DNA of 64,000 nt. Origin: Burkholderiales bacterium. Its GTDB lineage: Bacteria > Pseudomonadota > Gammaproteobacteria > Burkholderiales > SG8-41. This document shows, piece by piece, positions 1 to 64,000 of this stretch (the stretch's first letter is position 1; each line of letters opens with the position of its first letter). The notes below the pieces were generated by a model. The model saw only the letters and a list, made by a program, of their open reading frames with translations. It was not told the DNA's origin and did no database searches. Where the stretch lies: positions 62,001 to 126,000 of the forward strand of contig DATAJS010000015.1 in assembly GCA_036262035.1 (NCBI GenBank), in the 5' to 3' direction. A program made the position numbers and the translations under genes.

Positions 1-607
1 GCGCATCCTTGGGCGGGCGGTAAGCGGGCCGCGTGGTGTTCATGTTGCCGGGCGACACGCAATTGACGCGGATGTTGTGCTCCGCCAGCTCTTTCGCCAG
101 CGCGCGCGTGAGGCCGACGAGTCCGTTCTTGGCCGCCGAGCTGCTCGCCTTGCCGACCGCGCCGGAGAGCGCGTTGTCGCCGCCGAGGGTGATGATGTTC
201 CCGCCGCGCGAATCGATCATCGACGGCAGCACCGCCTTGATGCAGTGGAACGAGCCGTCGAGCGAGATGCTCATGATCTCGCGCCACTGCTCGAACGTCA
301 TGTCCCTGAACGGGGTCTCACGCCGGATCGATGCGTTGAGCACGAGGATGTCGATGCGGCCGAAGCGCTTCAGCACGCCGTCGACCATCTCCTTCACCGC
401 GGCCGCGTCGGCGACGTCGGCCATGCAGGTCTGCGCCTTGCTGCCCGCGCCGCGGATCCGCTCGACCACCGCGTCGGCCTGCTCGCGCGAGCTTCGGGTA
501 TTGACCGCGACCGCGCAGCCCGCGTCAGCGAGCGCGAGCGAGATCGAGCGTCCGATGTTGAGCGCGCCGCCCGTGACGAGCGCAACCTTACCCTCGAGCT
601 CCCCCAT
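1..607 (-). CDS. SDR-family protein, C-terminus cut by window edge, lacks canonical catalytic residues
   Basis: The gene starts at ATG 607 on the minus strand and runs off the left edge; about 202 residues are visible. The N-terminus has a Rossmann nucleotide-binding motif (VTGGALNIG, residues about 10-18), and the middle follows the classical short-chain dehydrogenase fold, with NAS in place of NAG and a late VNCVSPG motif. Two usual active-site residues are absent. The Ser strand reads IITLGG, and the YxxxK position reads SSAAK, so Tyr is replaced by Ser while Lys remains. I infer either an SDR-fold protein with altered chemistry or a non-catalytic one. The Shine-Dalgarno (GGGAAAAG) is weak. 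It diverges from the response regulator at 759. The fold is certain, the substrate unknown. Confidence 0.85.
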   Translation of the reverse strand, partial: MGELEGKVALVTGGALNIGRSISLALADAGCAVAVNTRSSREQADAVVERIRGAGSKAQTCMADVADAAAVKEMVDGVLKRFGRIDILVLNASIRRETPFRDMTFEQWREIMSISLDGSFHCIKAVLPSMIDSRGGNIITLGGDNALSGAVGKASSSAAKNGLVGLTRALAKELAEHNIRVNCVSPGNMNTTRPAYRPPKDA

Positions 608-758
608 ATCTTTTCCCAATCCGGCGATTCCGGTCGATGGTAGCAGACCCGGGCGTGGCTTATTTCTCGGAGCCTAAGCAGCAAAGGACTGTCCCCGTCC
701 CGGGGTTGTAATAGACTAGTCCGGTTAGCGTCCTGGCGCGCTCCGAAGGGGGGTAGTC

Positions 759-1505
759 GTGAAGATCCTGATCGTTGACGATCATCCGCTCATACGCGAA
801 GCGATGCGCTCGGTGTTGAAGCAGCTCGACGACGCCATACAGGTCCTCGAAGCCGGCACGTGCGAGGAGGCGCTGACCGCCGCGTCACGCGAGCCCGACC
901 TCGCCCTCATACTCCTCGACCTGCGTCTCCCCGGCACGAGCGGCCTCGACGGGCTGCAGGTGCTGCGCGAGCGCTATCCGAACGTCCCCGTCGTCGTGCT
1001 GTCGGCTTCCGAAGACCGCGGTGAAGTGATGCGCGCGCTCGATCTGGGCGCGATGGGCTTCATACCGAAGACCCAGCCGAGCGGCGTGATGATCGGCGCG
1101 CTGAAGGTGGTGCTGTCCGGCGGCGTCTATCTGCCGGCGGACGTCATGTCGCAGGCGGAAGCCGCGCCCGCGGCGCAGCCGCAGGAAGACGAAGGCGTGT
1201 ACGACCCGAAGACGCAGGGCGCCGAGCTCGGGCTCACGCCGAGACAGGCCGAAGTGCTGTCGCTGCTGATCCAGGGCAAGCCCAACAAGCTCATCTGCCG
1301 CGAGCTCAACCTCGCCGAAGGCACGGTCAAGATCCACGTCGCGGCGATCCTGAAAGCGCTCGGCGTCATGAACCGCACGCAGGCGGTGGTGGCGGTGAGC
1401 CGGATGGGATTGAAGCTCGGTCCGCTGCGCCCGCGTCCCGGGACTCAGCCGCCCGGCGGGCCCAACGGCGGCTCGCCTTCATCCGCTCGCGCCGTTCGCC
1501 AGTAG
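759..1505 (+). CDS. LuxR/FixJ-type response regulator
   Basis: A 248-residue two-component response regulator. The receiver domain (1-120) has the acidic pair D7/D8, phospho-acceptor D54 (ILLDLRLPG) and conserved K104 (FIPKT). Residues about 157-215 form a LuxR-type helix-turn-helix (LGLTPRQAEVL, then EGTVKIHVAAILKALGV), so it should bind DNA as a dimer after phosphorylation. The start is GTG 759, preceded by a purine-rich SD (GAAGGGGGG). The last 30 residues are Pro/Gly-rich and look disordered. No partner kinase is adjacent, so it is an orphan here. Its 3' end overlaps the convergent flavoprotein gene by 27 nt. Confidence 0.93.
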   Translation: MKILIVDDHPLIREAMRSVLKQLDDAIQVLEAGTCEEALTAASREPDLALILLDLRLPGTSGLDGLQVLRERYPNVPVVVLSASEDRGEVMRALDLGAMGFIPKTQPSGVMIGALKVVLSGGVYLPADVMSQAEAAPAAQPQEDEGVYDPKTQGAELGLTPRQAEVLSLLIQGKPNKLICRELNLAEGTVKIHVAAILKALGVMNRTQAVVAVSRMGLKLGPLRPRPGTQPPGGPNGGSPSSARAVRQ

Positions 1506-2705
1506 CCGGTCGCGCGCGCCGATCCCGGCCGCGCGGCCGCTCGCGAAGCACGCCGTCAGCAGATAGCCGCCGGTCGGCGCCTCCCAGTCGAGCATCTCTC
1601 CCGCGCAGAAAACGCCCGGCAGCACTTTCAGCATGAGGCGCTCGTCGAGCGCTTCGAACGGCACACCCCCGCCAGTGCTGATCGCCTCCGCCAGCGGTCG
1701 CGCCCGCGCGAGCGTGAGCGGCAGGCGCTTGATCGCCGCGGCGAGCGTCTCCGGACGCGCGATCTCTTCGGCGGACAACACCTCGCGCAAGAGACCGATC
1801 TTCACGCCTTTCATGCCCGTGCGGCTCTGGACGTGGCTCGACAGCGAGCGCGAGCCGCGAGGCTTCGATAGCGCATCGACCAGGCGCGCTTCGGTCCGGC
1901 CGGGGGCGAGGTCCAGCGCCAGCGTCGCACGGCCGTCCGCTTCGATCGCGTCGCGCAGCCGGTCCGACAGCGCATAGACGAGGCCGCCTTCGACACCGCT
2001 CGCGGTGACGACGAATTCGCCCTGACGCGACGCGTCGCCGGCCGACGCCGCGACGGCCTTCACCGGCGCGCCGGCGTGACGCGCCTTGAAATGATCGCTC
2101 CAGTCGACGTCGAAGCCGCAGTTGGCGGGTTTCAGCGGTGCGAGCGCGACGCCGCGCTCGCCGAGGATGCGCACCCAATCCGCGTCGGAGCCGAGCTGAG
2201 GCCAGCTTCCGCCGCCGAGCGCGAGCACGACCGCGCCGGCGCGCACGTGCTTCCCGCCTTGCGGCGTCTCGAATGCGAGCTCGCCGTCATCGTTCCAGCC
2301 CAGCCAGCGATGGCGCACGTGGATGCGCACGCCGGATTCGCGCAGGCGGTGCAGCCACGCGCGCAGGAGCGGCGCGGCTTTCATCTCGTGCGGAAAGACG
2401 CGGCCGGAAGTGCCGACGAAAGTTTCGATGCCGAGGCCGTGGACCCATGCGCGGAGGTCTTCCGCACCGAAACCGGCGAGCAGCGGCTCGAGCGCCGCGC
2501 GGCGCGCGCCGTAGCGCGACAGGAAGGCTGCGCGCGGCTCGCTGTGCGTGAGGTTGAGCCCGCCCTTGCCGGCCATGAGGAGCTTGCGCCCGACCGAAGG
2601 CATGCGCTCGTAGACGTCGACCTGGATGCCCGCGGTTGCGAGGACCTCCGCGGCCATCAATCCCGCGGGTCCTGCTCCAATCACTGCTATCGATTTCAAA
2701 AGCAT
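1479..2705 (-). CDS. TIGR03862/BaiN-HI0933-like flavoprotein (NAD(P)/FAD-dependent oxidoreductase)
   Basis: A 408-residue flavoprotein of the BaiN/HI0933-like superfamily, probably the TIGR03862 subgroup. The FAD-binding dinucleotide fold is at the very N-terminus (VIGAGPAG, residues 8-15), followed by the family signature GRKLLMAGKGGLNLTHSE (about 39-56). Near the C-terminus FCAGEMLDWEAPTGGYLL marks the second FAD contact. Members are soluble flavin enzymes of mostly unknown substrate. I chose ATG 2705 because the 29 in-frame residues upstream are encoded by a dispersed repeat and the FAD motif follows directly from this Met. The 3' end overlaps the convergent response regulator gene. Confidence 0.9.
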   Translation of the reverse strand: MLLKSIAVIGAGPAGLMAAEVLATAGIQVDVYERMPSVGRKLLMAGKGGLNLTHSEPRAAFLSRYGARRAALEPLLAGFGAEDLRAWVHGLGIETFVGTSGRVFPHEMKAAPLLRAWLHRLRESGVRIHVRHRWLGWNDDGELAFETPQGGKHVRAGAVVLALGGGSWPQLGSDADWVRILGERGVALAPLKPANCGFDVDWSDHFKARHAGAPVKAVAASAGDASRQGEFVVTASGVEGGLVYALSDRLRDAIEADGRATLALDLAPGRTEARLVDALSKPRGSRSLSSHVQSRTGMKGVKIGLLREVLSAEEIARPETLAAAIKRLPLTLARARPLAEAISTGGGVPFEALDERLMLKVLPGVFCAGEMLDWEAPTGGYLLTACFASGRAAGIGARDRLLANGASG

Positions 2706-2707
2706 TG

Positions 2708-2870
2708 ACCGCAAAGGACGCAAAGGACGCAAAGGAAAAAGAAACGTCATTCCCGACCCGCGACAGCGGAAAGGATCGGGAATCCATTTCAAGAAGCTTT
2801 CAGATCGATTCCCGCCTGCGCGGGAATGACGATGGTTCTAAACCTTGGCGTCCTTTGCGTCCTTGGCGGT
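2708..2870. repeat. Composite inverted-repeat element (9-bp unit arms), copy 1
   Basis: The left arm (2708-2735) is tandem GGACGCAAA-type units and the right arm (2843-2870) is their inverted counterpart, with a few changes (CCTTGGCG). The interior holds a nested copy of the GTCATTCCCG palindromic repeat. The element fills the gap between the divergent flavoprotein and acyl-CoA synthetase genes and encodes spurious RKGRKG/RPLRPL peptides on the two strands. Confidence 0.85.
2748..2830. repeat. GTCATTCCCG palindromic repeat, nested in composite element
   Basis: The sequence starts TCATTCCCGACCCGCGACAG, passes GGGAATCCATTT, and ends with an inverted GATTCCCGCC/GGGAATGAC hairpin. The same family recurs at about 7917, 9698, 26681, 30877, 34138, 43291, 45817 and 59979. 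Confidence 0.85.
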
Positions 2871-2933
2871 TAAAAAGTCTTTAGAATGCGGGCTCCCGTT
2901 CGACTTTCGCCGCAGATCCGCAGCGGCAACCGC

Positions 2934-5141
2934 ATGAGCTCCCGCGAATTTCCCGACCTCACGCGCCTCATGGCGCCGCGAGCGGTCGCTATTGTAGGCG
3001 CGACCGACGACACCACGCGCTTCGGCGGCCGCCTGATGCGCCAGATGCTGAAGTTCGGCTACGCGGGCCGCATGCTGCCCGTGAATCCGAAGCGCGACGA
3101 GATCTTCAGCCTGCCGTGCTTCAAATCGGTCGCCGCGCTGCCCGAGGCGCCGGATCACGTCGGCCTCATCGTTCCCACCAAGCAGGTACTGCCGGTGCTG
3201 CGCGAGTGCCACGCGACCGGCATTCGGTTCGCCACCGTCTTCAGCGCAGGTTTCGCCGAGACCGGCACGGCCGAAGGCCGCGCGATGCAGGACGAGATCT
3301 CCGCCTTCGCGCGCGAGAGCGGCATGCGCGTGATGGGGCCGAACTGCTACGGCGTCATCAACTTCAACGATCACTTCGCGATCACCGCGAGCGCGAGCCT
3401 GTCGCCCGGGATGGCGAAGCGCGGCAACATCGCCGTGGTCAGCCAGAGCGGCGGCTTCGGCACCGTGAACGTGATGTGGCGCGCGATGCAGGCGGGCCTC
3501 TCGATCAATTTCTCGGCGAGCACCGGCAACGAAGCCGATCTCGACGCGGCCGACTTCGCGCACTGGATGGTCGAGCACGAATCGACCGAAGTGCTGCTGA
3601 TGGCGCTGGAAGCGGTGAAGGACGGCACGCGCTTCATCGCGCTCGCCGAGCGCGCCGCGGCGCTCGAGAAGCCCATCGTCGTGCTCAAGTTCGGCCGCAC
3701 CGCGACCGGCAGCCGCGCCGCGGCGTCGCACACCGGCGCGATGACCGGCGCCGACGAAGTGTTCGACGCGGTGTGCAGGCAGTACGGCCTCATCCGCGTG
3801 CAGGATTCCAAGGACCTTTACGAGACCGCGATCGCGCTGCGCGGCAGGCGGCTGCCGAAAGGCCGCCGCATCGCTTCGATGTCGCTCTCGGGCGGCAACG
3901 TGGTGCAGATGGCCGACGTCGGCGAAGCGCTGGGTCTCGAATGGGCCCCGTTCAGCGACGCGACGCAGGCAGAAGTGCAAAAGCTCCTGCCGGGCTACGG
4001 CACGCTCGCCAACCCCACCGATCTCACGTCGCTCGCGAGCGGACAGCGCGACATCGTGAAGCGCGCGCTCGAGACGATCGCGGCGGATGCGAACATCGAC
4101 ATCCTCGCGCCGGCGTTCACGTTCCCGCGCCGCGCCGAGCTCGCGCAGTCGATGGAGCTCGCGGCGAGCTGCGGCAAGCCGGTGTTCGTGCTGGTGTCGG
4201 GCATGTGCCTCGACGAGCCCGAATTCACGGTCGAGAAGATCGTCGAGCAGGGCGTGCCGGCGTATCGGGATCTCGTGCCGTGCCTGACGGCGGTGCGGGC
4301 GGCGGCGGGGTACCGGGAATTCCTCGATCGATTCAAAGAGAGGAACCCCACCCCCCTCCCGGCCTCCCCCCTGAGGGGGGAGGAGAAAGACATGGCCTCC
4401 CCGCTGAGGGGGGAGGAGAAAAACATTCCCTCGCCCTCAGGGGGAGGGTCAGGGTGGGGGTGGGGTTCAACCACGTCCCTCACCGAACGCGAATCGAAAG
4501 AGCTGCTCGCAACCTACGGCATCCCCGTCACCCGCGAGCGCCTCGCGCGCACCGCCGACGAAGCGGTGGCGCTCGCGAACGAGCTCGGCATGCCGGTCGC
4601 CCTCAAGATCGAATCGCCCGACATCGCGCACAAGACCGAAGCGGGCGGCATCCGGCTGGGGCTCGCGACCGCAGGTCGGGTGCGCACCGCGTACGACGAG
4701 ATCGTCGCCTCGGCCCGCGCGTACGCAGCGGATGCGAGGATCAACGGCGTGCTCGTGCAGGAGATGGCGCCGCGCGGGCTGGAGATGATCGTCGGCGTGA
4801 CGACCGATCCCCATTTCGGCCCGGTGATCGCGGTGGGGCTGGGCGGCATCCACGTCGAGGTGCTGCGCGACGTCGCCTATCGTATCGCGCCGGTCGACGA
4901 CGCCGAGGCGCGCCTCATGCTGAAGGAGCTGAGAGCCTACAAGCTGCTCGAAGGCGTGCGCGGGCAGCCGCCGCGCGACCTGGACGCGCTGTGCGACGCG
5001 ATCGTGCGTCTTTCATGGCTCGCGTTTGAAAACCGTGATGAAATCGCCGAAATCGACGTCAACCCCCTGGTCGCCCTGGAGCGCGGTGTGCTCGCGCTCG
5101 ACGCGCTGGTCGTAACGAAGAAATCAGGAGCTTCGCAATGA
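2934..5141 (+). CDS. NDP-forming acyl-CoA synthetase (acetate-CoA ligase family), alpha-beta fusion
   Basis: A 735-residue cytoplasmic enzyme predicted to interconvert an acyl-CoA plus ADP and Pi with the free acid, CoA and ATP. The N-terminus is a CoA-binding Rossmann domain (VAIVGATDD near 18-26). It is followed by succinyl-CoA-ligase-like domains with SQSGGFG and the phospho-His candidate H266 in AASHTGAM. The C-terminal third (about 515-730) is an ATP-grasp domain ([18 protein letters not shown]). I start at ATG 2934 rather than 2886 because [12 protein letters not shown] begins the family homology. The linker at about 472-512 is a repeat-derived insertion ([10 protein letters not shown] twice, then a Gly/Trp run) that stays in frame. 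The stop overlaps the next start (ATGA), indicating translational coupling to the UxaA-type gene. Confidence 0.9.
4346..4468. repeat. In-frame dispersed repeat inside acyl-CoA synthetase linker
   Basis: About 123 bp bounded by AACCCCACCC on the left and its inverse GGTGGGGTT on the right. Inside are two direct copies of a CTGAGGGGGGAGGAGAAA-type unit. Its length keeps the reading frame open, and it falls between the CoA-ligase part and the ATP-grasp domain. A related half-element lies in the Lhr gene at 53613-53657. Confidence 0.8.
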
Positions 5142-6685
5142 TCGAAATCCACGAGAAACCCGCCGCCGGCTCGGCCATCCGCCTTCACGACAACGACAAC
5201 GTCGTCATCGCGCGCACCGACCTGCCGATCGGCGCGAAGCTGGAGAGCGAAGGCCTGACACTGAAGAGTCAGGTGCAGGCCGGTCACAAGATCGCCGCAC
5301 GCCCGATCAGCAAGGGCGAGCCCATCCTCAAATACAACGTGACCATCGGCTTCGCCGCGCAGGACATCGCGCCGGGGACGTTCGTGCACTCGCACAACAT
5401 GGAGTTCCGCGAGTTCGATCGCGACTACGCCCACGCGTCCGAATACAAGCCGGTCGACATGATTCCCGAAGCGGAGCGCGCGAGCTTCATGGGCATCGTG
5501 CGCGACAACGGCCAGGTCGGCACGCGCAACTACATCGGCGTGCTCTCCAGCGTGAACTGCTCGGCGACGGTGGTGAACAAGATCGCCGAATACTTCACCC
5601 AAGAGCGCCTCGCGGAGTATCCGAACATCGACGGTGTGGTCGCGTTCGCGCACGGCACCGGCTGCGGCATGGAGATGACCGGCGAGCCGATGGACCTGCT
5701 CCGGCGCACGATGGCCGGCTACGCGACGCACGCGAACATCGCCGGCGCGCTCATCGTCGGCCTCGGCTGCGAGCGCAACCAGATCAAGGGTCTCATGCAG
5801 GAGCAGAAGCTCGAAGTGAGCGATCGGCTGCAGACCCTCGTCATGCAGGAAGTCGGCGGCACGCGAAAGACGATCGAAGCGGGCATCGAAGCGGTGAAAG
5901 CGATGCTGCCGGCGGCGAACCGCGTCACGCGCACGCGCGTGCCGGCGAGCCACATCACCGTGGGCCTGCAGTGCGGCGGCTCGGACGGTTTCTCGGCGAT
6001 CACCGCGAATCCGGCGCTCGGCGCCGCGGTCGATCTGCTGGTGCGTCACGGCGGCACCGGCATCCTTTCCGAGACCCCCGAGATCTACGGCGTCGAGCAC
6101 ACGCTCACGCGCCGCGCGCGCTCGCGCGAAGTCGGCGAGAAGCTGATCGAGCGTATCCGCTGGTGGAAGGACGAATACACGCCCGGCCGCGACGCTCAGA
6201 TCAACGGCCGCGTCTCGCCCGGCAACCAGCACGGCGGTCTCGCCAACATCTTCGAGAAGTCGCTGGGCTCGTCGATGAAAGGCGGCACCGGCCCGCTGAT
6301 GGAGGTGTATCGGTACGCCGAGCCGGTGCGGCAGAAAGGCTTCGTCTTCATGGACACGCCCGGCTTCGACCCGTGCTCCGCCACCGGCCAGATCGCCGGC
6401 GGTGCGAATCTCGTCGCTTTCACCACCGGCCGCGGCTCGTGCTACGGCGCGAAGCCCGTGCCGTCCATCAAGCTCGCGACCAACACGCCGATGTTCCTGC
6501 GCATGGAAGAGGACATGGACGTGAACTGCGGCACCATCCTCGACGGCACGTCGACGGTGCAGGAGATGGGCCGCATCATCTTCGAGTACCTGCTCGCGGT
6601 CGCGTCGGGCGAGCCTTCCAAGTCCGAGCTCCTGGGGCTGGGAGACCACGAGTTTGTCCCCTGGAATATCGGCATCGTGAGTTAA
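5138..6685 (+). CDS. UxaA-family hydrolyase (altronate/galactarate dehydratase-like)
   Basis: A 515-residue protein with an N-terminal SAF domain (about 10-80; [19 protein letters not shown]) joined to a UxaA domain. This is the architecture of altronate and galactarate dehydratases, which remove water from sugar acids with an Fe or Mn cofactor. The conserved HGTGCGM motif begins at H172 and a GLGCERNQ segment follows. Length matches the family. ATG 5138 overlaps the synthetase stop by 4 nt, and a D-2-hydroxyacid dehydrogenase follows after a repeat-filled gap. With those neighbours I infer catabolism of a hydroxy acid or sugar acid; the actual substrate cannot be read from the sequence. Confidence 0.88.
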
Positions 6686-6698
6686 CAGCAAAAGCATC

Positions 6699-6898
6699 AA
6701 CACGGAGGGCACGGAGGAAGGCACGGAGGGCACGGAGGAACGACAAATGCGTCATCGCGAGGCGTCTCCGGCAGGAACGCCGTGGCGATCTCGTGCGCAC
6801 GTTACGGACGTTCCGGGATTGCTTCGTCGCGTTGCTCCTCGCAATGACATCGTTGGTTTTCCTCCGTGTCCTCCGTGCTCCTCCGTGCCCTCCGTGTT
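6699..6898. repeat. Nested composite repeat (CACGGAGG arms around another repeat)
   Basis: The left arm at about 6699-6738 consists of tandem GGGCACGGAGGA units and the right arm at 6861-6898 of the inverted CCTCCGTG units. Between them (about 6743-6850) sits a copy of a different dispersed repeat (GTCATCGCGAGGCG ... GGATTGCTTCGTCGC ... CTCGCAATGAC), also present at 8978-9065. It separates the dehydratase and dehydrogenase genes, and a transcript could fold it into a long hairpin. Confidence 0.85.
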
Positions 6899-6930
6899 CA
6901 AGCTTCTTGTTTTCCCTGTCTGAAGAATCG

Positions 6931-7965
6931 ATGTCGCAACACGTAATCCTCGTCACCCACACCCAACTCTCCGACGCAGCAAAACAACTGATGGCCGACC
7001 GCGGCGCCCGCGCGGTCTACATGACGCCGCCGGTCACCGAAGACAAGCTCATCGACGCGATCGACCGCGACAGCATCGCGGGCGTGCTCATGCGCATGTC
7101 GCCGCCGTTCACCCGCCGGGTCATCGCAGCCGCACCGACGATGAGGATCATCGTCAAGCACGGCGCGGGCGTGGACACGGTCGATCTCGACGCGGCGACC
7201 GAGCACGGCGTGATCGCGGCGACCACGGGCGACGCGAACGCCGCCCCGGTCGCGGAGTGGGCGATCGCGGCGATGATGAGCCTCGCGCGCGACATTCCGC
7301 GCCTCGATCGCGAGCTTCGCGCCGGCGGCTGGGCGAAGGGCGCGTATGCCGGCCACGAGTTCCGCGGCCGCACGCTGGGCGTGATCGGTTACGGCGCGAT
7401 CGGCCGCCGCGTGGCGGAGACGGCGCGCGCGCTCGGCGTGAACGTCGTGGCGTATTCGCGCAGCCAAAAGCGATCGGTGGACGGCGTGCGCTGGGAGACC
7501 GATCTCGATCGCCTGCTGTCGAGCGTCGACATCCTGAGCCTGCACTGTCCTCTCACCGACGGGACCCGGCATCTCATCGGGAAGCGCGAGCTCCGGCTCA
7601 TGAAACCGACGGCGATACTGGTCAACACGTCACGCGGTCCGGTGGTCGACGAAGCGGCCCTGACGCAGGCGCTCACCGACGGCACGATCGCCGCCGCGGC
7701 GCTCGATGTCTTCGCGCAGGAGCCGACGCCGAAAGACAACCCGCTGCTCGACCTGCCGAACGTGATCGTCTCGCCTCACGTCTCGGCGATGACCGAGGAA
7801 GCGATGACGCGCATGGGCCTCTCGACGGTGAACCAGATCCTCGATTACCTCGAGCATGGCGCCGTGATCCGCGAGAACGTCGCGAATCCGGCGGTGCTGG
7901 AGAGGTTTGTAAAACACCCGTCATTCCCGAACCGGGCCAGCGGGGCTGTCGGGAATCCGGTTTGA
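6931..7965 (+). CDS. D-isomer-specific 2-hydroxyacid dehydrogenase
   Basis: A 344-residue NAD(P)-dependent dehydrogenase that should interconvert a 2-oxoacid and a D-2-hydroxyacid. The Rossmann motif GYGAIG is at 153-158. The catalytic triad of the family is visible as R235 (NTSRGP), E264 (AQEP) and H283 (SPHVS). ATG 6931 (MSQHVILVTHT) begins the homology; the long upstream open frame is a shadow of the UxaA gene and the repeat. The last 15-17 residues (HPSFPNRASGAVGNPV) are encoded by a GTCATTCCCG repeat, which also supplies the TGA stop, so the native C-terminus has probably been replaced. It likely acts with the two upstream genes. Confidence 0.9.
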   Translation: MSQHVILVTHTQLSDAAKQLMADRGARAVYMTPPVTEDKLIDAIDRDSIAGVLMRMSPPFTRRVIAAAPTMRIIVKHGAGVDTVDLDAATEHGVIAATTGDANAAPVAEWAIAAMMSLARDIPRLDRELRAGGWAKGAYAGHEFRGRTLGVIGYGAIGRRVAETARALGVNVVAYSRSQKRSVDGVRWETDLDRLLSSVDILSLHCPLTDGTRHLIGKRELRLMKPTAILVNTSRGPVVDEAALTQALTDGTIAAAALDVFAQEPTPKDNPLLDLPNVIVSPHVSAMTEEAMTRMGLSTVNQILDYLEHGAVIRENVANPAVLERFVKHPSFPNRASGAVGNPV

Positions 7966-8008
7966 TCTTTACGGTTTGAAACATGGATTCCCGCCGGCGC
8001 GGGAACGA
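7917..8008. repeat. GTCATTCCCG palindromic repeat overlapping the end of the dehydrogenase gene
   Basis: Begins CGTCATTCCCGAACCGGGCC inside the dehydrogenase reading frame, passes GGGAATCCGGTTTGA (the gene's stop) and ends with GATTCCCGCCGGCGCGGGAA. It lies between the convergent dehydrogenase and Bug receptor genes. Confidence 0.85.
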
Positions 8009-8013
8009 CGGCA

Positions 8014-8997
8014 TCACTGCACGTCGATCCGCCGCTCCGCGACGATCTTCTGCCACTTGCGGATCTCGCCGTCGACTTTGCGGGCCATCTCTTCGGGCGT
8101 GCTCGGCTGGACGTTGTTGCCCATGTCGGTGACGCGCTTGCGGATGTCCGGCTGCTCGAGGACGGCATGGATCTCGCGGTTCAGGCGCATCACCACCGCC
8201 CGCGGCGTCGCCCGCGGCGCGCCGATGCCGTTGAACGAAGTGACTTCGTAGCCCGGGACCGTCTGCGCGAGCGTCGGCACGCCGGGGAACTGCGGCGCGG
8301 GCGTGAGCGACGTGACCGCGAGCGCGCGCATGCGCTTCGCTTCAACCTGCGGATACGCGCTCGTCGTCGTGGTGAAGATGACGTCGAGCCGTCCGGCGAT
8401 CAGCTCGTTGTTCGGCTCCGCGCCGCCTTTGAACGGCACGTGCGTCATCTCGGTTCCGGTCATCGCGCAGAACAGTTCGGCCGCGAGGTGGAACACCGAG
8501 CCGGTGCCGACCGAGCCGTAGACGAGCTTGCGCGGGTTCTTCTTCGCCGCCGCGATGAGGTCGCTCACGTTCTGCATCGGCGAGTCGTGCTTCACGACGA
8601 CGACGAACGGGTACGTCAGCACGAGCGATATCCACGCGAAGTCGCGCACCGGGTCGTACGGGAGGTTCTTCGTCACCGCCGAATGCGCGGTGAACGCGCC
8701 GCTGATGAAGAGCAGGGTGTGGCCGTCGGGCGTCGCCTTGGAGACGAACGAGGTGCCGATCAGCCCGCCCGCGCCGGGCCGATTCTCGACGATGACGTTC
8801 TGGCCGAGCCGCTCGGCGAGCCGCGGCGCGATGAGGCGGCCGACGGTATCGGTGCTGCCGCCGGCGGCGAACGGCGACACGAGGCGGATGGGACGCGGCG
8901 CGGGATACGATTCGGCAGCTACTGCATGGCCGGAGCCCAGTATCGCTCCGCAAAACACGCCCCCTGCAATGCGAGCGCCTCGCGATTGCTTCGTCAC
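8014..8997 (-). CDS. Bug/TctC-type tripartite tricarboxylate transporter substrate-binding protein A
   Basis: A 327-residue periplasmic solute-binding protein of the Bug family. Members capture small carboxylates for TctAB-type permeases, or act as sensors. Family marks are the RPIRLVSPFAAGGSTD start of the mature domain, NRPGAGGLIG, DGHTLLF and a late VPTLAQTVPGYE. A signal peptide precedes AESYPAP. I prefer GTG 8997, which gives MTKQSRGARIAGG and has GAGGAA as SD. The longer TTG 9021 start would add eight repeat-encoded residues. Both the SD and the start lie inside a dispersed repeat (8978-9065). It is last in a minus-strand run after the FAH-family and VOC genes. No membrane components are nearby. 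Confidence 0.9.
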   Translation of the reverse strand: MTKQSRGARIAGGVFCGAILGSGHAVAAESYPAPRPIRLVSPFAAGGSTDTVGRLIAPRLAERLGQNVIVENRPGAGGLIGTSFVSKATPDGHTLLFISGAFTAHSAVTKNLPYDPVRDFAWISLVLTYPFVVVVKHDSPMQNVSDLIAAAKKNPRKLVYGSVGTGSVFHLAAELFCAMTGTEMTHVPFKGGAEPNNELIAGRLDVIFTTTTSAYPQVEAKRMRALAVTSLTPAPQFPGVPTLAQTVPGYEVTSFNGIGAPRATPRAVVMRLNREIHAVLEQPDIRKRVTDMGNNVQPSTPEEMARKVDGEIRKWQKIVAERRIDVQ

Positions 8998-9065
8998 TGC
9001 GTTCCTCGCAATGACCCGCAACGGTCATCGCGAGGCGGCGAAGCCGCCGTGGCGATCTCGTGGCG
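8978..9065. repeat. Dispersed repeat (CGCAATGAC / TCATCGCGAGGCG type) overlapping the Bug receptor A start
   Basis: The + strand reads GATTGCTTCGTCACTGCG, then TTCCTCGCAATGAC, then GGTCATCGCGAGGCGG and CCGTGGCGATCTCG. It matches the inner part of the 6699-6898 element. On the minus strand it provides GAGGAA and the GTG start of the receptor gene. Confidence 0.8.
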
Positions 9066-9070
9066 CACGC

Positions 9071-9649
9071 TTACGCGAGCGCCGGCGTGACGCGCCGCCG
9101 TTTGGCAGTCGCTTCCGCGATGCGCTTCTGGATGTCCGCGCGCCACTCGGCGCCGGTCTTGAAACCGGGCATGGTGCGGACGGTCTTCTCGATCGTCGCC
9201 CACAGCTCGTCGTCGGGCAGCGAGAGGTCGATCTCCAGGCGGCACGGCTGCGGCACGTACCACGGCGTGTCGATCAGGAGCTCGACGCGATTCTTCTCCG
9301 GATCGTGCAGGTACACCGACAACGTGTTGCCGTGGAGGACCGGTCCGAGCTCGGTCGCGTCCTCGTGCTCGATGCCGCGCCGCAGCTCGCGCAGCGTATC
9401 GAGGCTGTCGACGCGGAACGAAAGCTGGTTGACGATGTTGTAGTTGAGATCGGCGGGCCGCCCGCTCGCGAGCACGACCTGGTGGTGCTCGCGCGGGTCG
9501 CGCGTCATGAACACGATCTCGCCGCGGCCGCCCGAGAGCTCGCCGCGATCGCTGATCGCGAAGCCGAGGAAGCCCGAATAGAAGTCGACCATCTTCGGCA
9601 TGTCGGTGACGTAGACGCCGACGTGGCTCAAGGTGAGGTGATAGGACAT
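9071..9649 (-). CDS. VOC-superfamily protein (extradiol dioxygenase/glyoxalase-like)
   Basis: A 192-residue single-module vicinal-oxygen-chelate protein. ATG 9649 gives MSYHLTLSHVGVYVTDM, the usual first strand with a candidate metal ligand H9, and VELLID near the end of the module supplies a candidate Glu ligand. The second His common in extradiol dioxygenases is not obvious: the segment reads NQLSFRV. Metal chemistry is therefore uncertain. About 60 C-terminal residues (PDDELWATIEKTV onwards) extend past the module and are basic at the end. It lies between an FAH-family hydrolase and a Bug receptor on the same strand, which fits a ring- or keto-acid degradation operon; that role is inference. 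Confidence 0.8.
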   Translation of the reverse strand: MSYHLTLSHVGVYVTDMPKMVDFYSGFLGFAISDRGELSGGRGEIVFMTRDPREHHQVVLASGRPADLNYNIVNQLSFRVDSLDTLRELRRGIEHEDATELGPVLHGNTLSVYLHDPEKNRVELLIDTPWYVPQPCRLEIDLSLPDDELWATIEKTVRTMPGFKTGAEWRADIQKRIAEATAKRRRVTPALA

Positions 9650-9697
9650 GAAGTGCTCCGAAGACCTGGTGTCATCACCGCGCAGGTGACGTGAAAG

Positions 9698-9774
9698 CGT
9701 CATTCCCGCGAAGGCGGGAATCCATTTTTCAATCGGTCCTCAACGTCAAAATGGATCCCCGCCTGCGCGGGGAT
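9698..9774. repeat. GTCATTCCCG palindromic repeat
   Basis: AGCGTCATTCCCGCGAAGG, then GGGAATCCATTTTT, then CAAAATGGATCCCCGCC and GCGGGGATGAC. A pair of facing hairpin units between the VOC and FAH-family genes. Confidence 0.85.
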
Positions 9775-9819
9775 GACGGGTAAATACGCTACGGCTACGC
9801 CTTTGCGTATTTACCCGTC
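9775..9819. terminator. 15-bp perfect inverted repeat spanning the FAH-family stop codon
   Basis: The arms GACGGGTAAATACGC (9775-9789) and GCGTATTTACCCGTC (9805-9819) are perfect complements around a 15-nt loop. On the minus strand the first arm in the transcript encodes the last residues (TGKYAKA). There is no U-tract, so it may be an RNA-stabilising or attenuating hairpin rather than a classical intrinsic terminator. Confidence 0.55.
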
Positions 9820-10727
9820 AGCTGCGGCGTCGTCGGCGGATCGAGCTTCTTGTTCTGCCGGTCGAGCCGCGTCTCGCGGCCCCACGTGCGCTTGAGGTCG
9901 TCCTTCACCTTGAACTTGAGGCGTCCCAGCTTCTCGGTCTCGATCTCGACCGTGTCGCCGTCCTGGAAAGCCGACAGGCCGCGATGGTTGGTGCCGGTCG
10001 CGAGGATGTCGCCGGCCTCGATGGTATGGATAGCGCTCACCCACTCGATGCAGCGCGGGATCTTGTGCGCCATGTCGTCGGTGTTGAAGTTCTGCTTGAT
10101 CTCGCCGTTCACCCACAGCTTGACCTGGAGCTTGTGCGGATCGGGAATCTCGTCGGCGGTGACGATGCACGGTCCGATCGGGCAGAAGGTCTCGCGCGAC
10201 TTCATCTGATAGAAGGTGTTGCCCGACGGCGGCAGGCCGCGCGCCGAGCCGTCGATGAAGTTCATGTAGCCGAAGATGTAGCTCATCGCGTCGGCCGCCT
10301 TGACGTTGGTCGCGCGCTTGCCGATGACCAGCGCGACTTCGGCTTCGCCTTCGAAGATCGTCGCCGGCACGTCGGGCAGCACCATGGTGTCGCCGTCGCC
10401 GATGACGCTGCTCGGGCTCTTGTGGAAGGCGTTGATCGGCGCCGGCGCCTCGCGCGTGCCGTCCTCCATGTAGTTCACCGCCATGCAGTCGATGTTGTGC
10501 GGCTTGGGCAGCGGCGGGCGGATGCGCACGTCGGAGAGCGGCACGCCTTTGCCTTCGGAGGCGGCTTTCTCGAGCTTGGGCCGGAACTCCTCGAAGCGCT
10601 CGATCAAACCTCGCATGAGGTCCTGCGGCGTAAGGCGCGGGATGTCCTTCACCGCGTCCATCACGTCCACGATCGCGTCGCCTTTGATGACGCCGAGCCG
10701 GAAATCGTTGAACAGAGCGAGCTTCAT
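9795..10727 (-). CDS. Fumarylacetoacetate hydrolase (FAH) family protein
   Basis: A 310-residue protein of the FAH superfamily, whose members hydrolyse or isomerise keto acids in aromatic degradation. ATG 10727 is preceded by an excellent SD (GGAGGGG, 2 nt away from the start region). The metal-binding carboxylates are visible at E126 and E128 (FEGEAEV) and D159 (FIDGSARG). Downstream, TGTNHRGLSAFQDGD is the usual C-terminal signature. It opens a minus-strand run with the VOC protein and a Bug receptor. It could equally be an acylpyruvate hydrolase or a 2-hydroxyhepta-2,4-diene-1,7-dioate isomerase-type enzyme. Its 3' end lies in a 15-bp inverted repeat. Confidence 0.9.
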   Translation of the reverse strand: MKLALFNDFRLGVIKGDAIVDVMDAVKDIPRLTPQDLMRGLIERFEEFRPKLEKAASEGKGVPLSDVRIRPPLPKPHNIDCMAVNYMEDGTREAPAPINAFHKSPSSVIGDGDTMVLPDVPATIFEGEAEVALVIGKRATNVKAADAMSYIFGYMNFIDGSARGLPPSGNTFYQMKSRETFCPIGPCIVTADEIPDPHKLQVKLWVNGEIKQNFNTDDMAHKIPRCIEWVSAIHTIEAGDILATGTNHRGLSAFQDGDTVEIETEKLGRLKFKVKDDLKRTWGRETRLDRQNKKLDPPTTPQLTGKYAKA

Positions 10728-10838
10728 ATCCCCTCCTTTTGAGCCGTTCGAGTGTGCGGCTATTGAAACACCCGCGCGGCGGGTTGTCATCGCCGCCCCG
10801 GGCTGGATATGCATACAGGCCTGCGCCATAATGCGCGC

Positions 10839-12950
10839 ATGACGACCGTCCTCGAAGCGCCTCCCGCGAAAAGCTGGCTCGACAGCCTCAACCCCGCGCA
10901 GCGCGCCGCCGCGACTCACGGCGCGCCCGCCGACAAAGGCGCCTGGACCGCGGGTCCACTCCTCGTCATCGCGGGGGCGGGCACCGGCAAGACCAACACG
11001 CTCGCGCACCGCGTCGCGCACCTGATCCTCAACGGAGTCGCGCCCGAACGCCTGCTGCTGCTGACGTTCTCGCGGCGCGCCGCGCACGAGATGATCCGCC
11101 GCGCGCGGCGCATCGTCGCCCGGGCGACCGCGCGCGCGGAGGACGACGACGCGCTCGCGCCCGGCCTCGCGCGTCTCACGTGGGCGGGCACGTTCCATTC
11201 GGTCGCCAACCGGCTGCTCCGCAAGTACGCGGCGAACGTCGGCCTGCAGCCCGCGTTCAGCGTGATCGACCGCGGCGATTCGGCCGACCTCATGGACCTC
11301 GCGCGCCAGGAGCTCGGATTCTCCTCGAAGGACAAGCGCTTCCCGCGCAAGGACACGTGCCTCGCGATCTACTCGCACTGCGTGAACACGCGCGGCGCGC
11401 TGGAGCGCACGCTCGCGGACGTGTACCCGTGGTGCGCGCAGTGGCACGCCGAGCTGAAGCAGCTCTTCCGGCGCTACGTCGAAATGAAGCTCGCGATAGC
11501 CGTGCTCGACTTCGACGATCTGCTGCTCTACTGGCACGCGCTCATGCAGGACCCGGCGCTCGCGGCCGACGTGGGCGCGCTCTTCGACCACGTGCTCGTC
11601 GACGAATACCAGGACACCAACACGCTGCAGGCGGAGATCCTGCACGCGCTCAAGCCCGACGGCGCGGGGGTGTGCGTGGTCGGCGACGACGCGCAGTCGA
11701 TCTATTCGTTCCGCGCCGCGACGGTCGAGAACATCCTCGAGTTTCCCGAGCGCTACTCTCCGCCCGCGCGCATCGTCACGCTCGACGAGAACTATCGCTC
11801 GACGCAGGCGGTGCTCGATTCGGCCAACGCGCTGATCGCCGAAGCGTCGCGGCAGTATCAAAAGCGCTTGCAGTCTTCGCGCGGCGCGGGAGTGAAGCCG
11901 CGCTACGTCACCGTCCTCGACGAGCAGGCGCAGGCCGATTACGTGGTCGAGCGCGTGCTCGCGGCGCGCGAGCAGGGCGTTGCCCTGCGTAAACAGGCGG
12001 TGCTGTTCAGGAGCTCGCACCACAGCGACGTGCTCGAGCTCGAGCTGGTGAGGCGCAACATCCCTTACGTGAAATACGGCGGATTGAAGTTCCTCGAAGC
12101 GGCGCACGTGAAAGACCTGCTCGCGGTGATGCGCTGGGCGGATAACCCGATGAACCGCATCGCCGCATTCCGCGTGCTGCAATTGCTGCCCGGCGTCGGG
12201 CCGGCCGGCGCCGACAAGTGCGTGAAGAGCTTCGAGGCGTCGTCGTTCGACTGGGCCGCGCTCACGCGCTATCGCCTGCAGACCAACGACGTCGACGACT
12301 GGCGCGCGCTCGTGGACCTGCTGGTCGCGCTCGCGGCGCCCGAAGCGCCCTGGGCCGGGCAGGTGCAGCTCGCGCGCCAGTGGTACGAGCCGCACCTCCT
12401 GCGCATTTACGATGCCGCGACGCCGCGAGCGGCGGATCTCGAGCAGCTCGAGCGGATCTCGACGCAGTTCGCCACGCGCGAAGCGTTCCTCTCCGAGCTC
12501 ACGCTCGATCCGCCGCGCGCCAGCGGCGATCTCGCCGGGACGCCGCTGCTCGACGAGGACTACCTCATCCTCTCGACGATCCATTCGGCGAAAGGGCAGG
12601 AGTGGGACAACGTGCACGTGCTGCACGTCACCGACGGCACCTTCCCGAACGAGTTCGCGACGGGCAAGGCGGAGCTGATCGAGGAGGAGCGGCGGCTGCT
12701 CTACGTCGCGATGACGCGCGCGAAGAACGAGCTCGATCTGGTCGCGCCGCTGCGCTATTACGTGACGCAGCAATCGCGCAGCGGGGACACTCACGTCTAC
12801 GGCACGCGCTCGCGGTTTCTCACGGCGTCGGTGATGAAGTCGCTGGAGCCCGTGACATGGCCTGCGGCAGCCGCCGTCGTGCGCGAATCGGCCAGGGCGG
12901 AGCTGCCGCGCGTCGATGTTGCGGCGCGCCTCCGCAATCAGTGGGCCTGA
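10839..12950 (+). CDS. UvrD/Rep-family superfamily I DNA helicase
   Basis: A 704-residue ATP-dependent 3'-5' helicase. Walker A is AGAGTGKT (45-52), the Walker B/DExx box is D255-E256 in VDEYQDTN, and motif III is GDDAQSIYSFR. Motif V is STIHSAKGQEWD, and motif VI is YVAMTRAKN. Length fits UvrD-like proteins lacking nuclease domains. ATG 10839 (MTTVLEAPPA) is chosen over an in-frame upstream start because it lies just before the helicase homology (SLNPAQRAAA). It diverges from the FAH-family gene. A role in repair or replication-fork processing is likely from the family; no specific partner is adjacent. Confidence 0.92.
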   Translation: MTTVLEAPPAKSWLDSLNPAQRAAATHGAPADKGAWTAGPLLVIAGAGTGKTNTLAHRVAHLILNGVAPERLLLLTFSRRAAHEMIRRARRIVARATARAEDDDALAPGLARLTWAGTFHSVANRLLRKYAANVGLQPAFSVIDRGDSADLMDLARQELGFSSKDKRFPRKDTCLAIYSHCVNTRGALERTLADVYPWCAQWHAELKQLFRRYVEMKLAIAVLDFDDLLLYWHALMQDPALAADVGALFDHVLVDEYQDTNTLQAEILHALKPDGAGVCVVGDDAQSIYSFRAATVENILEFPERYSPPARIVTLDENYRSTQAVLDSANALIAEASRQYQKRLQSSRGAGVKPRYVTVLDEQAQADYVVERVLAAREQGVALRKQAVLFRSSHHSDVLELELVRRNIPYVKYGGLKFLEAAHVKDLLAVMRWADNPMNRIAAFRVLQLLPGVGPAGADKCVKSFEASSFDWAALTRYRLQTNDVDDWRALVDLLVALAAPEAPWAGQVQLARQWYEPHLLRIYDAATPRAADLEQLERISTQFATREAFLSELTLDPPRASGDLAGTPLLDEDYLILSTIHSAKGQEWDNVHVLHVTDGTFPNEFATGKAELIEEERRLLYVAMTRAKNELDLVAPLRYYVTQQSRSGDTHVYGTRSRFLTASVMKSLEPVTWPAAAAVVRESARAELPRVDVAARLRNQWA

Positions 12951-13258
12951 GCTTCATTCGCGCGCGTGAAAAATTGTCACTTGTCAGCGCTCACATCGAG
13001 TAGCAGACTGGAATCGCTTCGTGACGCGCGCTCCATCGGCTTGCCGGAAGGAGGTCACGCCGCGAAGTTGAGGCAGTCGCCGATGTCTGGCGCCTGTCGT
13101 TCAACACTACCTTTCGGTAGATCGCGATGCGCCGTCCAGTGCCGCAAGGGCACCGGAACCCGTTAAAGGGTGTCATCGGCCACGCGTAGCAGCACCCAAA
13201 CGCCGGGCCGCCGCAAGGCGCCCGGCGTTGCCATGTACACGGCTTGAAAAGCAAATTA
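12951..13258 (+). other. Gene-free region with a series of hairpins; possible structured RNA
   Basis: No convincing ORF lies between the helicase and Tex genes. The + strand contains CTACC-TTTC-GGTAG (13107-13120), GTGCC-GCAAG-GGCAC (13139-13153) and ACCC-GTTAAA-GGGT (13158-13171). A 10-bp perfect stem (AACGCCGGGC with GCCCGGCGTT, 13199-13229) is capped by a GCC-GCAA-GGC inner hairpin. A TTGTCA box lies near 12974. I could not match it to a known riboswitch or to 6S, tmRNA or RNase P. The final hairpin may end the helicase transcript, but no U-tract follows. Confidence 0.4.
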
Positions 13259-13389
13259 ACCGCAAAGGACGCAAAGGACGCAAAGGTTTACAGTGGTCAG
13301 CACGCACTCGAGCACGATGCTTCGCGGCACTCGAGCCCGTAAAGGCATTTGATTTGGCTTTCCTTTGCGTCCTTTGCGTCCTTTGCGGT
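13259..13389. repeat. Composite inverted-repeat element (9-bp unit arms), copy 2
   Basis: 131 bp with perfect 28-bp inverted arms (13259-13286 and 13362-13389) made of three GGACGCAAA-type units and an ACCG end. The core contains CACTCGAGCACGATGCTT followed by CGCGG (13305-13327), shared with copy 3 in opposite orientation. It sits about 95 bp upstream of the Tex start. Confidence 0.9.
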
Positions 13390-13484
13390 TCAATGCTTTT
13401 GATTTTGACCTGATGTCAAGACTTGGCGATGGGCCGCGATGTGGCCACAATGCGCCGCAGCTTTTTTCGACGAACCGCCATCCG

Positions 13485-15848
13485 ATGTCCGCGACGCAAA
13501 CCCCCGCAGCAAACCTCAAGATCGTTCAACTCATCGCGCAGGAGCTCGGCGTCAGGCCGCAGCAGGTCGAAGCGGCGGTCGCGCTGCTCGACGAAGGCGC
13601 GACCGTGCCGTTCATCGCGCGCTATCGCAAGGAAGTGACCGGCAATCTCGACGACACCCAGCTGCGCACGCTCGAGGAGCGGCTGCTCTACCTGCGCGAG
13701 CTGGAGGAGCGCCGCGCCGCGGTGCTCGCGTCGATCGAGCAGCAGGGCAAGCTCACCGACGAGCTGCGTGCGCAGATCGAAGCGGCGACCACCAAGCAGG
13801 AAGTCGAAGACCTTTACCTGCCCTACAAGCCCAAGCGCCGCACCAAGGCGCAGATCGCGAAGGAGGCGGGGCTCGAGCCGCTCGCCGATGCGCTCTTCGG
13901 CACGCCTGCGCTCGACCCGCAAACCGAAGCCGCGAAGTACGTGAACGGCAAGCCGGCCGCCGACGGCGGCGTGCCGGACGTGAAGGCCGCGCTCGACGGC
14001 GCACGCGACATCCTTGCCGAGCGCTTCGCCGAGACCGCGGAGCTCCTCGCCAAGCTGCGCAAGCTGATGTGGGAGCAGGGCGTCGTCAAATCGAAAGTGG
14101 TCGAAGGCAAGGAGGCCGCGGAGGAAGAGAAATTCCGCGACTACTACGACTATGCCGAGACCATCCGCACGATCCCGTCGCACCGCGCGCTCGCGCTCTT
14201 CCGCGGACGCAATGCCGGCGTGCTCGCGCTCAACCTGCAATTGCCGGACGAGCTCGAAGCGCAGCAGCCCCATCCCTGCGAAGCATCGATCGCGGCTCAC
14301 GTCGGCATCGAAAATCTCGGACGCGCCGCCGACAAGTGGCTCGCCGACACCGTGCGCTGGACGTGGCGCGTGAAAGCGTCGCTGTCGATCTCGAGCGAGC
14401 TCATGACGCAGTTGCGTGAAGCGGCGGAGACCGAAGCGATCCGTGTGTTCGGCCGCAATCTGCGCGAGTTGCTGCTCGCCGCGCCGGCCGGTCCCAAGGC
14501 GGTGCTCGGCATCGACCCCGGTATCCGCACCGGCTGCAAGATCGCGGTCGTCGACTCGACCGGCAAGCTCCTCGAGACAACGACTATTTACCCGCACGAG
14601 CCGCGGCGCGACTGGCAGGGCTCGCTCGCGGCGATCGCGACGCTCGCGGTCAAGCATGGCGTTCAGCTCGTCGCGATCGGCAACGGCACCGCGAGCCGCG
14701 AGACCGACAAGCTCGCCGCCGAAGCGATCAAGCTCGTCGCAGCGAAAAAGCCCGAGCAGCAGATCGCCAAGGTGGTGGTGTCGGAAGCGGGCGCGTCGGT
14801 GTACTCCGCGTCCGAGTTCGCGGCGAAGGAATTCCCGGAGCTGGACGTAAGCTTGCGCGGCGCGGTGTCGATCGCGCGCAGGCTGCAGGACCCGCTGGCG
14901 GAGCTGGTGAAGATCGAGCCCAAGGCGATCGGCGTCGGCCAGTACCAGCACGACGTGAACCAGCGCGCGCTCGCGCGCACGCTCGACGCGACGGTCGAGG
15001 ACTGCGTGAACGCCGTGGGCGTGGACGTCAACACCGCGTCGGCGCCGCTGCTCGCGCGTATCTCCGGACTCAATTCGACGCTCGCCAGGAACCTCGTCGA
15101 GTACCGCGACGCGAACGGCGCGTTCCCCAACCGCGCGGCGCTCACCAAGATCCCGCGCTTCGGCGCCAAGACGTTCGAGCAGGCCGCGGGGTTCCTGCGC
15201 ATCAACGCCGGCGACAACCCGCTCGATCGCTCGTCGGTGCACCCCGAAGCCTATCCGGTGGTCGAGCGCATCCTCGCCAAGCTGGCCAGGCCGATCGCGG
15301 AAGTGATGGGGCGCGGTGAAGTGCTGCGCAACCTCGCCGCGTCCGAGTTCACCGACGAGAAGTTCGGCGTGCCGACGGTGCGCGACATCCTCGCCGAGCT
15401 CGAGAAGCCCGGCCGCGACCCGCGTCCGGCGTTCAAGACCGCGGTCTTCAGGGAAGGCATCGAGAAGGTGTCGGACCTTCAGGCGGGGATGCTGCTCGAA
15501 GGCGTGGTGACGAACGTTGCGGCCTTCGGCGCCTTCGTCGACGTCGGCGTCCACCAGGACGGGCTGGTACATGTGTCAGCGCTCGCTAACCGCTTCGTCA
15601 AGGATCCGCACGAGGTGGTCAAGCCCGGCCAGATCGTCAAAGTGAAGGTGCTCGACGTCGACGTGAAGCGCAACCGCATCGCGCTCACCATGAAGCTCGA
15701 CGACTCCGCGGCGCCGGTCCGCCGCACTGGCGGCGAGCGCTCGCAGCGCGATTCGCGGCCGCAGCAGAATCCCAGGCCGCAGCAGCGGCGCCCCGAGCCG
15801 CAGCTCACCGGAGCGATGGCGCTGGCCTTCGCCAAGTTGAAGAAATAG
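13485..15848 (+). CDS. tex: Tex-family RNA-binding transcription accessory protein
   Basis: A 787-residue Tex protein. Tex is a nucleic-acid-binding factor related to the core of eukaryotic Spt6 and influences transcription. The N-terminal helical region starts [15 protein letters not shown] and includes the [13 protein letters not shown] signature. A YqgF/RNase H-like domain begins near 338 ([13 protein letters not shown]). Helix-hairpin-helix repeats follow ([26 protein letters not shown]). The C-terminal S1 domain spans about 668-738 ([16 protein letters not shown]). The tail is Arg/Gln/Pro-rich. ATG 13485 (MSATQTPA) is chosen because upstream in-frame codons are repeat-derived. Confidence 0.96.
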
Positions 15849-15857
15849 ATCTCGCGT

Positions 15858-15913
15858 GGCGCCGCGAGGCGCCTAAGCGCGCCTTCGCGCGGGGAGGCGC
15901 GGCTCGCCGCGCC
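15858..15913 (+). terminator. Two GC-rich hairpins after tex
   Basis: GGCGCC-GCGA-GGCGCC (15858-15873) and GGCGCGG-CTCG-CCGCGCC (15896-15913) follow the tex stop by 10-65 nt. Both are perfect stems with tetraloops. No U-run follows, so they could assist termination or protect the 3' end. Confidence 0.5.
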
Positions 15914-15951
15914 GACCAGCGGTGTGGACCTTTCCGTCGGTAAGTTTTACC

Positions 15952-15993
15952 TGGCAACGCACCTTTTGCTGGCGTGGCCTTCCTTAGTTGCCA
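15952..15993. promoter_or_regulatory. Inverted repeat TGGCAAC/GTTGCCA upstream of the sigma-54-type promoter
   Basis: TGGCAAC (15952-15958) and GTTGCCA (15987-15993) form a dyad centred about 70 bp upstream of the -12 element at 16041. This position suits an enhancer-binding activator site. No matching activator gene is in the window. Confidence 0.35.
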
Positions 15994-16027
15994 CGCAAGT
16001 ATCTGATCGCAGGCCTTAAAGTAGGTT

Positions 16028-16043
16028 TGGCATGTGTTTTGCA
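16028..16043 (+). promoter_or_regulatory. Sigma-54-type promoter for the giant kinase operon
   Basis: TGGCATGTGTTTTGCA matches the -24/-12 consensus (TGGCAYG-N4-TTGCW), with exactly 10 nt between the invariant GG and GC. It leaves an untranslated leader of about 270 nt before ATG 16327. The rest of the 15914-16326 gap shows no gene. Confidence 0.6.
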
Positions 16044-16326
16044 TGGCGTGCAGACCGCGCAATTTCCGGACCGCAAGGCCCGCGGGTTGCGCGCGCGGGG
16101 GAGTCTTCGTCCGCCACCAAGCCAAGAAGCGCAAAACGTGCGCGCCGGCCGGATCGGGTCTGCGCGCATCCCATAACGACGATGCTTACGATGGAGAGCA
16201 CCGACTCAAATGGGCCGCAGTGCACGCGGCGCGGGTCGAAACGGCGCAAAGCCGGGACGGCGCACGCCTGTATCCCGATCACATTCCGTACCTACCAGCT
16301 CCACTTACCGAGTTAAAGCCCAAGCC

Positions 16327-22617
<6,291 letters not shown>

Positions 22618-22618
22618 C

Positions 22619-24406
22619 ATGAACGCTGAAGACAAAGTCAACATCCTGCTCGTGGACGATCAGCCCGCGCGGCTGATGAGCTACGACGCGATCCTCGGGG
22701 TGCTCGGGCAGAACCTCGTGCACGCACGCTCGGGGACCGAGGCGCTGCAGCGCCTGATGGAGAGCGACTATGCGGCGATCCTGCTCGACGTGAACATGCC
22801 GGGCATGGACGGTTTCGAGACCGCGGCGATGATCCACCAGCACCCGCGCTTCGAGAAGACCCCGATCATCTTCGTGACGGCGGTGCACGTCACCGACCTC
22901 GACCAGTTGAAGGGCTACCAGCTCGGCGCGGTCGATTACGTCTACGTGCCGGTCGTGCCCGAGATCCTGCGCGGCAAGGTCGAGGTGCTGGTCGAGCTCT
23001 ACCGCCAGCGGCGCGAGCTCGAGCGCCTCAATCGCACCCTCGCCGTGGCCAACGAAGACCTCGCCGACGCCAACGCGGCCCTTCAGGCGGAGAAGGCGCG
23101 CGAGCTCGAGGCGCTCAACAAGACGCTCGCCGGGGCGAACGCCGAGCTCGAACGAGCGAACAAGACCCTGCAGGCCGAGGTCGCCGAGCGGGTGCGCGCG
23201 CAGGAAGCGCTCGAAGCGGCCGACCGGCGCAAGGACGATTTCCTCGCGATGCTCTCGCACGAGCTGAGGAACCCGCTCGCGGCGATCCAGGGCGCGATCG
23301 AGCTCATGCAGAGGAAGGCGATCGACGACAGCCAGCTGCTGTGGGCGCGCGACGTCCTGTCGCGCCAGAACCGGCACCTGTCGCGCCTCATCGACGACCT
23401 GCTCGACGTCTCGCGCATCACCATGGGCAAGCTCACGCTGCACAAGGAAGCGGTCGAGCTGCGCGACGTGCTGCAGCACGCCGTCGAGACCGCGCGTCCG
23501 CTGCTGGAGATGCGCGGCCACACGCTCAGCCTGCGGCTGCCCGATCAGGGCCTGCACGTGAAGGGCGACGCGGTGCGCCTGTCGCAGGTCATCTGCAACC
23601 TGCTCACCAACAGCGCCAAGTACACCGACGAAGGCGGCGCGATCGAGCTCTCGCTCGAGCATGCGTCCGGCGCCCCGGGCACCGAAGGCGACGCGGTCGT
23701 GCGCGTCAGGGACAACGGGCGCGGCATATCGAAGGAAGCGCTGTCCCGGCTGTTCGAGCCGTCGACGCACGAAGAACGTCTCAATACCGGCGCCCACGGC
23801 GGCCTGGGCATAGGCCTCATCGTCGTGCGCGGCCTGGTGCAGATGCACGGCGGTTCGGTCGAGGCGCGCAGCGAAGGTCCCGGACGCGGCAGCCAGTTCA
23901 CGGTCCGCCTGCCGCTGATCGCAACGGAGGAATTCAAGATGACGGTAGCACCCACGCGCGACGCGGCTGCGACAGCGGCGTCCGCAACGCCCGAGGAGTC
24001 GCCCCTGTCGATCCTCGTGGTCGACGACAACCAGGATTCGGCGTGCAGCATGACGCTGCTCCTGGAGCTCCAGGGCCACAAGGTGCAGGTCGCGCACGCA
24101 GGCCACACCGCGCTGCGCATCGCCGGCGAATGCTCGCCGGACGTGATCCTGCTCGACATCGGCATGCCCGGCATGAACGGCTACGAGGTCGCGCGGCAGC
24201 TCCGTGCGCAGCCGGCGTTCCACGACACGCTGCTGATCGCCGTCACCGGTTACGGCCGCGCGTCGGACGTGAAGCAGACCGAGTCGGCGGGGTTCGACCA
24301 CCATCTCGTCAAGCCGATCGATTACGACAAGCTGCAGTCGCTGCTCACGGCCCGCGCCGGCCGCGGCCGCGACCCGCAAGCTGCAGGCGCGCGCGAGCGC
24401 GTGTGA
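22619..24406 (+). CDS. Hybrid sensor histidine kinase/response regulator (REC-coiled coil-HisKA-HATPase-REC)
   Basis: A 595-residue soluble hybrid kinase. The N-terminal receiver has D13/D14 and phospho-acceptor D57 (ILLDVNMPG). Its usual conserved Lys is replaced by Val (DYVYVPVVP), a variation I recall in related kinases. Residues about 127-200 form a coiled coil. HisKA follows with H214 (LSHELRNP), then HATPase (NLLTNSAKY near 328, LGIGLIVVRGL near 396) and a second receiver with D513 (ILLDIGMPG). ATG 22619 lies 1 nt after the giant kinase stop, so the two are co-transcribed and probably translationally coupled. I infer a shared phosphorelay, with this protein receiving or relaying signals from the HAMP kinase. 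Confidence 0.93.
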   Translation: MNAEDKVNILLVDDQPARLMSYDAILGVLGQNLVHARSGTEALQRLMESDYAAILLDVNMPGMDGFETAAMIHQHPRFEKTPIIFVTAVHVTDLDQLKGYQLGAVDYVYVPVVPEILRGKVEVLVELYRQRRELERLNRTLAVANEDLADANAALQAEKARELEALNKTLAGANAELERANKTLQAEVAERVRAQEALEAADRRKDDFLAMLSHELRNPLAAIQGAIELMQRKAIDDSQLLWARDVLSRQNRHLSRLIDDLLDVSRITMGKLTLHKEAVELRDVLQHAVETARPLLEMRGHTLSLRLPDQGLHVKGDAVRLSQVICNLLTNSAKYTDEGGAIELSLEHASGAPGTEGDAVVRVRDNGRGISKEALSRLFEPSTHEERLNTGAHGGLGIGLIVVRGLVQMHGGSVEARSEGPGRGSQFTVRLPLIATEEFKMTVAPTRDAAATAASATPEESPLSILVVDDNQDSACSMTLLLELQGHKVQVAHAGHTALRIAGECSPDVILLDIGMPGMNGYEVARQLRAQPAFHDTLLIAVTGYGRASDVKQTESAGFDHHLVKPIDYDKLQSLLTARAGRGRDPQAAGARERV

Positions 24407-24463
24407 CGGGGGCGGTCCCTGAACAGACGATTCACATGAGAACGCGCGGCTAGACGCGCGCGC

Positions 24464-24859
24464 ATGGTCAGGATGGAAGATCCCGATTTCCCGGAGGCAT
24501 TGCGCGCGTTCATACGCGAGCACATACCGGACGTCGACGCGGCCGAGCTCCTGCTCAAGCTCGCGCGCGAGCCGGGGCGCGAGCACGCGGTGCCTACGCT
24601 CGTCGGCGAGCTGCAGCCGTCGGCGATCTCGGAGGCGACCGCGCGCCGGCACCTGTCGAGCTTCGAGGAGCGCGGCCTGGTGCAGTCGGTCGGCGACCTC
24701 TTTCGGTACAGCCCGGCGTCCACCGACGTCGACGCTTGCGTGCAGGCGCTGATGCGCGTCTACAACGCGCGCCCGGTCACCATGGTTCGGGTCATCTACG
24801 CGCTGCGCGACGAGAAGATCCGTTCTTTTGCCGACGCTTTCAGGATCAAGAAGAAATAA
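24464..24859 (+). CDS. Small winged-helix-like protein
   Basis: A 131-residue soluble protein, not recognised to a named family. The middle (about 45-85) reads like a winged helix-turn-helix: PSAISEATARRHLSSFEERG, then LVQSVGDLFRYSP as the wing. The C-terminus is helical and Lys-rich (FRIKKK). It could be a small transcription regulator. Two starts are possible: ATG 24464, or ATG 24473, which gives MEDPDFPEAL and has GTCAGG just upstream. It lies 57 nt after the hybrid kinase and 3 nt before the first DUF5985 gene, so it probably belongs to the same operon. The DNA-binding role is inference. Confidence 0.7.
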   Translation: MVRMEDPDFPEALRAFIREHIPDVDAAELLLKLAREPGREHAVPTLVGELQPSAISEATARRHLSSFEERGLVQSVGDLFRYSPASTDVDACVQALMRVYNARPVTMVRVIYALRDEKIRSFADAFRIKKK

Positions 24860-24862
24860 CGC

Positions 24863-25132
24863 ATGGACACGTTCAAGGCGGTCCTTTACCTCATCGCAAT
24901 GCTGACCAGCGGCGCCTGCATGCTGCTGCTCTTCCGCGCCTACGCCAACAGCCGGCTGCGCATCCTGCTCTGGAGCGCGCTGTGCTTCGTGGGGCTCACG
25001 GTCAACAACACGCTGCTCTTCGTCGACCTCGTGCTGCTGCCGGACTCGATCGACCTGCGGCTGTACCGCCACCTCGCGGCGCTCGTCGGCATGCTGTTCC
25101 TGATCTACGGCTTCATCCGGGAATCGGAGTAG
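24863..25132 (+). CDS. DUF5985 family membrane protein 1
   Basis: An 89-residue inner-membrane protein with three hydrophobic helices (about 5-23, 33-55 and 68-85; LYLIAMLTSGACMLLLF, LLWSALCFVGLTV, LAALVGMLFLIYGF). The pattern matches DUF5985, a family of small membrane proteins often found as tandem pairs. Function is unknown. It starts 3 nt after the winged-helix-like gene, and the second DUF5985 gene starts 2 nt after its stop. The pair could form a heteromeric membrane unit connected to the kinases upstream, but nothing in the sequence shows how. Confidence 0.78.
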   Translation: MDTFKAVLYLIAMLTSGACMLLLFRAYANSRLRILLWSALCFVGLTVNNTLLFVDLVLLPDSIDLRLYRHLAALVGMLFLIYGFIRESE

Positions 25133-25134
25133 GG

Positions 25135-25398
25135 ATGATCGATTTTCTGTCCGGTGCGGTGACGCTCGCCTACGTCGTGGGGAGCCTGTATTTCGTGCAG
25201 TTCTGGAAGCGGACGGCCGACCGCCTGTTCCTCGCGTTCGCGCTGGCGTTCGCGCTCCTCGCCCTCAACCAGGTCGGCGTGTTCATGATGGGGCTCGAGG
25301 ACGAGCGCTACAACTACGTGTACATCCTGCGAGTGCTGGGGTTCGCGCTGATCCTGCTGGCGATCGTCGATAAGAACATCGCGCGACGGCGGCGGTGA
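25135..25398 (+). CDS. DUF5985 family membrane protein 2
   Basis: An 87-residue membrane protein. ATG 25135 follows the previous stop by 2 nt, with GTAGGG as SD. Three hydrophobic helices are visible (about 6-22, 31-52, 63-79), separated by short charged loops (WKRTADR, EDERYN), and the tail is basic (NIARRRR). It resembles its neighbour in layout but not closely in sequence, as is usual for DUF5985 pairs. It is the last gene of the + strand signalling block, which ends in an inverted repeat at 25411. Confidence 0.75.
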   Translation: MIDFLSGAVTLAYVVGSLYFVQFWKRTADRLFLAFALAFALLALNQVGVFMMGLEDERYNYVYILRVLGFALILLAIVDKNIARRRR

Positions 25399-25410
25399 CG
25401 CGATTCAGGA

Positions 25411-25507
25411 AGTGACGGATAAGGCGGTGACGGGTTAAAGCGTCGCGGCGTTTTTCGTCACCGCTTTATCCGTCACCGTAGTATCCGTCACCGCCTTATC
25501 CGTCACT
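25411..25507. repeat. Inverted repeat of 15-bp GTGACGGATAAAGCG-type units, copy 1
   Basis: The left arm has about two GTGACGGATAAGGCG-type units and the right arm three inverted CGTCACCGCTTTATC-type units. The core includes GCGTCGCGGCGTTTTTCGTC. It separates the convergent DUF5985 and hemerythrin genes and may act as a terminator. A second copy is inside the Bug receptor gene at 58906-59038. Confidence 0.88.
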
Positions 25508-25515
25508 TTTTCTTC

Positions 25516-26145
25516 CTACGTCCCCGACCCCAGCCCCATCCCGCGCGCCACGCGCGACATCAGCCCGTCGGAGTCGCCGCCGGAGCTTCCCGCGCTGCCG
25601 CCGCCGCCCATGAGCTCCATCTTGCGCGCCTCGAGCTGCTCGCCGAGCGCCTTGGTATCGAGCTTGGTCTTGCGCACCTGCGGGAAGAGCTCGTTCTGCT
25701 CCTCCTTGACGTGGTGCTTGATGTACTCGCCGAGGACTTTCACCTTGGCTTCCCACATCTCGCCGCTGCCGCCGCCTTCGATCTGCGCGATCAGGTCTTT
25801 CGCGCTCTGATGCTCGACCGTCGCTTCGGCGATCAGGTCCTTGTCGCGGATCGCGCCGCGCGCGGCCGGGTAGAAGATCTCTTCCTCGATCTGCGCGTGG
25901 ACCGTGAGCTCGTTGCAGATCCGCTCGGCGAGCGCTTTCTTGCGGTCGTCCGAGCGTGTCTTCTCGAACTGGTCGAACAGCTTCTGGACGTTCTGGTGAT
26001 CGGTGCGCAGCAGGGTCAGCGCATCGGTGGCGCCGCGCGAGGCGCGTGCGGACTTCTTCGAGGCGGATTTCCTCGATGCGGTTTTCTTCGAAGCCGTCTT
26101 CTTCTTCGACGGCTTGCGAGCTGCCGATTTCTTGCGTGCTGCCAT
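25516..26145 (-). CDS. Hemerythrin-domain protein with Lys-rich histone-like N-terminal tail
   Basis: A 209-residue protein. ATG 26145 (MAARKKSAARK) begins a 38-residue tail of Lys, Ala and Ser that resembles histone H1-like AlgP/KAP sequences. Residues about 40-155 form a hemerythrin-type four-helix domain. Candidate di-iron ligands are H50 (TDHQN), H83 with E87/E88 (HAQIEEEIF), H112 (EHQSA) and H144/H145 with E148/E149 (KHHVKEE). Such domains bind O2, sense NO, or store iron. The basic tail suggests binding to nucleic acid or another polyanion, perhaps putting the domain near DNA; that is inference. The Gly/Ser-rich C-terminus looks disordered. Confidence 0.88.
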   Translation of the reverse strand: MAARKKSAARKPSKKKTASKKTASRKSASKKSARASRGATDALTLLRTDHQNVQKLFDQFEKTRSDDRKKALAERICNELTVHAQIEEEIFYPAARGAIRDKDLIAEATVEHQSAKDLIAQIEGGGSGEMWEAKVKVLGEYIKHHVKEEQNELFPQVRKTKLDTKALGEQLEARKMELMGGGGSAGSSGGDSDGLMSRVARGMGLGSGT

Positions 26146-26290
26146 GCGTCTTCTCCCGTGTATGAGACACGGCCGTCGATGCAACGGGTGTTCCCATGCG
26201 CCGCGGTTACGATGGCGGCATAGGGCGATCGGCGCCGGCAGTTCTTGTTATGATGCTCGTCCTCGCCACTCGCTCGTTTCGATCATCGCC

Positions 26291-26674
26291 ATGTCAGAGG
26301 CCGTATCCGAAGAGAAGAACGTGCTCGGCGGTGCGCTGCAGGCGTGCAGCTTCGCACCGCTCACCGGGTTTTTTCGCGACGGCTGCTGCTCGACCCGCGG
26401 CGAAGCCGGCGTCGCCCATCTGGTCTGCGTCAAGGTGACCGCGGATTTCCTCGAGTTCTCGCGCGAGCGCGGCAACGATCTCATCACGCCGCGCCCGGAG
26501 ATGCGCTTTCGCGGGCTCAAGCCAGGCGACCGCTGGTGCCTGCACGCGCTGCGCTGGGTGGAAGCGTGGGAAGCCGGCATGGCGCCGCGTGTGGTGCTCG
26601 AGGCGACCAATGCGAAGGTGCTGGAGATCGTGCCTTTGGAAGCGCTGAAACGTCACGCGCTGGACCTGCACTAG
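26291..26674 (+). CDS. DUF2237 family protein
   Basis: A 127-residue protein matching DUF2237 over its whole length. Recognisable elements are NVLGGALQACS, PLTGFFRDGCC, HLVCVKVTADFLEFS, GNDLITPRPEMRF and GDRWCLHALRWVEA, ending VVLEATNAKVLEIVP. The conserved cysteines (about 19, 32, 33 and 81) are present. Function is unknown; family members are soluble. ATG 26291 begins the homology; the long open frame upstream is non-coding. It diverges from the hemerythrin gene and is followed by a block of palindromic repeats. Confidence 0.88.
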   Translation: MSEAVSEEKNVLGGALQACSFAPLTGFFRDGCCSTRGEAGVAHLVCVKVTADFLEFSRERGNDLITPRPEMRFRGLKPGDRWCLHALRWVEAWEAGMAPRVVLEATNAKVLEIVPLEALKRHALDLH

Positions 26675-26680
26675 GAACGC

Positions 26681-26880
26681 CGTCATTCCCGAACCGCGGT
26701 AGCGGGGCTGTCGGGGATCCATTTCTTGAAGGTCAAAATGGGTTCCCGCCTGCGCGGGAATGACGCTTCGGGTCGCCTTCGCGGGAATGACGCTCCGCAT
26801 CACCTGCGCAGGGATGACGCTTCGGGTCGCCTTCGCGGGAATGACGCTCCGCATCACCTGCGCGGGGATGACGCGCCTGC
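26681..26880. repeat. GTCATTCCCG palindromic repeat array with a 54-bp tandem duplication
   Basis: Starts CGTCATTCCCGAACCGCGG and runs through GGGATCCATTTC and GGTTCCCGCCTGCGCGGG. Two consecutive copies of a 54-bp unit follow (26760-26813 and 26814-26867), starting ATGACGCTTCGGGTCGCC and differing only near the end (GCAGGG against GCGGGG). A third partial unit follows. Confidence 0.88.
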
Positions 26881-26886
26881 GGCGCG

Positions 26887-27066
26887 TCAGGTTTTGCCGA
26901 CGTGCTGCTGGGTATCCGAGACGATGAGTCCCGCGTCTTCGACGGCTTCGGAGAGCTCGTCAGGCGTGACGCCGAGCTCCTGGGCGAGCTTGCGCGCTTC
27001 CCACGACTCGTCGTCCTCGACGAGCGTGCGGTCACCCTTGGCGTGGTCTTTGAGGTCGTCTTTCAT
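26887..27066 (-). CDS. DUF3606-like small protein
   Basis: A 59-residue protein beginning MKDDLKDHAKGDRT, then ESWEARKLAQELGV and TPDELSEAVEDAG, ending QQHVGKT. The order of charged start, helix, GV/TPDEL turn and helix matches the short DUF3606 domain found in many proteobacteria. Function is unknown. ATG 27066 lies 27 nt downstream of the GST stop on the same strand, with GGGG before it as a weak SD, so the two may be co-transcribed. Codon use is typical of the window, and the stop lies just outside the adjacent repeat array. Confidence 0.72.
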   Translation of the reverse strand: MKDDLKDHAKGDRTLVEDDESWEARKLAQELGVTPDELSEAVEDAGLIVSDTQQHVGKT

Positions 27067-27093
27067 GCCCCGTACGCTGCAAGATTCGTGCGG

Positions 27094-27693
27094 TCAGCCC
27101 GCCTGCGGGGCGCGCCGGAACGATTCGCGCTGTGCGAGGCGCTCGGCGAGCTTCGCCAAGTTGGGGTGGGCCTCGCGCCACGCGACCTCCGGCAGCACCG
27201 CATCGAGGTAACCCAGTGCGTATCCGGCCGCGATATCGGCGAGCCCGAAGCGGCCGCCGTAGCAGAACTCGGCAGCCCCCAGCTCTTTTTCCATCGCCGC
27301 GAGACCCCGCTCGATCTTGAGGCGCTGCCGCTTGTGCCAGTCCTCGTCCTGCCTGCGCTCGCGGTCGTGCGAGGTCAGCACCGTGGCGTCGGCGATGCCG
27401 TCGCCGAGCGCTTCCCAGCGCTTCACGTCGATGCGGCCTTCGAAATCTTCCGGCACGAGGCGCGGCTCGCGCTTGTAGCCTTCGAGGTATTCGACGATCA
27501 CCGGCGAGTCGTAAATCGCCTTGCCCGCGTCGGTGACGAGCACCGGGATCTTGGCGAGCGGGTTGTATGCCGGCACCGGCGAATCGGGCGTCGACGCCCG
27601 CGCCTGGACGTATTCGTACGGGATGCCTTTTTCTTCGAGGACGATGCGCACCTTGCGCGCATACGGGCTGCGGTCGACGCCGAACAGTTTCAT
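27094..27693 (-). CDS. Glutathione S-transferase family protein
   Basis: A 199-residue cytosolic GST. The thioredoxin-like N-domain (1-75) begins MKLFGVDRSPYARKVRI, where S9 is the probable glutathione-activating residue. NPLAKIPVLV carries the cis-Pro, and DSPVIVEYLE the glutathione-contacting acidic/Ser motif. The C-terminal domain is all-helical with GRFGLADIAAGYAL. A very good SD (GGAGGAG) precedes ATG 27693. It diverges from the DNA ligase gene with 59 nt between starts. A role in conjugation or detoxification is the family expectation; the substrate is unknown. Confidence 0.92.
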   Translation of the reverse strand: MKLFGVDRSPYARKVRIVLEEKGIPYEYVQARASTPDSPVPAYNPLAKIPVLVTDAGKAIYDSPVIVEYLEGYKREPRLVPEDFEGRIDVKRWEALGDGIADATVLTSHDRERRQDEDWHKRQRLKIERGLAAMEKELGAAEFCYGGRFGLADIAAGYALGYLDAVLPEVAWREAHPNLAKLAERLAQRESFRRAPQAG

Positions 27694-27752
27694 GTGGACT
27701 CCTCCGGTTTTCTGCATTGTAAGGGGTCTGTTTGTTGCTCCGCGACGCTGCG

Positions 27753-29309
27753 ATGACGCTCCTCGCCCACATCGTCGACGCTTCCGGCCGTGTCTCATCG
27801 ACCTCGAGCCGGCTCGAGAAGATCCGCGCCATCGCCGACACGCTGCGGCAGGTCGCGCCGGAGGAGATTCCCGTCGCGATCGCCTACCTGTCCGGCGAGA
27901 CGTGCCAGGGCAAGATCGGCGCGAGCTACGCGAGCCTGCGCGAAGCCGCCGAGTCGCCGCCGGCAGCGTCCCCCTTTCTGCAGCTCGGCGACGTCGACCG
28001 CGCGTTCGCCGGGCTCGTGACCATCAAAGGCAAGGGGTCGTCGGCCAGGCGTGCCGAGACGTTGGCAGCGCTCTTCTCGCAGGCGACCGCGCCGGAACAG
28101 GACTTCCTGGTGAGGCTCGTCGTGGGCGAGCTGCGGCAGGGCGCGCTGCGCGGGTTGATGCTCGAAGCGATCGCGGCCGCCGCGGCGATACCGGTCGCGG
28201 ACGTGCGCCGCGCGGCGATGTCGGCAGGCGGGTTGGGCGACGTGGCGAAGGCTGCCCTGACCGAAGGCGCCGCGGGCCTCTCGGCGTTCACCGTAAAGCT
28301 CATGCAGCCGGTGCTGCCGATGCTGTCGCAGTCGGCGCAGAGCGCCGGCGAAGCGCTCGAGGCGCTCGGCGGCACCGCCGCTTTCGAATGGAAGCTCGAC
28401 GGCGCGCGCGTGCAGGTGCACAAGTCGGGCTTCGACGTCCGGGTCTACACGCGCAACCTCAACGACGTCACCGAGCGCGTGCCGGAGATCGTCGCGGCGG
28501 TGCGTGCGTCGCGCAGCGCGAGCCTGATCCTCGACGGCGAGGCGATCGCGCTGCGTCCGGACGGCTCGCCGCTCTCGTTCCAGCTCACCATGCGCCGCTT
28601 CGGCCGCAAGCTGGACGTCGAAGCGATGCGCGCCGAGCTGCCGCTGTCGGTGTACTTCTTCGATTGCCTCTGGCGCGACGGCACGGCCCTCATCGACCAT
28701 CCGGCGTCCGAGCGCTTCGCGGCGCTCGAGGCGAGCGTCCCGGCGGACACGTTGATTCCTCGCATCGTGACCTCCGATGCGGGCACAGCAGAAGCTTTCA
28801 TGGATGAAACGATCGGCAAAGGCCACGAAGGCGTCGTCGCCAAAGCGCTGGCCGCGCCGTACGAAGCGGGACGCCGCGGGGCGAGCTGGATCAAGGTCAA
28901 GCGCGCCAACACGCTGGACCTCGTCGTCCTCGCGGCCGAATGGGGGCACGGCAGGCGCAGCGGCTGGCTGTCCAACCTGCACCTCGGCGCGCGCGACGAG
29001 GCGAACGGCGGCTACGTCATGCTCGGCAAGACTTTCAAGGGGCTCACCGACGAGATGCTGCGCTGGCAAACCGAGGCGTTCGCCAGGCACGAATCGCATC
29101 GCGACGGCTGGACCGTCTATCTCAGGCCCGCGATCGTGGTCGAGATCGCGTTCAACGAGATCCAGGAAAGCTCGCAGTATCCGGGCGGGCTGGCGCTGCG
29201 CTTCGCGCGGGTCAAAGGCTACCGGCCCGACAAGCGGCCGGAGGAAGCCGACACGATAGACACCGTCCGCGCCCTATACAGCGCACAGGTTCACGCCGGC
29301 GCTGCTTAG
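27753..29309 (+). CDS. ATP-dependent DNA ligase (archaeal LigB-like)
   Basis: A 518-residue ATP-dependent DNA ligase. The N-terminal helical DNA-binding region (about 1-190) includes the LVVGELRQGALRG segment typical of archaeal/LigB-like enzymes. The adenylation domain has the nucleotidyl Lys K214 in EWKLDGARVQ. Motif III is YFFDCLW, motif IV is GHEGVVAKAL and motif V is WIKVKRANTLDLV. The C-terminal OB domain follows. ATG 27753 is preferred over an upstream TTG. Bacteria also carry an essential NAD-dependent LigA, so this is probably an accessory repair ligase. No Ku or polymerase gene is nearby. It overlaps the convergent downstream gene by 4 nt. Confidence 0.93.
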   Translation: MTLLAHIVDASGRVSSTSSRLEKIRAIADTLRQVAPEEIPVAIAYLSGETCQGKIGASYASLREAAESPPAASPFLQLGDVDRAFAGLVTIKGKGSSARRAETLAALFSQATAPEQDFLVRLVVGELRQGALRGLMLEAIAAAAAIPVADVRRAAMSAGGLGDVAKAALTEGAAGLSAFTVKLMQPVLPMLSQSAQSAGEALEALGGTAAFEWKLDGARVQVHKSGFDVRVYTRNLNDVTERVPEIVAAVRASRSASLILDGEAIALRPDGSPLSFQLTMRRFGRKLDVEAMRAELPLSVYFFDCLWRDGTALIDHPASERFAALEASVPADTLIPRIVTSDAGTAEAFMDETIGKGHEGVVAKALAAPYEAGRRGASWIKVKRANTLDLVVLAAEWGHGRRSGWLSNLHLGARDEANGGYVMLGKTFKGLTDEMLRWQTEAFARHESHRDGWTVYLRPAIVVEIAFNEIQESSQYPGGLALRFARVKGYRPDKRPEEADTIDTVRALYSAQVHAGAA

Positions 29310-29938
29310 TCGGGCAGGTGGTCGCCCTGTTTCTTCACGAGCGCTTTGGCCCCGTCGGTCCACTTCGGCGGCTTGTCGCCGCTCTTGGCGGCGGCCTGCT
29401 GGGGCGGCGCGGCGGCCGGCGCGGCGGCCGGCTTCTGCACGACCGGCGGAGGCGCGATGGGTGTGGGCGAGGGCACGACCTTCGCGGTCTCGACCGGCTT
29501 CGCGGGCGGCGCGGCCTTGGACAGATCTGCCTTGCCGGCGCTCCGGGCGCCTTTCGTGTCCGGCGCGGACGCGACGGCGGGCTCGGCGGCTTTCGCTTTC
29601 GCGGCCCTGGTCCGAGCGATCTTGGCGCGCGCTTCGCGGGGCAGATAGCGGTTCGCGCAGCGGTGGATCTCGCGGTTGGTCGTGAATTGCAGGCAACGCC
29701 GCGCATCGGCGTCTTTCAGATGGCGGCTGTTGGTCGTGACGAGCCGCGGGATCTTCGGCTCGACGACCTTGGGGACCGGCGCGGCGGCCGAGGCCGGCGC
29801 GGGCGGCGCCGCAAGCTCGCGCGACTGCGGCACGGCCGAATCCGGGATGGCGCGCGGCACGGCGGGCTCGTAGGTCGTCTGTGCGCACACCGGCGCGGCG
29901 GCGAAGAGCGCTAAGGCCGCAATCCAGATGCTTTTCAT
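29306..29938 (-). CDS. Secreted Ala/Pro/Lys-rich protein of unknown function
   Basis: A 210-residue protein, not recognised. ATG 29938 with a GGGAG SD gives a clean signal peptide (MKSIWIAALALFAAAPVCAQ). The mature part has a small Cys-containing module (ADARRCLQFTTNREIHRCAN, about 93-112) where two Cys could form a disulfide. It is followed by a long low-complexity Ala/Pro/Lys region and a short WTDGAKALVKKQG end. It is probably periplasmic. The low-complexity part looks disordered. The 3' end overlaps the DNA ligase stop by 4 nt. Confidence 0.72.
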   Translation of the reverse strand: MKSIWIAALALFAAAPVCAQTTYEPAVPRAIPDSAVPQSRELAAPPAPASAAAPVPKVVEPKIPRLVTTNSRHLKDADARRCLQFTTNREIHRCANRYLPREARAKIARTRAAKAKAAEPAVASAPDTKGARSAGKADLSKAAPPAKPVETAKVVPSPTPIAPPPVVQKPAAAPAAAPPQQAAAKSGDKPPKWTDGAKALVKKQGDHLPD

Positions 29939-30071
29939 CGTGAGCTCCCGTGGACTTCGAAAACCGCAAATTACGCGCAAAACGCGTGCGAGCGCAATGT
30001 CATAATCGAATCAAACGCCTGCAGCATCCCGCGTTCCCACCTGAAACCGATCTCACCTGAAGGAGGAAACC

Positions 30072-30869
30072 ATGAGCCTTTCCACGACCGACAAGCTGAT
30101 CGCCCGCAAAGAGAACGGCATCGGCTGGGTGATCTTCAACCAGCCGGAGCGCCGTAACGCGATGACGCCCGAGATGACCGACAGCATGCGCATCGCGCTC
30201 GAAAGCTATGCGACCGACGACGAAGTGCGCGTGGTGATCCTGCGCGGCGAAGGCGACAAGGCTTTCGTGTCCGGGGCCGACATCTCCAAGTTCGCCGAGA
30301 CCCGCTCGACGCTGGAGCTCGTGCGCGCGGGCGACGCGCGCTCCGAAGCGGCCAACCGGGCGCTGCGCGAGTGCCCGAAGCCGACGATCGCGATGATCCG
30401 CGGCTACTGCATGGGCGGGGGACTGGGTGTGGCGCTGGCGTGCGACCTGCGCATCGCGGCCGAAGGGTCGCGCTTCGGCGTTCCGGCTGCCAAGCTCGGC
30501 GTGGGCTACAAGTACAGTGGACTGAAGCGCCTGGTCGACATCGTGGGCCCGTCGTTTTGCGCCGAGATCTTCTATACGGGCCGCCAGTTCAGCACCGACG
30601 AAGCGCTCGCAATGGGCCTGGTGAACCGCGTGCTGCCCGCCGACCAGCTCGAGAAATACGTGATGGACTACGCGAAGACGATGGCGAACAACGCGCCGCT
30701 GACGATCAAGGCGGTGAAGCGCTGCCTGATCGAGATGCGCAAGAACGAGGCGGAACGCGACATCGAGCTCTGCGACACCATGGTGGAAGCGTGCTTCGCG
30801 AGCACCGATTTCACCGAAGGCCGGACGGCGTTCATGGAGAAGAGGAAGCCGGCGTTTACGGGCCGGTAA
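30072..30869 (+). CDS. Enoyl-CoA hydratase/isomerase (crotonase) family protein without canonical catalytic Glu residues
   Basis: A 265-residue crotonase-fold protein with a strong SD (AAGGAGG) before ATG 30072. The oxyanion-hole segments are clear: KAFVSGADIS (about 62-71) and GYCMGGGLGVALACD (about 112-126). In classical hydratases the second segment has Glu (GGGCELA) and a second Glu follows in the F-PE-LG motif; here the sequence has Gly (GGGLGVA) and Ala (VPAAKLG). Neither hydratase Glu is present, so simple water addition is doubtful. It may be an isomerase, thioesterase-like or decarboxylase-like crotonase. It stands alone between divergent genes. Confidence 0.88.
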   Translation: MSLSTTDKLIARKENGIGWVIFNQPERRNAMTPEMTDSMRIALESYATDDEVRVVILRGEGDKAFVSGADISKFAETRSTLELVRAGDARSEAANRALRECPKPTIAMIRGYCMGGGLGVALACDLRIAAEGSRFGVPAAKLGVGYKYSGLKRLVDIVGPSFCAEIFYTGRQFSTDEALAMGLVNRVLPADQLEKYVMDYAKTMANNAPLTIKAVKRCLIEMRKNEAERDIELCDTMVEACFASTDFTEGRTAFMEKRKPAFTGR

Positions 30870-30876
30870 CAGATCG

Positions 30877-31135
30877 TCATTCCCTCGAAGGTGGCGCGCG
30901 CCGCGTCATTCCCGCGAAGGTGACGCGCAACATCATTCCCGCGAAGGTGACGCGCAGCGTCATTCCCGCGAAGGCGGGAACCCATTCGACGCGCAGCGTC
31001 GTCCTGGCGAACGCCAGGATCCATTTTCGACGATGTTGAAAGTCAACATGGCTCCCGGATCGTGTCCGCTATCGCGGACAGGTCCGGGACGACGCGACTA
31101 CCTCGCGTCGGCTAGCGCGCGGTCGGGAATGACGA
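30877..31135. repeat. Block of GTCATTCCCG repeats plus a GTCCGGGACGACGCGAC-type repeat
   Basis: Four or more GTCATTCCCGCGAAGG units in tandem occupy 30877-30990. A second unit with ATGGCTCCCGGATCGTGTCC, CGCGGACAGGTCCGGGACGA and CGCGTCGGCTAGCGCGCGG lies at 31044-31135. The latter matches 43201-43290 in opposite orientation. Confidence 0.85.
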
Positions 31136-31139
31136 AATC

Positions 31140-32051
31140 CTACCGGTCCGTAGCGCGGCGGCCTTCGTGGCGGTAGCGGATCAGGTTGTCGGTGTTCTGA
31201 TCCGCCGCCATCCCCACCGAGATGACCCCGCTGCCCGCGAGGTGCACCGCCTCGCGCCGCAGGAATTGCGGGATGCCGCTCTGGTCGGGGACGACGAAGG
31301 TGCCGTTGCTGCTGTGGTCGGTGAGGACGAAGCTCGTGCGCTGCACCTCGATCGTCGCATGGCGGCGCGAGGCGAGCTCGCTCTCGATGACGAGGCCGCA
31401 GGTGTTCTCGCGCCCGATGAGGAGCGGCGGCGCGGTGGTTTCCATCCGCAGCTCCTTGCCGCGGTGGATGAGCACCAGCGCCGCGCCGGCTTCGCGCTTC
31501 GCCGACGGCACGATGATCGTGACGTTGGTCGCATCGCCGATGTAGCTGTAGATCTCGAGCGACTCGGGCCGGCCTTTGACCGACGTCGTATCGAGGAGGC
31601 GCACGGTGGCGCGCTCCTCCGGCCGCAGGCGCTCGGCGCACGCGCCGGACATGAGGATCTCGCCGGGCCCCGAGCGCGCGAGCACGCGGGCCGCGACGTT
31701 GACCGTGTCGCCGTAGACGTCCGCGTCGGCGCGGATCACCGGACCCACGTGCAGCCCGATCTTCAGCCGAAGCTGGCCGTCGCGCAGCGCGTCCTGGATC
31801 TGTATCGCGCTGCGGTAACCCTGGAATACCGTCGGGAACGTGACCATCGCGCCGTCGCCGATCGTCTTCACCACGGTGCCGCCGTTGGCGGCCGTGGTAT
31901 CGGCGACCACCTTCAGACACTGCGCCGCGAGATTGTGCGCGACGCTGTCGCCGAGGTCGTGATAGAGCCGTGTGCTGTCGCAGATGTCGGCGAACAGGAC
32001 GGTGAGCGTCTCGGCGGCTAGTGTTTCGGACGTGTCGGGCGGTTCGCCCAT
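31140..32051 (-). CDS. Adenylate/guanylate cyclase-like domain fused to an FHA domain
   Basis: A 303-residue soluble protein. Residues about 14-170 are a class III nucleotide cyclase domain, with a metal-binding Asp candidate D22 (LFADICDSTR), D66 (KTIGDGAMV) and the substrate-side segment HVGPVIRADADVYGDTVNVA. The C-terminal FHA domain (about 205-290) has GREN (213-216), SRRH (228-231) and SSNGT (247-251), the phosphothreonine-binding set. Such a fusion should link Ser/Thr phosphorylation with cyclic-nucleotide output, but whether the cyclase is active is untested. ATG 32051 is chosen because the residues before it are non-conserved. No kinase or phosphatase partner is adjacent. Confidence 0.88.
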   Translation of the reverse strand: MGEPPDTSETLAAETLTVLFADICDSTRLYHDLGDSVAHNLAAQCLKVVADTTAANGGTVVKTIGDGAMVTFPTVFQGYRSAIQIQDALRDGQLRLKIGLHVGPVIRADADVYGDTVNVAARVLARSGPGEILMSGACAERLRPEERATVRLLDTTSVKGRPESLEIYSYIGDATNVTIIVPSAKREAGAALVLIHRGKELRMETTAPPLLIGRENTCGLVIESELASRRHATIEVQRTSFVLTDHSSNGTFVVPDQSGIPQFLRREAVHLAGSGVISVGMAADQNTDNLIRYRHEGRRATDR

Positions 32052-32115
32052 TACACGGGTCTCCCTGGTCTGGCGGGGCGGCGAAGGCGATTGTCGCCCA
32101 TCGGCCGCCGGCGGT

Positions 32116-33075
32116 TCAATCCACTCGGATGTTCGCACGCACGATAACCGCGCGCCATTGCATTAAGTCCTTGCGGATGTGCTCAGCGAGCGCCTCGGGC
32201 GTTCCGCCTTCGGGCTCTATTCCGTTGGCGAGGAGCGTCTTCTCCATCTCGGGCGCGTTCACGATCTTTCGGACTTCGCCGTTCAGCCTATCCTGGATCG
32301 CGCGCGGCAGCCCTTTCGGCGCGATCAGGGCGTGCCAGTTGGTCGCCTCGTAGCCGGGCAGGCCGGATTCGGCGATCGTCGGCACGTCGGGATCGGCGCG
32401 CGTGCGTTTGGCGCTGGTCATACCGAGCACCCGCAGCTTGCCCGCGCGCGCGTACGGCATGCCCGTCTGCGGCGGCGACCACACGAGCTGGATCTCGCCG
32501 GCCATGAGATCCACCAGCGCCGGCGCGCCGCCCTTGTAGGGCACGTGCATCATCTTCACACCGGCCTGGTGCAGAAAAAGCTCGGTCGCGAGGTGCACGA
32601 TGGTTCCCTGGCCGGCGGTGCCGAAAATGACCTGCCCGGGTTTGCCCTTCGCGAGCGCGATCAGCTCCCGGGCGTTCTTCGCCGGGAGCGAAGGGTGCGC
32701 CAGCACCGCCAGCGGCCCTTTGCCTTCCATGACGATCGGCGTGTAGTCGGCCAGCGCATCGTACTTGATCGAGCGTACGCTGGGATTGATCGTGTAGCTC
32801 GGCGTGATCTGGGTCAGCGTGTAGCCGTCGGGGGCCGCGCGCATCCCCATGTCGAAACCGAGGCTCGCCCCGCCGCCGGGGCGGTTGTCGACGATGACCT
32901 GCTGGCCGAGGGCTTCGCCCAGCTTCTGGCCGATGAGCCGCGCGACGAAGTCGGAGCCGCCGCCGGGCGCGAACGCCACGATGACGCGGATGGGTTTGAC
33001 GGGATACTGCTGGGCGTGCGCGGTCGCGGCAGCGCAGGCGATCGCAGCCGCCGCGCACACGATACGGTTTCTCAA
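32116..33075 (-). CDS. Bug/TctC-type substrate-binding protein B
   Basis: A 319-residue periplasmic solute-binding protein. The start is TTG 33075, giving RNRIVCAAAAIACAAATAHA as signal peptide before QQYPVKPIR. The SD GGAGG lies 6 nt upstream, inside the end of the preceding gene, and TTG overlaps that gene's TGA (TTGA), so translation is coupled. Family marks are FAPGGGSDFVARLIGQ, NRPGGGASLG, DGYTLTQ and VPYKGGAPALVDLM. It shares an operon with the membrane hydrolase upstream. The ligand is probably a small organic acid, by family. Confidence 0.9.
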   Translation of the reverse strand: MRNRIVCAAAAIACAAATAHAQQYPVKPIRVIVAFAPGGGSDFVARLIGQKLGEALGQQVIVDNRPGGGASLGFDMGMRAAPDGYTLTQITPSYTINPSVRSIKYDALADYTPIVMEGKGPLAVLAHPSLPAKNARELIALAKGKPGQVIFGTAGQGTIVHLATELFLHQAGVKMMHVPYKGGAPALVDLMAGEIQLVWSPPQTGMPYARAGKLRVLGMTSAKRTRADPDVPTIAESGLPGYEATNWHALIAPKGLPRAIQDRLNGEVRKIVNAPEMEKTLLANGIEPEGGTPEALAEHIRKDLMQWRAVIVRANIRVD

Positions 33076-34130
33076 GTCTTGCCTCCGGATTTGCGGGATG
33101 CGGGCCGCGAGGGCTCGCGTGCGAGCGACGCCGGGTCGACGCCGCGCAGCATCGCGAAGAAGCGCGCGCGCTTGTCGCCGGACCAGTCGCGAAACGTATG
33201 GAACGCGACGTGGTGCTCTTCGCGCTCGGGAAAGATCTCGATCCCCCACAAGGGACGCGTGTCGTCGGGCAGCATCGAGTAGCGGATGTCGCCGATGACA
33301 TTGGGCCGCGTCGGGTGGCGGGCGAGCCAGCCGTTCGACACTTTGGCGAAACGAACGACGTCGGCGGCCTGCACGCTGTTGAGCGTGAGCGGGGGCACGA
33401 GATCGATCGGGTCGACGCGCCTCGCGTGCCCGCCGGCATACAGACGGGGCGCCGAGAAGGCTCCGACCCGCACCGCGTCCACCACGTAGTCGGCGCCGGC
33501 CTGGTACACGCAGCGCCACACCAGGAGGTTGCCGAGCGTGGGCTTCACTTCATACCGCTCGACCTTGTGTCCGCGCTTCGCCGCGGTGCGCTCTATGAAA
33601 GTTTCGGCGCGCTCGCGCTGTATCCAGCCGACGGTGAGATACGACGCCGCGAGCACGAGGGTCACGGCGGCGGCGCTCGCGCTCCTGCGCCGGTAAGCCG
33701 CGATCGCGCCGAAGAGCAGGATCGCGGTCACGACCGGATCGATCACCGCGACGACGTTCGCCGCGAACCTGCGGTCGCTGAACGGCCACAGGAGCTGGGT
33801 GCCGAAGCTGGTGCAGGCATCGAGCAGGATGGCCGAGAGATAACCGGCGAGCGACGCGACGAAGAGCGGCAGGAAGCCGAGCCGGCCCTTGAGCGCCAGC
33901 CACAGCACACCCGCGACGAGCGCGGCGCCGACCGGCGCGGCGACGAAAGAGTGCGTGAACTGGCGGTGGAACTCGAGCACGAGCAGCGGATCGGTGTCCG
34001 ATCCGATCAGCACGTCGGCGTCGGGCAGCAGCGCCGCGGCCGCGCCGGCGAGCAGCGACAGCCGCGTGCGCGCGCGGTCCGCGGCATAACCGCTGACCGC
34101 GCCGAGCAATGCGTGAGAGAGGAGATCCAT
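33072..34130 (-). CDS. YdjM/DUF457-type inner-membrane metal-dependent hydrolase
   Basis: A 352-residue membrane protein. ATG 34130 gives MDLLSHALLGAVSGYA, the N-terminal signature with His of the YdjM/LexA-regulated hydrolase family. LLPDADVL and FHRQFTHSF supply further Asp and His residues that probably bind metal. About five hydrophobic segments follow to residue 175 or so, including LLAGAAAALLP, FVAAPVGAALVAGVLWLAL and VVAVIDPVVTAILLFGAIAA. The soluble C-terminal half (about 180-352) has no motif I recognise. It overlaps the Bug gene by 4 nt. The substrate is unknown. The start is preceded by GAGATCC-like sequence without a strong SD. Confidence 0.82.
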   Translation of the reverse strand: MDLLSHALLGAVSGYAADRARTRLSLLAGAAAALLPDADVLIGSDTDPLLVLEFHRQFTHSFVAAPVGAALVAGVLWLALKGRLGFLPLFVASLAGYLSAILLDACTSFGTQLLWPFSDRRFAANVVAVIDPVVTAILLFGAIAAYRRRSASAAAVTLVLAASYLTVGWIQRERAETFIERTAAKRGHKVERYEVKPTLGNLLVWRCVYQAGADYVVDAVRVGAFSAPRLYAGGHARRVDPIDLVPPLTLNSVQAADVVRFAKVSNGWLARHPTRPNVIGDIRYSMLPDDTRPLWGIEIFPEREEHHVAFHTFRDWSGDKRARFFAMLRGVDPASLAREPSRPASRKSGGKT

Positions 34131-34137
34131 TCGATTT

Positions 34138-34220
34138 GGAAATGGATTCCCGGTAGCTCCGGCTCGCGCCGGCCGGGAATGACGGTGTTTCGTCATTCCC
34201 GCGAAGGCGGGAATCCATCC
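34138..34220. repeat. GTCATTCCCG palindromic repeat
   Basis: AAATGGATTCCCGGTAGC, then CCGGCCGGGAATGACGG, then CGTCATTCCCGCGAAGGC and GGGAATCCATCC. Two facing units directly upstream of the YdjM-like gene, where its promoter would be expected. Confidence 0.82.
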
Positions 34221-34316
34221 TGATTTCGTACCGGTCGAATGTAGCGTGAACCGGTCAGCGCGCAAAGAAGCGCAGGCCAGTCGTGCTACCCTACGGTGCC
34301 GTACTCCCACTTCGTC

Positions 34317-34508
34317 ATGAAGACCTTACTCGCCGTGCTCGCGCTGACGTGTCTCGCTTCCGGATGCACCGTGCTCTCGGTCACCGGCAGCGTGGTTTCG
34401 ACGGGCGTCTCGGTTGCAGCGACCGCGGTCGAAACCGGGGTCAGCGTCGCCGGCGCCGGCATCCGAGGCGTGGCGCACGCCGTCACGCCTTCCGACGACA
34501 AGAAATAA
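34317..34508 (+). CDS. Small lipoprotein of unknown function
   Basis: A 63-residue protein beginning MKTLLAVLALTCLASGC, a type II signal peptide with lipobox LASGC, so the mature lipoprotein starts at Cys17 (TVLSVTGSVVSTGVS). The rest is a Val/Ala/Thr/Gly-rich stretch with alternating small residues and a charged SDDKK end. It is not recognised, though such short repetitive lipoproteins are common in Betaproteobacteria. ATG 34317 is preferred to an upstream GTG (34296) because it starts the signal peptide. It is followed 12 nt later by the Uup gene. Confidence 0.72.
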   Translation: MKTLLAVLALTCLASGCTVLSVTGSVVSTGVSVAATAVETGVSVAGAGIRGVAHAVTPSDDKK

Positions 34509-34520
34509 AGCCGGCTCTCC

Positions 34521-36416
34521 ATGCCTTTGCTCACGCTCGACCGGGCGTCGCTCGCCTTTGGCGATGCGCCGCTCCTCGATCACGCCGACCTCGAGCTCCA
34601 GCCCGGCGAGCGCGTCGCGCTCATCGGGCGTAACGGCAGCGGCAAGACCAGCCTGTTCAAGGTGCTCGCGGGACAGCAGGCGCTCGACGACGGCACGGTG
34701 TGGCGCTCGCCGGGACTGCGCGTCGCGTTCGTCGCGCAGGAGCCGCCGCTGGATCCGCAGCACACCGTGTACGAAGCGGTCGCCGCGGGCCTCGGCCATC
34801 TCCAGCGCACGCTGACCGAATATCACCGGCTGACGCAAAGCCTGTCGACTTCGCCCGCAGACCTCGAGCGGCTGCACGCGCTCCAGCACGAGCTCGAGCA
34901 CGGCGACGGTTGGCGCATCAACTCGCGCGTGGAAGCGCTGATCGACAGGCTCGCGCTGCCCGCGGACGCTCTCGTGGGCGAGCTGTCGGGCGGCCTGCGC
35001 AAGCGCGTCGCGCTCGCGCAGGCGCTGGCGTGCGATCCCGAAGTGTTGCTGCTCGACGAGCCGACCAACCATCTCGACATCGCCGCGATCGAGTGGCTGC
35101 AGGACCTCATCCACGGCTTCAACGGCGCGACGCTCTTCATCACCCACGACCGGCGCTTTCTCGACGAGGTCGCGACGCGCGTGATCGAGCTCGACCGCGG
35201 CCGGCTCTCGAGCTTCGACGGGACGTACGCGGAGTATCAGCGGCGCAAGGACGAGATGCTCAACGCCGAAGCGCTCGCCGCCGAGCGCTTCGACAAGCTG
35301 CTCGCGCAGGAAGAGGTGTGGATCAGGAAGGGCATCGAAGCGCGGCGCACGCGCAACGAAGGCCGAGTGCGCAGGCTGCAGGAGCTGCGGCGCGAGCGCG
35401 CCGAGCGCCGCGACCGCCTCGGGCAGGTCGAGTTCGCGCTGGCGCAGGGCGAGCGCTCGGGGCGCATGATCGCCGAGCTCTTCGACGTGTCGAAGGCATA
35501 CGACCGGCCGATCATCCGCGATTTCAGCACCCGCATCGTGCGCGGCGACCGCATCGGGCTCGTCGGTCCCAACGGCGCGGGCAAGACGACGCTGCTCAAA
35601 TTGATCCTGGGCGAGATCCAGCCCGACAGCGGCCGCATTCGCCGCGGCACCAACCTCGAGGTCGCGTACTTCGACCAGCTGCGCGAGCAGCTCGACGACG
35701 AGGCGACGCTCGTCGACACGATCAGCAAAGGCGCGGACTACATCGAGATCGGCGGCACGAAGAAGCACGTGATGAGCTATCTGGGCGACTTCCTGTTCCG
35801 GCCCGAGCGCGCACGCGCGAAGGTCTCGGCGCTGTCGGGCGGCGAGCGCAACCGGCTGCTGCTCGCGCGGCTCTTCTCCCGCCCCGCGAACGTGCTCGTG
35901 CTCGACGAGCCGACCAACGACCTCGACATCGAGACGCTGGAGCTCCTCGAAGAGCTGCTGCAGGAATACGACGGCACGCTGTTCCTGGTGAGCCACGACC
36001 GCGCCTTTCTCGACAACGTGGTCACCTCGGTCATCGCTTTCGAAGGCGACGGGCGCTTGCGCGAATACGTCGGCGGGTACTCCGACTGGGTGCGGCAGCG
36101 GCCGGCGCCGGCCGCGCCCGAGCAGGCCAAGCCCACGCCGCCGAAGCCCGCGCCCCAGCCCGCGTCACGCGCCAAGCCCGTCAAGCTCACGTTCAGGGAG
36201 ACGCGCGAGCTCGAGGCGCTGCCCGGCCAGATCGAAGCGCTGGAAAAAGAACAATCGGAGATCACCGCGCAGCTCGGCGACAGCGAGCTTTATCGCACCG
36301 ATCCGGATAGAGTAAAGGCGCTCCAGCAGCGTTACAGCGACATCGAAAACGAGCTGATGAACAGCCTCGCGCGCTGGGAGGCGCTCGAAGCGAAGCAGGC
36401 CGCAACCAAAACGTAG
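34521..36416 (+). CDS. uup: ABC-F ATPase, Uup type
   Basis: A 631-residue soluble ABC-F protein with two ATPase domains and no membrane segments. Domain 1 has Walker A GRNGSGKT (36-43), signature LSGGLRKR and Walker B LLLDEPTNHLD. Domain 2 has GPNGAGKT, LSGGERNR and LVLDEPTNDLD. A charged interdomain linker and a Pro-rich stretch leading to a C-terminal coiled coil (LPGQIEALEKEQSEITAQLG) are characteristic of Uup. Uup proteins act on ribosomes or branched DNA and affect precise transposon excision. The stop codon lies within a GTAGGGTGCGTGG repeat. The alkaline phosphatase gene follows 40 nt later. Confidence 0.94.
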   Translation: MPLLTLDRASLAFGDAPLLDHADLELQPGERVALIGRNGSGKTSLFKVLAGQQALDDGTVWRSPGLRVAFVAQEPPLDPQHTVYEAVAAGLGHLQRTLTEYHRLTQSLSTSPADLERLHALQHELEHGDGWRINSRVEALIDRLALPADALVGELSGGLRKRVALAQALACDPEVLLLDEPTNHLDIAAIEWLQDLIHGFNGATLFITHDRRFLDEVATRVIELDRGRLSSFDGTYAEYQRRKDEMLNAEALAAERFDKLLAQEEVWIRKGIEARRTRNEGRVRRLQELRRERAERRDRLGQVEFALAQGERSGRMIAELFDVSKAYDRPIIRDFSTRIVRGDRIGLVGPNGAGKTTLLKLILGEIQPDSGRIRRGTNLEVAYFDQLREQLDDEATLVDTISKGADYIEIGGTKKHVMSYLGDFLFRPERARAKVSALSGGERNRLLLARLFSRPANVLVLDEPTNDLDIETLELLEELLQEYDGTLFLVSHDRAFLDNVVTSVIAFEGDGRLREYVGGYSDWVRQRPAPAAPEQAKPTPPKPAPQPASRAKPVKLTFRETRELEALPGQIEALEKEQSEITAQLGDSELYRTDPDRVKALQQRYSDIENELMNSLARWEALEAKQAATKT

Positions 36417-36440
36417 GGTGCGTGGTCACGCACCGTGCAG
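36414..36440. repeat. GGGTGCGTGGTCACGCACC hairpin repeat
   Basis: TAGGGTGCGTGGTCACGCAC forms a hairpin that includes the uup stop codon. A related hairpin lies at 55016-55040 and a variant at 54969-54995 downstream of the Lhr gene. Confidence 0.7.
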
Positions 36441-36456
36441 GACCACCGGAGGGGAG

Positions 36457-37863
36457 ATGACCCAAAGTCTGCTGCGCGCCTGCGCCGCCGCGTTGATCGC
36501 AGTCGCGCTGACCGTCCTGGGCGGCTGTGCGGTTCAGCCCGAAACCCGCGCCGCTTCGCCGAAAAACATCATCATCCTCTACGGCGACGGCGCCGCCGCG
36601 ACCCAATGGGAGCTCGGCCGCTACACCAGCCGCGAGCTGCGCAACGCGCCGTATGCGGTTACCGACGTGGTGTTCAAACGCGGCACGCTCGGCCTGCTCT
36701 CCACCTCGTCGGCGAGCTCGCCGGTGACCGACTCGGCAGCCGCCGCGACCGCGATGTCCACGGGCCGCAAGACGAACAACGACATGGCCGGCGTCACCGC
36801 CGACGGCAAGCCCGCGACGACCCTCATGGAGATCGCGAAGGCGCGCGGCAAGCGCATCGGGCTCGTCACGACGGCGACGGTGTACGACGCCTCGCCCGCG
36901 GCTTTCAGCGTCCACGCGAAATCGCGCCGCGAATACCAGAGCATCGTCGACCAGCTCTACGCGCTCGAGCCCGACGTGCTGCTGGGCGGCGGCCGCGATT
37001 ACTTCCTGCCGAAAGGGCAGGGTCCCGGCAGGCGCAGCGACGCACGCGACGTCGTCGCGGCGTTCCGCGGCAAAGGCTATGCGGTGGTGCAGGATCCGGC
37101 GGCGCTGACTGCGACGACGGGCCCACGCCTGCTCGGGCTTTTCGACGACCAGGACATGGATCACGAGATCGACCGGCAGCCACGCGAGCAGCCGTCGTTC
37201 GGCGAGATGGCGGCCGCGGCGCTGCGCGTGCTGTCGGCGTCGAATCCGAGCGGCTTCGTGCTGTTCCTCGAGAACGAGAACATCGACACCGCCGGCCATC
37301 GCAACGACGCCGCCGCGCTGGTGCGCGATCTGTGGGCGTTCGACGAAGGCGTCCGCGCCGCTCTCGACTTCCGGCAGAAAAACCCCGACACGCTGATCGT
37401 CGTCACCGGCGATCATGAGACCGGGGGCTTGAGCATGACCTACGCCCAGAAGGACCTCTCGACGCTGTCGTCGTCGAACCGCTTCTACCCGCAGCGCGCG
37501 CACCTCGACCTGCTGATGGGCATTCGCGGCTCGCTCGACAAGGCCGCGAAGCGCCTCGGCCGCAAGCCCGCGCCCGAGCTCCTCGACAAGGTGCTCGCCG
37601 AGCAGTTTCCGGGATTCACCCTCGATGCCGACCTGCGCGCGGCGCTCCTTTCGGGCGCGGCGCTCGACCGCAACGCCGCCTACGTGCCGCACGCCGTGCT
37701 CGGCCGCATGGTCGCCCGCCAGACCGGCATCTACTGGGGCACCAGCGGCCATACCACCGAGCCGGTGGCGGTCGGGGCGATCGGCCCCGGCGAGACGCTC
37801 TTCAGGGGCTATATGGACAACACCGACTTCGCCAAAGCGCTCCACACGCTGCTGGGTCGCTAG
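36457..37863 (+). CDS. Alkaline phosphatase family lipoprotein
   Basis: A 468-residue alkaline phosphatase superfamily enzyme that should hydrolyse phosphomonoesters outside the cytoplasm. ATG 36457 has a strong SD (GGAGGGG). The signal peptide ends LTVLGGC, a lipobox, so the mature protein is anchored at C24. The metal-binding and active-site set is visible: D44 (ILYGDGA), nucleophile S93 (PVTDSAAAATAMSTG), NIDTAGHRND, TGDHETGG and TSGHTTEPV. These fit the three-metal PhoA-type site. It follows uup closely but has its own leader, so it may be separately regulated. Confidence 0.93.
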   Translation: MTQSLLRACAAALIAVALTVLGGCAVQPETRAASPKNIIILYGDGAAATQWELGRYTSRELRNAPYAVTDVVFKRGTLGLLSTSSASSPVTDSAAAATAMSTGRKTNNDMAGVTADGKPATTLMEIAKARGKRIGLVTTATVYDASPAAFSVHAKSRREYQSIVDQLYALEPDVLLGGGRDYFLPKGQGPGRRSDARDVVAAFRGKGYAVVQDPAALTATTGPRLLGLFDDQDMDHEIDRQPREQPSFGEMAAAALRVLSASNPSGFVLFLENENIDTAGHRNDAAALVRDLWAFDEGVRAALDFRQKNPDTLIVVTGDHETGGLSMTYAQKDLSTLSSSNRFYPQRAHLDLLMGIRGSLDKAAKRLGRKPAPELLDKVLAEQFPGFTLDADLRAALLSGAALDRNAAYVPHAVLGRMVARQTGIYWGTSGHTTEPVAVGAIGPGETLFRGYMDNTDFAKALHTLLGR

Positions 37864-37967
37864 CCGCATCGCCGGAACAAGCGGCGGGGATGCCCGCTAT
37901 TCGCGGCTTCGTCCGGACCGCGCGGGAGCAAAAATAGCGGCTCTTCCACGCATCCGAGAGCCGCGAC

Positions 37968-38888
37968 GTGATCACCGAAAGCCAGAGCGAAAGCTCGTAC
38001 CTGGGCCAGTTCATTCCCGTTCATTACCACCACAACATGCTGATGGACGAGAACCGCATGGTCCCGTTCAAGGCGGCGATCGACTACGCGGTCTTTCCCG
38101 GCGCCAAGGTGCTCGAGCTCGGCGGCGGCACCGGCGTGCTGTCGTGGTTCGCGGCCCAGCATGCGAGCAAAGTCTGGTGCGTCGAGTTCAACCCCGACAT
38201 GGTGCGCGAGGCGCGGCGGTTTCTCGCCGCGAACCCGAACGGTCACAAAGTCGAGGTGGTGCACGCGGACGCTTTCGAATACCTGCCCCCCGAGCCGGTC
38301 GACGTCGTGATCTGCGAGATGATCCACGTCGGCATGCTCAGGGAGAAACAGGTCGAGGTGATCGAGGCTTTCAAGCGCCGCTACAAGGCGCGCTTCGGCG
38401 GGCCGCTGCCGCGCTTCATCCCCGAAGCGGTGCTGATGGCGGTGCAGCCGCTGCAGCAGGACTACAGCTTCCACGGTTTCAACGCGCCGATCGTGCAATT
38501 CCAGGATCACGGCAAATCGGAACGCACGGTCGAGCTCTCCGAGCCGATGATCTACAGCACGCTCGACTTCACCTATCCGGTCGGGATGGACATCGCGTGG
38601 GAAGGCGATTTCACCATCGCCCGCGCCGGCACCGTCAATGCGCTGCGCTTCGTCACGCGCAACATCCTCGCGGTCACGCGCAATCCGCCCGGGACGATCG
38701 ACTGGCTGAACCACTACATGGCGCTGCCGCTCGCGCAACCGATGCGCGTGCGCGAGGGCGACGTGCTGCGCGTGGGTTTCGGCTATCGCGCCGGCGGGTC
38801 GATCCCGTCGCTGCAGGCAAGCCTGCGCGCGGAGGTGGTTCAGGACGAGGTAGTCGAGCAGGAGACGAGGGTTCGCGCCTGCGCTTGA
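37968..38888 (+). CDS. PRMT-like class I SAM-dependent methyltransferase
   Basis: A 306-residue protein. The SAM-binding motif I is VLELGGGTG (48-56), with an acidic residue at E73 (CVEFNPD) ending strand 2. The segment CEMIHVGMLRE places E117 and E126 nine apart, the spacing of the double-Glu loop in protein arginine methyltransferases. After it come PRFIPEAVLM and a beta-rich C-terminal half. WLNHYMALP followed by MRVREGDVLRV resembles the PRMT THW-loop region and barrel. I infer a bacterial PRMT-like enzyme, perhaps acting on Arg or a guanidino compound. GTG 37968 is used; no strong SD is visible. Confidence 0.78.
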   Translation: MITESQSESSYLGQFIPVHYHHNMLMDENRMVPFKAAIDYAVFPGAKVLELGGGTGVLSWFAAQHASKVWCVEFNPDMVREARRFLAANPNGHKVEVVHADAFEYLPPEPVDVVICEMIHVGMLREKQVEVIEAFKRRYKARFGGPLPRFIPEAVLMAVQPLQQDYSFHGFNAPIVQFQDHGKSERTVELSEPMIYSTLDFTYPVGMDIAWEGDFTIARAGTVNALRFVTRNILAVTRNPPGTIDWLNHYMALPLAQPMRVREGDVLRVGFGYRAGGSIPSLQASLRAEVVQDEVVEQETRVRACA

Positions 38889-38962
38889 AGTCGCTGAAAA
38901 CGCGCTGTGCCGCATTGCCGCGCGCGTGATAGATTTTCGAGAAAAACAGCGGGGAGGAATCC

Positions 38963-40216
38963 ATGCGCACCTGGCTGATCGCGGCGCGTATCGCGCTCGG
39001 CATCGCGCTGCCGGTGCTTGCCGGTTGCGCCGCCAATGCCGTCACCGGCCGCAGCCAGCTCCTGCTGGTGTCGGAGGAGCAGGCGATCTCAGGCTCGGCT
39101 TCGGCCTACACGACCATGATCGGCGGCCTCGACAAGAAGAAGCGCCTCGAGCGCGGCACTGCCCGCGTCGAGCGCGTGAAGGAGATCACTAACCGGCTGG
39201 TCGCGGAGGCGGTGCGCTTCCGTCCGGATTCGGCCAACTGGCGCTGGGAAGTGCAGGTGATCGACGAGCCCAAGACGGTCAACGCTTTCTGCATGGCCGG
39301 CGGCAAGATGGGCATCTACACCGGGTTCTGGGAGAAGCTCCACGCGAGCGACGACGAGGTCGCGGCGGTCATGGGTCACGAGATCGGCCATGCGCTGGCG
39401 AGTCACACGCGCGAGCGCATGTCGGTCAGCATGGCGACCGGCATAGTGACGGCGGTGCTCGCCGCCGCTGTCTCGAACAGCAGCAATTACGGCCGCAACA
39501 GCGCGGCGCTCGGCACCGCTGCCGCGGTCGCCGTGACGTTGCCCAACAGCCGCGAAGGCGAGACCGAAGCCGACCAGATCGGCATCGAGCTCGCGGCCCG
39601 GGCCGGTTACGACCCGCGCGCGGCGGTGACGCTGTGGCAGAAGATGGCGAAGGAAGGCGGCGGACCTATCGAGTTCCTCTCGACCCATCCTTCTCCCGAG
39701 AACCGCGCGCAGCGACTGAACGAGCTCATCGCGAAGGTCGACCCGCTGTACCGCCGCGCCAGAGCGAATCCGGCCAGGGATCTGCCGGACTTCCTCAGTC
39801 CGAATCCTTCCGAACGACCGGCGGGGACCGCCTCGCGCACCGATTACGTGGCGCGCGTCGCCGCCGAGCCCGAGGTGATGACGTTCGTCTCGGAGGATTT
39901 CGATCGATTCAAGTCGGGCAAAGCAGTGTTCAGCTGCACTACCGAGTGCGCGCTCGCCTACGGCTTTCAGAAGAGCACATGGAAGACGCTCTACGAAAAG
40001 CACCAATGGCGCGACCTCGCGCTGCGCGTGATGAAGGTCGGCTACGACAACGATCTCTCGTACTTCCTGCTCGCGGAAGCGGCGAACGGCATGGGGCTGA
40101 AGGACGCCGCCGCGACCTACCGCAGGCGCGCGAAGGCGGCGACCGCCGCCGGCAAGACCTGCGGCGGCTCGTTCAACACGTGTGAAGGATTGCTGGTCGG
40201 CGAGACGACGCCGTAA
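38963..40216 (+). CDS. M48-family metallopeptidase lipoprotein
   Basis: A 417-residue M48 zinc protease. The N-terminal lipobox LAGC (C22) predicts a periplasm-facing lipoprotein. Zinc ligands are H139 and H143 in GHEIGH with catalytic E140, and E202 in the downstream GETEADQIG motif. TVNAFCMAGGKMGIYTG is the conserved strand before the active site. Unlike short BepA- or LoiP-type members it has an extra 150-residue C-terminal domain with four Cys (CTTEC, TCGGSFNTC) and a TPR-like EAANGMGLKDAAATYRRRA. A role in outer-membrane protein quality control fits the family. A good SD (GGGAGG) precedes the ATG. Confidence 0.92.
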   Translation: MRTWLIAARIALGIALPVLAGCAANAVTGRSQLLLVSEEQAISGSASAYTTMIGGLDKKKRLERGTARVERVKEITNRLVAEAVRFRPDSANWRWEVQVIDEPKTVNAFCMAGGKMGIYTGFWEKLHASDDEVAAVMGHEIGHALASHTRERMSVSMATGIVTAVLAAAVSNSSNYGRNSAALGTAAAVAVTLPNSREGETEADQIGIELAARAGYDPRAAVTLWQKMAKEGGGPIEFLSTHPSPENRAQRLNELIAKVDPLYRRARANPARDLPDFLSPNPSERPAGTASRTDYVARVAAEPEVMTFVSEDFDRFKSGKAVFSCTTECALAYGFQKSTWKTLYEKHQWRDLALRVMKVGYDNDLSYFLLAEAANGMGLKDAAATYRRRAKAATAAGKTCGGSFNTCEGLLVGETTP

Positions 40217-41995
40217 TTACACCGCCACGGGCGGCGGCGTCCCCTGCAGCCGGCACAGGCACGCGATGATGGCCACGTGCGAGAGCGCCTGCGGGAAGTT
40301 GCCGATGAGGCGTTTCGCGTGCGGATCGTATTCTTCCGCCAGCAGCCCCACGTCGTTGCACAATCCCAGCACGCGATCGAACATCGCCCGTGCCTCGTCG
40401 CAGCGGTCGAGCAGCGTCAGCGCGTTCGCGAGCCACAGGGTGCACGCGATGAACACGCCTTCGCCGGGCGGCAGGCCCTCCACGTTCGGATCGGTGCGGT
40501 AGCGCATCACCAGTCCGTCGACGACGAGCTCGCGCTGGATCGCGTCGATGGTGCCGAGCACGCGCGGATCGTGCGCCGGCAGGAACCCGACGAGCGGGAT
40601 CATGACGAGGCTCGCGTCGACCTCCTTGCAGCCGTAGTACTGCACGAACGTGCCGCGCCCGGCGTCGTAGCCGTTGCGGCACACGTCCTCGTGTATCTCC
40701 GCGCGGATCGCGCGCCAGCGCTCGAGCGGCGCTTCGAGCTCGAACTGCTCGGCGGACGCGATCAGCCGGTCGAACGCGAGCCACGCCATCACTTTCGAGT
40801 GCGTGAAGTGCCGCCGCGGGCCGCGCACTTCCCAGATGCCTTCGTCGGGCTCTTGCCACGCCGTTTCGAGGAACTCCGCGAGCGCGAGCTCGACCTTCCA
40901 GGCGTCGCCGTTGGGCTCGATGCCTTCCGCGCGCGCGACGTGCAGCGCCGCCGCGACCTCGCCGAACACGTCGAGCTGGAATTGCGTGAAGGCGGCGTTG
41001 CCGATGCGCACGGGTTTGGAGCCCATGTAACCCGGCAGCCACGGCAGCTCGATCTCGGTCAGGCGGCGCTCGCCCGCGAGGCCGTACATGATGTTCACCT
41101 GCGACGGCGTTCCCGCGACCGCGCGCACGAGCCACAGGCGCCACGCGCGCGCTTCGTCGATGTAGCCGCTGCGCATGAACGCGAACAGCGAGAACGTCGC
41201 GTCGCGCAGCCAGCAGATGCGGTAATCCCAGTTGCGCACGCCGCCGATCTTCTCGGGCAGCGAGGTCGTCGGCGCGGCGACGATGCCGCCGGTCGGCGCG
41301 TAGGTGAGTGCCTTCAGCGTGATCAGCGAGCGCATCACCGGGTCGCGATGCGGGCCGTCGTAGGTGCAGCGCGACGACCACGTTTTCCACCATTCGTAGG
41401 TATGCGCGAGCGCGGTCTCGGCATCCAGCGGCGGCGGTGCGTCGTCGTAGGACGCATGCCACGTCATGACGAACGCGACCGATTCGCCTTCGCGCATCTC
41501 GAAGTCGGCGACCGTGGTCAGCGCTTCGCCGCGCAGCTTCACCGGCGTGTGGATCGTCAGGCAGTCGGGACCCGCGACGGCGCGCCAGCCGTCGCGCGAC
41601 TGCGACACCCACGGCACCACCGCGCCGTAATCGAAGCGCACGACGAGCTGCATGTGCATCGCGACCGCGCCGCGCGTGCCGCGCACGATGCGCACCAGCC
41701 GCGGATGGTTGGCGCGCACGCGCATGAAATCGACGACCGTCACCGCGCCGGTCGGCGTGACGTGCTCGGTTTCGAGCACCAGCGTGTCTTCGACGTAGCG
41801 CCGCGTCGTCGAAAGGACCTCGCCCGCCGGCGCGAGCAGCCAGCGGCCGTGCTCGGGCGTGCCGAGGAGGGCGGCGAAGCACGCGCCGGAATCGAAGCGC
41901 GGCAGGCACAGCCAGTCGATGGAACCTTCGCGCGCGACCAGCGCCGCCGAGTGGCAGTCGCCGATGAGGGCATAGTCTTCGATCGGTGAGGGCAT
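40217..41995 (-). CDS. Glycoside hydrolase family 15 protein (glucoamylase/trehalase-like)
   Basis: A 592-residue GH15 enzyme of the bacterial glucoamylase/trehalase-like type, without signal peptide. MPSPIEDYALIGDCHSAALV is the usual N-terminus, so I use ATG 41995, though ATG 42037 is also in frame. The N-terminal beta-sandwich (1-210) is followed by an (alpha/alpha)6 barrel. Signatures are APTTSLPEKIGG and NWDYRICWLRDA, with EPDEGIWEVRG holding the likely catalytic acid Glu. The second catalytic Glu should lie near GEGVF/LLAEEYDP at the C-terminal end. No trehalose or glycogen genes are adjacent. It is divergent from the esterase, with only 36 nt between starts. Confidence 0.92.
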   Translation of the reverse strand: MPSPIEDYALIGDCHSAALVAREGSIDWLCLPRFDSGACFAALLGTPEHGRWLLAPAGEVLSTTRRYVEDTLVLETEHVTPTGAVTVVDFMRVRANHPRLVRIVRGTRGAVAMHMQLVVRFDYGAVVPWVSQSRDGWRAVAGPDCLTIHTPVKLRGEALTTVADFEMREGESVAFVMTWHASYDDAPPPLDAETALAHTYEWWKTWSSRCTYDGPHRDPVMRSLITLKALTYAPTGGIVAAPTTSLPEKIGGVRNWDYRICWLRDATFSLFAFMRSGYIDEARAWRLWLVRAVAGTPSQVNIMYGLAGERRLTEIELPWLPGYMGSKPVRIGNAAFTQFQLDVFGEVAAALHVARAEGIEPNGDAWKVELALAEFLETAWQEPDEGIWEVRGPRRHFTHSKVMAWLAFDRLIASAEQFELEAPLERWRAIRAEIHEDVCRNGYDAGRGTFVQYYGCKEVDASLVMIPLVGFLPAHDPRVLGTIDAIQRELVVDGLVMRYRTDPNVEGLPPGEGVFIACTLWLANALTLLDRCDEARAMFDRVLGLCNDVGLLAEEYDPHAKRLIGNFPQALSHVAIIACLCRLQGTPPPVAV

Positions 41996-42031
41996 GGTCG
42001 GGCGGGCTATACTCGGGTGCAGGAGGAGGTC

Positions 42032-43201
42032 ATGCACATTCCGCTAGCGATCAACATGCCGATCAAGCTGTTGTGCGTGCTGATCCTGCTGACCTCATGT
42101 ACGACCATGTCGACCGACGCACCCGATTCGAGCCGTAAGCTGATCCTTGCCGAGCAAGGTTACTTTTTCGTCGGCGGCCACTATACCAAGACCGCCGACG
42201 GCGAGATCCGCGTCGGCCAGATGTACGTGCAGTACCAGATCCCCGAGAATCGCACGCAGCCGTATCCGGTCGTGATGTGGCACGGCGGCGGCCAGACCGG
42301 CACCAATTTCATGGGCACGCCCGACGGGCGCAAAGGCTGGGGCGATGACTTCCTGCAGCGCGGCTACGCGGTGTACATCGTCGATCAGCCCGGACGCGCG
42401 CGCTCCGGTTTCTTCACCGACGTCTACGGTCCGACGCGGCGGCCGAACACCGGGGCGATGTCGAGCCGCTTCACCGCGCCCGAGAAGGGCAATCTCTATC
42501 CGCAGGCCAAGCTCCACACGCAGTGGCCCGGCAGCGGCGTGCCCGGCGACGAGACCTTCGATCAGTTCTTCGCGTCGCAGGTCGAGGACATCCGGGATCT
42601 CAACGTCATCGAGCAGATGAACCGCGACGCGGGCGTCGCGCTGCTCGACAGGATCGGACCTGCCGTACTGCTCACGCACTCGCAGTCCGGACCGTTCGGC
42701 TGGGCGCTCGCCGATGCGCGGCCGAAGCTCGTCAAAGGCATCCTTGCAATCGAGCCCAACGGCCCTCCGTTCTACGAGAACACGATCGTCGGCGAAGCGA
42801 AGGGCTGGTTCCAGGACGGACCGATGGGCCGCGCGTGGGGGATCACGCGCAACGCCCTGACGTACTCGCCGGCGGTGAACGACCCGAAAGACCTGCGCAT
42901 GACGCGCGAGGCCGCGCCGAGCGGGCCCGATCTGGTGCGCTGCTGGCTGCCCGCGCAGCCCGCGCCCCAGCTCACCAACCTGAAAGGCATTCCGATCCTG
43001 ATCGTCGCGAGCGAAGCGTCGTACCATGCGCCGTACGATCACTGCACGTCGCAGTACCTCCGCAACGCCGGCGTGGCGAACGACTTCGTGCGCCTCACCG
43101 ATCTGCACATCCACGGCAACGGCCACATGATGATGCTCGAGAAGAACAATCTCGAGATCGCGGCGTTTCTGGATCGGTGGAGCCGCGAACACATCAAATG
43201 A
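42032..43201 (+). CDS. Alpha/beta-hydrolase (esterase-like) lipoprotein
   Basis: A 389-residue secreted hydrolase. ATG 42032 has a strong SD (AGGAGGAG). The signal peptide ends LILLTSC, a lipobox at C23. The oxyanion strand is VVMWHGGGQTG, the nucleophile elbow is THSQSGPFG with S219, and IHGNGHMMMLEKNN near the end holds the catalytic His. The acid is probably Asp or Glu in the segment between. The long insertion between strands (PTRRPNTGAM and KLHTQWPGSG) is typical of a family of secreted bacterial esterases. The substrate is unknown. It overlaps the extreme 5' end of the divergent GH15 frame if that gene uses its upstream ATG. Confidence 0.85.
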   Translation: MHIPLAINMPIKLLCVLILLTSCTTMSTDAPDSSRKLILAEQGYFFVGGHYTKTADGEIRVGQMYVQYQIPENRTQPYPVVMWHGGGQTGTNFMGTPDGRKGWGDDFLQRGYAVYIVDQPGRARSGFFTDVYGPTRRPNTGAMSSRFTAPEKGNLYPQAKLHTQWPGSGVPGDETFDQFFASQVEDIRDLNVIEQMNRDAGVALLDRIGPAVLLTHSQSGPFGWALADARPKLVKGILAIEPNGPPFYENTIVGEAKGWFQDGPMGRAWGITRNALTYSPAVNDPKDLRMTREAAPSGPDLVRCWLPAQPAPQLTNLKGIPILIVASEASYHAPYDHCTSQYLRNAGVANDFVRLTDLHIHGNGHMMMLEKNNLEIAAFLDRWSREHIK

Positions 43202-43368
43202 ACGTCATCCTGGACCGCGCGCCAGCCGACGCGACATTGTCGCGTCGTCCCGGACCTGTCCGCGACAGCGGACGTGATCCGGGAGCCATTTTGAATTTAC
43301 GTCAATATGGGTCCCCGCCTGCGCGGGGACGACGCTGTGCGTCGCCTTCGCGGGAATGACGTATTTAC
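43201..43368. repeat. GTCCGGGACGACGCGAC-type repeat plus GTCATTCCCG units
   Basis: 43201-43290 is the second copy of the unit at 31044-31135 (CCAGCCGACGCGAC, GTCCCGGACCTGTCCGCG, GATCCGGGAGCCATT) in opposite orientation. GGGTCCCCGCCTGCGCGGG and CGCCTTCGCGGGAATGACG hairpins follow. It lies 10 nt upstream of a Bug receptor gene. Confidence 0.85.
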
Positions 43369-43378
43369 GAGGAGAACC

Positions 43379-44347
43379 ATGAGCATCAAGAAGATCTTCG
43401 CAGCGGCGGCCCTCGCCGCTGCCGCCGCATGCGCACACGCGCAGAGTTATCCGTCCAAGCCGATCCGCCTCATCCTGCCGTTCCCGCCGGGCGCGCCGAG
43501 CGACCTTGTCGGCCGCACGATCGGGCAGAAGATGGGCGAGCAGATGGGGCAGAACCTCGTTCCGGACAACCGCACCGGCGCGGGCGGCACGGTCGGCCTC
43601 GCGCTCGTCGCCAAGTCGCCGCCCGACGGCTACACGGTCATGGTGAGCTCGCCGACGATCGCGCTGTCGCCGCTGCTCTATTCGAATCTTCCCTACGACG
43701 TGATGCGGGACTTCGCGCCCGTCGCGCGGCTGGCATCGATCGAGAACGTGCTGCTCGTGCACCCTTCGGTGCCGGCGAAGACGCTGAAGGAGTTCATCGC
43801 GCTCGCGCGCGCGCAGCCGGGCAAGCTCAACTACGGCTCCGGCGGTCCGGGCACGACCAACCATCTCGCCAACGAGCTCCTGAAGAGCCTGGAGAAGATC
43901 GACATGGTTCACGTGCCTTACAAAGGCGCGACGCTCGCGACGACCGCGCTCATGGGCGGCGAAGTGGACGAAGTGATCGTGTCGGTCGCGTCGGTGCTGC
44001 CGCTCATCAAGGCGGGCCGCGTGAAGCCGCTCGCCGTGCTGTCGGAGAAGCGCGTCAAGACGCTGCCGCACGTGCCGACCTCGACCGAGGCGGGCCTGCC
44101 CAACTTCAAGATGTCGATCTGGTACGGCATGTTCGCGCCGGCCGGCATGCCGAAAGAGATCGTGCAGCGCCTGTATCGCGAAGCGGTGAAAGCGTACGAG
44201 GATCCGGCGCTCCTGAAGCACATGGCCGCGGCCGGCATGGATCCGTGGCTGGGCACGCCCGAGCAGATGGGCGCGCTGCTGAAGAACGAGATGGCCCGCT
44301 ATTCGAAGATCATCCAGGCGGCGGGCATCAGGAAAGACGCGCTGTAA
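43379..44347 (+). CDS. Bug/TctC-type substrate-binding protein C
   Basis: A 322-residue periplasmic binding protein with the most ordinary N-terminus of the five Bug proteins here. ATG 43379 follows a strong SD (GAGGAGAA), and MSIKKIFAAAALAAAAACAHA is a classical signal peptide cleaved before QSYPSKPIR. Family marks are LPFPPGAPSDLVGRTIGQ, NRTGAGGTVG, DGYTVMV and VPYKGATLATTALMGG. The 24 in-frame codons upstream are repeat sequence and not used. The OGT-like gene starts 4 nt after its stop, so the two are likely co-transcribed despite no obvious functional link. Confidence 0.92.
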   Translation: MSIKKIFAAAALAAAAACAHAQSYPSKPIRLILPFPPGAPSDLVGRTIGQKMGEQMGQNLVPDNRTGAGGTVGLALVAKSPPDGYTVMVSSPTIALSPLLYSNLPYDVMRDFAPVARLASIENVLLVHPSVPAKTLKEFIALARAQPGKLNYGSGGPGTTNHLANELLKSLEKIDMVHVPYKGATLATTALMGGEVDEVIVSVASVLPLIKAGRVKPLAVLSEKRVKTLPHVPTSTEAGLPNFKMSIWYGMFAPAGMPKEIVQRLYREAVKAYEDPALLKHMAAAGMDPWLGTPEQMGALLKNEMARYSKIIQAAGIRKDAL

Positions 44348-44351
44348 CGCG

Positions 44352-45836
44352 ATGCTCCGGAATCTGCTCCGCGGCGCGTTCCGGCGCCGCGAGCCCGGTG
44401 CGCAGGAGCGTTACGACCGCGCAGTCCGGCTGGAGCAGCAGAAGCGACTGACCGAAGCGGTCCGGCAATACACCGCCGTGCTCGCTCTCGGCGCCGAAAG
44501 CGCGGCGGTGCATGCGCAGCTTGCGAATTGCTACGCGCGCCTCGGGCGCGGCGCCGAGGCGGTCCCGCATTACCGTCGCGCGGCCGAGCTCGATCCGCGG
44601 GCGGGCTACGTCGAGCACAGCGTGCTCGGCGCGCTCAACTTCGTCCCGGACATCACGCCAGAGGCAGTGTTCGAAGCGCATCGGGCATGGGGAGAGCGGC
44701 TCATGGCGAGCGTGCGGCCCGTGTTGCAGCACAGCCGTTCGAACGAGCGCATACGCGTGGGCTACGTCTCGCCCGACCTGAGACGGCATCCGGTGACATA
44801 TCTCTTCGCGCCGGTGCTGGAGCACCACGACCGCGCGCGCTTCGAGATCTACTGCTACGACCCGGTGGGCGATGGGGACGCGGTGACCGTGCGGCTCAAG
44901 CGCGCGAGCGAGCACTGGCGTGAGGTCGCCGGGCGATCGGACGAGGCGATCGCGGAGACTGTGAACGACGACCGTATCGACATCCTCGTCGACCTGGCAG
45001 GCCATACCACGCACTCACGGTTGCGCGCGTTCGCGATGAAGCCGGCGCCGGTGCAGGTGAGCTGGCTCGGCTATTTCAATACGACAGGGCTGCCGACGAT
45101 GGATTACTTCATCAGCGATCCGCACTCGTCGCCCGAAGGGCAGCAGCGGTGGTTCAGCGAGAGTCTGTGGCGGCTGCCGCACACGCGCTTTCCGTACGAG
45201 CCGCCCGCGTTCGCGCCCGAGGTCGGGCGGCTTCCGGCGCGCGCCAGGGGCGGCGTCACGTTCGGCTGCTTCAACAACCTCTCGAAAGTGAACGATCGCG
45301 TCATCGCGCTGTGGGCGCGCGTGCTCGACGCGGTGCCGGGAAGCCGTGTGAAGATCGTCGCGATCGGCCTGCACGACGAGGGTAATCGCGAATACTGGCG
45401 CGAGCGATTCGCGAGTCGCGGCATCGCGCCGGACCGTGTCGAGCTCTCGCCGTTCCTGCCGCACGAGGCGCTGCTCGCCGCGTACGGCGAGGTCGACATC
45501 GCGCTCGACCCGTTTCCGTTCGCGGGCGGGCTGACGAGCCTCGAAGCGCTCTACATGGGCGTGCCGGTGGTCACGCTGGAGGCGCCGATGCTGCCGGGCC
45601 GTCAGACGATCTCGTTCCTGCGCAATGTGGGGCTGGAGACGCTCGTCGCGGCGGACGAGGAGGCGTACGTCGCCGCGGCAGTGCAGCTTGCAGACGATCT
45701 CGACGCGCTCGCCGCGCTGCGTGCCTCGCTGCGCGAGCGGATGCGCGCGTCGCCGCTGATGGATTACGCCGCCTTCACGCGCGACTTAGAGAAAGCGTAC
45801 GAGCAGATGCTGGACGTCGTTCCCGACCCGCGATAG
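44352..45836 (+). CDS. TPR plus O-GlcNAc transferase-like (GT41) glycosyltransferase
   Basis: A 494-residue soluble protein. Residues about 18-85 hold two TPR units (YDRAVRLEQQKRLTEAVRQY, VHAQLANCYARLGRGAEAVP). The rest is a GT41/SPINDLY-type GT-B domain: RVGYVSPDLRRHPVTYLF with the catalytic-region H146, ILVDLAGHT, VQVSWLGYFNTTG and the sugar-nucleotide-binding end GLTSLEALYMGVPVVT and LPGRQTISFLRNVGL. Bacterial members probably glycosylate proteins, but targets are unknown. TPR content is much smaller than in eukaryotic OGT. The final residues (VVPDPR) and the TAG stop come from a GTCATTCCCGACCCGCGATAG-like repeat. Confidence 0.9.
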   Translation: MLRNLLRGAFRRREPGAQERYDRAVRLEQQKRLTEAVRQYTAVLALGAESAAVHAQLANCYARLGRGAEAVPHYRRAAELDPRAGYVEHSVLGALNFVPDITPEAVFEAHRAWGERLMASVRPVLQHSRSNERIRVGYVSPDLRRHPVTYLFAPVLEHHDRARFEIYCYDPVGDGDAVTVRLKRASEHWREVAGRSDEAIAETVNDDRIDILVDLAGHTTHSRLRAFAMKPAPVQVSWLGYFNTTGLPTMDYFISDPHSSPEGQQRWFSESLWRLPHTRFPYEPPAFAPEVGRLPARARGGVTFGCFNNLSKVNDRVIALWARVLDAVPGSRVKIVAIGLHDEGNREYWRERFASRGIAPDRVELSPFLPHEALLAAYGEVDIALDPFPFAGGLTSLEALYMGVPVVTLEAPMLPGRQTISFLRNVGLETLVAADEEAYVAAAVQLADDLDALAALRASLRERMRASPLMDYAAFTRDLEKAYEQMLDVVPDPR

Positions 45837-45862
45837 CGGAAGGGATCGGGAATCCATTTTGA
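45817..45862. repeat. GTCATTCCCG repeat overlapping the end of the GT41 gene
   Basis: CGTTCCCGACCCGCGATAGC, then GGATCGGGAATCCATTTT. It encodes the last residues and stop of the GT41 gene and reaches almost to the convergent Bug receptor D. Confidence 0.8.
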
Positions 45863-45865
45863 CGT

Positions 45866-46855
45866 TCAGTCGAGTCGTATGTTCGCCGCCTTGATCACCT
45901 TCGCCCAGCGCCCCGACTCTTCGCGCATGTAGCGCGTGAGCTCTTCGGGCGAAGATGGCGACGGCTCGGCGCCGGCGCCCATCAGGCGCTGATGCACGTC
46001 GGGCGCGGCGAGCGCTTTGGCGACCGCGCCGTTCAACTGCGTCACGATCTCCTTCCTCATGCCTTTCGGGCCGAAGAGGCCGTACCACGTGGTGTATTCG
46101 TAGCCGGGGACGCCCGCTTCGGCGATCGTCGGCACGTCGGGCAGCGCGGGCGAGCGCTTGCCGCTGCCGATCGCGAGCATCTTCACGCGGCCGTTCTTCC
46201 AGTGGCCGAGCACCGTCGGGATGCTCGAGAACTGCAGCTGCACGTTGCCGGCGATCAGATCGTTCATCGCGGGACCGCCGCCTTTGTACGCGACGTGCAC
46301 GATGTCGATCTTCGCCATGTACTTGAGCATCTCGCCGCCGAGATGGTTGGGCGTGCCGATGCCGCTGGAGGCGACGTTGAGCTTGCCGGGATTGGCGCGC
46401 GCGTAGGCGATCAGCTCCTTCACGTTGTTCGCCGGCAGCGACGGCGTGGCGACGAGCGCCTGCGGATTGACGTTGGTGCGGCTGATCGGCGAGAAATCGC
46501 GAAACGCGTCGTAGGGGAGCTTGGCTTGCAGCAGCGGGTTGATGACCATCCCCGAGGACGTGCCGAGCAGCAGCGTGTATCCGTCCGACGGCGCCTGCGC
46601 GACGATCATCGTCGCGAGCACCCCGCCCGCGCCGCCGCGGTTGTCGACGACCACCGGCTGCCCGAGTATCTCGGAGATCTTCTGCGCCACCGGGCGCCCG
46701 ACGAAGTCGGTGGTCCCGCCCGGCGGGTAGGTGATGACGAAGCGGATCGGGTGAGTCGGGAAAGCCTGTCCTGAGCCTGTCGAAGGGCTCTGGGCCGCCG
46801 CGAGCGTCGCGGCGCAGCCGAGCGCGGCCGCAACGGCCGTGGTGACGCGTTTCAT
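45866..46855 (-). CDS. Bug/TctC-type substrate-binding protein D
   Basis: A 329-residue periplasmic binding protein. ATG 46855 has a strong SD (GAGGAGG). The signal peptide is MKRVTTAVAAALGCAATLAA. The segment directly after it, SPSTGSGQA, is encoded by a dispersed repeat (46763-46790) and separates the cleavage site from FPTHPIRFVITYPPGG, where family members normally begin. Other marks are NRGGAGGVLA, DGYTLLLG and VAYKGGGPAMNDLI. It lies 17 nt after the MmgE/PrpD gene on the same strand, so the pair may serve uptake and breakdown of a tricarboxylate-like acid; this is inference. Confidence 0.92.
   Translation of the reverse strand: MKRVTTAVAAALGCAATLAAAQSPSTGSGQAFPTHPIRFVITYPPGGTTDFVGRPVAQKISEILGQPVVVDNRGGAGGVLATMIVAQAPSDGYTLLLGTSSGMVINPLLQAKLPYDAFRDFSPISRTNVNPQALVATPSLPANNVKELIAYARANPGKLNVASSGIGTPNHLGGEMLKYMAKIDIVHVAYKGGGPAMNDLIAGNVQLQFSSIPTVLGHWKNGRVKMLAIGSGKRSPALPDVPTIAEAGVPGYEYTTWYGLFGPKGMRKEIVTQLNGAVAKALAAPDVHQRLMGAGAEPSPSSPEELTRYMREESGRWAKVIKAANIRLD
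46763..46790. repeat. In-frame dispersed repeat at the signal-peptide junction of Bug receptor D
   Basis: GCCTGTCCTGAGCCTGTCGA plus AGGGCTC. It belongs to a type of short repeat (CCCTTCGACAGGCTCAGG) that I recall in many environmental bacterial genomes. Its 27-nt length preserves the frame and adds nine small polar residues. Confidence 0.75.
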
Positions 46856-46872
46856 GTTGCCTCCTCGTGTTG

Positions 46873-48267
46873 TTATCGCAGCAGGTCGACGATTTCGTCG
46901 ATGTCGTCGATCTCTTCCAGCCGTTGCAGTGCTTCAAAAGCTTGCCGGGGGTCTGACCCCGTTTTATCGGGGTCAGACCCCGGTTTGTACGCGCAATCCA
47001 TGAACTTCACGCGCAGATCGTCCCACGACAATTCGCGTGCGGGCGAGCCCGGCGCCTTGTCGACGCGGATCGTCTCGCTGCGGCCGTCGCGCAGCTTCAC
47101 CTCGACCTGCACGAAGCCGCGGCTGCCCGAGCTCCTCTTGTCGAAATCGGGATCGTCGCCGCGCGACGAAGCATCCTCGCGCGCGTCGATGCGATCGTAC
47201 AGGGCCGCGATCTCCGGACGGTTGACCGCCTCGTCGGTGAACGTCGCGATGGCGTACCCGCCGTCGAGCGCGCCGGCCGCGAGCGCGTACTGCAGGCTGA
47301 ACTTGCTTTCGAGCCCGGTCGTGGGGCGCGGATAGGTGAGCACCTGCATGCCGCCCGGCGGCATGCGGCAGACGATCTTCTCGACGTCCTGCGCTTCGAA
47401 GCCGAGCTTGGCGCGCAGCGCCAGCAGCCCGTCCATCGCGCGATGGCACGCATAGCAGCACGGAAATTTTTTCAGCGCGAGCCCCGGATCGCAGATGACG
47501 AACGGACGGCCCAGGCGCTCGGCGGTGAGATCGGCGTCGGACTCGGCGACCCCGAGCGTCGAATAGAGGCCGGACTTGGCTTCGAGGATATCGTCGGCGG
47601 CGGTGAAGCCGCACGACGCGAGGCGCCATGCGGTGAGCGCGCTGCGCGCGGCGATCCCGGTGTGCAGAGGCTTGGTCATCGTGCCGAAGTTGCGGCGCAG
47701 GCCGCTCGCCATCGACGCGGCGATGCCGAAAGCGATGCGCGAGGTCTCGACGTCCGCGCGGTGGATTTTCAGCAGGGCAGCCAGCCCGGAGAAGAGCGCG
47801 AGCGAGCCGGTCGCGTGGTAGCCGCGGTGGTAGTGGCCGACGGTCATGCCGAGGCCGATCTTGCCGCCGATTTCGATGCCGATGACGTAGGCTTCGAGGA
47901 AGTCGCGGCCGCTGACGCGCCTGCCGTCGAGGCTCGCGAGCGCCGCGGCGAGGATCACCGCCGACGGATGCGCCGGCATCATCGACAGCACGTCGTCGTA
48001 ATCGAGGGCGTGGCCGAAGGTGCCGTTGACCAGCGCCGCGGTTTCGGGCGAAGCGGTCGTCCCGGTGCCGAGGATGGGAACGTCGCCCGGCGCGCGCGAC
48101 GCGGCGACGTAGCGCTCGAGCGGTTCGGTGACTTCGGATTTCGCGCCGGACAGGATCGCCGCAAACGTGTCGGCGATCGCCTTCTTCGCCTTGGGAATTG
48201 CGTCGGGAGGTAGTGCGGCGAGCGTCGTCTCGTGGATGAACGCGGCGACGCGTGCGGTGGCGGACAT
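46873..48267 (-). CDS. MmgE/PrpD family protein (2-methylcitrate dehydratase-like)
   Basis: A 464-residue protein of the MmgE/PrpD family, which includes 2-methylcitrate dehydratase and cis-aconitate decarboxylase. Typical segments are GHALDYDDVL with AHPSAVILAAALA, GIEIGGKIGLGM, YHATGSLALFSG and FPCCYACHRAMDG. ATG 48267 follows GGAG as SD. Near the C-terminus, YKPGSDPDKTGSDPRQAF is an in-frame insertion from an inverted repeat (46944-46986), after which FEALQRLEEI resumes. It is upstream of Bug receptor D with a 17-nt gap. The substrate could be citrate-like, but this family is too broad to specify. Confidence 0.9.
   Translation of the reverse strand: MSATARVAAFIHETTLAALPPDAIPKAKKAIADTFAAILSGAKSEVTEPLERYVAASRAPGDVPILGTGTTASPETAALVNGTFGHALDYDDVLSMMPAHPSAVILAAALASLDGRRVSGRDFLEAYVIGIEIGGKIGLGMTVGHYHRGYHATGSLALFSGLAALLKIHRADVETSRIAFGIAASMASGLRRNFGTMTKPLHTGIAARSALTAWRLASCGFTAADDILEAKSGLYSTLGVAESDADLTAERLGRPFVICDPGLALKKFPCCYACHRAMDGLLALRAKLGFEAQDVEKIVCRMPPGGMQVLTYPRPTTGLESKFSLQYALAAGALDGGYAIATFTDEAVNRPEIAALYDRIDAREDASSRGDDPDFDKRSSGSRGFVQVEVKLRDGRSETIRVDKAPGSPARELSWDDLRVKFMDCAYKPGSDPDKTGSDPRQAFEALQRLEEIDDIDEIVDLLR
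46944..46986. repeat. In-frame inverted repeat near the end of the MmgE/PrpD gene
   Basis: GGGGTCTGACCCCG and CGGGGTCAGACCCC flank TTTTAT. The outer arms CCGGGGGTC/GACCCCGG extend the stem. It adds a polar loop to the protein and could form a strong mRNA hairpin upstream of the Bug receptor gene. Confidence 0.82.
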
Positions 48268-48362
48268 CAGCGACTCCGATGGTCGGGCATCGCCCGATTA
48301 TCGCATCGCGAAAGTCCGCGAGCGCCGGCGCTTATGCACCGACGCTGGTAGAGCGCTGCGCT

Positions 48363-48683
48363 TTAGCGCTTGCCGGTCGCTGCGCCGGTCGGATCGATGA
48401 TCGCGCCGCCGGCGGGTCCTGCACCGTCGCGCGACATGCCGGGCGGCGTGTTGCCGCGCTGGTTTTCCTTCTCGCTGGGCCCGGTCGTGCCGGAGCCGCT
48501 GCCCATCGTTCCGCCGGTGCCGGAGGGCACCGCGACGTTGCCCGAATCGGTCGGCACGATCGCCTTGGAGGCGCTGATCGAGCCGTCAGTCGTCTTGTCC
48601 GCGGTGGTTGCGGCGACCGAGCACGCGCCGAGCGGCAGCGCCAGCACGATCGCGAGCGCCGCGGCAGTGCCGCGCGCGTTCAC
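48363..48683 (-). CDS. Small Gly/Ser-rich lipoprotein
   Basis: A 106-residue protein, not recognised. MNARGTAAALAIVLALPLGAC is a type II signal peptide, with the lipobox LGAC giving C21 as the lipid-modified residue. The mature part is low-complexity Gly/Ser/Thr with no predicted domain (SGNVAVPSGTGGTMGSGSG, then ENQRGNTPPGMSRDG). It is probably an unfolded outer-membrane or periplasmic lipoprotein. It begins 4 nt after the stop of the small 48688-48897 gene on the same strand, so the two are probably one transcript. Confidence 0.7.
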   Translation of the reverse strand: MNARGTAAALAIVLALPLGACSVAATTADKTTDGSISASKAIVPTDSGNVAVPSGTGGTMGSGSGTTGPSEKENQRGNTPPGMSRDGAGPAGGAIIDPTGAATGKR

Positions 48684-48687
48684 GGTC

Positions 48688-48897
48688 TTACCCCAGCACG
48701 GTCACGTCGGGCGAGCGCAGTCCGGCTGCGCGCGCGAGCATGGCCGCGTATTGAACGGCTGCGTCCTTGGTCTTGAAGACGCCGCCGGGAATGACTTTGC
48801 GCGAGAAGGCGACGACCCACGTCGCGGCGCTCGCACGAGCGACGACGAAAGCGGATTTCCTGCGGCGTTCGATCTGGCCAGTAGACTTGCGGTTCAT
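48688..48897 (-). CDS. Small basic protein, DUF2188-like layout
   Basis: A 69-residue protein starting MNRKSTGQIERRRKSAF. ATG 48897 has AAAGGACCGAAC upstream, with AAGGA as SD. The segment FVVARASAATWVVAFSRK looks like a strand-turn-strand and is followed by GGVFKTKDAAVQYAAMLARA, a helix. The layout of strand pair then T-K-x-A-A helix recalls DUF2188-type small proteins, but the match is weak. Function is unknown. It is followed closely by the lipoprotein gene. Confidence 0.6.
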   Translation of the reverse strand: MNRKSTGQIERRRKSAFVVARASAATWVVAFSRKVIPGGVFKTKDAAVQYAAMLARAAGLRSPDVTVLG

Positions 48898-49260
48898 GTT
48901 CGGTCCTTTCTGATCGTTTTAGGGGGACTGCCACACGGCCTCTCCCGACGCCTAGCCTTGACGCAGAAACCGTGCCAGGCGCCGTGCTGCCCTGCGGAAG
49001 CGCAATGAAAGTCAGTGTAGGCGCGAGGCCGCGCGGGCGATGCGCGGATTAGCGCCGGAAAACCGGGCTTTCCGGCGTTAAAGAAACCCGAGATCATGTC
49101 GTGTCGGGCGGACGAAAAGGCGTTCGTCGCCGATTCCCAACAGCGCGGTTTTACATTCGTGGAAAAAATGGGACAAAGGTCCACGCCGCTGGTCGGTGCG
49201 GCTGAAGCCGCACCTCCCCGCGCGACGGCGCGCTTATGCGCCTGGCGGCGCGACGCGAGA
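48898..49260. other. Gene-free stretch
   Basis: 363 bp upstream of the small basic protein gene and beyond the acyl-CoA dehydrogenase stop. I see no credible ORF, RNA gene or dispersed repeat. It has only short GC-rich complementarities (GCCGGAAAACCGGGCTTTCC near 49050) and probably the promoter of the 48897 gene. Confidence 0.5.
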
Positions 49261-50427
49261 TCAATATGACTTGGGGAGTCCGAGCACCTTCTCGGCGATG
49301 AAACAGAGGATGAGCTCCGGGCTCACCGGCGCGATCCGCGGGATGAACGCTTCGCGCAGGAAGCGCTCGACGTGGTATTCCTTCGCATATCCCATGCCGC
49401 CGTGCACCATCACCGCGGTCTCGCAGGCCTGGAAGCACGCTTCGCCGGCGAGATACTTCGCGGCGTTCGCTTCCGCCCCGCACGGTCGACCGGCGTCGTA
49501 CAGGCTCGCCGCCTTATACGCCATGAGGTTCGCCGCCTCGAGCGCCATCCAGCAGCGCGCGAGCGGGTGCTGGATGCCCTGGTTCCGGCCGATCGGGCGG
49601 TCGAAGACGACGCGCTCGCGGGCGTACTCGGCCGCGAGCGACAGCGCCGCCTGGCCGAGTCCGACCGCTTCCGCGGCGACCAGCACGCGCTCTGGATTGA
49701 AGCCGTGGAGGATGTATTCGAAGCCGCGGCCTTCCTCGCCGACGCGGTCTTCCACCGGCACGCGCAAATCGTCGATGAACAACATATTGGAATCGACCGC
49801 CTTGCGCCCCATCTTCTCGATCTCGCGGACTTCGACGTGCGCGCGGTCCAGGTCGGTGTAGAAGAGCGTCAGGCCGCTTGTGGGCTTCTCGACCTCCTCG
49901 AGCGGGGTCGTGCGCGCGAGCAGCAGGATCTTGTTGCAGACCTGCGCGGTCGAAGTCCAGATCTTCCGGCCCGACACCACGTAATGGTCGCCGCGGCGGA
50001 GAGCCTGGGTCTTGAGGTGCGTGGTGTCGAGCCCGGTGTTCGGCTCGGTCACGCCGAAGCACGCGCGGTCACTGCCTGCGATGAGCGGCGGCAGCCAGCG
50101 CTGCTTCTGCTCCGCGGTCGCGTATACGACGACCGGGTTCAGGCTGAAGATGTTCATGTGGACCGCCGACGCGCCCGACATCCCGGCGCCGGACGCGGCG
50201 ATCGTCTGCATCATCACCGCCGCCTCGGTGATGCCGAGGCCCGCGCCGCCGTACTCCTGCGGCATGGCGATGCCGAGCCAGCCGTCGCGTGCGAGCGTCG
50301 CGTGGAAATCGAGCGGAAAACCGCCTTCGCGGTCGCGCTTCGCCCAGTAGTCGAGATCGAATTCGGCGCAGATCTTCGCGACCGCGTCGCGGATCGCCTG
50401 CTGGTCTTCGGTGAGTGAGAAATCCAT
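49261..50427 (-). CDS. Acyl-CoA dehydrogenase
   Basis: A 388-residue flavoprotein of the acyl-CoA dehydrogenase family. The N-terminal helical domain starts MDFSLTEDQQAIRDAV and has MPQEYGGAGLG. The middle barrel shows FGVTEPNTGLDTT and YVVSGRKIWTS, which contact FAD. The C-terminal helices include GRNQGIQHPLARC and VHGGMGYAKEYHVERF. The EGT motif that carries the catalytic Glu in medium-chain enzymes is missing; the equivalent region reads IAPVSPELI. A Glu in GFNPERVLVAA sits where isovaleryl-type enzymes keep their base. The substrate is unknown. No electron-transfer flavoprotein genes are nearby. It diverges from the Lhr gene. Confidence 0.92.
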   Translation of the reverse strand: MDFSLTEDQQAIRDAVAKICAEFDLDYWAKRDREGGFPLDFHATLARDGWLGIAMPQEYGGAGLGITEAAVMMQTIAASGAGMSGASAVHMNIFSLNPVVVYATAEQKQRWLPPLIAGSDRACFGVTEPNTGLDTTHLKTQALRRGDHYVVSGRKIWTSTAQVCNKILLLARTTPLEEVEKPTSGLTLFYTDLDRAHVEVREIEKMGRKAVDSNMLFIDDLRVPVEDRVGEEGRGFEYILHGFNPERVLVAAEAVGLGQAALSLAAEYARERVVFDRPIGRNQGIQHPLARCWMALEAANLMAYKAASLYDAGRPCGAEANAAKYLAGEACFQACETAVMVHGGMGYAKEYHVERFLREAFIPRIAPVSPELILCFIAEKVLGLPKSY

Positions 50428-50470
50428 GGGGGAATTCTATCGCGCCGCTTTGGTCCGAATGGACGTACCC

Positions 50471-50477
50471 TGTAAAA
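50471..50477 (+). promoter_or_regulatory. Candidate -10 element for the Lhr gene
   Basis: GTAAAAT about 14 nt before GTG 50491 resembles a sigma-70 -10 box. If used, the transcript would have a very short leader and no SD, so translation would be nearly leaderless. Weak evidence. Confidence 0.3.
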
Positions 50478-50490
50478 TTACACAGTCCCC

Positions 50491-53400
50491 GTGCTGCCCG
50501 TCGACTTCCATCCCGTACTCCGCCGCTGGTGGGAGGACCGTTTTACGGTCGCTTCCGAGGACGGCTCGCGTACGGTGCTCCCGCCGACCGAGGCCCAGGT
50601 CGACGGCTGGAAAGCGATCCGCCGCGGTGACGACACGCTGATCGCGGCGCCGACAGGATCGGGCAAGACGCTGGCGGCCTTCCTCACCTCGATCGACCAG
50701 CTTTTCCGTGAAGGTTTGGAGCGCGGCTCGCTCCCGGACGAAGTGCGGGTGATCTACGTCTCGCCGCTGAAGGCGCTCTCCGCGGACATCCACAAGAACC
50801 TCGCCGAGCCGCGCCGCGAGATCAAGCGGCTCGCCGAGGAGATGGATTTCGCGCCGGTGAAGATCACCGCCGCGGTGAGGAGCGGCGACACGCCGCAGAA
50901 GGAGCGCGCGGCGATGCTGCGCACGCCGCCGCACATCCTCGTGACGACGCCGGAGTCGCTCTATCTCCTGATGACGGCCGAGAAGTCGCGCGACATGCTG
51001 AAGACCGCGCGCGTGGTCATCGTCGACGAGATCCACGCGGTGCTCGAATCGCGCCGCGGCGCGCACCTCGCGCTCACGCTCGAGCGCCTCGAGCACATCT
51101 GCGGCAGCAAGCTCCAGCGCATCGGCTTGTCCGCGACGCAGAAGCCGATCGAGGAGGTCGCGCGCTTTCTCGTGGGCTCCGATCCGCAAGCGGCGTGCGC
51201 GATCGTCGACCGCGGCCACAAGCGCAGGATCGATCTCGCGGTCGAAGTGCCCGGCTCCAAGCTCGAAGCGGTGATGTCGCACGAGGTGTGGGAGGAGAAC
51301 TACCAGCGTCTCGTCGAGCTGATCGAATCGCATACCACGACGCTCATCATGGTGAACACGCGCCGGCTCGCCGAGCGCATGGCGCACCATCTCACCGATC
51401 TCCTCGGCGCCGAATACGTGGCGGCCCATCACGGCAGCCTCTCCAAGGAGAAGCGTCTCGACGCCGAAGAGCGGTTGCGCGAAGGCAAGCTCAAGGTGCT
51501 CGTGTCGACCGCTTCGCTCGAGCTCGGCATCGACATCGGCCACGTCGACCTCGTCTGCCAGATTTCCTCGCCCAACCGCATCGCCACGCTGCTCCAGCGC
51601 GTCGGCCGCTCGGGCCACACCGTGCGCGGTTTGCCGAAAGGCCGCATCTTCCCGCTCACCCGGGACGACCTCGTCGAGTGCGCCGCGATGGTCCAGGCGG
51701 TGCGCGACGGCGGGCTCGACCGCGTGCACGCGCCCGAGAAGCCGCTCGACGTGCTCGCGCAGCAGATCGTCGCCGAATCGGCGGCGGAGGAGTGGGACGA
51801 GACCGCGCTCTTCGACCTCATGCGCCGCGCGTATCCGTATCGCAATCTCACGCGTAAGGAATACGACGAGACCGTCGAGATGCTCGCGCAGGGCTACGCG
51901 ACCAAGCGCGGACGCCGTGCCGCGCTGATCACGCACGACCCGGTGAACGAGAAGCTGCGCGCGCGCAAAGGCTCGCGCATGGCGGCGATCATGTCGGGCG
52001 GGGCGATTCCCGAAGTGTTCGACTACCGCGTGCTGCTCGAGCCCGAAGGCACCTTCATCGGCACGCTCAACGAGGACTTCGCGATCGAATCGCTGCCGGG
52101 CGACGTGTTCCAGCTCGGCAACACCTCGTGGCGCATCCTGAAAGTCGGCAGCGGCGTGGTGCGCGTCGCGGACGCCCAGGGCCAGCCGCCGTCGATGCCG
52201 TTCTGGCTCGGCGAAGCGCCGTCGCGCAGCACCGAGATGAGCGCGGCGGTGTCGCGCATGCGCGACGGCGCGGACAAGCTGCTGCCCAAGCCCGATCAGC
52301 CGCGCAAGGACGGCGAGCTCGAGCCGGCGATCGCGTGGCTCATGACGGCTTACCACCTCGAGCGATCCGCGGCCGAACAGATCATCGACTACTTCGCCGA
52401 AGGCAAGCGCGCGATCGGCCTGGTGCCGACGCAGGATCGCATCGTCATCGAGCGCTTCTTCGACGAATCGGGCGGCATGCAGCTCGTGCTGCACGCGCCG
52501 TTCGGCAGCCGCATCAATCGCGCGTGGGGCCTCGCGCTGCGCAAGAAGTTCTGCCAGGGCTTCAACTTCGAGCTGCAGGCCGCGGCGACGGAGGAGGGCA
52601 TCATCCTCTCGCTCGGCACGTCGCACTCGTTCCCGCTCGAAGACGTCTTCCGCTACCTGCATCCCAACACGGTCAAGGAGACGCTGACGCAGGCGGTGCT
52701 CGATTCGCCGATCTTCGAGACGCGCTGGCGCTGGACGACCACGCTCGCGCTGGCGGTGCCGCGCAGCCGAAACGGGGCGCGCGTGCCCGCGCCGCTCCAG
52801 CGCATGTACGCCGAAGACCTGTTGCAAGGCGTTTTCCCCGATGCGACGGCGTGCTTCGAGAACATCCAGGGCGCGCGCGAAGTGCCCGACCATCCGCTGG
52901 TCAATCAGGCGTTGAAGGACGCGCTCGAGGACGCGATGGACCTGCCGGGACTGATCCAAGTCCTGCGGGGCATCATCGACGGCGAGATCGAGTGCAGCGC
53001 GAAAGAGACGCCCGAGCCGTCGCTCTTCTGTCACGAACTGCTGAATTCGGCGGTCTACACCTTCCTCGACGACGCGCCGCTCGAAGAGCGCCGCACCCAG
53101 GCGGTGTATACGCGCCGTTCGAGCGAGCCTCGCACCGCCGACGATCTCGGAGCGCTCGACGCCGCGGCGATCCGGCGCGTGCGCGAGGAGGCGTGGCCGT
53201 ACGCGACCGCGCCCGACGAGCTGCACGATGCGCTGATGCTCGCGGGCTTCATCCGCGACAGCGAATTGGGCGCGGAAGAGGCGCAGTGGCCGGCGCTGAT
53301 GGACAAGCTGGTGAGCGACGGGCGGGCGCTGCGGACCGGCGGCTTCTGGGTCGCGATCGAGCGCTTCGAAGAGCTGCACGCGGCGGTTCCACAGATGAAG

Positions 53401-54966
53401 AAGCCGAAGATCCCCGAACGCCTGAAGAAGAGAGCGTGGACGCGCGAGGACGCGGCGCGCGAGCTCTTGCGCGGACGCATGGAAGTGCTGGGGCCGGTGA
53501 CGGCTGAGAAGCTCACCGGCGATTTCGCTGTCGAAGACGAGCGGCTGGTGAATCAGGCGTTATTGGAGTTGGAAACGGAAGGTCGAGTGCTGCGAGGGTA
53601 TTTCACGCCTGGCAAAACCCACCCCCACCCTGTCCCTCCCCCTGAAGGGGAGGGGACCCATGTCCCGGGCCAGTCGGGCTTATCCGCGCTCGAATGGTGC
53701 GACCGGCGGTTGCTCGCGCGCATCCACCGCTACACGATCAGCCGGCTGCGCGCGGAGATCGAAGCGGTCACTGCGGCGGACTTCATGCGCTTCCTGCTGC
53801 ACTGGCAGCACGTGACGCCGGAAGACCGCGTCAACGGCGTCGAGGGTTTGAGCGCGATCATCGAGCAGCTCGACGGCTGCGAGCTCGCCGCGAGCGCATG
53901 GGAGCACGACGTCCTGCCCGCACGCGTGAACGATTACACGTCGAGCTACATCGACATGCTGTGTCTCTCCGGCCGTGTCGCATGGGGACGCACCACGCCG
54001 ATGGAAGGCGCGAGCAAGGCGCCGCTGAAGAGCTCGCCGATCGCGATCGTGCAGCGCGAGCACGCCGCGTTGTGGCGCGCGGACCAGAGCGTCGACGTCC
54101 AGGCGCTCACCTCGCAGGCGCGCGCGATCCACGAAGCGCTGACCGTACGCGGTGCGCTCTTCTTCCACGAGATCGTCGCGGCGACCGGGTTGCTTCGCAC
54201 CCACGTCGAGCGTGCACTGGGCGAGCTCGCCGGCGCGGGGCTCGTGACCGCCGACAGCTTCAGCGGATTGCGCGCGCTGCTGACCCCTTCGGAAAAGCGC
54301 CGCAGCCTCTCGGGCGGCCGCCCGAGCTCGCGCCGCTCGGCCTATGGCGTCGACACCGCCGGCCGCTGGGCGCTGCTCGCATCGCAGCCCGATATGGACC
54401 GCGAGGAACAGGTCGAGACGATCGCGCGCGTGCTGTTGAAGCGCTACGGCGTCGTGTTCCGCTCGCTGCTCGCGCGCGAATCGCGGCTGCCGACCTGGCG
54501 CGAGCTCGTGATGGTCTACCGCCGGCTCGAAGCGCGCGGCGAGATCCGCGGCGGGCGCTTCGTCGCGGGTTTCGGCGGCGAGCAATTCGCGCTGCCCGAC
54601 GCGGTCGGCCGGCTGCGCGCGGTGCGCAAGATCCCGAAGAGCCTTGAGCTGATCGTCGTCAGCGCGGCCGATCCGCTCAACCTCGTCGGCATCCTCACGC
54701 CCGACGCGCGCGTCTCCTCGATCGCGCAGAACCGCATCGCTTTCCGCGACGGCGTCGCGGTCGGCGCGTGGGAAGGCGGCAAGGTGAAGCGGCTGGGCGC
54801 CTCGGAGCTCGACGAAGACACTCTGCACTCGCTGCTCTCGCGCCGCGCGAGCGCGCATCCGCTCAAGGCGCACCTGCGCACGCCGAGCAAGACCGAGCGC
54901 GAGATGCTCGAGAGAAAGCGGCTGTGGCTCGCGAGGCAGAACAAGCCTGCAGGGACTTTGCATTAA
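50491..54966 (+). CDS. lhr: Lhr-family DEAD/DEAH-box helicase
   Basis: A 1491-residue large helicase. The superfamily II core has Walker A AAPTGSGKT (52-60), DEIH at 179-182, motif III GLSATQKP, motif V STASLELGIDIGHVD and motif VI QRVGRSGH. It is followed by the winged-helix and Lhr-core domains and a long C-terminal extension, matching full-length Lhr in bacteria. Lhr is a 3'-5' DNA or RNA-DNA translocase linked to repair. GTG 50491 is the start. The fragment THPHPVPPPEGEGTHVPG (about 1043-1060) is a repeat-encoded insert in the C-terminal region. Codon use elsewhere matches the neighbours. It is monocistronic. Confidence 0.94.
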   Translation: MLPVDFHPVLRRWWEDRFTVASEDGSRTVLPPTEAQVDGWKAIRRGDDTLIAAPTGSGKTLAAFLTSIDQLFREGLERGSLPDEVRVIYVSPLKALSADIHKNLAEPRREIKRLAEEMDFAPVKITAAVRSGDTPQKERAAMLRTPPHILVTTPESLYLLMTAEKSRDMLKTARVVIVDEIHAVLESRRGAHLALTLERLEHICGSKLQRIGLSATQKPIEEVARFLVGSDPQAACAIVDRGHKRRIDLAVEVPGSKLEAVMSHEVWEENYQRLVELIESHTTTLIMVNTRRLAERMAHHLTDLLGAEYVAAHHGSLSKEKRLDAEERLREGKLKVLVSTASLELGIDIGHVDLVCQISSPNRIATLLQRVGRSGHTVRGLPKGRIFPLTRDDLVECAAMVQAVRDGGLDRVHAPEKPLDVLAQQIVAESAAEEWDETALFDLMRRAYPYRNLTRKEYDETVEMLAQGYATKRGRRAALITHDPVNEKLRARKGSRMAAIMSGGAIPEVFDYRVLLEPEGTFIGTLNEDFAIESLPGDVFQLGNTSWRILKVGSGVVRVADAQGQPPSMPFWLGEAPSRSTEMSAAVSRMRDGADKLLPKPDQPRKDGELEPAIAWLMTAYHLERSAAEQIIDYFAEGKRAIGLVPTQDRIVIERFFDESGGMQLVLHAPFGSRINRAWGLALRKKFCQGFNFELQAAATEEGIILSLGTSHSFPLEDVFRYLHPNTVKETLTQAVLDSPIFETRWRWTTTLALAVPRSRNGARVPAPLQRMYAEDLLQGVFPDATACFENIQGAREVPDHPLVNQALKDALEDAMDLPGLIQVLRGIIDGEIECSAKETPEPSLFCHELLNSAVYTFLDDAPLEERRTQAVYTRRSSEPRTADDLGALDAAAIRRVREEAWPYATAPDELHDALMLAGFIRDSELGAEEAQWPALMDKLVSDGRALRTGGFWVAIERFEELHAAVPQMKKPKIPERLKKRAWTREDAARELLRGRMEVLGPVTAEKLTGDFAVEDERLVNQALLELETEGRVLRGYFTPGKTHPHPVPPPEGEGTHVPGQSGLSALEWCDRRLLARIHRYTISRLRAEIEAVTAADFMRFLLHWQHVTPEDRVNGVEGLSAIIEQLDGCELAASAWEHDVLPARVNDYTSSYIDMLCLSGRVAWGRTTPMEGASKAPLKSSPIAIVQREHAALWRADQSVDVQALTSQARAIHEALTVRGALFFHEIVAATGLLRTHVERALGELAGAGLVTADSFSGLRALLTPSEKRRSLSGGRPSSRRSAYGVDTAGRWALLASQPDMDREEQVETIARVLLKRYGVVFRSLLARESRLPTWRELVMVYRRLEARGEIRGGRFVAGFGGEQFALPDAVGRLRAVRKIPKSLELIVVSAADPLNLVGILTPDARVSSIAQNRIAFRDGVAVGAWEGGKVKRLGASELDEDTLHSLLSRRASAHPLKAHLRTPSKTEREMLERKRLWLARQNKPAGTLH
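53613..53657. repeat. In-frame dispersed repeat inside the Lhr gene
   Basis: CAAAACCCACCCCCACCCTG, then CCCCTGAAGGGGAGGGG. It matches the left half of the element in the acyl-CoA synthetase gene (4346-4468) and adds a Pro-rich linker after GYFTPG. Confidence 0.78.
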
Positions 54967-55141
54967 GAGGCGCGGTGCGCTTGCGCGCACCCTACGGAAA
55001 CCGGTAGTTCCGCGGAGGGTGCGTGGTAACGCACCGACACCGTTAAACCCTGCGGCGTTTTCGCCGTTAAGCTGGATAGGCCCGCTCTCATCTGGTGCGT
55101 CTGTTGACGCGCCGATGCCGCGAGGCATAGGATCGAACCGA
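54967..55141. repeat. GTGCGC hairpin repeats in the gap after the Lhr gene
   Basis: GCGGTGCGCTTGCGCGCACC and AGGGTGCGTGGTAACGCACC are two related hairpins (about 54969-54995 and 55016-55040). They probably end the Lhr transcript. The remainder to 55141 leads into the riboswitch and should contain the promoter. Confidence 0.65.
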
Positions 55142-55345
55142 ACGTGCAGGAGAGCACGGCTTTGCCGCCGTCGCCGAAGGCGAAATCTCCCATAACCGCT
55201 CAGGCCGCAGGTACTGCGCGTTCGACATAGCCGTCTGGAGAGAGGCGCCGATCGAACGATCGGCGCCCACCGAAGGGGCAAGGTGCTCCAGAGCACCGCA
55301 ATCTCTCAGGTACCAAGGACAGCGGGAGCGGCGACGGATCGGCGG
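55142..55345 (+). promoter_or_regulatory. Tandem glycine riboswitch
   Basis: Two aptamers. The first has GGAGAGCAC, GTCGCCGAAGGCGAAATCTC and CGCTCAGGCCGCAGG (about 55148-55213). The second has GGAGAGAGGCGCCGATCG, CACCGAAGGGGCAAGG and ATCTCTCAGGTACCAAGGAC (about 55236-55325). The GCCGAAGG core, the CTCTCAGG segment and the AGGACAG tail are diagnostic of the glycine class. About 45 nt later the ribosome site GAGAGG precedes ATG 55391. It controls the DadA-like gene directly, so glycine probably turns on amino-acid oxidation. Confidence 0.93.
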
Positions 55346-55390
55346 TGAGCGCCGGACCGTTCGTTCCCACTCCTGTTACGAGAGGTTGTC

Positions 55391-56677
55391 ATGAAGATCG
55401 CCGTCCTCGGTGCCGGTGTCATCGGCACCACATCCGCGTGGTTTCTCAGTAAAGCAGGCCATCAGGTCACGGTCGTCGACCGCGAGCCCGGCGCGGGCCT
55501 GGAAACGAGCTTCGCCAACGGCGGGCAGATTTCGGTCAGCCACGCCGAGCCGTGGGCCAATCCGTCCGCGCCGCTGAAAGTGCTGAAGTGGCTCGCGAAC
55601 GAAGACGCGCCGCTCCTTTTCCGCCTGCGCCCGGACATGCACCAGTGGCTGTGGGGCCTTCGGTTCCTGCGCGAATGCACGCCCGGCCGCACGCGCCACA
55701 ACATCCGCCAGATCGTGAACCTCGGCCTCTACAGCCGCGCCACGCTGCGCGAGGTGAGGCGCGAGACCGGCCTCGAGTACGACCACCTCGAAGCCGGCAT
55801 CCTGCACTTCTATACCAACGCGAAGGAGTTCGAGGCGGCGATGGCGCCGGCGGAATTCATGCGCGAGCTCGGCTGCGACCGCCAGGTGAAGACCGCCGAC
55901 GAGTGCGTCGCGATCGAGCCCGCGCTGGCGCGGGTGAAGGACCGCATCGCCGGCGCGACGTACACGCCGTCCGACGAATCGGGCGACGCGCATCTGTTCA
56001 CGCGGCGTCTCGCCGAGCTGGCGGCGTCGCGCGGCGTGACGTTCCGGTACGGACACACGGTGCTCACGATCCGGCACGAAGGCGGCGAGATCACCGGCGT
56101 GCGCGTCGCGGACAGGGACGGGCGCGTCTCGACGATCAAGGCCGACGCGTACGTGATGGCGATGGGGAGCTACAGCCCGCTGCTGCTGCGTCCGATCGGC
56201 GTCAACGTGCCGATCTATCCCGCCAAGGGCTATTCGGTGACGATGAAGGTGAAGGACGCCTCCCGCGCGCATCGCGTGAGCCTCACCGACGACGAATACA
56301 AGCTCGTGTTCTCGCGCCTGGGCGACAGGCTGCGCATCGCCGGCACCGCGGAGCTGACCGGCTACAGCACCGATCTGAACGAAGGACGCTGCAAGGCGAT
56401 CGTCAAGCGCGTCGAGGCGCTCTTCCCCGGCGCGGGCGACGCGTCGAGCGCGCAGTACTGGACGGGCCTGCGGCCCGCGACGCCGAGCAACGTGCCGTTG
56501 ATCGGTCGCACGCGCTATCCCAACCTCTATCTCAACACCGGCCACGGCACGCTCGGCTGGACGCACTCGTGCGGCTCGGCGCGCGCGCTCGCGGACGTGG
56601 TGGACGGGCGCGTGCCGGAGATCGATTTCGATTTCGTGGGCTTGCCCGAGCGGCCGCAGCTGGTGCCTGCCGCTTAA
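55391..56677 (+). CDS. dadA: D-amino acid dehydrogenase-like FAD oxidoreductase (DadA family)
   Basis: A 428-residue FAD-dependent oxidoreductase of the DadA/DAO family. The FAD-binding motif is VLGAGVIGTTSAW (5-17), followed by the family segment GLETSFANGGQISVSHAEPW. The C-terminus has YWTGLRPATPSNVPLIG and GHGTLGWTHSCGSAR, which complete the FAD site. Length matches E. coli DadA, which deaminates D-alanine and others at the membrane. A tandem glycine riboswitch lies in its leader, so glycine itself or a glycine-linked amino acid may be the relevant substrate. No alanine racemase gene is adjacent, unlike classical dad operons. Gene symbol given by family, not proven substrate. Confidence 0.9.
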   Translation: MKIAVLGAGVIGTTSAWFLSKAGHQVTVVDREPGAGLETSFANGGQISVSHAEPWANPSAPLKVLKWLANEDAPLLFRLRPDMHQWLWGLRFLRECTPGRTRHNIRQIVNLGLYSRATLREVRRETGLEYDHLEAGILHFYTNAKEFEAAMAPAEFMRELGCDRQVKTADECVAIEPALARVKDRIAGATYTPSDESGDAHLFTRRLAELAASRGVTFRYGHTVLTIRHEGGEITGVRVADRDGRVSTIKADAYVMAMGSYSPLLLRPIGVNVPIYPAKGYSVTMKVKDASRAHRVSLTDDEYKLVFSRLGDRLRIAGTAELTGYSTDLNEGRCKAIVKRVEALFPGAGDASSAQYWTGLRPATPSNVPLIGRTRYPNLYLNTGHGTLGWTHSCGSARALADVVDGRVPEIDFDFVGLPERPQLVPAA

Positions 56678-56695
56678 AGGCCAAAGGCGTTTTTA

Positions 56696-56824
56696 ACCGC
56701 AGAGGACGCAGAGGACGCAGAGGAAAAACAAACCAAGGTTGCGTGAGATGACTCCCGCAAAGCATCGTGCTCAAGTGAGCGCCGACCGCCGCAATCCTCT
56801 GCGTCCTCTGCGTCCTCTGCGGTA
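56696..56824. repeat. Composite inverted-repeat element (9-bp unit arms), copy 3
   Basis: 129 bp with perfect 28-bp arms (56696-56723 and 56797-56824) built from GGACGCAGA-type units with an ACCG end. The core carries, on the minus strand, CACTTGAGCACGATGCTT followed by TGCGG (56755-56777). This matches copy 2 at 21 of 23 positions. Confidence 0.9.
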
Positions 56825-56852
56825 AAAGCTTTTCAACGCCGTTAGAATCGCG

Positions 56853-58898
56853 GTGACACAACACGAGGCCAACGTAGTGAAAGTCGTCACCAAGCTCCCG
56901 CACAAGTACACCGAAACCGAAGACTGCTGGATCCCGATGCCCGACGGGGTCAGGCTCGCCGCCAAGCTCTGGCTCCCGGACATCGCGCAAAAGAAGCGCG
57001 TCCCGACCATCATCGAGGTGATCCCGTATCGCAAGCGCGACATCTACGCCCCGCGCGACGCGATGCATCATCGTTACTTCGCGGGCCACGGCTACGCGAG
57101 CATGCGCATCGACATTCGCGGCTCGGGCGATTCCGACGGCGTCCAGGGCACGTTCGCGATCGGCGACGAGACCGGCGACACGGTCGAGGCGCTGAAGTGG
57201 ATCGCACAGCAGCCGTGGAGCGACGGCAACGTCGGCATGTTCGGCATCTCGTGGGGCGGCTTCCAGGGCATACAGGTCGCGGCGAAGAATCCGCCCGAGC
57301 TGAAGGCGGTCATCGCGCAATCGTTCTCTCCCGACCGCTATCGCTACAGCCAGGTGTTCCGCGGCGGCGCGATCCTCTTGCGCTCGATCCGCTGGTCGAG
57401 CCAGCTCTTCGGCTACAAGTCGCGTCCGCCCGATCCCGAGCTCGTGGGCGACCGCTGGCGCGAGATGTGGATGCAGCGCCTCGAAGCCGATGCGCCGCAG
57501 ATCGTCGCCGCGCTCAAGCACCAGACTTACGACGATTACTGGCGCGCGCGCGCGAGCGACTGGTCGAACATCAACGCCGCGGTGTACGCGGTGAGCGGCT
57601 GGGCCGACGGCTCGTATGTCGGCTCGGTGACCGAGGCGATGGCGAACCTCGACACGCCGCGCAAGGCGCTGATCGGGCCGTGGGGCCACCGTTACGCGCA
57701 CCTCGGCATGCCGGGTCCCGCGATCGGTTTCCTCCAGGAATCGCTGCGATGGTTCGACCGGCATCTGAAAGGCAAGGACACCGGTGTCGACAAGGACCCC
57801 GCGCTCATCGCATGGATGCCGCAGTCGGCGCCGGCCAAGAGCTTCTATCCCGAGTCGCCGGGGCGCTGGGTCGCGGAGCGGGAATGGCCGTCGCCGCGCA
57901 TCAAGCCCCAGCGCTTCCACATGAACAGCGGCGGCGCGCTCGGCGACAAGGCGAGCCGCGCGGGCACGGTTTCGAACCGCTCGCCGCAGACGCTCGGCCT
58001 CGCGGTCGGCGAATTGATGCCGTGGTTCCAGCACGGGCCGAGTCCCGAGCTTCCCGGCGATCAGCGGCCCGATGACGGCCAGTCGATCTGCTTCGATTCG
58101 GAGCCTCTCAAGAAGACCGTCGAGATCCTCGGCACGCCGAGCGCCGAGCTCGTGCTGTCGGTCGACAAGCCGGTCGCGTTCGCGTGCGTGCGCCTGTGCG
58201 ACGTCGCGCCCGACGGCGCGTCCACGCGCGTCTCGTACGGCATCCTGAACCTCGCGCACATCGGCGGCGCCGACAAGGTGAAGAAGCTCGAGCCGGGCCG
58301 CCAGTACAAGGTGAGCGTGCCGCTGATCGACTGCGCGTACTCCTTCGCGCCGGGCCATCGCATCCGCGTCGCGATCTCGACCACGTACTGGCCGCTGATC
58401 TGGCCGTCGCCCGAGCCGGTGACGCTCACGGTGCAGACCGGCAAGAGCGCGCTGTCGCTGCCGGTGCGCCCGCTGCGCAAAGGCGAAGCGTCGCCGACGT
58501 TCAAAAAGCCCGAGTCCGCACCGGGTTTCCCGCGCACCGTCCTCGCGCCGGGCGGACGCAATCGCGTGATCCGCACCGATCTCGGAAAAGGTGAGACCGT
58601 CGTCGAGATCACCGACTCGAGCGGACGCAACCGCTACGACGAGATCGACATGGTCGCCGAAGCGCGCTCGACCGAGCGCTACAGCGTGGTCGAGGACGAT
58701 CCGCTCAAAGCGACCGCGGAAGTGACGTGGACGTGGGAGTTCGAACGCAAGGACTGGAAGATCCGGACGGAGACCCGGACCCACGTCTCGTGCACCCGGC
58801 GCGAGTTCATCGTGCGCGCGCGCATCGAAGCCTACGAAGGCGAGGAGCGGGTTTTCGAGCGCGATTTCGAGGAGCGGGTCCGGAGGAATGGAAACTGA
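56853..58898 (+). CDS. CocE/NonD family hydrolase (X-Pro dipeptidyl-peptidase-like)
   Basis: A 681-residue serine hydrolase. The N-terminal alpha/beta-hydrolase domain contains the nucleophile S133 in FGISWGGFQG, the oxyanion strand IEVIPYRKRD and GPWGHRYAHLG with the catalytic His. The acid is probably Asp in GWADGSY. The C-terminal jelly-roll domain starts near FDSEPL and ends at FEERVRR, as in the CocE/NonD and PepX-C families. Such enzymes cleave esters or amides, for example cocaine or glutaryl antibiotics. The substrate is unknown. GTG 56853 is shown; GTG 56877 (MKVVTKLPHKY) has a better SD (GAGG). Its TGA overlaps the ATG of the next gene (ATG 58898). Confidence 0.88.
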   Translation: MTQHEANVVKVVTKLPHKYTETEDCWIPMPDGVRLAAKLWLPDIAQKKRVPTIIEVIPYRKRDIYAPRDAMHHRYFAGHGYASMRIDIRGSGDSDGVQGTFAIGDETGDTVEALKWIAQQPWSDGNVGMFGISWGGFQGIQVAAKNPPELKAVIAQSFSPDRYRYSQVFRGGAILLRSIRWSSQLFGYKSRPPDPELVGDRWREMWMQRLEADAPQIVAALKHQTYDDYWRARASDWSNINAAVYAVSGWADGSYVGSVTEAMANLDTPRKALIGPWGHRYAHLGMPGPAIGFLQESLRWFDRHLKGKDTGVDKDPALIAWMPQSAPAKSFYPESPGRWVAEREWPSPRIKPQRFHMNSGGALGDKASRAGTVSNRSPQTLGLAVGELMPWFQHGPSPELPGDQRPDDGQSICFDSEPLKKTVEILGTPSAELVLSVDKPVAFACVRLCDVAPDGASTRVSYGILNLAHIGGADKVKKLEPGRQYKVSVPLIDCAYSFAPGHRIRVAISTTYWPLIWPSPEPVTLTVQTGKSALSLPVRPLRKGEASPTFKKPESAPGFPRTVLAPGGRNRVIRTDLGKGETVVEITDSSGRNRYDEIDMVAEARSTERYSVVEDDPLKATAEVTWTWEFERKDWKIRTETRTHVSCTRREFIVRARIEAYEGEERVFERDFEERVRRNGN

Positions 58899-59971
58899 TG
58901 GAAGAAGTGACGGGTGAAACGGTGACGGATAAAGCGGTGACGGATAAAGCGGTGACGGATGAAGCGGTTACAGGCAGGGCTACGGGGTTGCAGCGGTTTT
59001 TCGTCACCGCACTACCCGTCACCGCCTTATCCGTCACTTTTTTCGTCGCCGCCTCGGCTTCGTGCCTCGCCGCAGACTATCCCCGCCGCCCCATCAGCCT
59101 CATCGTGCCTTTCCCGCCGGGCGCGGCGACCGACGCGTTCGCGCGCGTGGTCGCGAGGAAGATGGTCGACGTGCTCGGGCAGCAGATCGTGGTGATCAAT
59201 CGCGACGGTGCGTCGGGGATCATCGGCACCGATGCGGTCGCCCGCGCCGCGCCCGACGGCTACACGCTGGTGTGGGGCACGTCGTCGGGCCTTTCGATCC
59301 TGCCGGCGCTCAAGCAGAAGATGCCGTACGATCCGCAGCGCGACCTCGCGCCGATCAGCCTCGGCGCGAAGCTCGCGTACGTGCTCGTGGTCCATCCGTC
59401 GGTGCCCGCGTCCGGCGTGAAGCAGCTCATCGCGATCGCGAAAGCCCGGCCGGGCAAGCTCAACTTCGCCTCGGCGGGAACGGGCGGCGCGCCGCACATG
59501 GCCGGCGAGCTCTTCAAATCGATGGCGAAGATCGACATCGTCCACGTGCCGTACCGCGGCACCGCGCTCTTCGCCACCGACCTCGTCGCCGGGCAGGTCG
59601 ACCTCGCGTTCGCGAGCCCGGTGACCACGCTGCCGTTCACCGGCAACGGGCGCCTGAAGCCGCTCGCGGTCACCGTGAACCGCCGCATCGAGGTCTATCC
59701 GGACCTGCCGACGATGGCCGAAACGCTGCCCGGTTACGAGCTCACGCAGTGGTACGCGATGCTCGCGCCGGCGAAGACGCCGCCGGATATCGTCGCGACG
59801 CTCAACGGCGCGATGCGCAAGGCGCTCGACGACGCGGACGTGAAAAAGCGCATCACGAGCGAAGGCGGCCTCCCCTCGCCGACGACGCCCGAAGGCCTGG
59901 CGAGCTTCATCAAGGCCGAGACCGTGAAATACGAGAAGATCGTCGCGGCGGCGGGAATCAAGACGGAATGA
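58898..59971 (+). CDS. Bug/TctC-type substrate-binding protein E with repeat-derived N-terminus
   Basis: A 357-residue periplasmic binding protein. ATG 58898 overlaps the upstream TGA and has SD GGAGGA. Residues 1-48 or so are encoded by an inverted 15-bp repeat, read as VTDKAVTDKAVTDEA, then LQRFFVTALPVTALSVTFF, which forms most of the signal peptide before AASASCLAADYPRRP. A TTG at 58988 would give a shorter, more conventional signal peptide. The mature part has ISLIVPFPPGAATDAFARVVA, NRDGASGIIG, DGYTLVWG and VPYRGTALFATDLV. It is likely co-translated with the CocE-like hydrolase, whose product may be its ligand; that is inference. Confidence 0.88.
   Translation: MEEVTGETVTDKAVTDKAVTDEAVTGRATGLQRFFVTALPVTALSVTFFVAASASCLAADYPRRPISLIVPFPPGAATDAFARVVARKMVDVLGQQIVVINRDGASGIIGTDAVARAAPDGYTLVWGTSSGLSILPALKQKMPYDPQRDLAPISLGAKLAYVLVVHPSVPASGVKQLIAIAKARPGKLNFASAGTGGAPHMAGELFKSMAKIDIVHVPYRGTALFATDLVAGQVDLAFASPVTTLPFTGNGRLKPLAVTVNRRIEVYPDLPTMAETLPGYELTQWYAMLAPAKTPPDIVATLNGAMRKALDDADVKKRITSEGGLPSPTTPEGLASFIKAETVKYEKIVAAAGIKTE
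58906..59038. repeat. Inverted repeat of 15-bp GTGACGGATAAAGCG-type units, copy 2, inside a signal peptide
   Basis: The left arm has four 15-bp units starting AGTGACGGGTGAAACG. The right arm has three inverted units ending CGCCTTATCCGTCACT. The core GCAGCGGTTTTTCGTC matches copy 1 (25411-25507). Because the period is a multiple of three, both arms remain open in the receptor frame. Confidence 0.9.
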
Positions 59972-59978
59972 GCAGGCG

Positions 59979-60064
59979 CGTCATTCCCGAACCGCGGTAG
60001 CGGGAGCTATCGGGAATCCATGTTGTTTCAACGTCAAAATGGATTCCCGCATTCGCGGGAACGA
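59979..60064. repeat. GTCATTCCCG palindromic repeat
   Basis: GCGTCATTCCCGAACCGCGG, then GGGAATCCATGTTG, then AATGGATTCCCGCATTCGCG and GAACGACG. It lies between the convergent Bug receptor E and CHASE kinase genes. Confidence 0.85.
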
Positions 60065-60073
60065 CGAGCTCCG

Positions 60074-62311
60074 TTACGCGTTGACGTTCTCGCGCGGGGT
60101 CTTGCGCCGGTCGCCTTTGCGGCGGTCGGGTCTATGGCGCTTCTCGGGATCCTCGCCTTCGCGCGCGAGCGGCAGCTCGATGTAGAACGTCGCGCCCACC
60201 GCGGCGCCGTCGTCGTAGCCGATGCGCCCGTGCATCGCTTCGACGATCGCCTTCGAGATCGCGAGGCCGAGTCCCGTGCCGCCTTTGGACGAGCCCGACT
60301 CCGCCTGCGCGAACTTGGAGAAGATGCGATGCCTGAACTCGGGAGGCACGCCGGGACCCCGGTCGGCGATCTCGATGCGCGCGATGTCGGCCAGGGCGCA
60401 GGCCGTGACGCGCACCGGCTCGCCCGCGGGGCTGAACTTCGCCGCGTTCGAGAGCAGGTTGGTGACCACCTGCAGCAGCCGGTCGCTGTCGGCGTGCACG
60501 CAGAGCCCGAGCTCGACCGGCTCGAGGACGAAGCGCGTCCCGTGCTTCTCCGCGTACGCCGAATTGAGCGACACCGCGCGGTCGAGGCACGGGCCGAGGT
60601 CGATGCGCTCGATGTCGAGATCGAGCTTGCCCGATTCCACTTTCTCGAGGTCGAGGATGTCGTTGACCAGCGCCGCGAGGCGCTCGCCGTTCTGGAACGC
60701 CATGTCGAGGAACATCGCGGCGTCGGGCGGCGCCTTTTCGCCGTACTCTTCCCTGAGCAGCGAGAGCGCGCCGATGAGCGCGGTGAGCGGCGTGCGCAGC
60801 TCGTGGCTGACCGTGCCGATGAACTCGTTCTTGAGAGACTCGACCGCCTTGCGCTCGCTGATGTCGGCGTTGGTGCCGGTGATGCGGCACGCGCGCCCGC
60901 TCGCGTCGCGTTCCGACACCTTGGCGTGGCTGGCGATCCACTTCCACGCGCCCTCGTGCGTGCGCACGCGGTGCTCGACGTCGTAGCACTCGGCTTCGCC
61001 CTTGAGCGTCGCGACGAGCGCGTTCTTCAGGTGCGGCCGGTCGTCGGGATGCACGATCGCTTCGAGCGATTCGATCGAGGTGATCGTCACCGCCGGCTTG
61101 CCGCCGAGCATCGCGTTCCACAGCGGTGAGAGGGTCACCGTCCCGCTCATCACGTCCAAATCGAAGAGCGCGAGGTCGGAGCCTTCGAGCGCGAGCGACA
61201 ATCGCTCGCGGCTTTCGCGCAGCTGCGCGGTCATCCGCTGCGCGAGGCGCAGCGCGCGCTCGCGCAGCGTGGCGAGCACCCACACGAGCGCAGTGAGCGT
61301 GAGGCAGATCGCGATGCCGGCGACCAGCGTCATGTTCGGCCGCGAGCGGTCTATGCCCTGCTCGAACGCGGGCAGGCTGGTCGCTCGCAGCGTCCACACC
61401 CGGTCCTGCACGATGAGCTCGGAGGTCTTGGTGTAAGCGGGCGTGCGCACGGCGCCGGGCGGCGCGCTGTCGTAGAGCAGGCTCTCCGGCGCGGTCGTGG
61501 CGCCGTCGAACACCTCGACTCGCAGGTCGCCGAGCGCGCCGAGCAGGCCGCGCATCAGGTCGCGGGTGCGGAAAGGGGCGTACACGATCGCGATCGAGTT
61601 CGCGCGCCGGTCGTCGATGATGTCCGCGGGCATGCCGTTGCGGTAGACCGGCAGGAACATGAGAAAGCCGGGCTGCGCGTCGGCCTTGTTCCCCTGGTCC
61701 TCCACCAGCGTGAGCTTGCCGCTCACCGCGGGCTCGCCGCTGTCGCGCGCGCGCTGTATCGCGGCGCGCCGCATGCCCTCGGAATACAGGTCGAAACCGC
61801 GCGCGCGCAAGTTGCGCTCGGTCGGCGGTTCGATGTACACGACCGGAAAGTACTCGGCGCGCGCGCCCGGCGGGCGTATCGCGTAGTCGCGCGGGCCGTC
61901 CTCACGCATTGAGCTCTCGTGCGCGCCGAGCTCGGACTGGAGCACCCGATAGGCGACGCCGAGCGCCTGGATGCCGGGATACGAGAGCTCGACCTGCAGC
62001 GCGTTGACGTAGCGGCGCCACTCCTCGCGCGTGACGTTGTCCGAGCCGGCGAACAGCCCGGCCGCCCCGCGCAGCACCTGCGCGTAGTCGAGCATGCGGT
62101 CGCGGATCGCGTCGCGCGTGTCCTCGACCCGCGAATCGAAACGATGGAGCGCGGTCGCGTCGACCGTCGAGTGCGCGCCATGCCAGGCGTTGATCGTGAC
62201 CGCGAGGCCGACCAGGAACGTGATCGCGACGGTGAACGGCTTGAACCAGCGCTCCGCCGCCTCCTGCAGCCATGCACGACCGCGGCGCGGCTCTCCCGCG
62301 CTGAGACTCAC
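60074..62311 (-). CDS. CHASE-PAS sensor histidine kinase
   Basis: A 745-residue inner-membrane kinase. GTG 62311 overlaps the stop of the upstream response regulator (GTGA). A first membrane helix (FTVAITFLVGLAVTINAW) leads to a periplasmic CHASE domain (ALGVAYRVL, YFPVVYIEPP, FLMFLPVYRNG). A second membrane helix (LVAGIAICLTLTALVWVLAT) follows, then a PAS domain (LALFDLDVMSGTVTLSP, VHPDDRPHLKNAL, GTNADISERK), HisKA with H503 (VSHELRTP) and HATPase ([24 protein letters not shown]). The C-terminal tail is basic. CHASE domains bind small ligands such as cytokinin-like molecules or amino acids. It is probably the partner of the regulator it overlaps. Confidence 0.93.
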   Translation of the reverse strand: MSLSAGEPRRGRAWLQEAAERWFKPFTVAITFLVGLAVTINAWHGAHSTVDATALHRFDSRVEDTRDAIRDRMLDYAQVLRGAAGLFAGSDNVTREEWRRYVNALQVELSYPGIQALGVAYRVLQSELGAHESSMREDGPRDYAIRPPGARAEYFPVVYIEPPTERNLRARGFDLYSEGMRRAAIQRARDSGEPAVSGKLTLVEDQGNKADAQPGFLMFLPVYRNGMPADIIDDRRANSIAIVYAPFRTRDLMRGLLGALGDLRVEVFDGATTAPESLLYDSAPPGAVRTPAYTKTSELIVQDRVWTLRATSLPAFEQGIDRSRPNMTLVAGIAICLTLTALVWVLATLRERALRLAQRMTAQLRESRERLSLALEGSDLALFDLDVMSGTVTLSPLWNAMLGGKPAVTITSIESLEAIVHPDDRPHLKNALVATLKGEAECYDVEHRVRTHEGAWKWIASHAKVSERDASGRACRITGTNADISERKAVESLKNEFIGTVSHELRTPLTALIGALSLLREEYGEKAPPDAAMFLDMAFQNGERLAALVNDILDLEKVESGKLDLDIERIDLGPCLDRAVSLNSAYAEKHGTRFVLEPVELGLCVHADSDRLLQVVTNLLSNAAKFSPAGEPVRVTACALADIARIEIADRGPGVPPEFRHRIFSKFAQAESGSSKGGTGLGLAISKAIVEAMHGRIGYDDGAAVGATFYIELPLAREGEDPEKRHRPDRRKGDRRKTPRENVNA

Positions 62312-62706
62312 GGCGCCGGGTTCCCCACGAGCCGCCGCACGCACGCGCGCAGCTCTTCAGGTTTGAAAGGCTTGACGAGATAATCGGTCGCGCCGGACGC
62401 GCGCGCGTGCGCGATGTCCTTCTCCTGCGAGCGCGCGGTGAGCATCAGTACCGGGACGTCCTTCCAGCCCGGCTTGGCGCGGATCAGCGCGAGCAGCTCG
62501 AGGCCGTTGGCGTGCGGAAGCATGAAATCCAGGGTCACGAACGCGGGCGCGTCGCTGTCGGCGATGACCTTCTTCGCTTCGAGGCCGTCTCGCGCGACGG
62601 CGACGGCGTAACCTTCCTTCTTCAGGATGAACTGGAGCAGATAGGCGATCTGGTCGTCGTCTTCGACGACCAGCGCGGATGGCATGGAAGGCGCTGAGTC
62701 GCTCAT
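62308..62706 (-). CDS. Single-domain response regulator
   Basis: A 132-residue CheY-like receiver with no output domain. The acidic residues are in ALVVEDDDQIAY, phospho-acceptor D60 is in FVTLDFMLPH, and K112 in DYLVKPFKP is the conserved Lys. ATG 62706 is preceded by CAGAAGGAAAACCG (AAGGA as SD). Its stop overlaps the GTG of the CHASE kinase by 4 nt, so both are made from one transcript, with the receiver first. It may act as a phosphate sink or signal by protein contact. It diverges from the REC protein gene at 62808 with a 101-nt promoter region between them. Confidence 0.93.
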   Translation of the reverse strand: MSDSAPSMPSALVVEDDDQIAYLLQFILKKEGYAVAVARDGLEAKKVIADSDAPAFVTLDFMLPHANGLELLALIRAKPGWKDVPVLMLTARSQEKDIAHARASGATDYLVKPFKPEELRACVRRLVGNPAP

Positions 62707-62807
62707 CGGTTTTCCTTCTGACCGGCGATTCACGCCGACGCGGGATTGTAATACAGCGGGTATTTTGTATGATGCGCGAGGGTTGATTCGAAGCACGCGG
62801 AGCAGGT

Positions 62808-63605
62808 ATGGCGGCAGACAGAATGGTGACGGACGAGGACGTATACGCGCTGACGCGTCAGGGCGAAGAGGAGCTGCGCGGCGCGAAGACGCGGCTGCCG
62901 TCGTCCGCGCTCGATCTGCTGGTGCGCATCGACGGCCGCAGCAGCGTCGCGGCGATCCGCTCGGCGATGGCCGGTGTCCCGCCGCAGGACGTCGCAGGCA
63001 CCTTCGAGTGGCTGCGCCAGACCGGGCTCATCGAGCGCGCGAAGGCCGGCGCCGACGGCGCGCTCGATTTCTTCGCGGGCGCGGCTGCGCCGCTCGTGCC
63101 TACGGCGTCCGCGGTGAGCTCGGCGACGAACGAAGCGGGCGCCGGGGTGACGTCGCTGCAGCAGCAGGGATATTACGTACGCATAGCCAGACGCCCGGCC
63201 GCGATGCCGCAGCTTCCGACCGATCGCAGGCCGCTCGTGGTCGTCGTCGAGGACGAGCCGCATCTCGCCAAGTTCCTGAAGCACTTTCTCGCGCTCGAAG
63301 GATTCGACGCGCGCATCGCGGGCAACCGCGCCGAGATCGTCGAGGCGGTGCGGCTGCCGCCGCGGCCCGACCTCGTGCTGCTCGACGTCATGCTGCCCGA
63401 CGCCGACGGCTTCGACGTGCTGACGAAGATGCGCGGCCATCCCGCGCTCGCCGACGTGCCGATCATCATGCTGACTGCGAAGACCACGCGCGAAGCCGTG
63501 ATCAAGGGCCTTGCGCACGGCGCCGACGGCTACATCACCAAACCGTTCCAGACCGACGTGCTGATCAAGGCGATGAAGACGGTGTTCGGGATGCCTCATG
63601 CCTGA
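62808..63605 (+). CDS. Response regulator with N-terminal winged-helix-like domain
   Basis: A 265-residue protein. Residues about 5-90 (VYALTRQGEEELRG, SALDLLVRIDGRSSVAAI, TFEWLRQTGLIERAK) look like a winged helix, suggestive of DNA or protein binding. A Ser/Ala linker leads to a C-terminal receiver (about 140-262), with the acidic cluster VVVEDEPHLAKF, phospho-acceptor D193 (LLDVMLPD) and K245 (YITKPF). The receiver is at the C-terminus, unlike OmpR-type regulators. The Hpt gene begins 8 nt before its stop. The domain order suggests a signal switch within the neighbouring phosphorelay. Confidence 0.88.
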   Translation: MAADRMVTDEDVYALTRQGEEELRGAKTRLPSSALDLLVRIDGRSSVAAIRSAMAGVPPQDVAGTFEWLRQTGLIERAKAGADGALDFFAGAAAPLVPTASAVSSATNEAGAGVTSLQQQGYYVRIARRPAAMPQLPTDRRPLVVVVEDEPHLAKFLKHFLALEGFDARIAGNRAEIVEAVRLPPRPDLVLLDVMLPDADGFDVLTKMRGHPALADVPIIMLTAKTTREAVIKGLAHGADGYITKPFQTDVLIKAMKTVFGMPHA

Positions 63606-63939
63606 GGGCGCCGACGACGATCTGAAGCGGGAGCTCGACGCGATCAGCGCCGAGTACCGCGCGAGCCTGCCGCAGCGCCTCAGCGACATCGACGCCGCGT
63701 GGTCGGCGATCAGGCGCGGCGAAGGCGACGGCGAATCGGTCCTCGTCGTGCTGCGCAACCTCCATTCGATGGCCGGCTCGGCACTGACCTTCGGCCTGCC
63801 GGAGCTGACGACGGCCGCGCGCGCGGCCGAGGACTGGATAGAGCCCTACCACGCGCGCTCGGAGGTGCCGCCAGCCGGCGAGCACGCCGGCTTCGAGCCG
63901 CTGCTCGCCGCCGTGCGGCGGGCGGCGTCGCATCGATGA
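63598..63939 (+). CDS. Hpt-domain phosphotransfer protein
   Basis: A 113-residue helical protein with the phosphotransfer His H56 in LRNLHSMAGSALTFGL, the signature of Hpt domains. Two helices precede it (DLKRELDAISAEYRASLP, SDIDAAWSAIRR) and one follows (LPELTTAARAAEDWIE). ATG 63598 overlaps the end of the upstream regulator gene by 8 nt, and its TGA overlaps the next ATG (63936, ATGA). It is a likely carrier of phosphate between the nearby kinase and regulators, or between hybrid kinases elsewhere. Confidence 0.86.
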   Translation: MPEGADDDLKRELDAISAEYRASLPQRLSDIDAAWSAIRRGEGDGESVLVVLRNLHSMAGSALTFGLPELTTAARAAEDWIEPYHARSEVPPAGEHAGFEPLLAAVRRAASHR

Positions 63940-64000
63940 AGGAACCGATCGCCGCGGACGCGGACGCCAGGTGCAGGCGTTACGCGGCGGCGCTCGGCGT
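63936..64000 (+). CDS. Start of a further gene in the signalling operon (cut by window edge)
   Basis: ATG 63936 overlaps the Hpt stop (ATGA) and opens a frame (MKEPIAADADARCRRYAAAL) to the window end with no stop. Only 21 residues are visible, too few to identify. The tight overlap says it is part of the same operon, so a signalling output protein is likely. Confidence 0.6.
   Translation, partial: MKEPIAADADARCRRYAAALG

Follow-up and report, generated by a model that had tools for sequence, protein, structure and literature searches.

In the window (the whole stretch of DNA that was analysed, 64,000 nucleotides), a gene encoding an S15-family hydrolase is followed by a gene encoding a Bug/TctC receptor, and an array of short repeats lies at the junction between them (Table 1). 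The hydrolase is intact up to its normal C-terminus, as revealed by end-to-end alignment with its orthologues, and its TGA stop codon overlaps the ATG at 58898 (TGATG). The open reading frame beginning at this ATG, whose N-terminal sequence is MEEVTGETVTDKAVTDKAVTDEAVTGRATGLQRFFVTALPVTALSVTFFVAASASCLAADYPRRP, matches the PF03401 profile along its full length (214.7 bits against a cut-off of 27, profile positions 2–273 of 274).

Table 1. Features of the hydrolase-Bug junction and of the second array in the window (window coordinates).
Feature	Position	Strand	Remarks
S15-family hydrolase gene	56853–58898	+	Start at 56853 or 56877; PF02129, E 5.7e-56; PF08530
GGAGGA, likely ribosome-binding site for ATG 58898	58882–58887	+	Within the last hydrolase codons
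Bug/TctC receptor gene	58898–59971	+	357 aa from ATG 58898; PF03401, E 2.4e-63
Alternative Bug starts	GTG 58907, 58922, 58937, 58952; TTG 58988	+	
Left arm, four in-register 15-bp units GTGACGGRTRARRCR	58907–58966	+	Read VTGET VTDKA VTDKA VTDEA
Loop	58967–59001	+	Minus-strand reading continues the core GTGACGAAAAACC shared by other two-armed copies
Right arm, inverted units	59002–59037	-	Plus-strand reading VTALP VTALS VT, the hydrophobic core; T-tract after it
Native signal-peptide remnant VAASASCLAAD	59045–59077	+	Directly before YPRRP; by comparison with 23 syntenic orthologues
Second copy of the element	25412–25506		Between two convergent genes, filling the gap save 13 and 9 nt

The sequence-only reading had described an inverted repeat of a 15-bp unit within the Bug gene, translated in frame as VTDKA units and then as a hydrophobic core. 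This was confirmed: bases 58907–59037 form an inverted array of the unit GTGACGGRTRARRCR, flanked by GAAGAA and TTTTTT, whose in-frame translation gives VTDKA units followed by FFVTALPVTALSVTFF. Eleven unit-pair matches were found in the 64-kb window, against 0.02 expected, and the RNA fold of the array at the Bug gene reached −76.3 kcal/mol (z −8.9 against shuffled sequence). The further claim that a period divisible by three keeps both arms open needs one correction: in the left arm a single frame of three is open, and the others run into the TGA of the unit or into a TAA/TGA seven bases on, whereas the right arm is open in all three frames and hydrophobic in the VTALS frame only. The second, intergenic copy was also found at its place between convergent genes; its two sides show complete complementarity over their outer 24 bases, and its folding gave a z of −11.5 against shuffled sequence. 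An Rfam search of the window returned nothing at the arrays, its sole match being a glycine riboswitch aptamer elsewhere (55137–55226, 54.2 bits).

Other repeated sequences were observed in the window. Positions 16210–22617 encode a 2135-aa sensor kinase with about 10 tandem HAMP-like repeats of 92 residues (276 bp), which are 83% alike at the DNA level. Tandem arrays of a 27-bp unit with GGGAATGACGC / CGTCATTCCCGCGAA lie at 26747–26874 and 30875–31025, and apparently represent another dispersed intergenic repeat.

The unit pair (22 bases, up to 3 mismatches) gave 277 matches in the 7.14-Mb genome, whereas its reversed control gave none at the same threshold. At up to 2 mismatches the pair was absent from 73 other family genomes, which include three from the same genus; the element is dispersed and not gene-born, as had been proposed. 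A 36-base array pattern and an exact 22-mer were absent from 84,980 species genomes (a set from which the home genome may have been left out) and the viral contigs contained no array match, and a phage or another species as origin of the element was rejected on this basis. A literature search with the first ten bases of the unit returned unrelated titles among the matches listed.

The census of the element covered 2.29 Mb of fetched sequence, partly picked for holding copies, and yielded 82 array loci, of which 42 were two-armed and about 40 one-armed, so that no hairpin is possible in the latter. The unselected part, contig C10 (1.24 Mb), contained 19 loci, and by extrapolation from this contig the genome holds about 110. 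The plus arm was on the left in 41 of the 42 two-armed copies. Because most of these have the polar core GTGACGGATAAAGCGGTGACGAAARGCG... in common, they look like copies of one element, consisting of inverted arrays of the GTGA-led 15-bp unit around the shared core and measuring mostly 80–155 bp. Positions 1–7 of the unit (GTGACGG) are nearly fixed. Across all array loci, the variation at positions 8, 10–13 and 15 is nearly confined to A and G (T and C in the right arm), and most unit variants can therefore still pair by G-U. Compensatory evolution between the outer arms was rejected, since the units matched no better than shuffled ones. As in MITE-like repeats, there are many dispersed copies of a short non-coding inverted repeat, and the orthologous junctions in congeners and family genomes are empty.

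Genes were called with a simple home-made codon-usage caller, and start positions are therefore approximate. The arms start at stop codons: 74 ends of longer genes lie at −12 to +30 nt from an array. Offsets of −4 and −11 are common, the stop being supplied by the TGA of the unit or by the TAA/TGA seven bases on, and the GTGA of the unit often provides the stop codon of the upstream gene. By automatic count, 20 of the 42 two-armed copies lie between convergent genes, against 14% of background gene pairs, although the window copy, overlapped by the Bug frame, is wrongly included in this count. In each of the other 19 the rest of the gap amounts to at most 30 nt, and 31% of background convergent gaps are that short (p 7e-9 in a cautious test with 18 of 19). 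One-armed arrays between codirectional genes run along the gene direction in 26 cases and against it in 7 (p 0.0013). At the orthologous junctions of the congeners the element was absent.

This distribution bears on the idea that the arrays are regulatory sequence kept by the host, either bidirectional terminators or REP-like stop-proximal modulators of translation, with the signal role as a side effect. The succession of A-tract, stem and T-tract, the hairpins (z −8.9 to −11.5) and the enrichment of two-armed copies between convergent genes and within 30 nt of stops would suit such a function; however, about half of the loci (the one-armed ones) can form no hairpin, congeners do without the element at the same junctions, and the outer arms show no compensatory matching. 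We regard such a regulatory role as rather unlikely.

In order to know what the element had replaced, the relatives were compared. Twenty-six orthologous hydrolase genes are present in the family, and in 23 of them a Bug gene comes next, usually within about 40 nt; the remaining three have no close Bug match or run off the contig end. The element is never present in the 23 syntenic Bug orthologues, which carry ordinary signals unrelated to that of the window gene, such as MMKGLKLVAVLLATACSFTGAHAQ followed by KFPERP or MSIKSNTYEDFRCPLLLSAAIAALIAAALLQSISAHAQ followed by TYPRRP. In the window gene, VAASASCLAAD alone looks native by comparison with the orthologues. Since the orthologues without the element have ordinary signals, the start codon, the n-region and most of the hydrophobic core have been replaced by it. 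The alignment with element-free homologues that the sequence-only reading had proposed thus exposed unrelated native signals, and the same N-terminus in orthologues, which it had named as evidence against capture, was found in none of the 23. Capture of a non-coding element into the signal region is well supported as a sequence history, both by the orthologues and by the dispersal of the repeat.

The captured region was compared, as a putative Sec signal peptide, with other Bug N-termini. Its best 12-residue window (mean Kyte-Doolittle 2.10) begins 20 residues before YPRRP. The 161 Bug N-termini of the genome have a mean of 2.25 (sd 0.31), which places the window gene at the 33rd percentile; hydrophobicity and position of its core are normal among them. 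The other two frames of the right arm have a hydrophobicity near zero. Between the element and the mature domain the sequence offers no further in-frame start. The most likely start is ATG 58898, with translation coupled to the end of the hydrolase and the GGAGGA ten bases upstream as ribosome site; the anti-SD energy of this site is −9.5 kcal/mol, stronger than at about 85% of called ATG starts. The hydrolase orthologues have no GGAGGA at the position equivalent to 58882, and their ribosome site, where seen, lies between the genes. From ATG 58898 the n-region comprises 33 residues with a net charge of −3, which is atypical of a Sec signal. The weaker start TTG 58988 would instead yield a compact 28-residue signal; a signal of canonical length requires this TTG, which lies in the loop of the hairpin. 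Expression may be lowered by the stable hairpin so close behind the start. We infer that the window Bug protein is exported by its captured N-terminus.

The starts of other genes have been rewritten by the same repeat. Twelve of 49 same-direction downstream genes continue the VTDKA frame with no intervening stop codon, and 7 of these 12, by reading of the sequences, have no other usable start. They are the window Bug gene, three more Bug genes (L126, L140 and L138, the last with a second repeat following), a glycosyltransferase gene (L154), a gene for a glyoxalase-like protein (L132) and the gene for FixH (L159), which has its own ATG upstream of the array. Empty congener junctions reveal the native starts of the glycosyltransferase and of the Bug gene L126; at L154 the GTGA plus in-frame units of the source genome occupy the exact place of an ATGA stop/start overlap in the congener. 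The predicted supply of a start codon or an n-region by the element is recurrent, and a hydrophobic core made from the 15-bp-unit element was seen in the window gene only. Bug genes are over-represented among the in-frame cases (6 of 11 against 4 of 38, p 0.0045, with L133, which has an evident native ATG, counted as not captured; p 0.012 when the window gene is left out). A preference for in-frame insertion was rejected, 12 of 49 being not above one third. In-frame joining at this rate is read as passive capture tolerated by signal peptides and, being no commoner than chance, is by itself no proof of selection.

A second dispersed repeat (CTCCCCC...GGGGGAGGGNTRGGGTGGGGGTGGG) was observed at L138, L150 and L219 and on contig C10 near 900.3 kb. 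Its in-frame translation, PSPSGGGLGWGWV, stands at the start of two Bug genes and of a sulfatase-modifying-factor-like gene, possibly also at the start of a short-chain dehydrogenase gene, and apparently forms part of the hydrophobic core.

A rival reading is that the insertion abolished export of the Bug protein, the frame being open only through the openness of the arms and the gene a recent remnant nearing loss. Such a gene could be dispensable, as the genome has hundreds of Bug paralogues (at least 71 shown, 616 candidates), and an in-frame rate not above chance would fit this reading. On the other hand, some 300 codons past the element are uninterrupted and match TctC along its full length, the only hydrophobic frame is the one in use and gives a core of normal strength and position, and a strong ribosome site stands ahead of the new start. 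We hold it improbable that the gene is such a remnant. As for an old, gene-born N-terminus from which the intergenic copy was derived, nothing was found in favour of it, and it is refuted by its absence from all orthologues and family genomes and by the presence of the same DNA between genes and at the starts of the unrelated FixH, glycosyltransferase and glyoxalase-like genes, so that we give it practically no credence.

The history that we consider probable is that a lineage-specific palindromic repeat was copied into the junction, that the Bug start was lost and that the right arm together with the native tail became a Sec signal. A non-coding palindromic repeat would have been copied into the hydrolase-Bug junction and the first 14–16 or so Bug codons lost, an order of copying and deletion that we infer. 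The remaining Bug frame would have stayed connected, since the right arm can be read through in every frame and the left arm in the frame GTG-ACG-GAT-AAA-GCG. Translation would then proceed from ATG 58898, coupled to the hydrolase stop, or alternatively from TTG 58988, and the right arm in its hydrophobic frame, together with the native VAASASCLA tail, would act as a Sec signal peptide. The same repeat gave start codons or n-regions to other genes as well, so that this would be a passive, recurrent rewriting of junctions, well tolerated by signal peptides. The case is built on sequence data from one genome, home-made gene calls, a partly targeted census and comparison between species.

Related arrays occur elsewhere in the family. 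At the convergent junction L149 (5180–5286), three related species have three array types: 15-bp units in the source genome, an inverted 7-bp GTGAATS array in G034 (L229/L233) and, in G033 (L231), a contig that ends inside an array of the 8-bp unit GTGAACGG. In a family-wide search the GTGAACGG arrays were abundant (165 matches in G033, 105 in G071, 74 in G068 and 40 in G014), and GTGAATS arrays were abundant in one genome (G050, 90 matches). Of the 8-bp arrays, many share 4 bases with a stop or follow it after a few bases, and others are a few bases away from a start codon, while the 7-bp arrays are further from genes; because of these positions, anchoring at stops is solid for the 15-bp family and partly true of the 8- and 7-bp arrays. 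The family may thus possess a class of junction-filling inverted GTGA-led arrays (15, 8 and 7 bp), often beginning at stops and holding overlapping stop/start codons, which would have repeatedly replaced stops, starts and signal N-termini and once supplied most of a working secretion signal; we propose this tentatively, with belief and doubt nearly balanced.

The element works like known palindromic repeats, but by means of variable inverted arrays. BrickBuilt of Porphyromonas gingivalis, a minisatellite inside a MITE with 23-bp units between short terminal inverted repeats, keeps at least 49 bp from genes (PMC4596501). It is likewise dispersed, species-specific and made of short tandem units, whereas in our element the inverted arms consist of the arrays, which abut genes or extend into them. 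REP sequences of the GTAG and CGTC types, single palindromes of 20–40 bp, lie close to stops, sometimes supply the stop codon and are common at convergent junctions (PMC3733652; PMC12306157). The element shares these habits, but it is not a single 20–40 bp palindrome with a terminal GTAG or CGTC tag; its 15-bp unit is non-palindromic and forms variable tandem arrays that are inverted between the arms. A RAYT gene bordered by the repeat, as expected for the GTAG type, was not found among three Y1 transposase genes: the 11-kb regions around two of them contain no arrays and the third lies more than 2 kb from the nearest one. A RAYT/Y1 transposase as mobilising partner was rejected on these grounds. 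Rickettsia palindromic elements (RPE, 105–146 bp) are found in frame inside many proteins of one lineage (PMC2229807). Ours is also a palindromic element read in frame within proteins of one lineage; by the published descriptions RPEs lie inside genes regardless of gene ends, whereas it lies at junctions and begins at stop codons.

The closest precedent for a repeat-made signal peptide is RU-2/YPAL, a dispersed palindromic element of Yersinia, 168 bp long and without tandem units, that forms part of the predicted signal peptide of YPO1552 (PMC2759123; review PMC2229807). In both cases the hydrophobic frame of a dispersed palindrome builds part of a signal peptide and the relatives of the protein have unrelated signals. 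Going by the descriptions, the present element differs in that its arms are variable arrays of a 15-bp unit and its carrier belongs to a standard receptor family; moreover, what was replaced can be seen in 23 syntenic orthologues, and the same repeat has hit further genes. Earlier repeat-derived signal peptides came from isolated, poorly characterised genes. With the replaced sequence readable in 23 relatives, a standard receptor family and more rewrites in one genome, the conversion of a repeat into a start or an export signal becomes directly testable, as does the question of why signal peptides absorb such insertions, and the other GTGA-led arrays in related genomes raise the question of how arrays spread and how their units change. 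Compared with RU-2/YPAL, what is new is that the replaced sequence is visible and that the starts of other genes have been rewritten.
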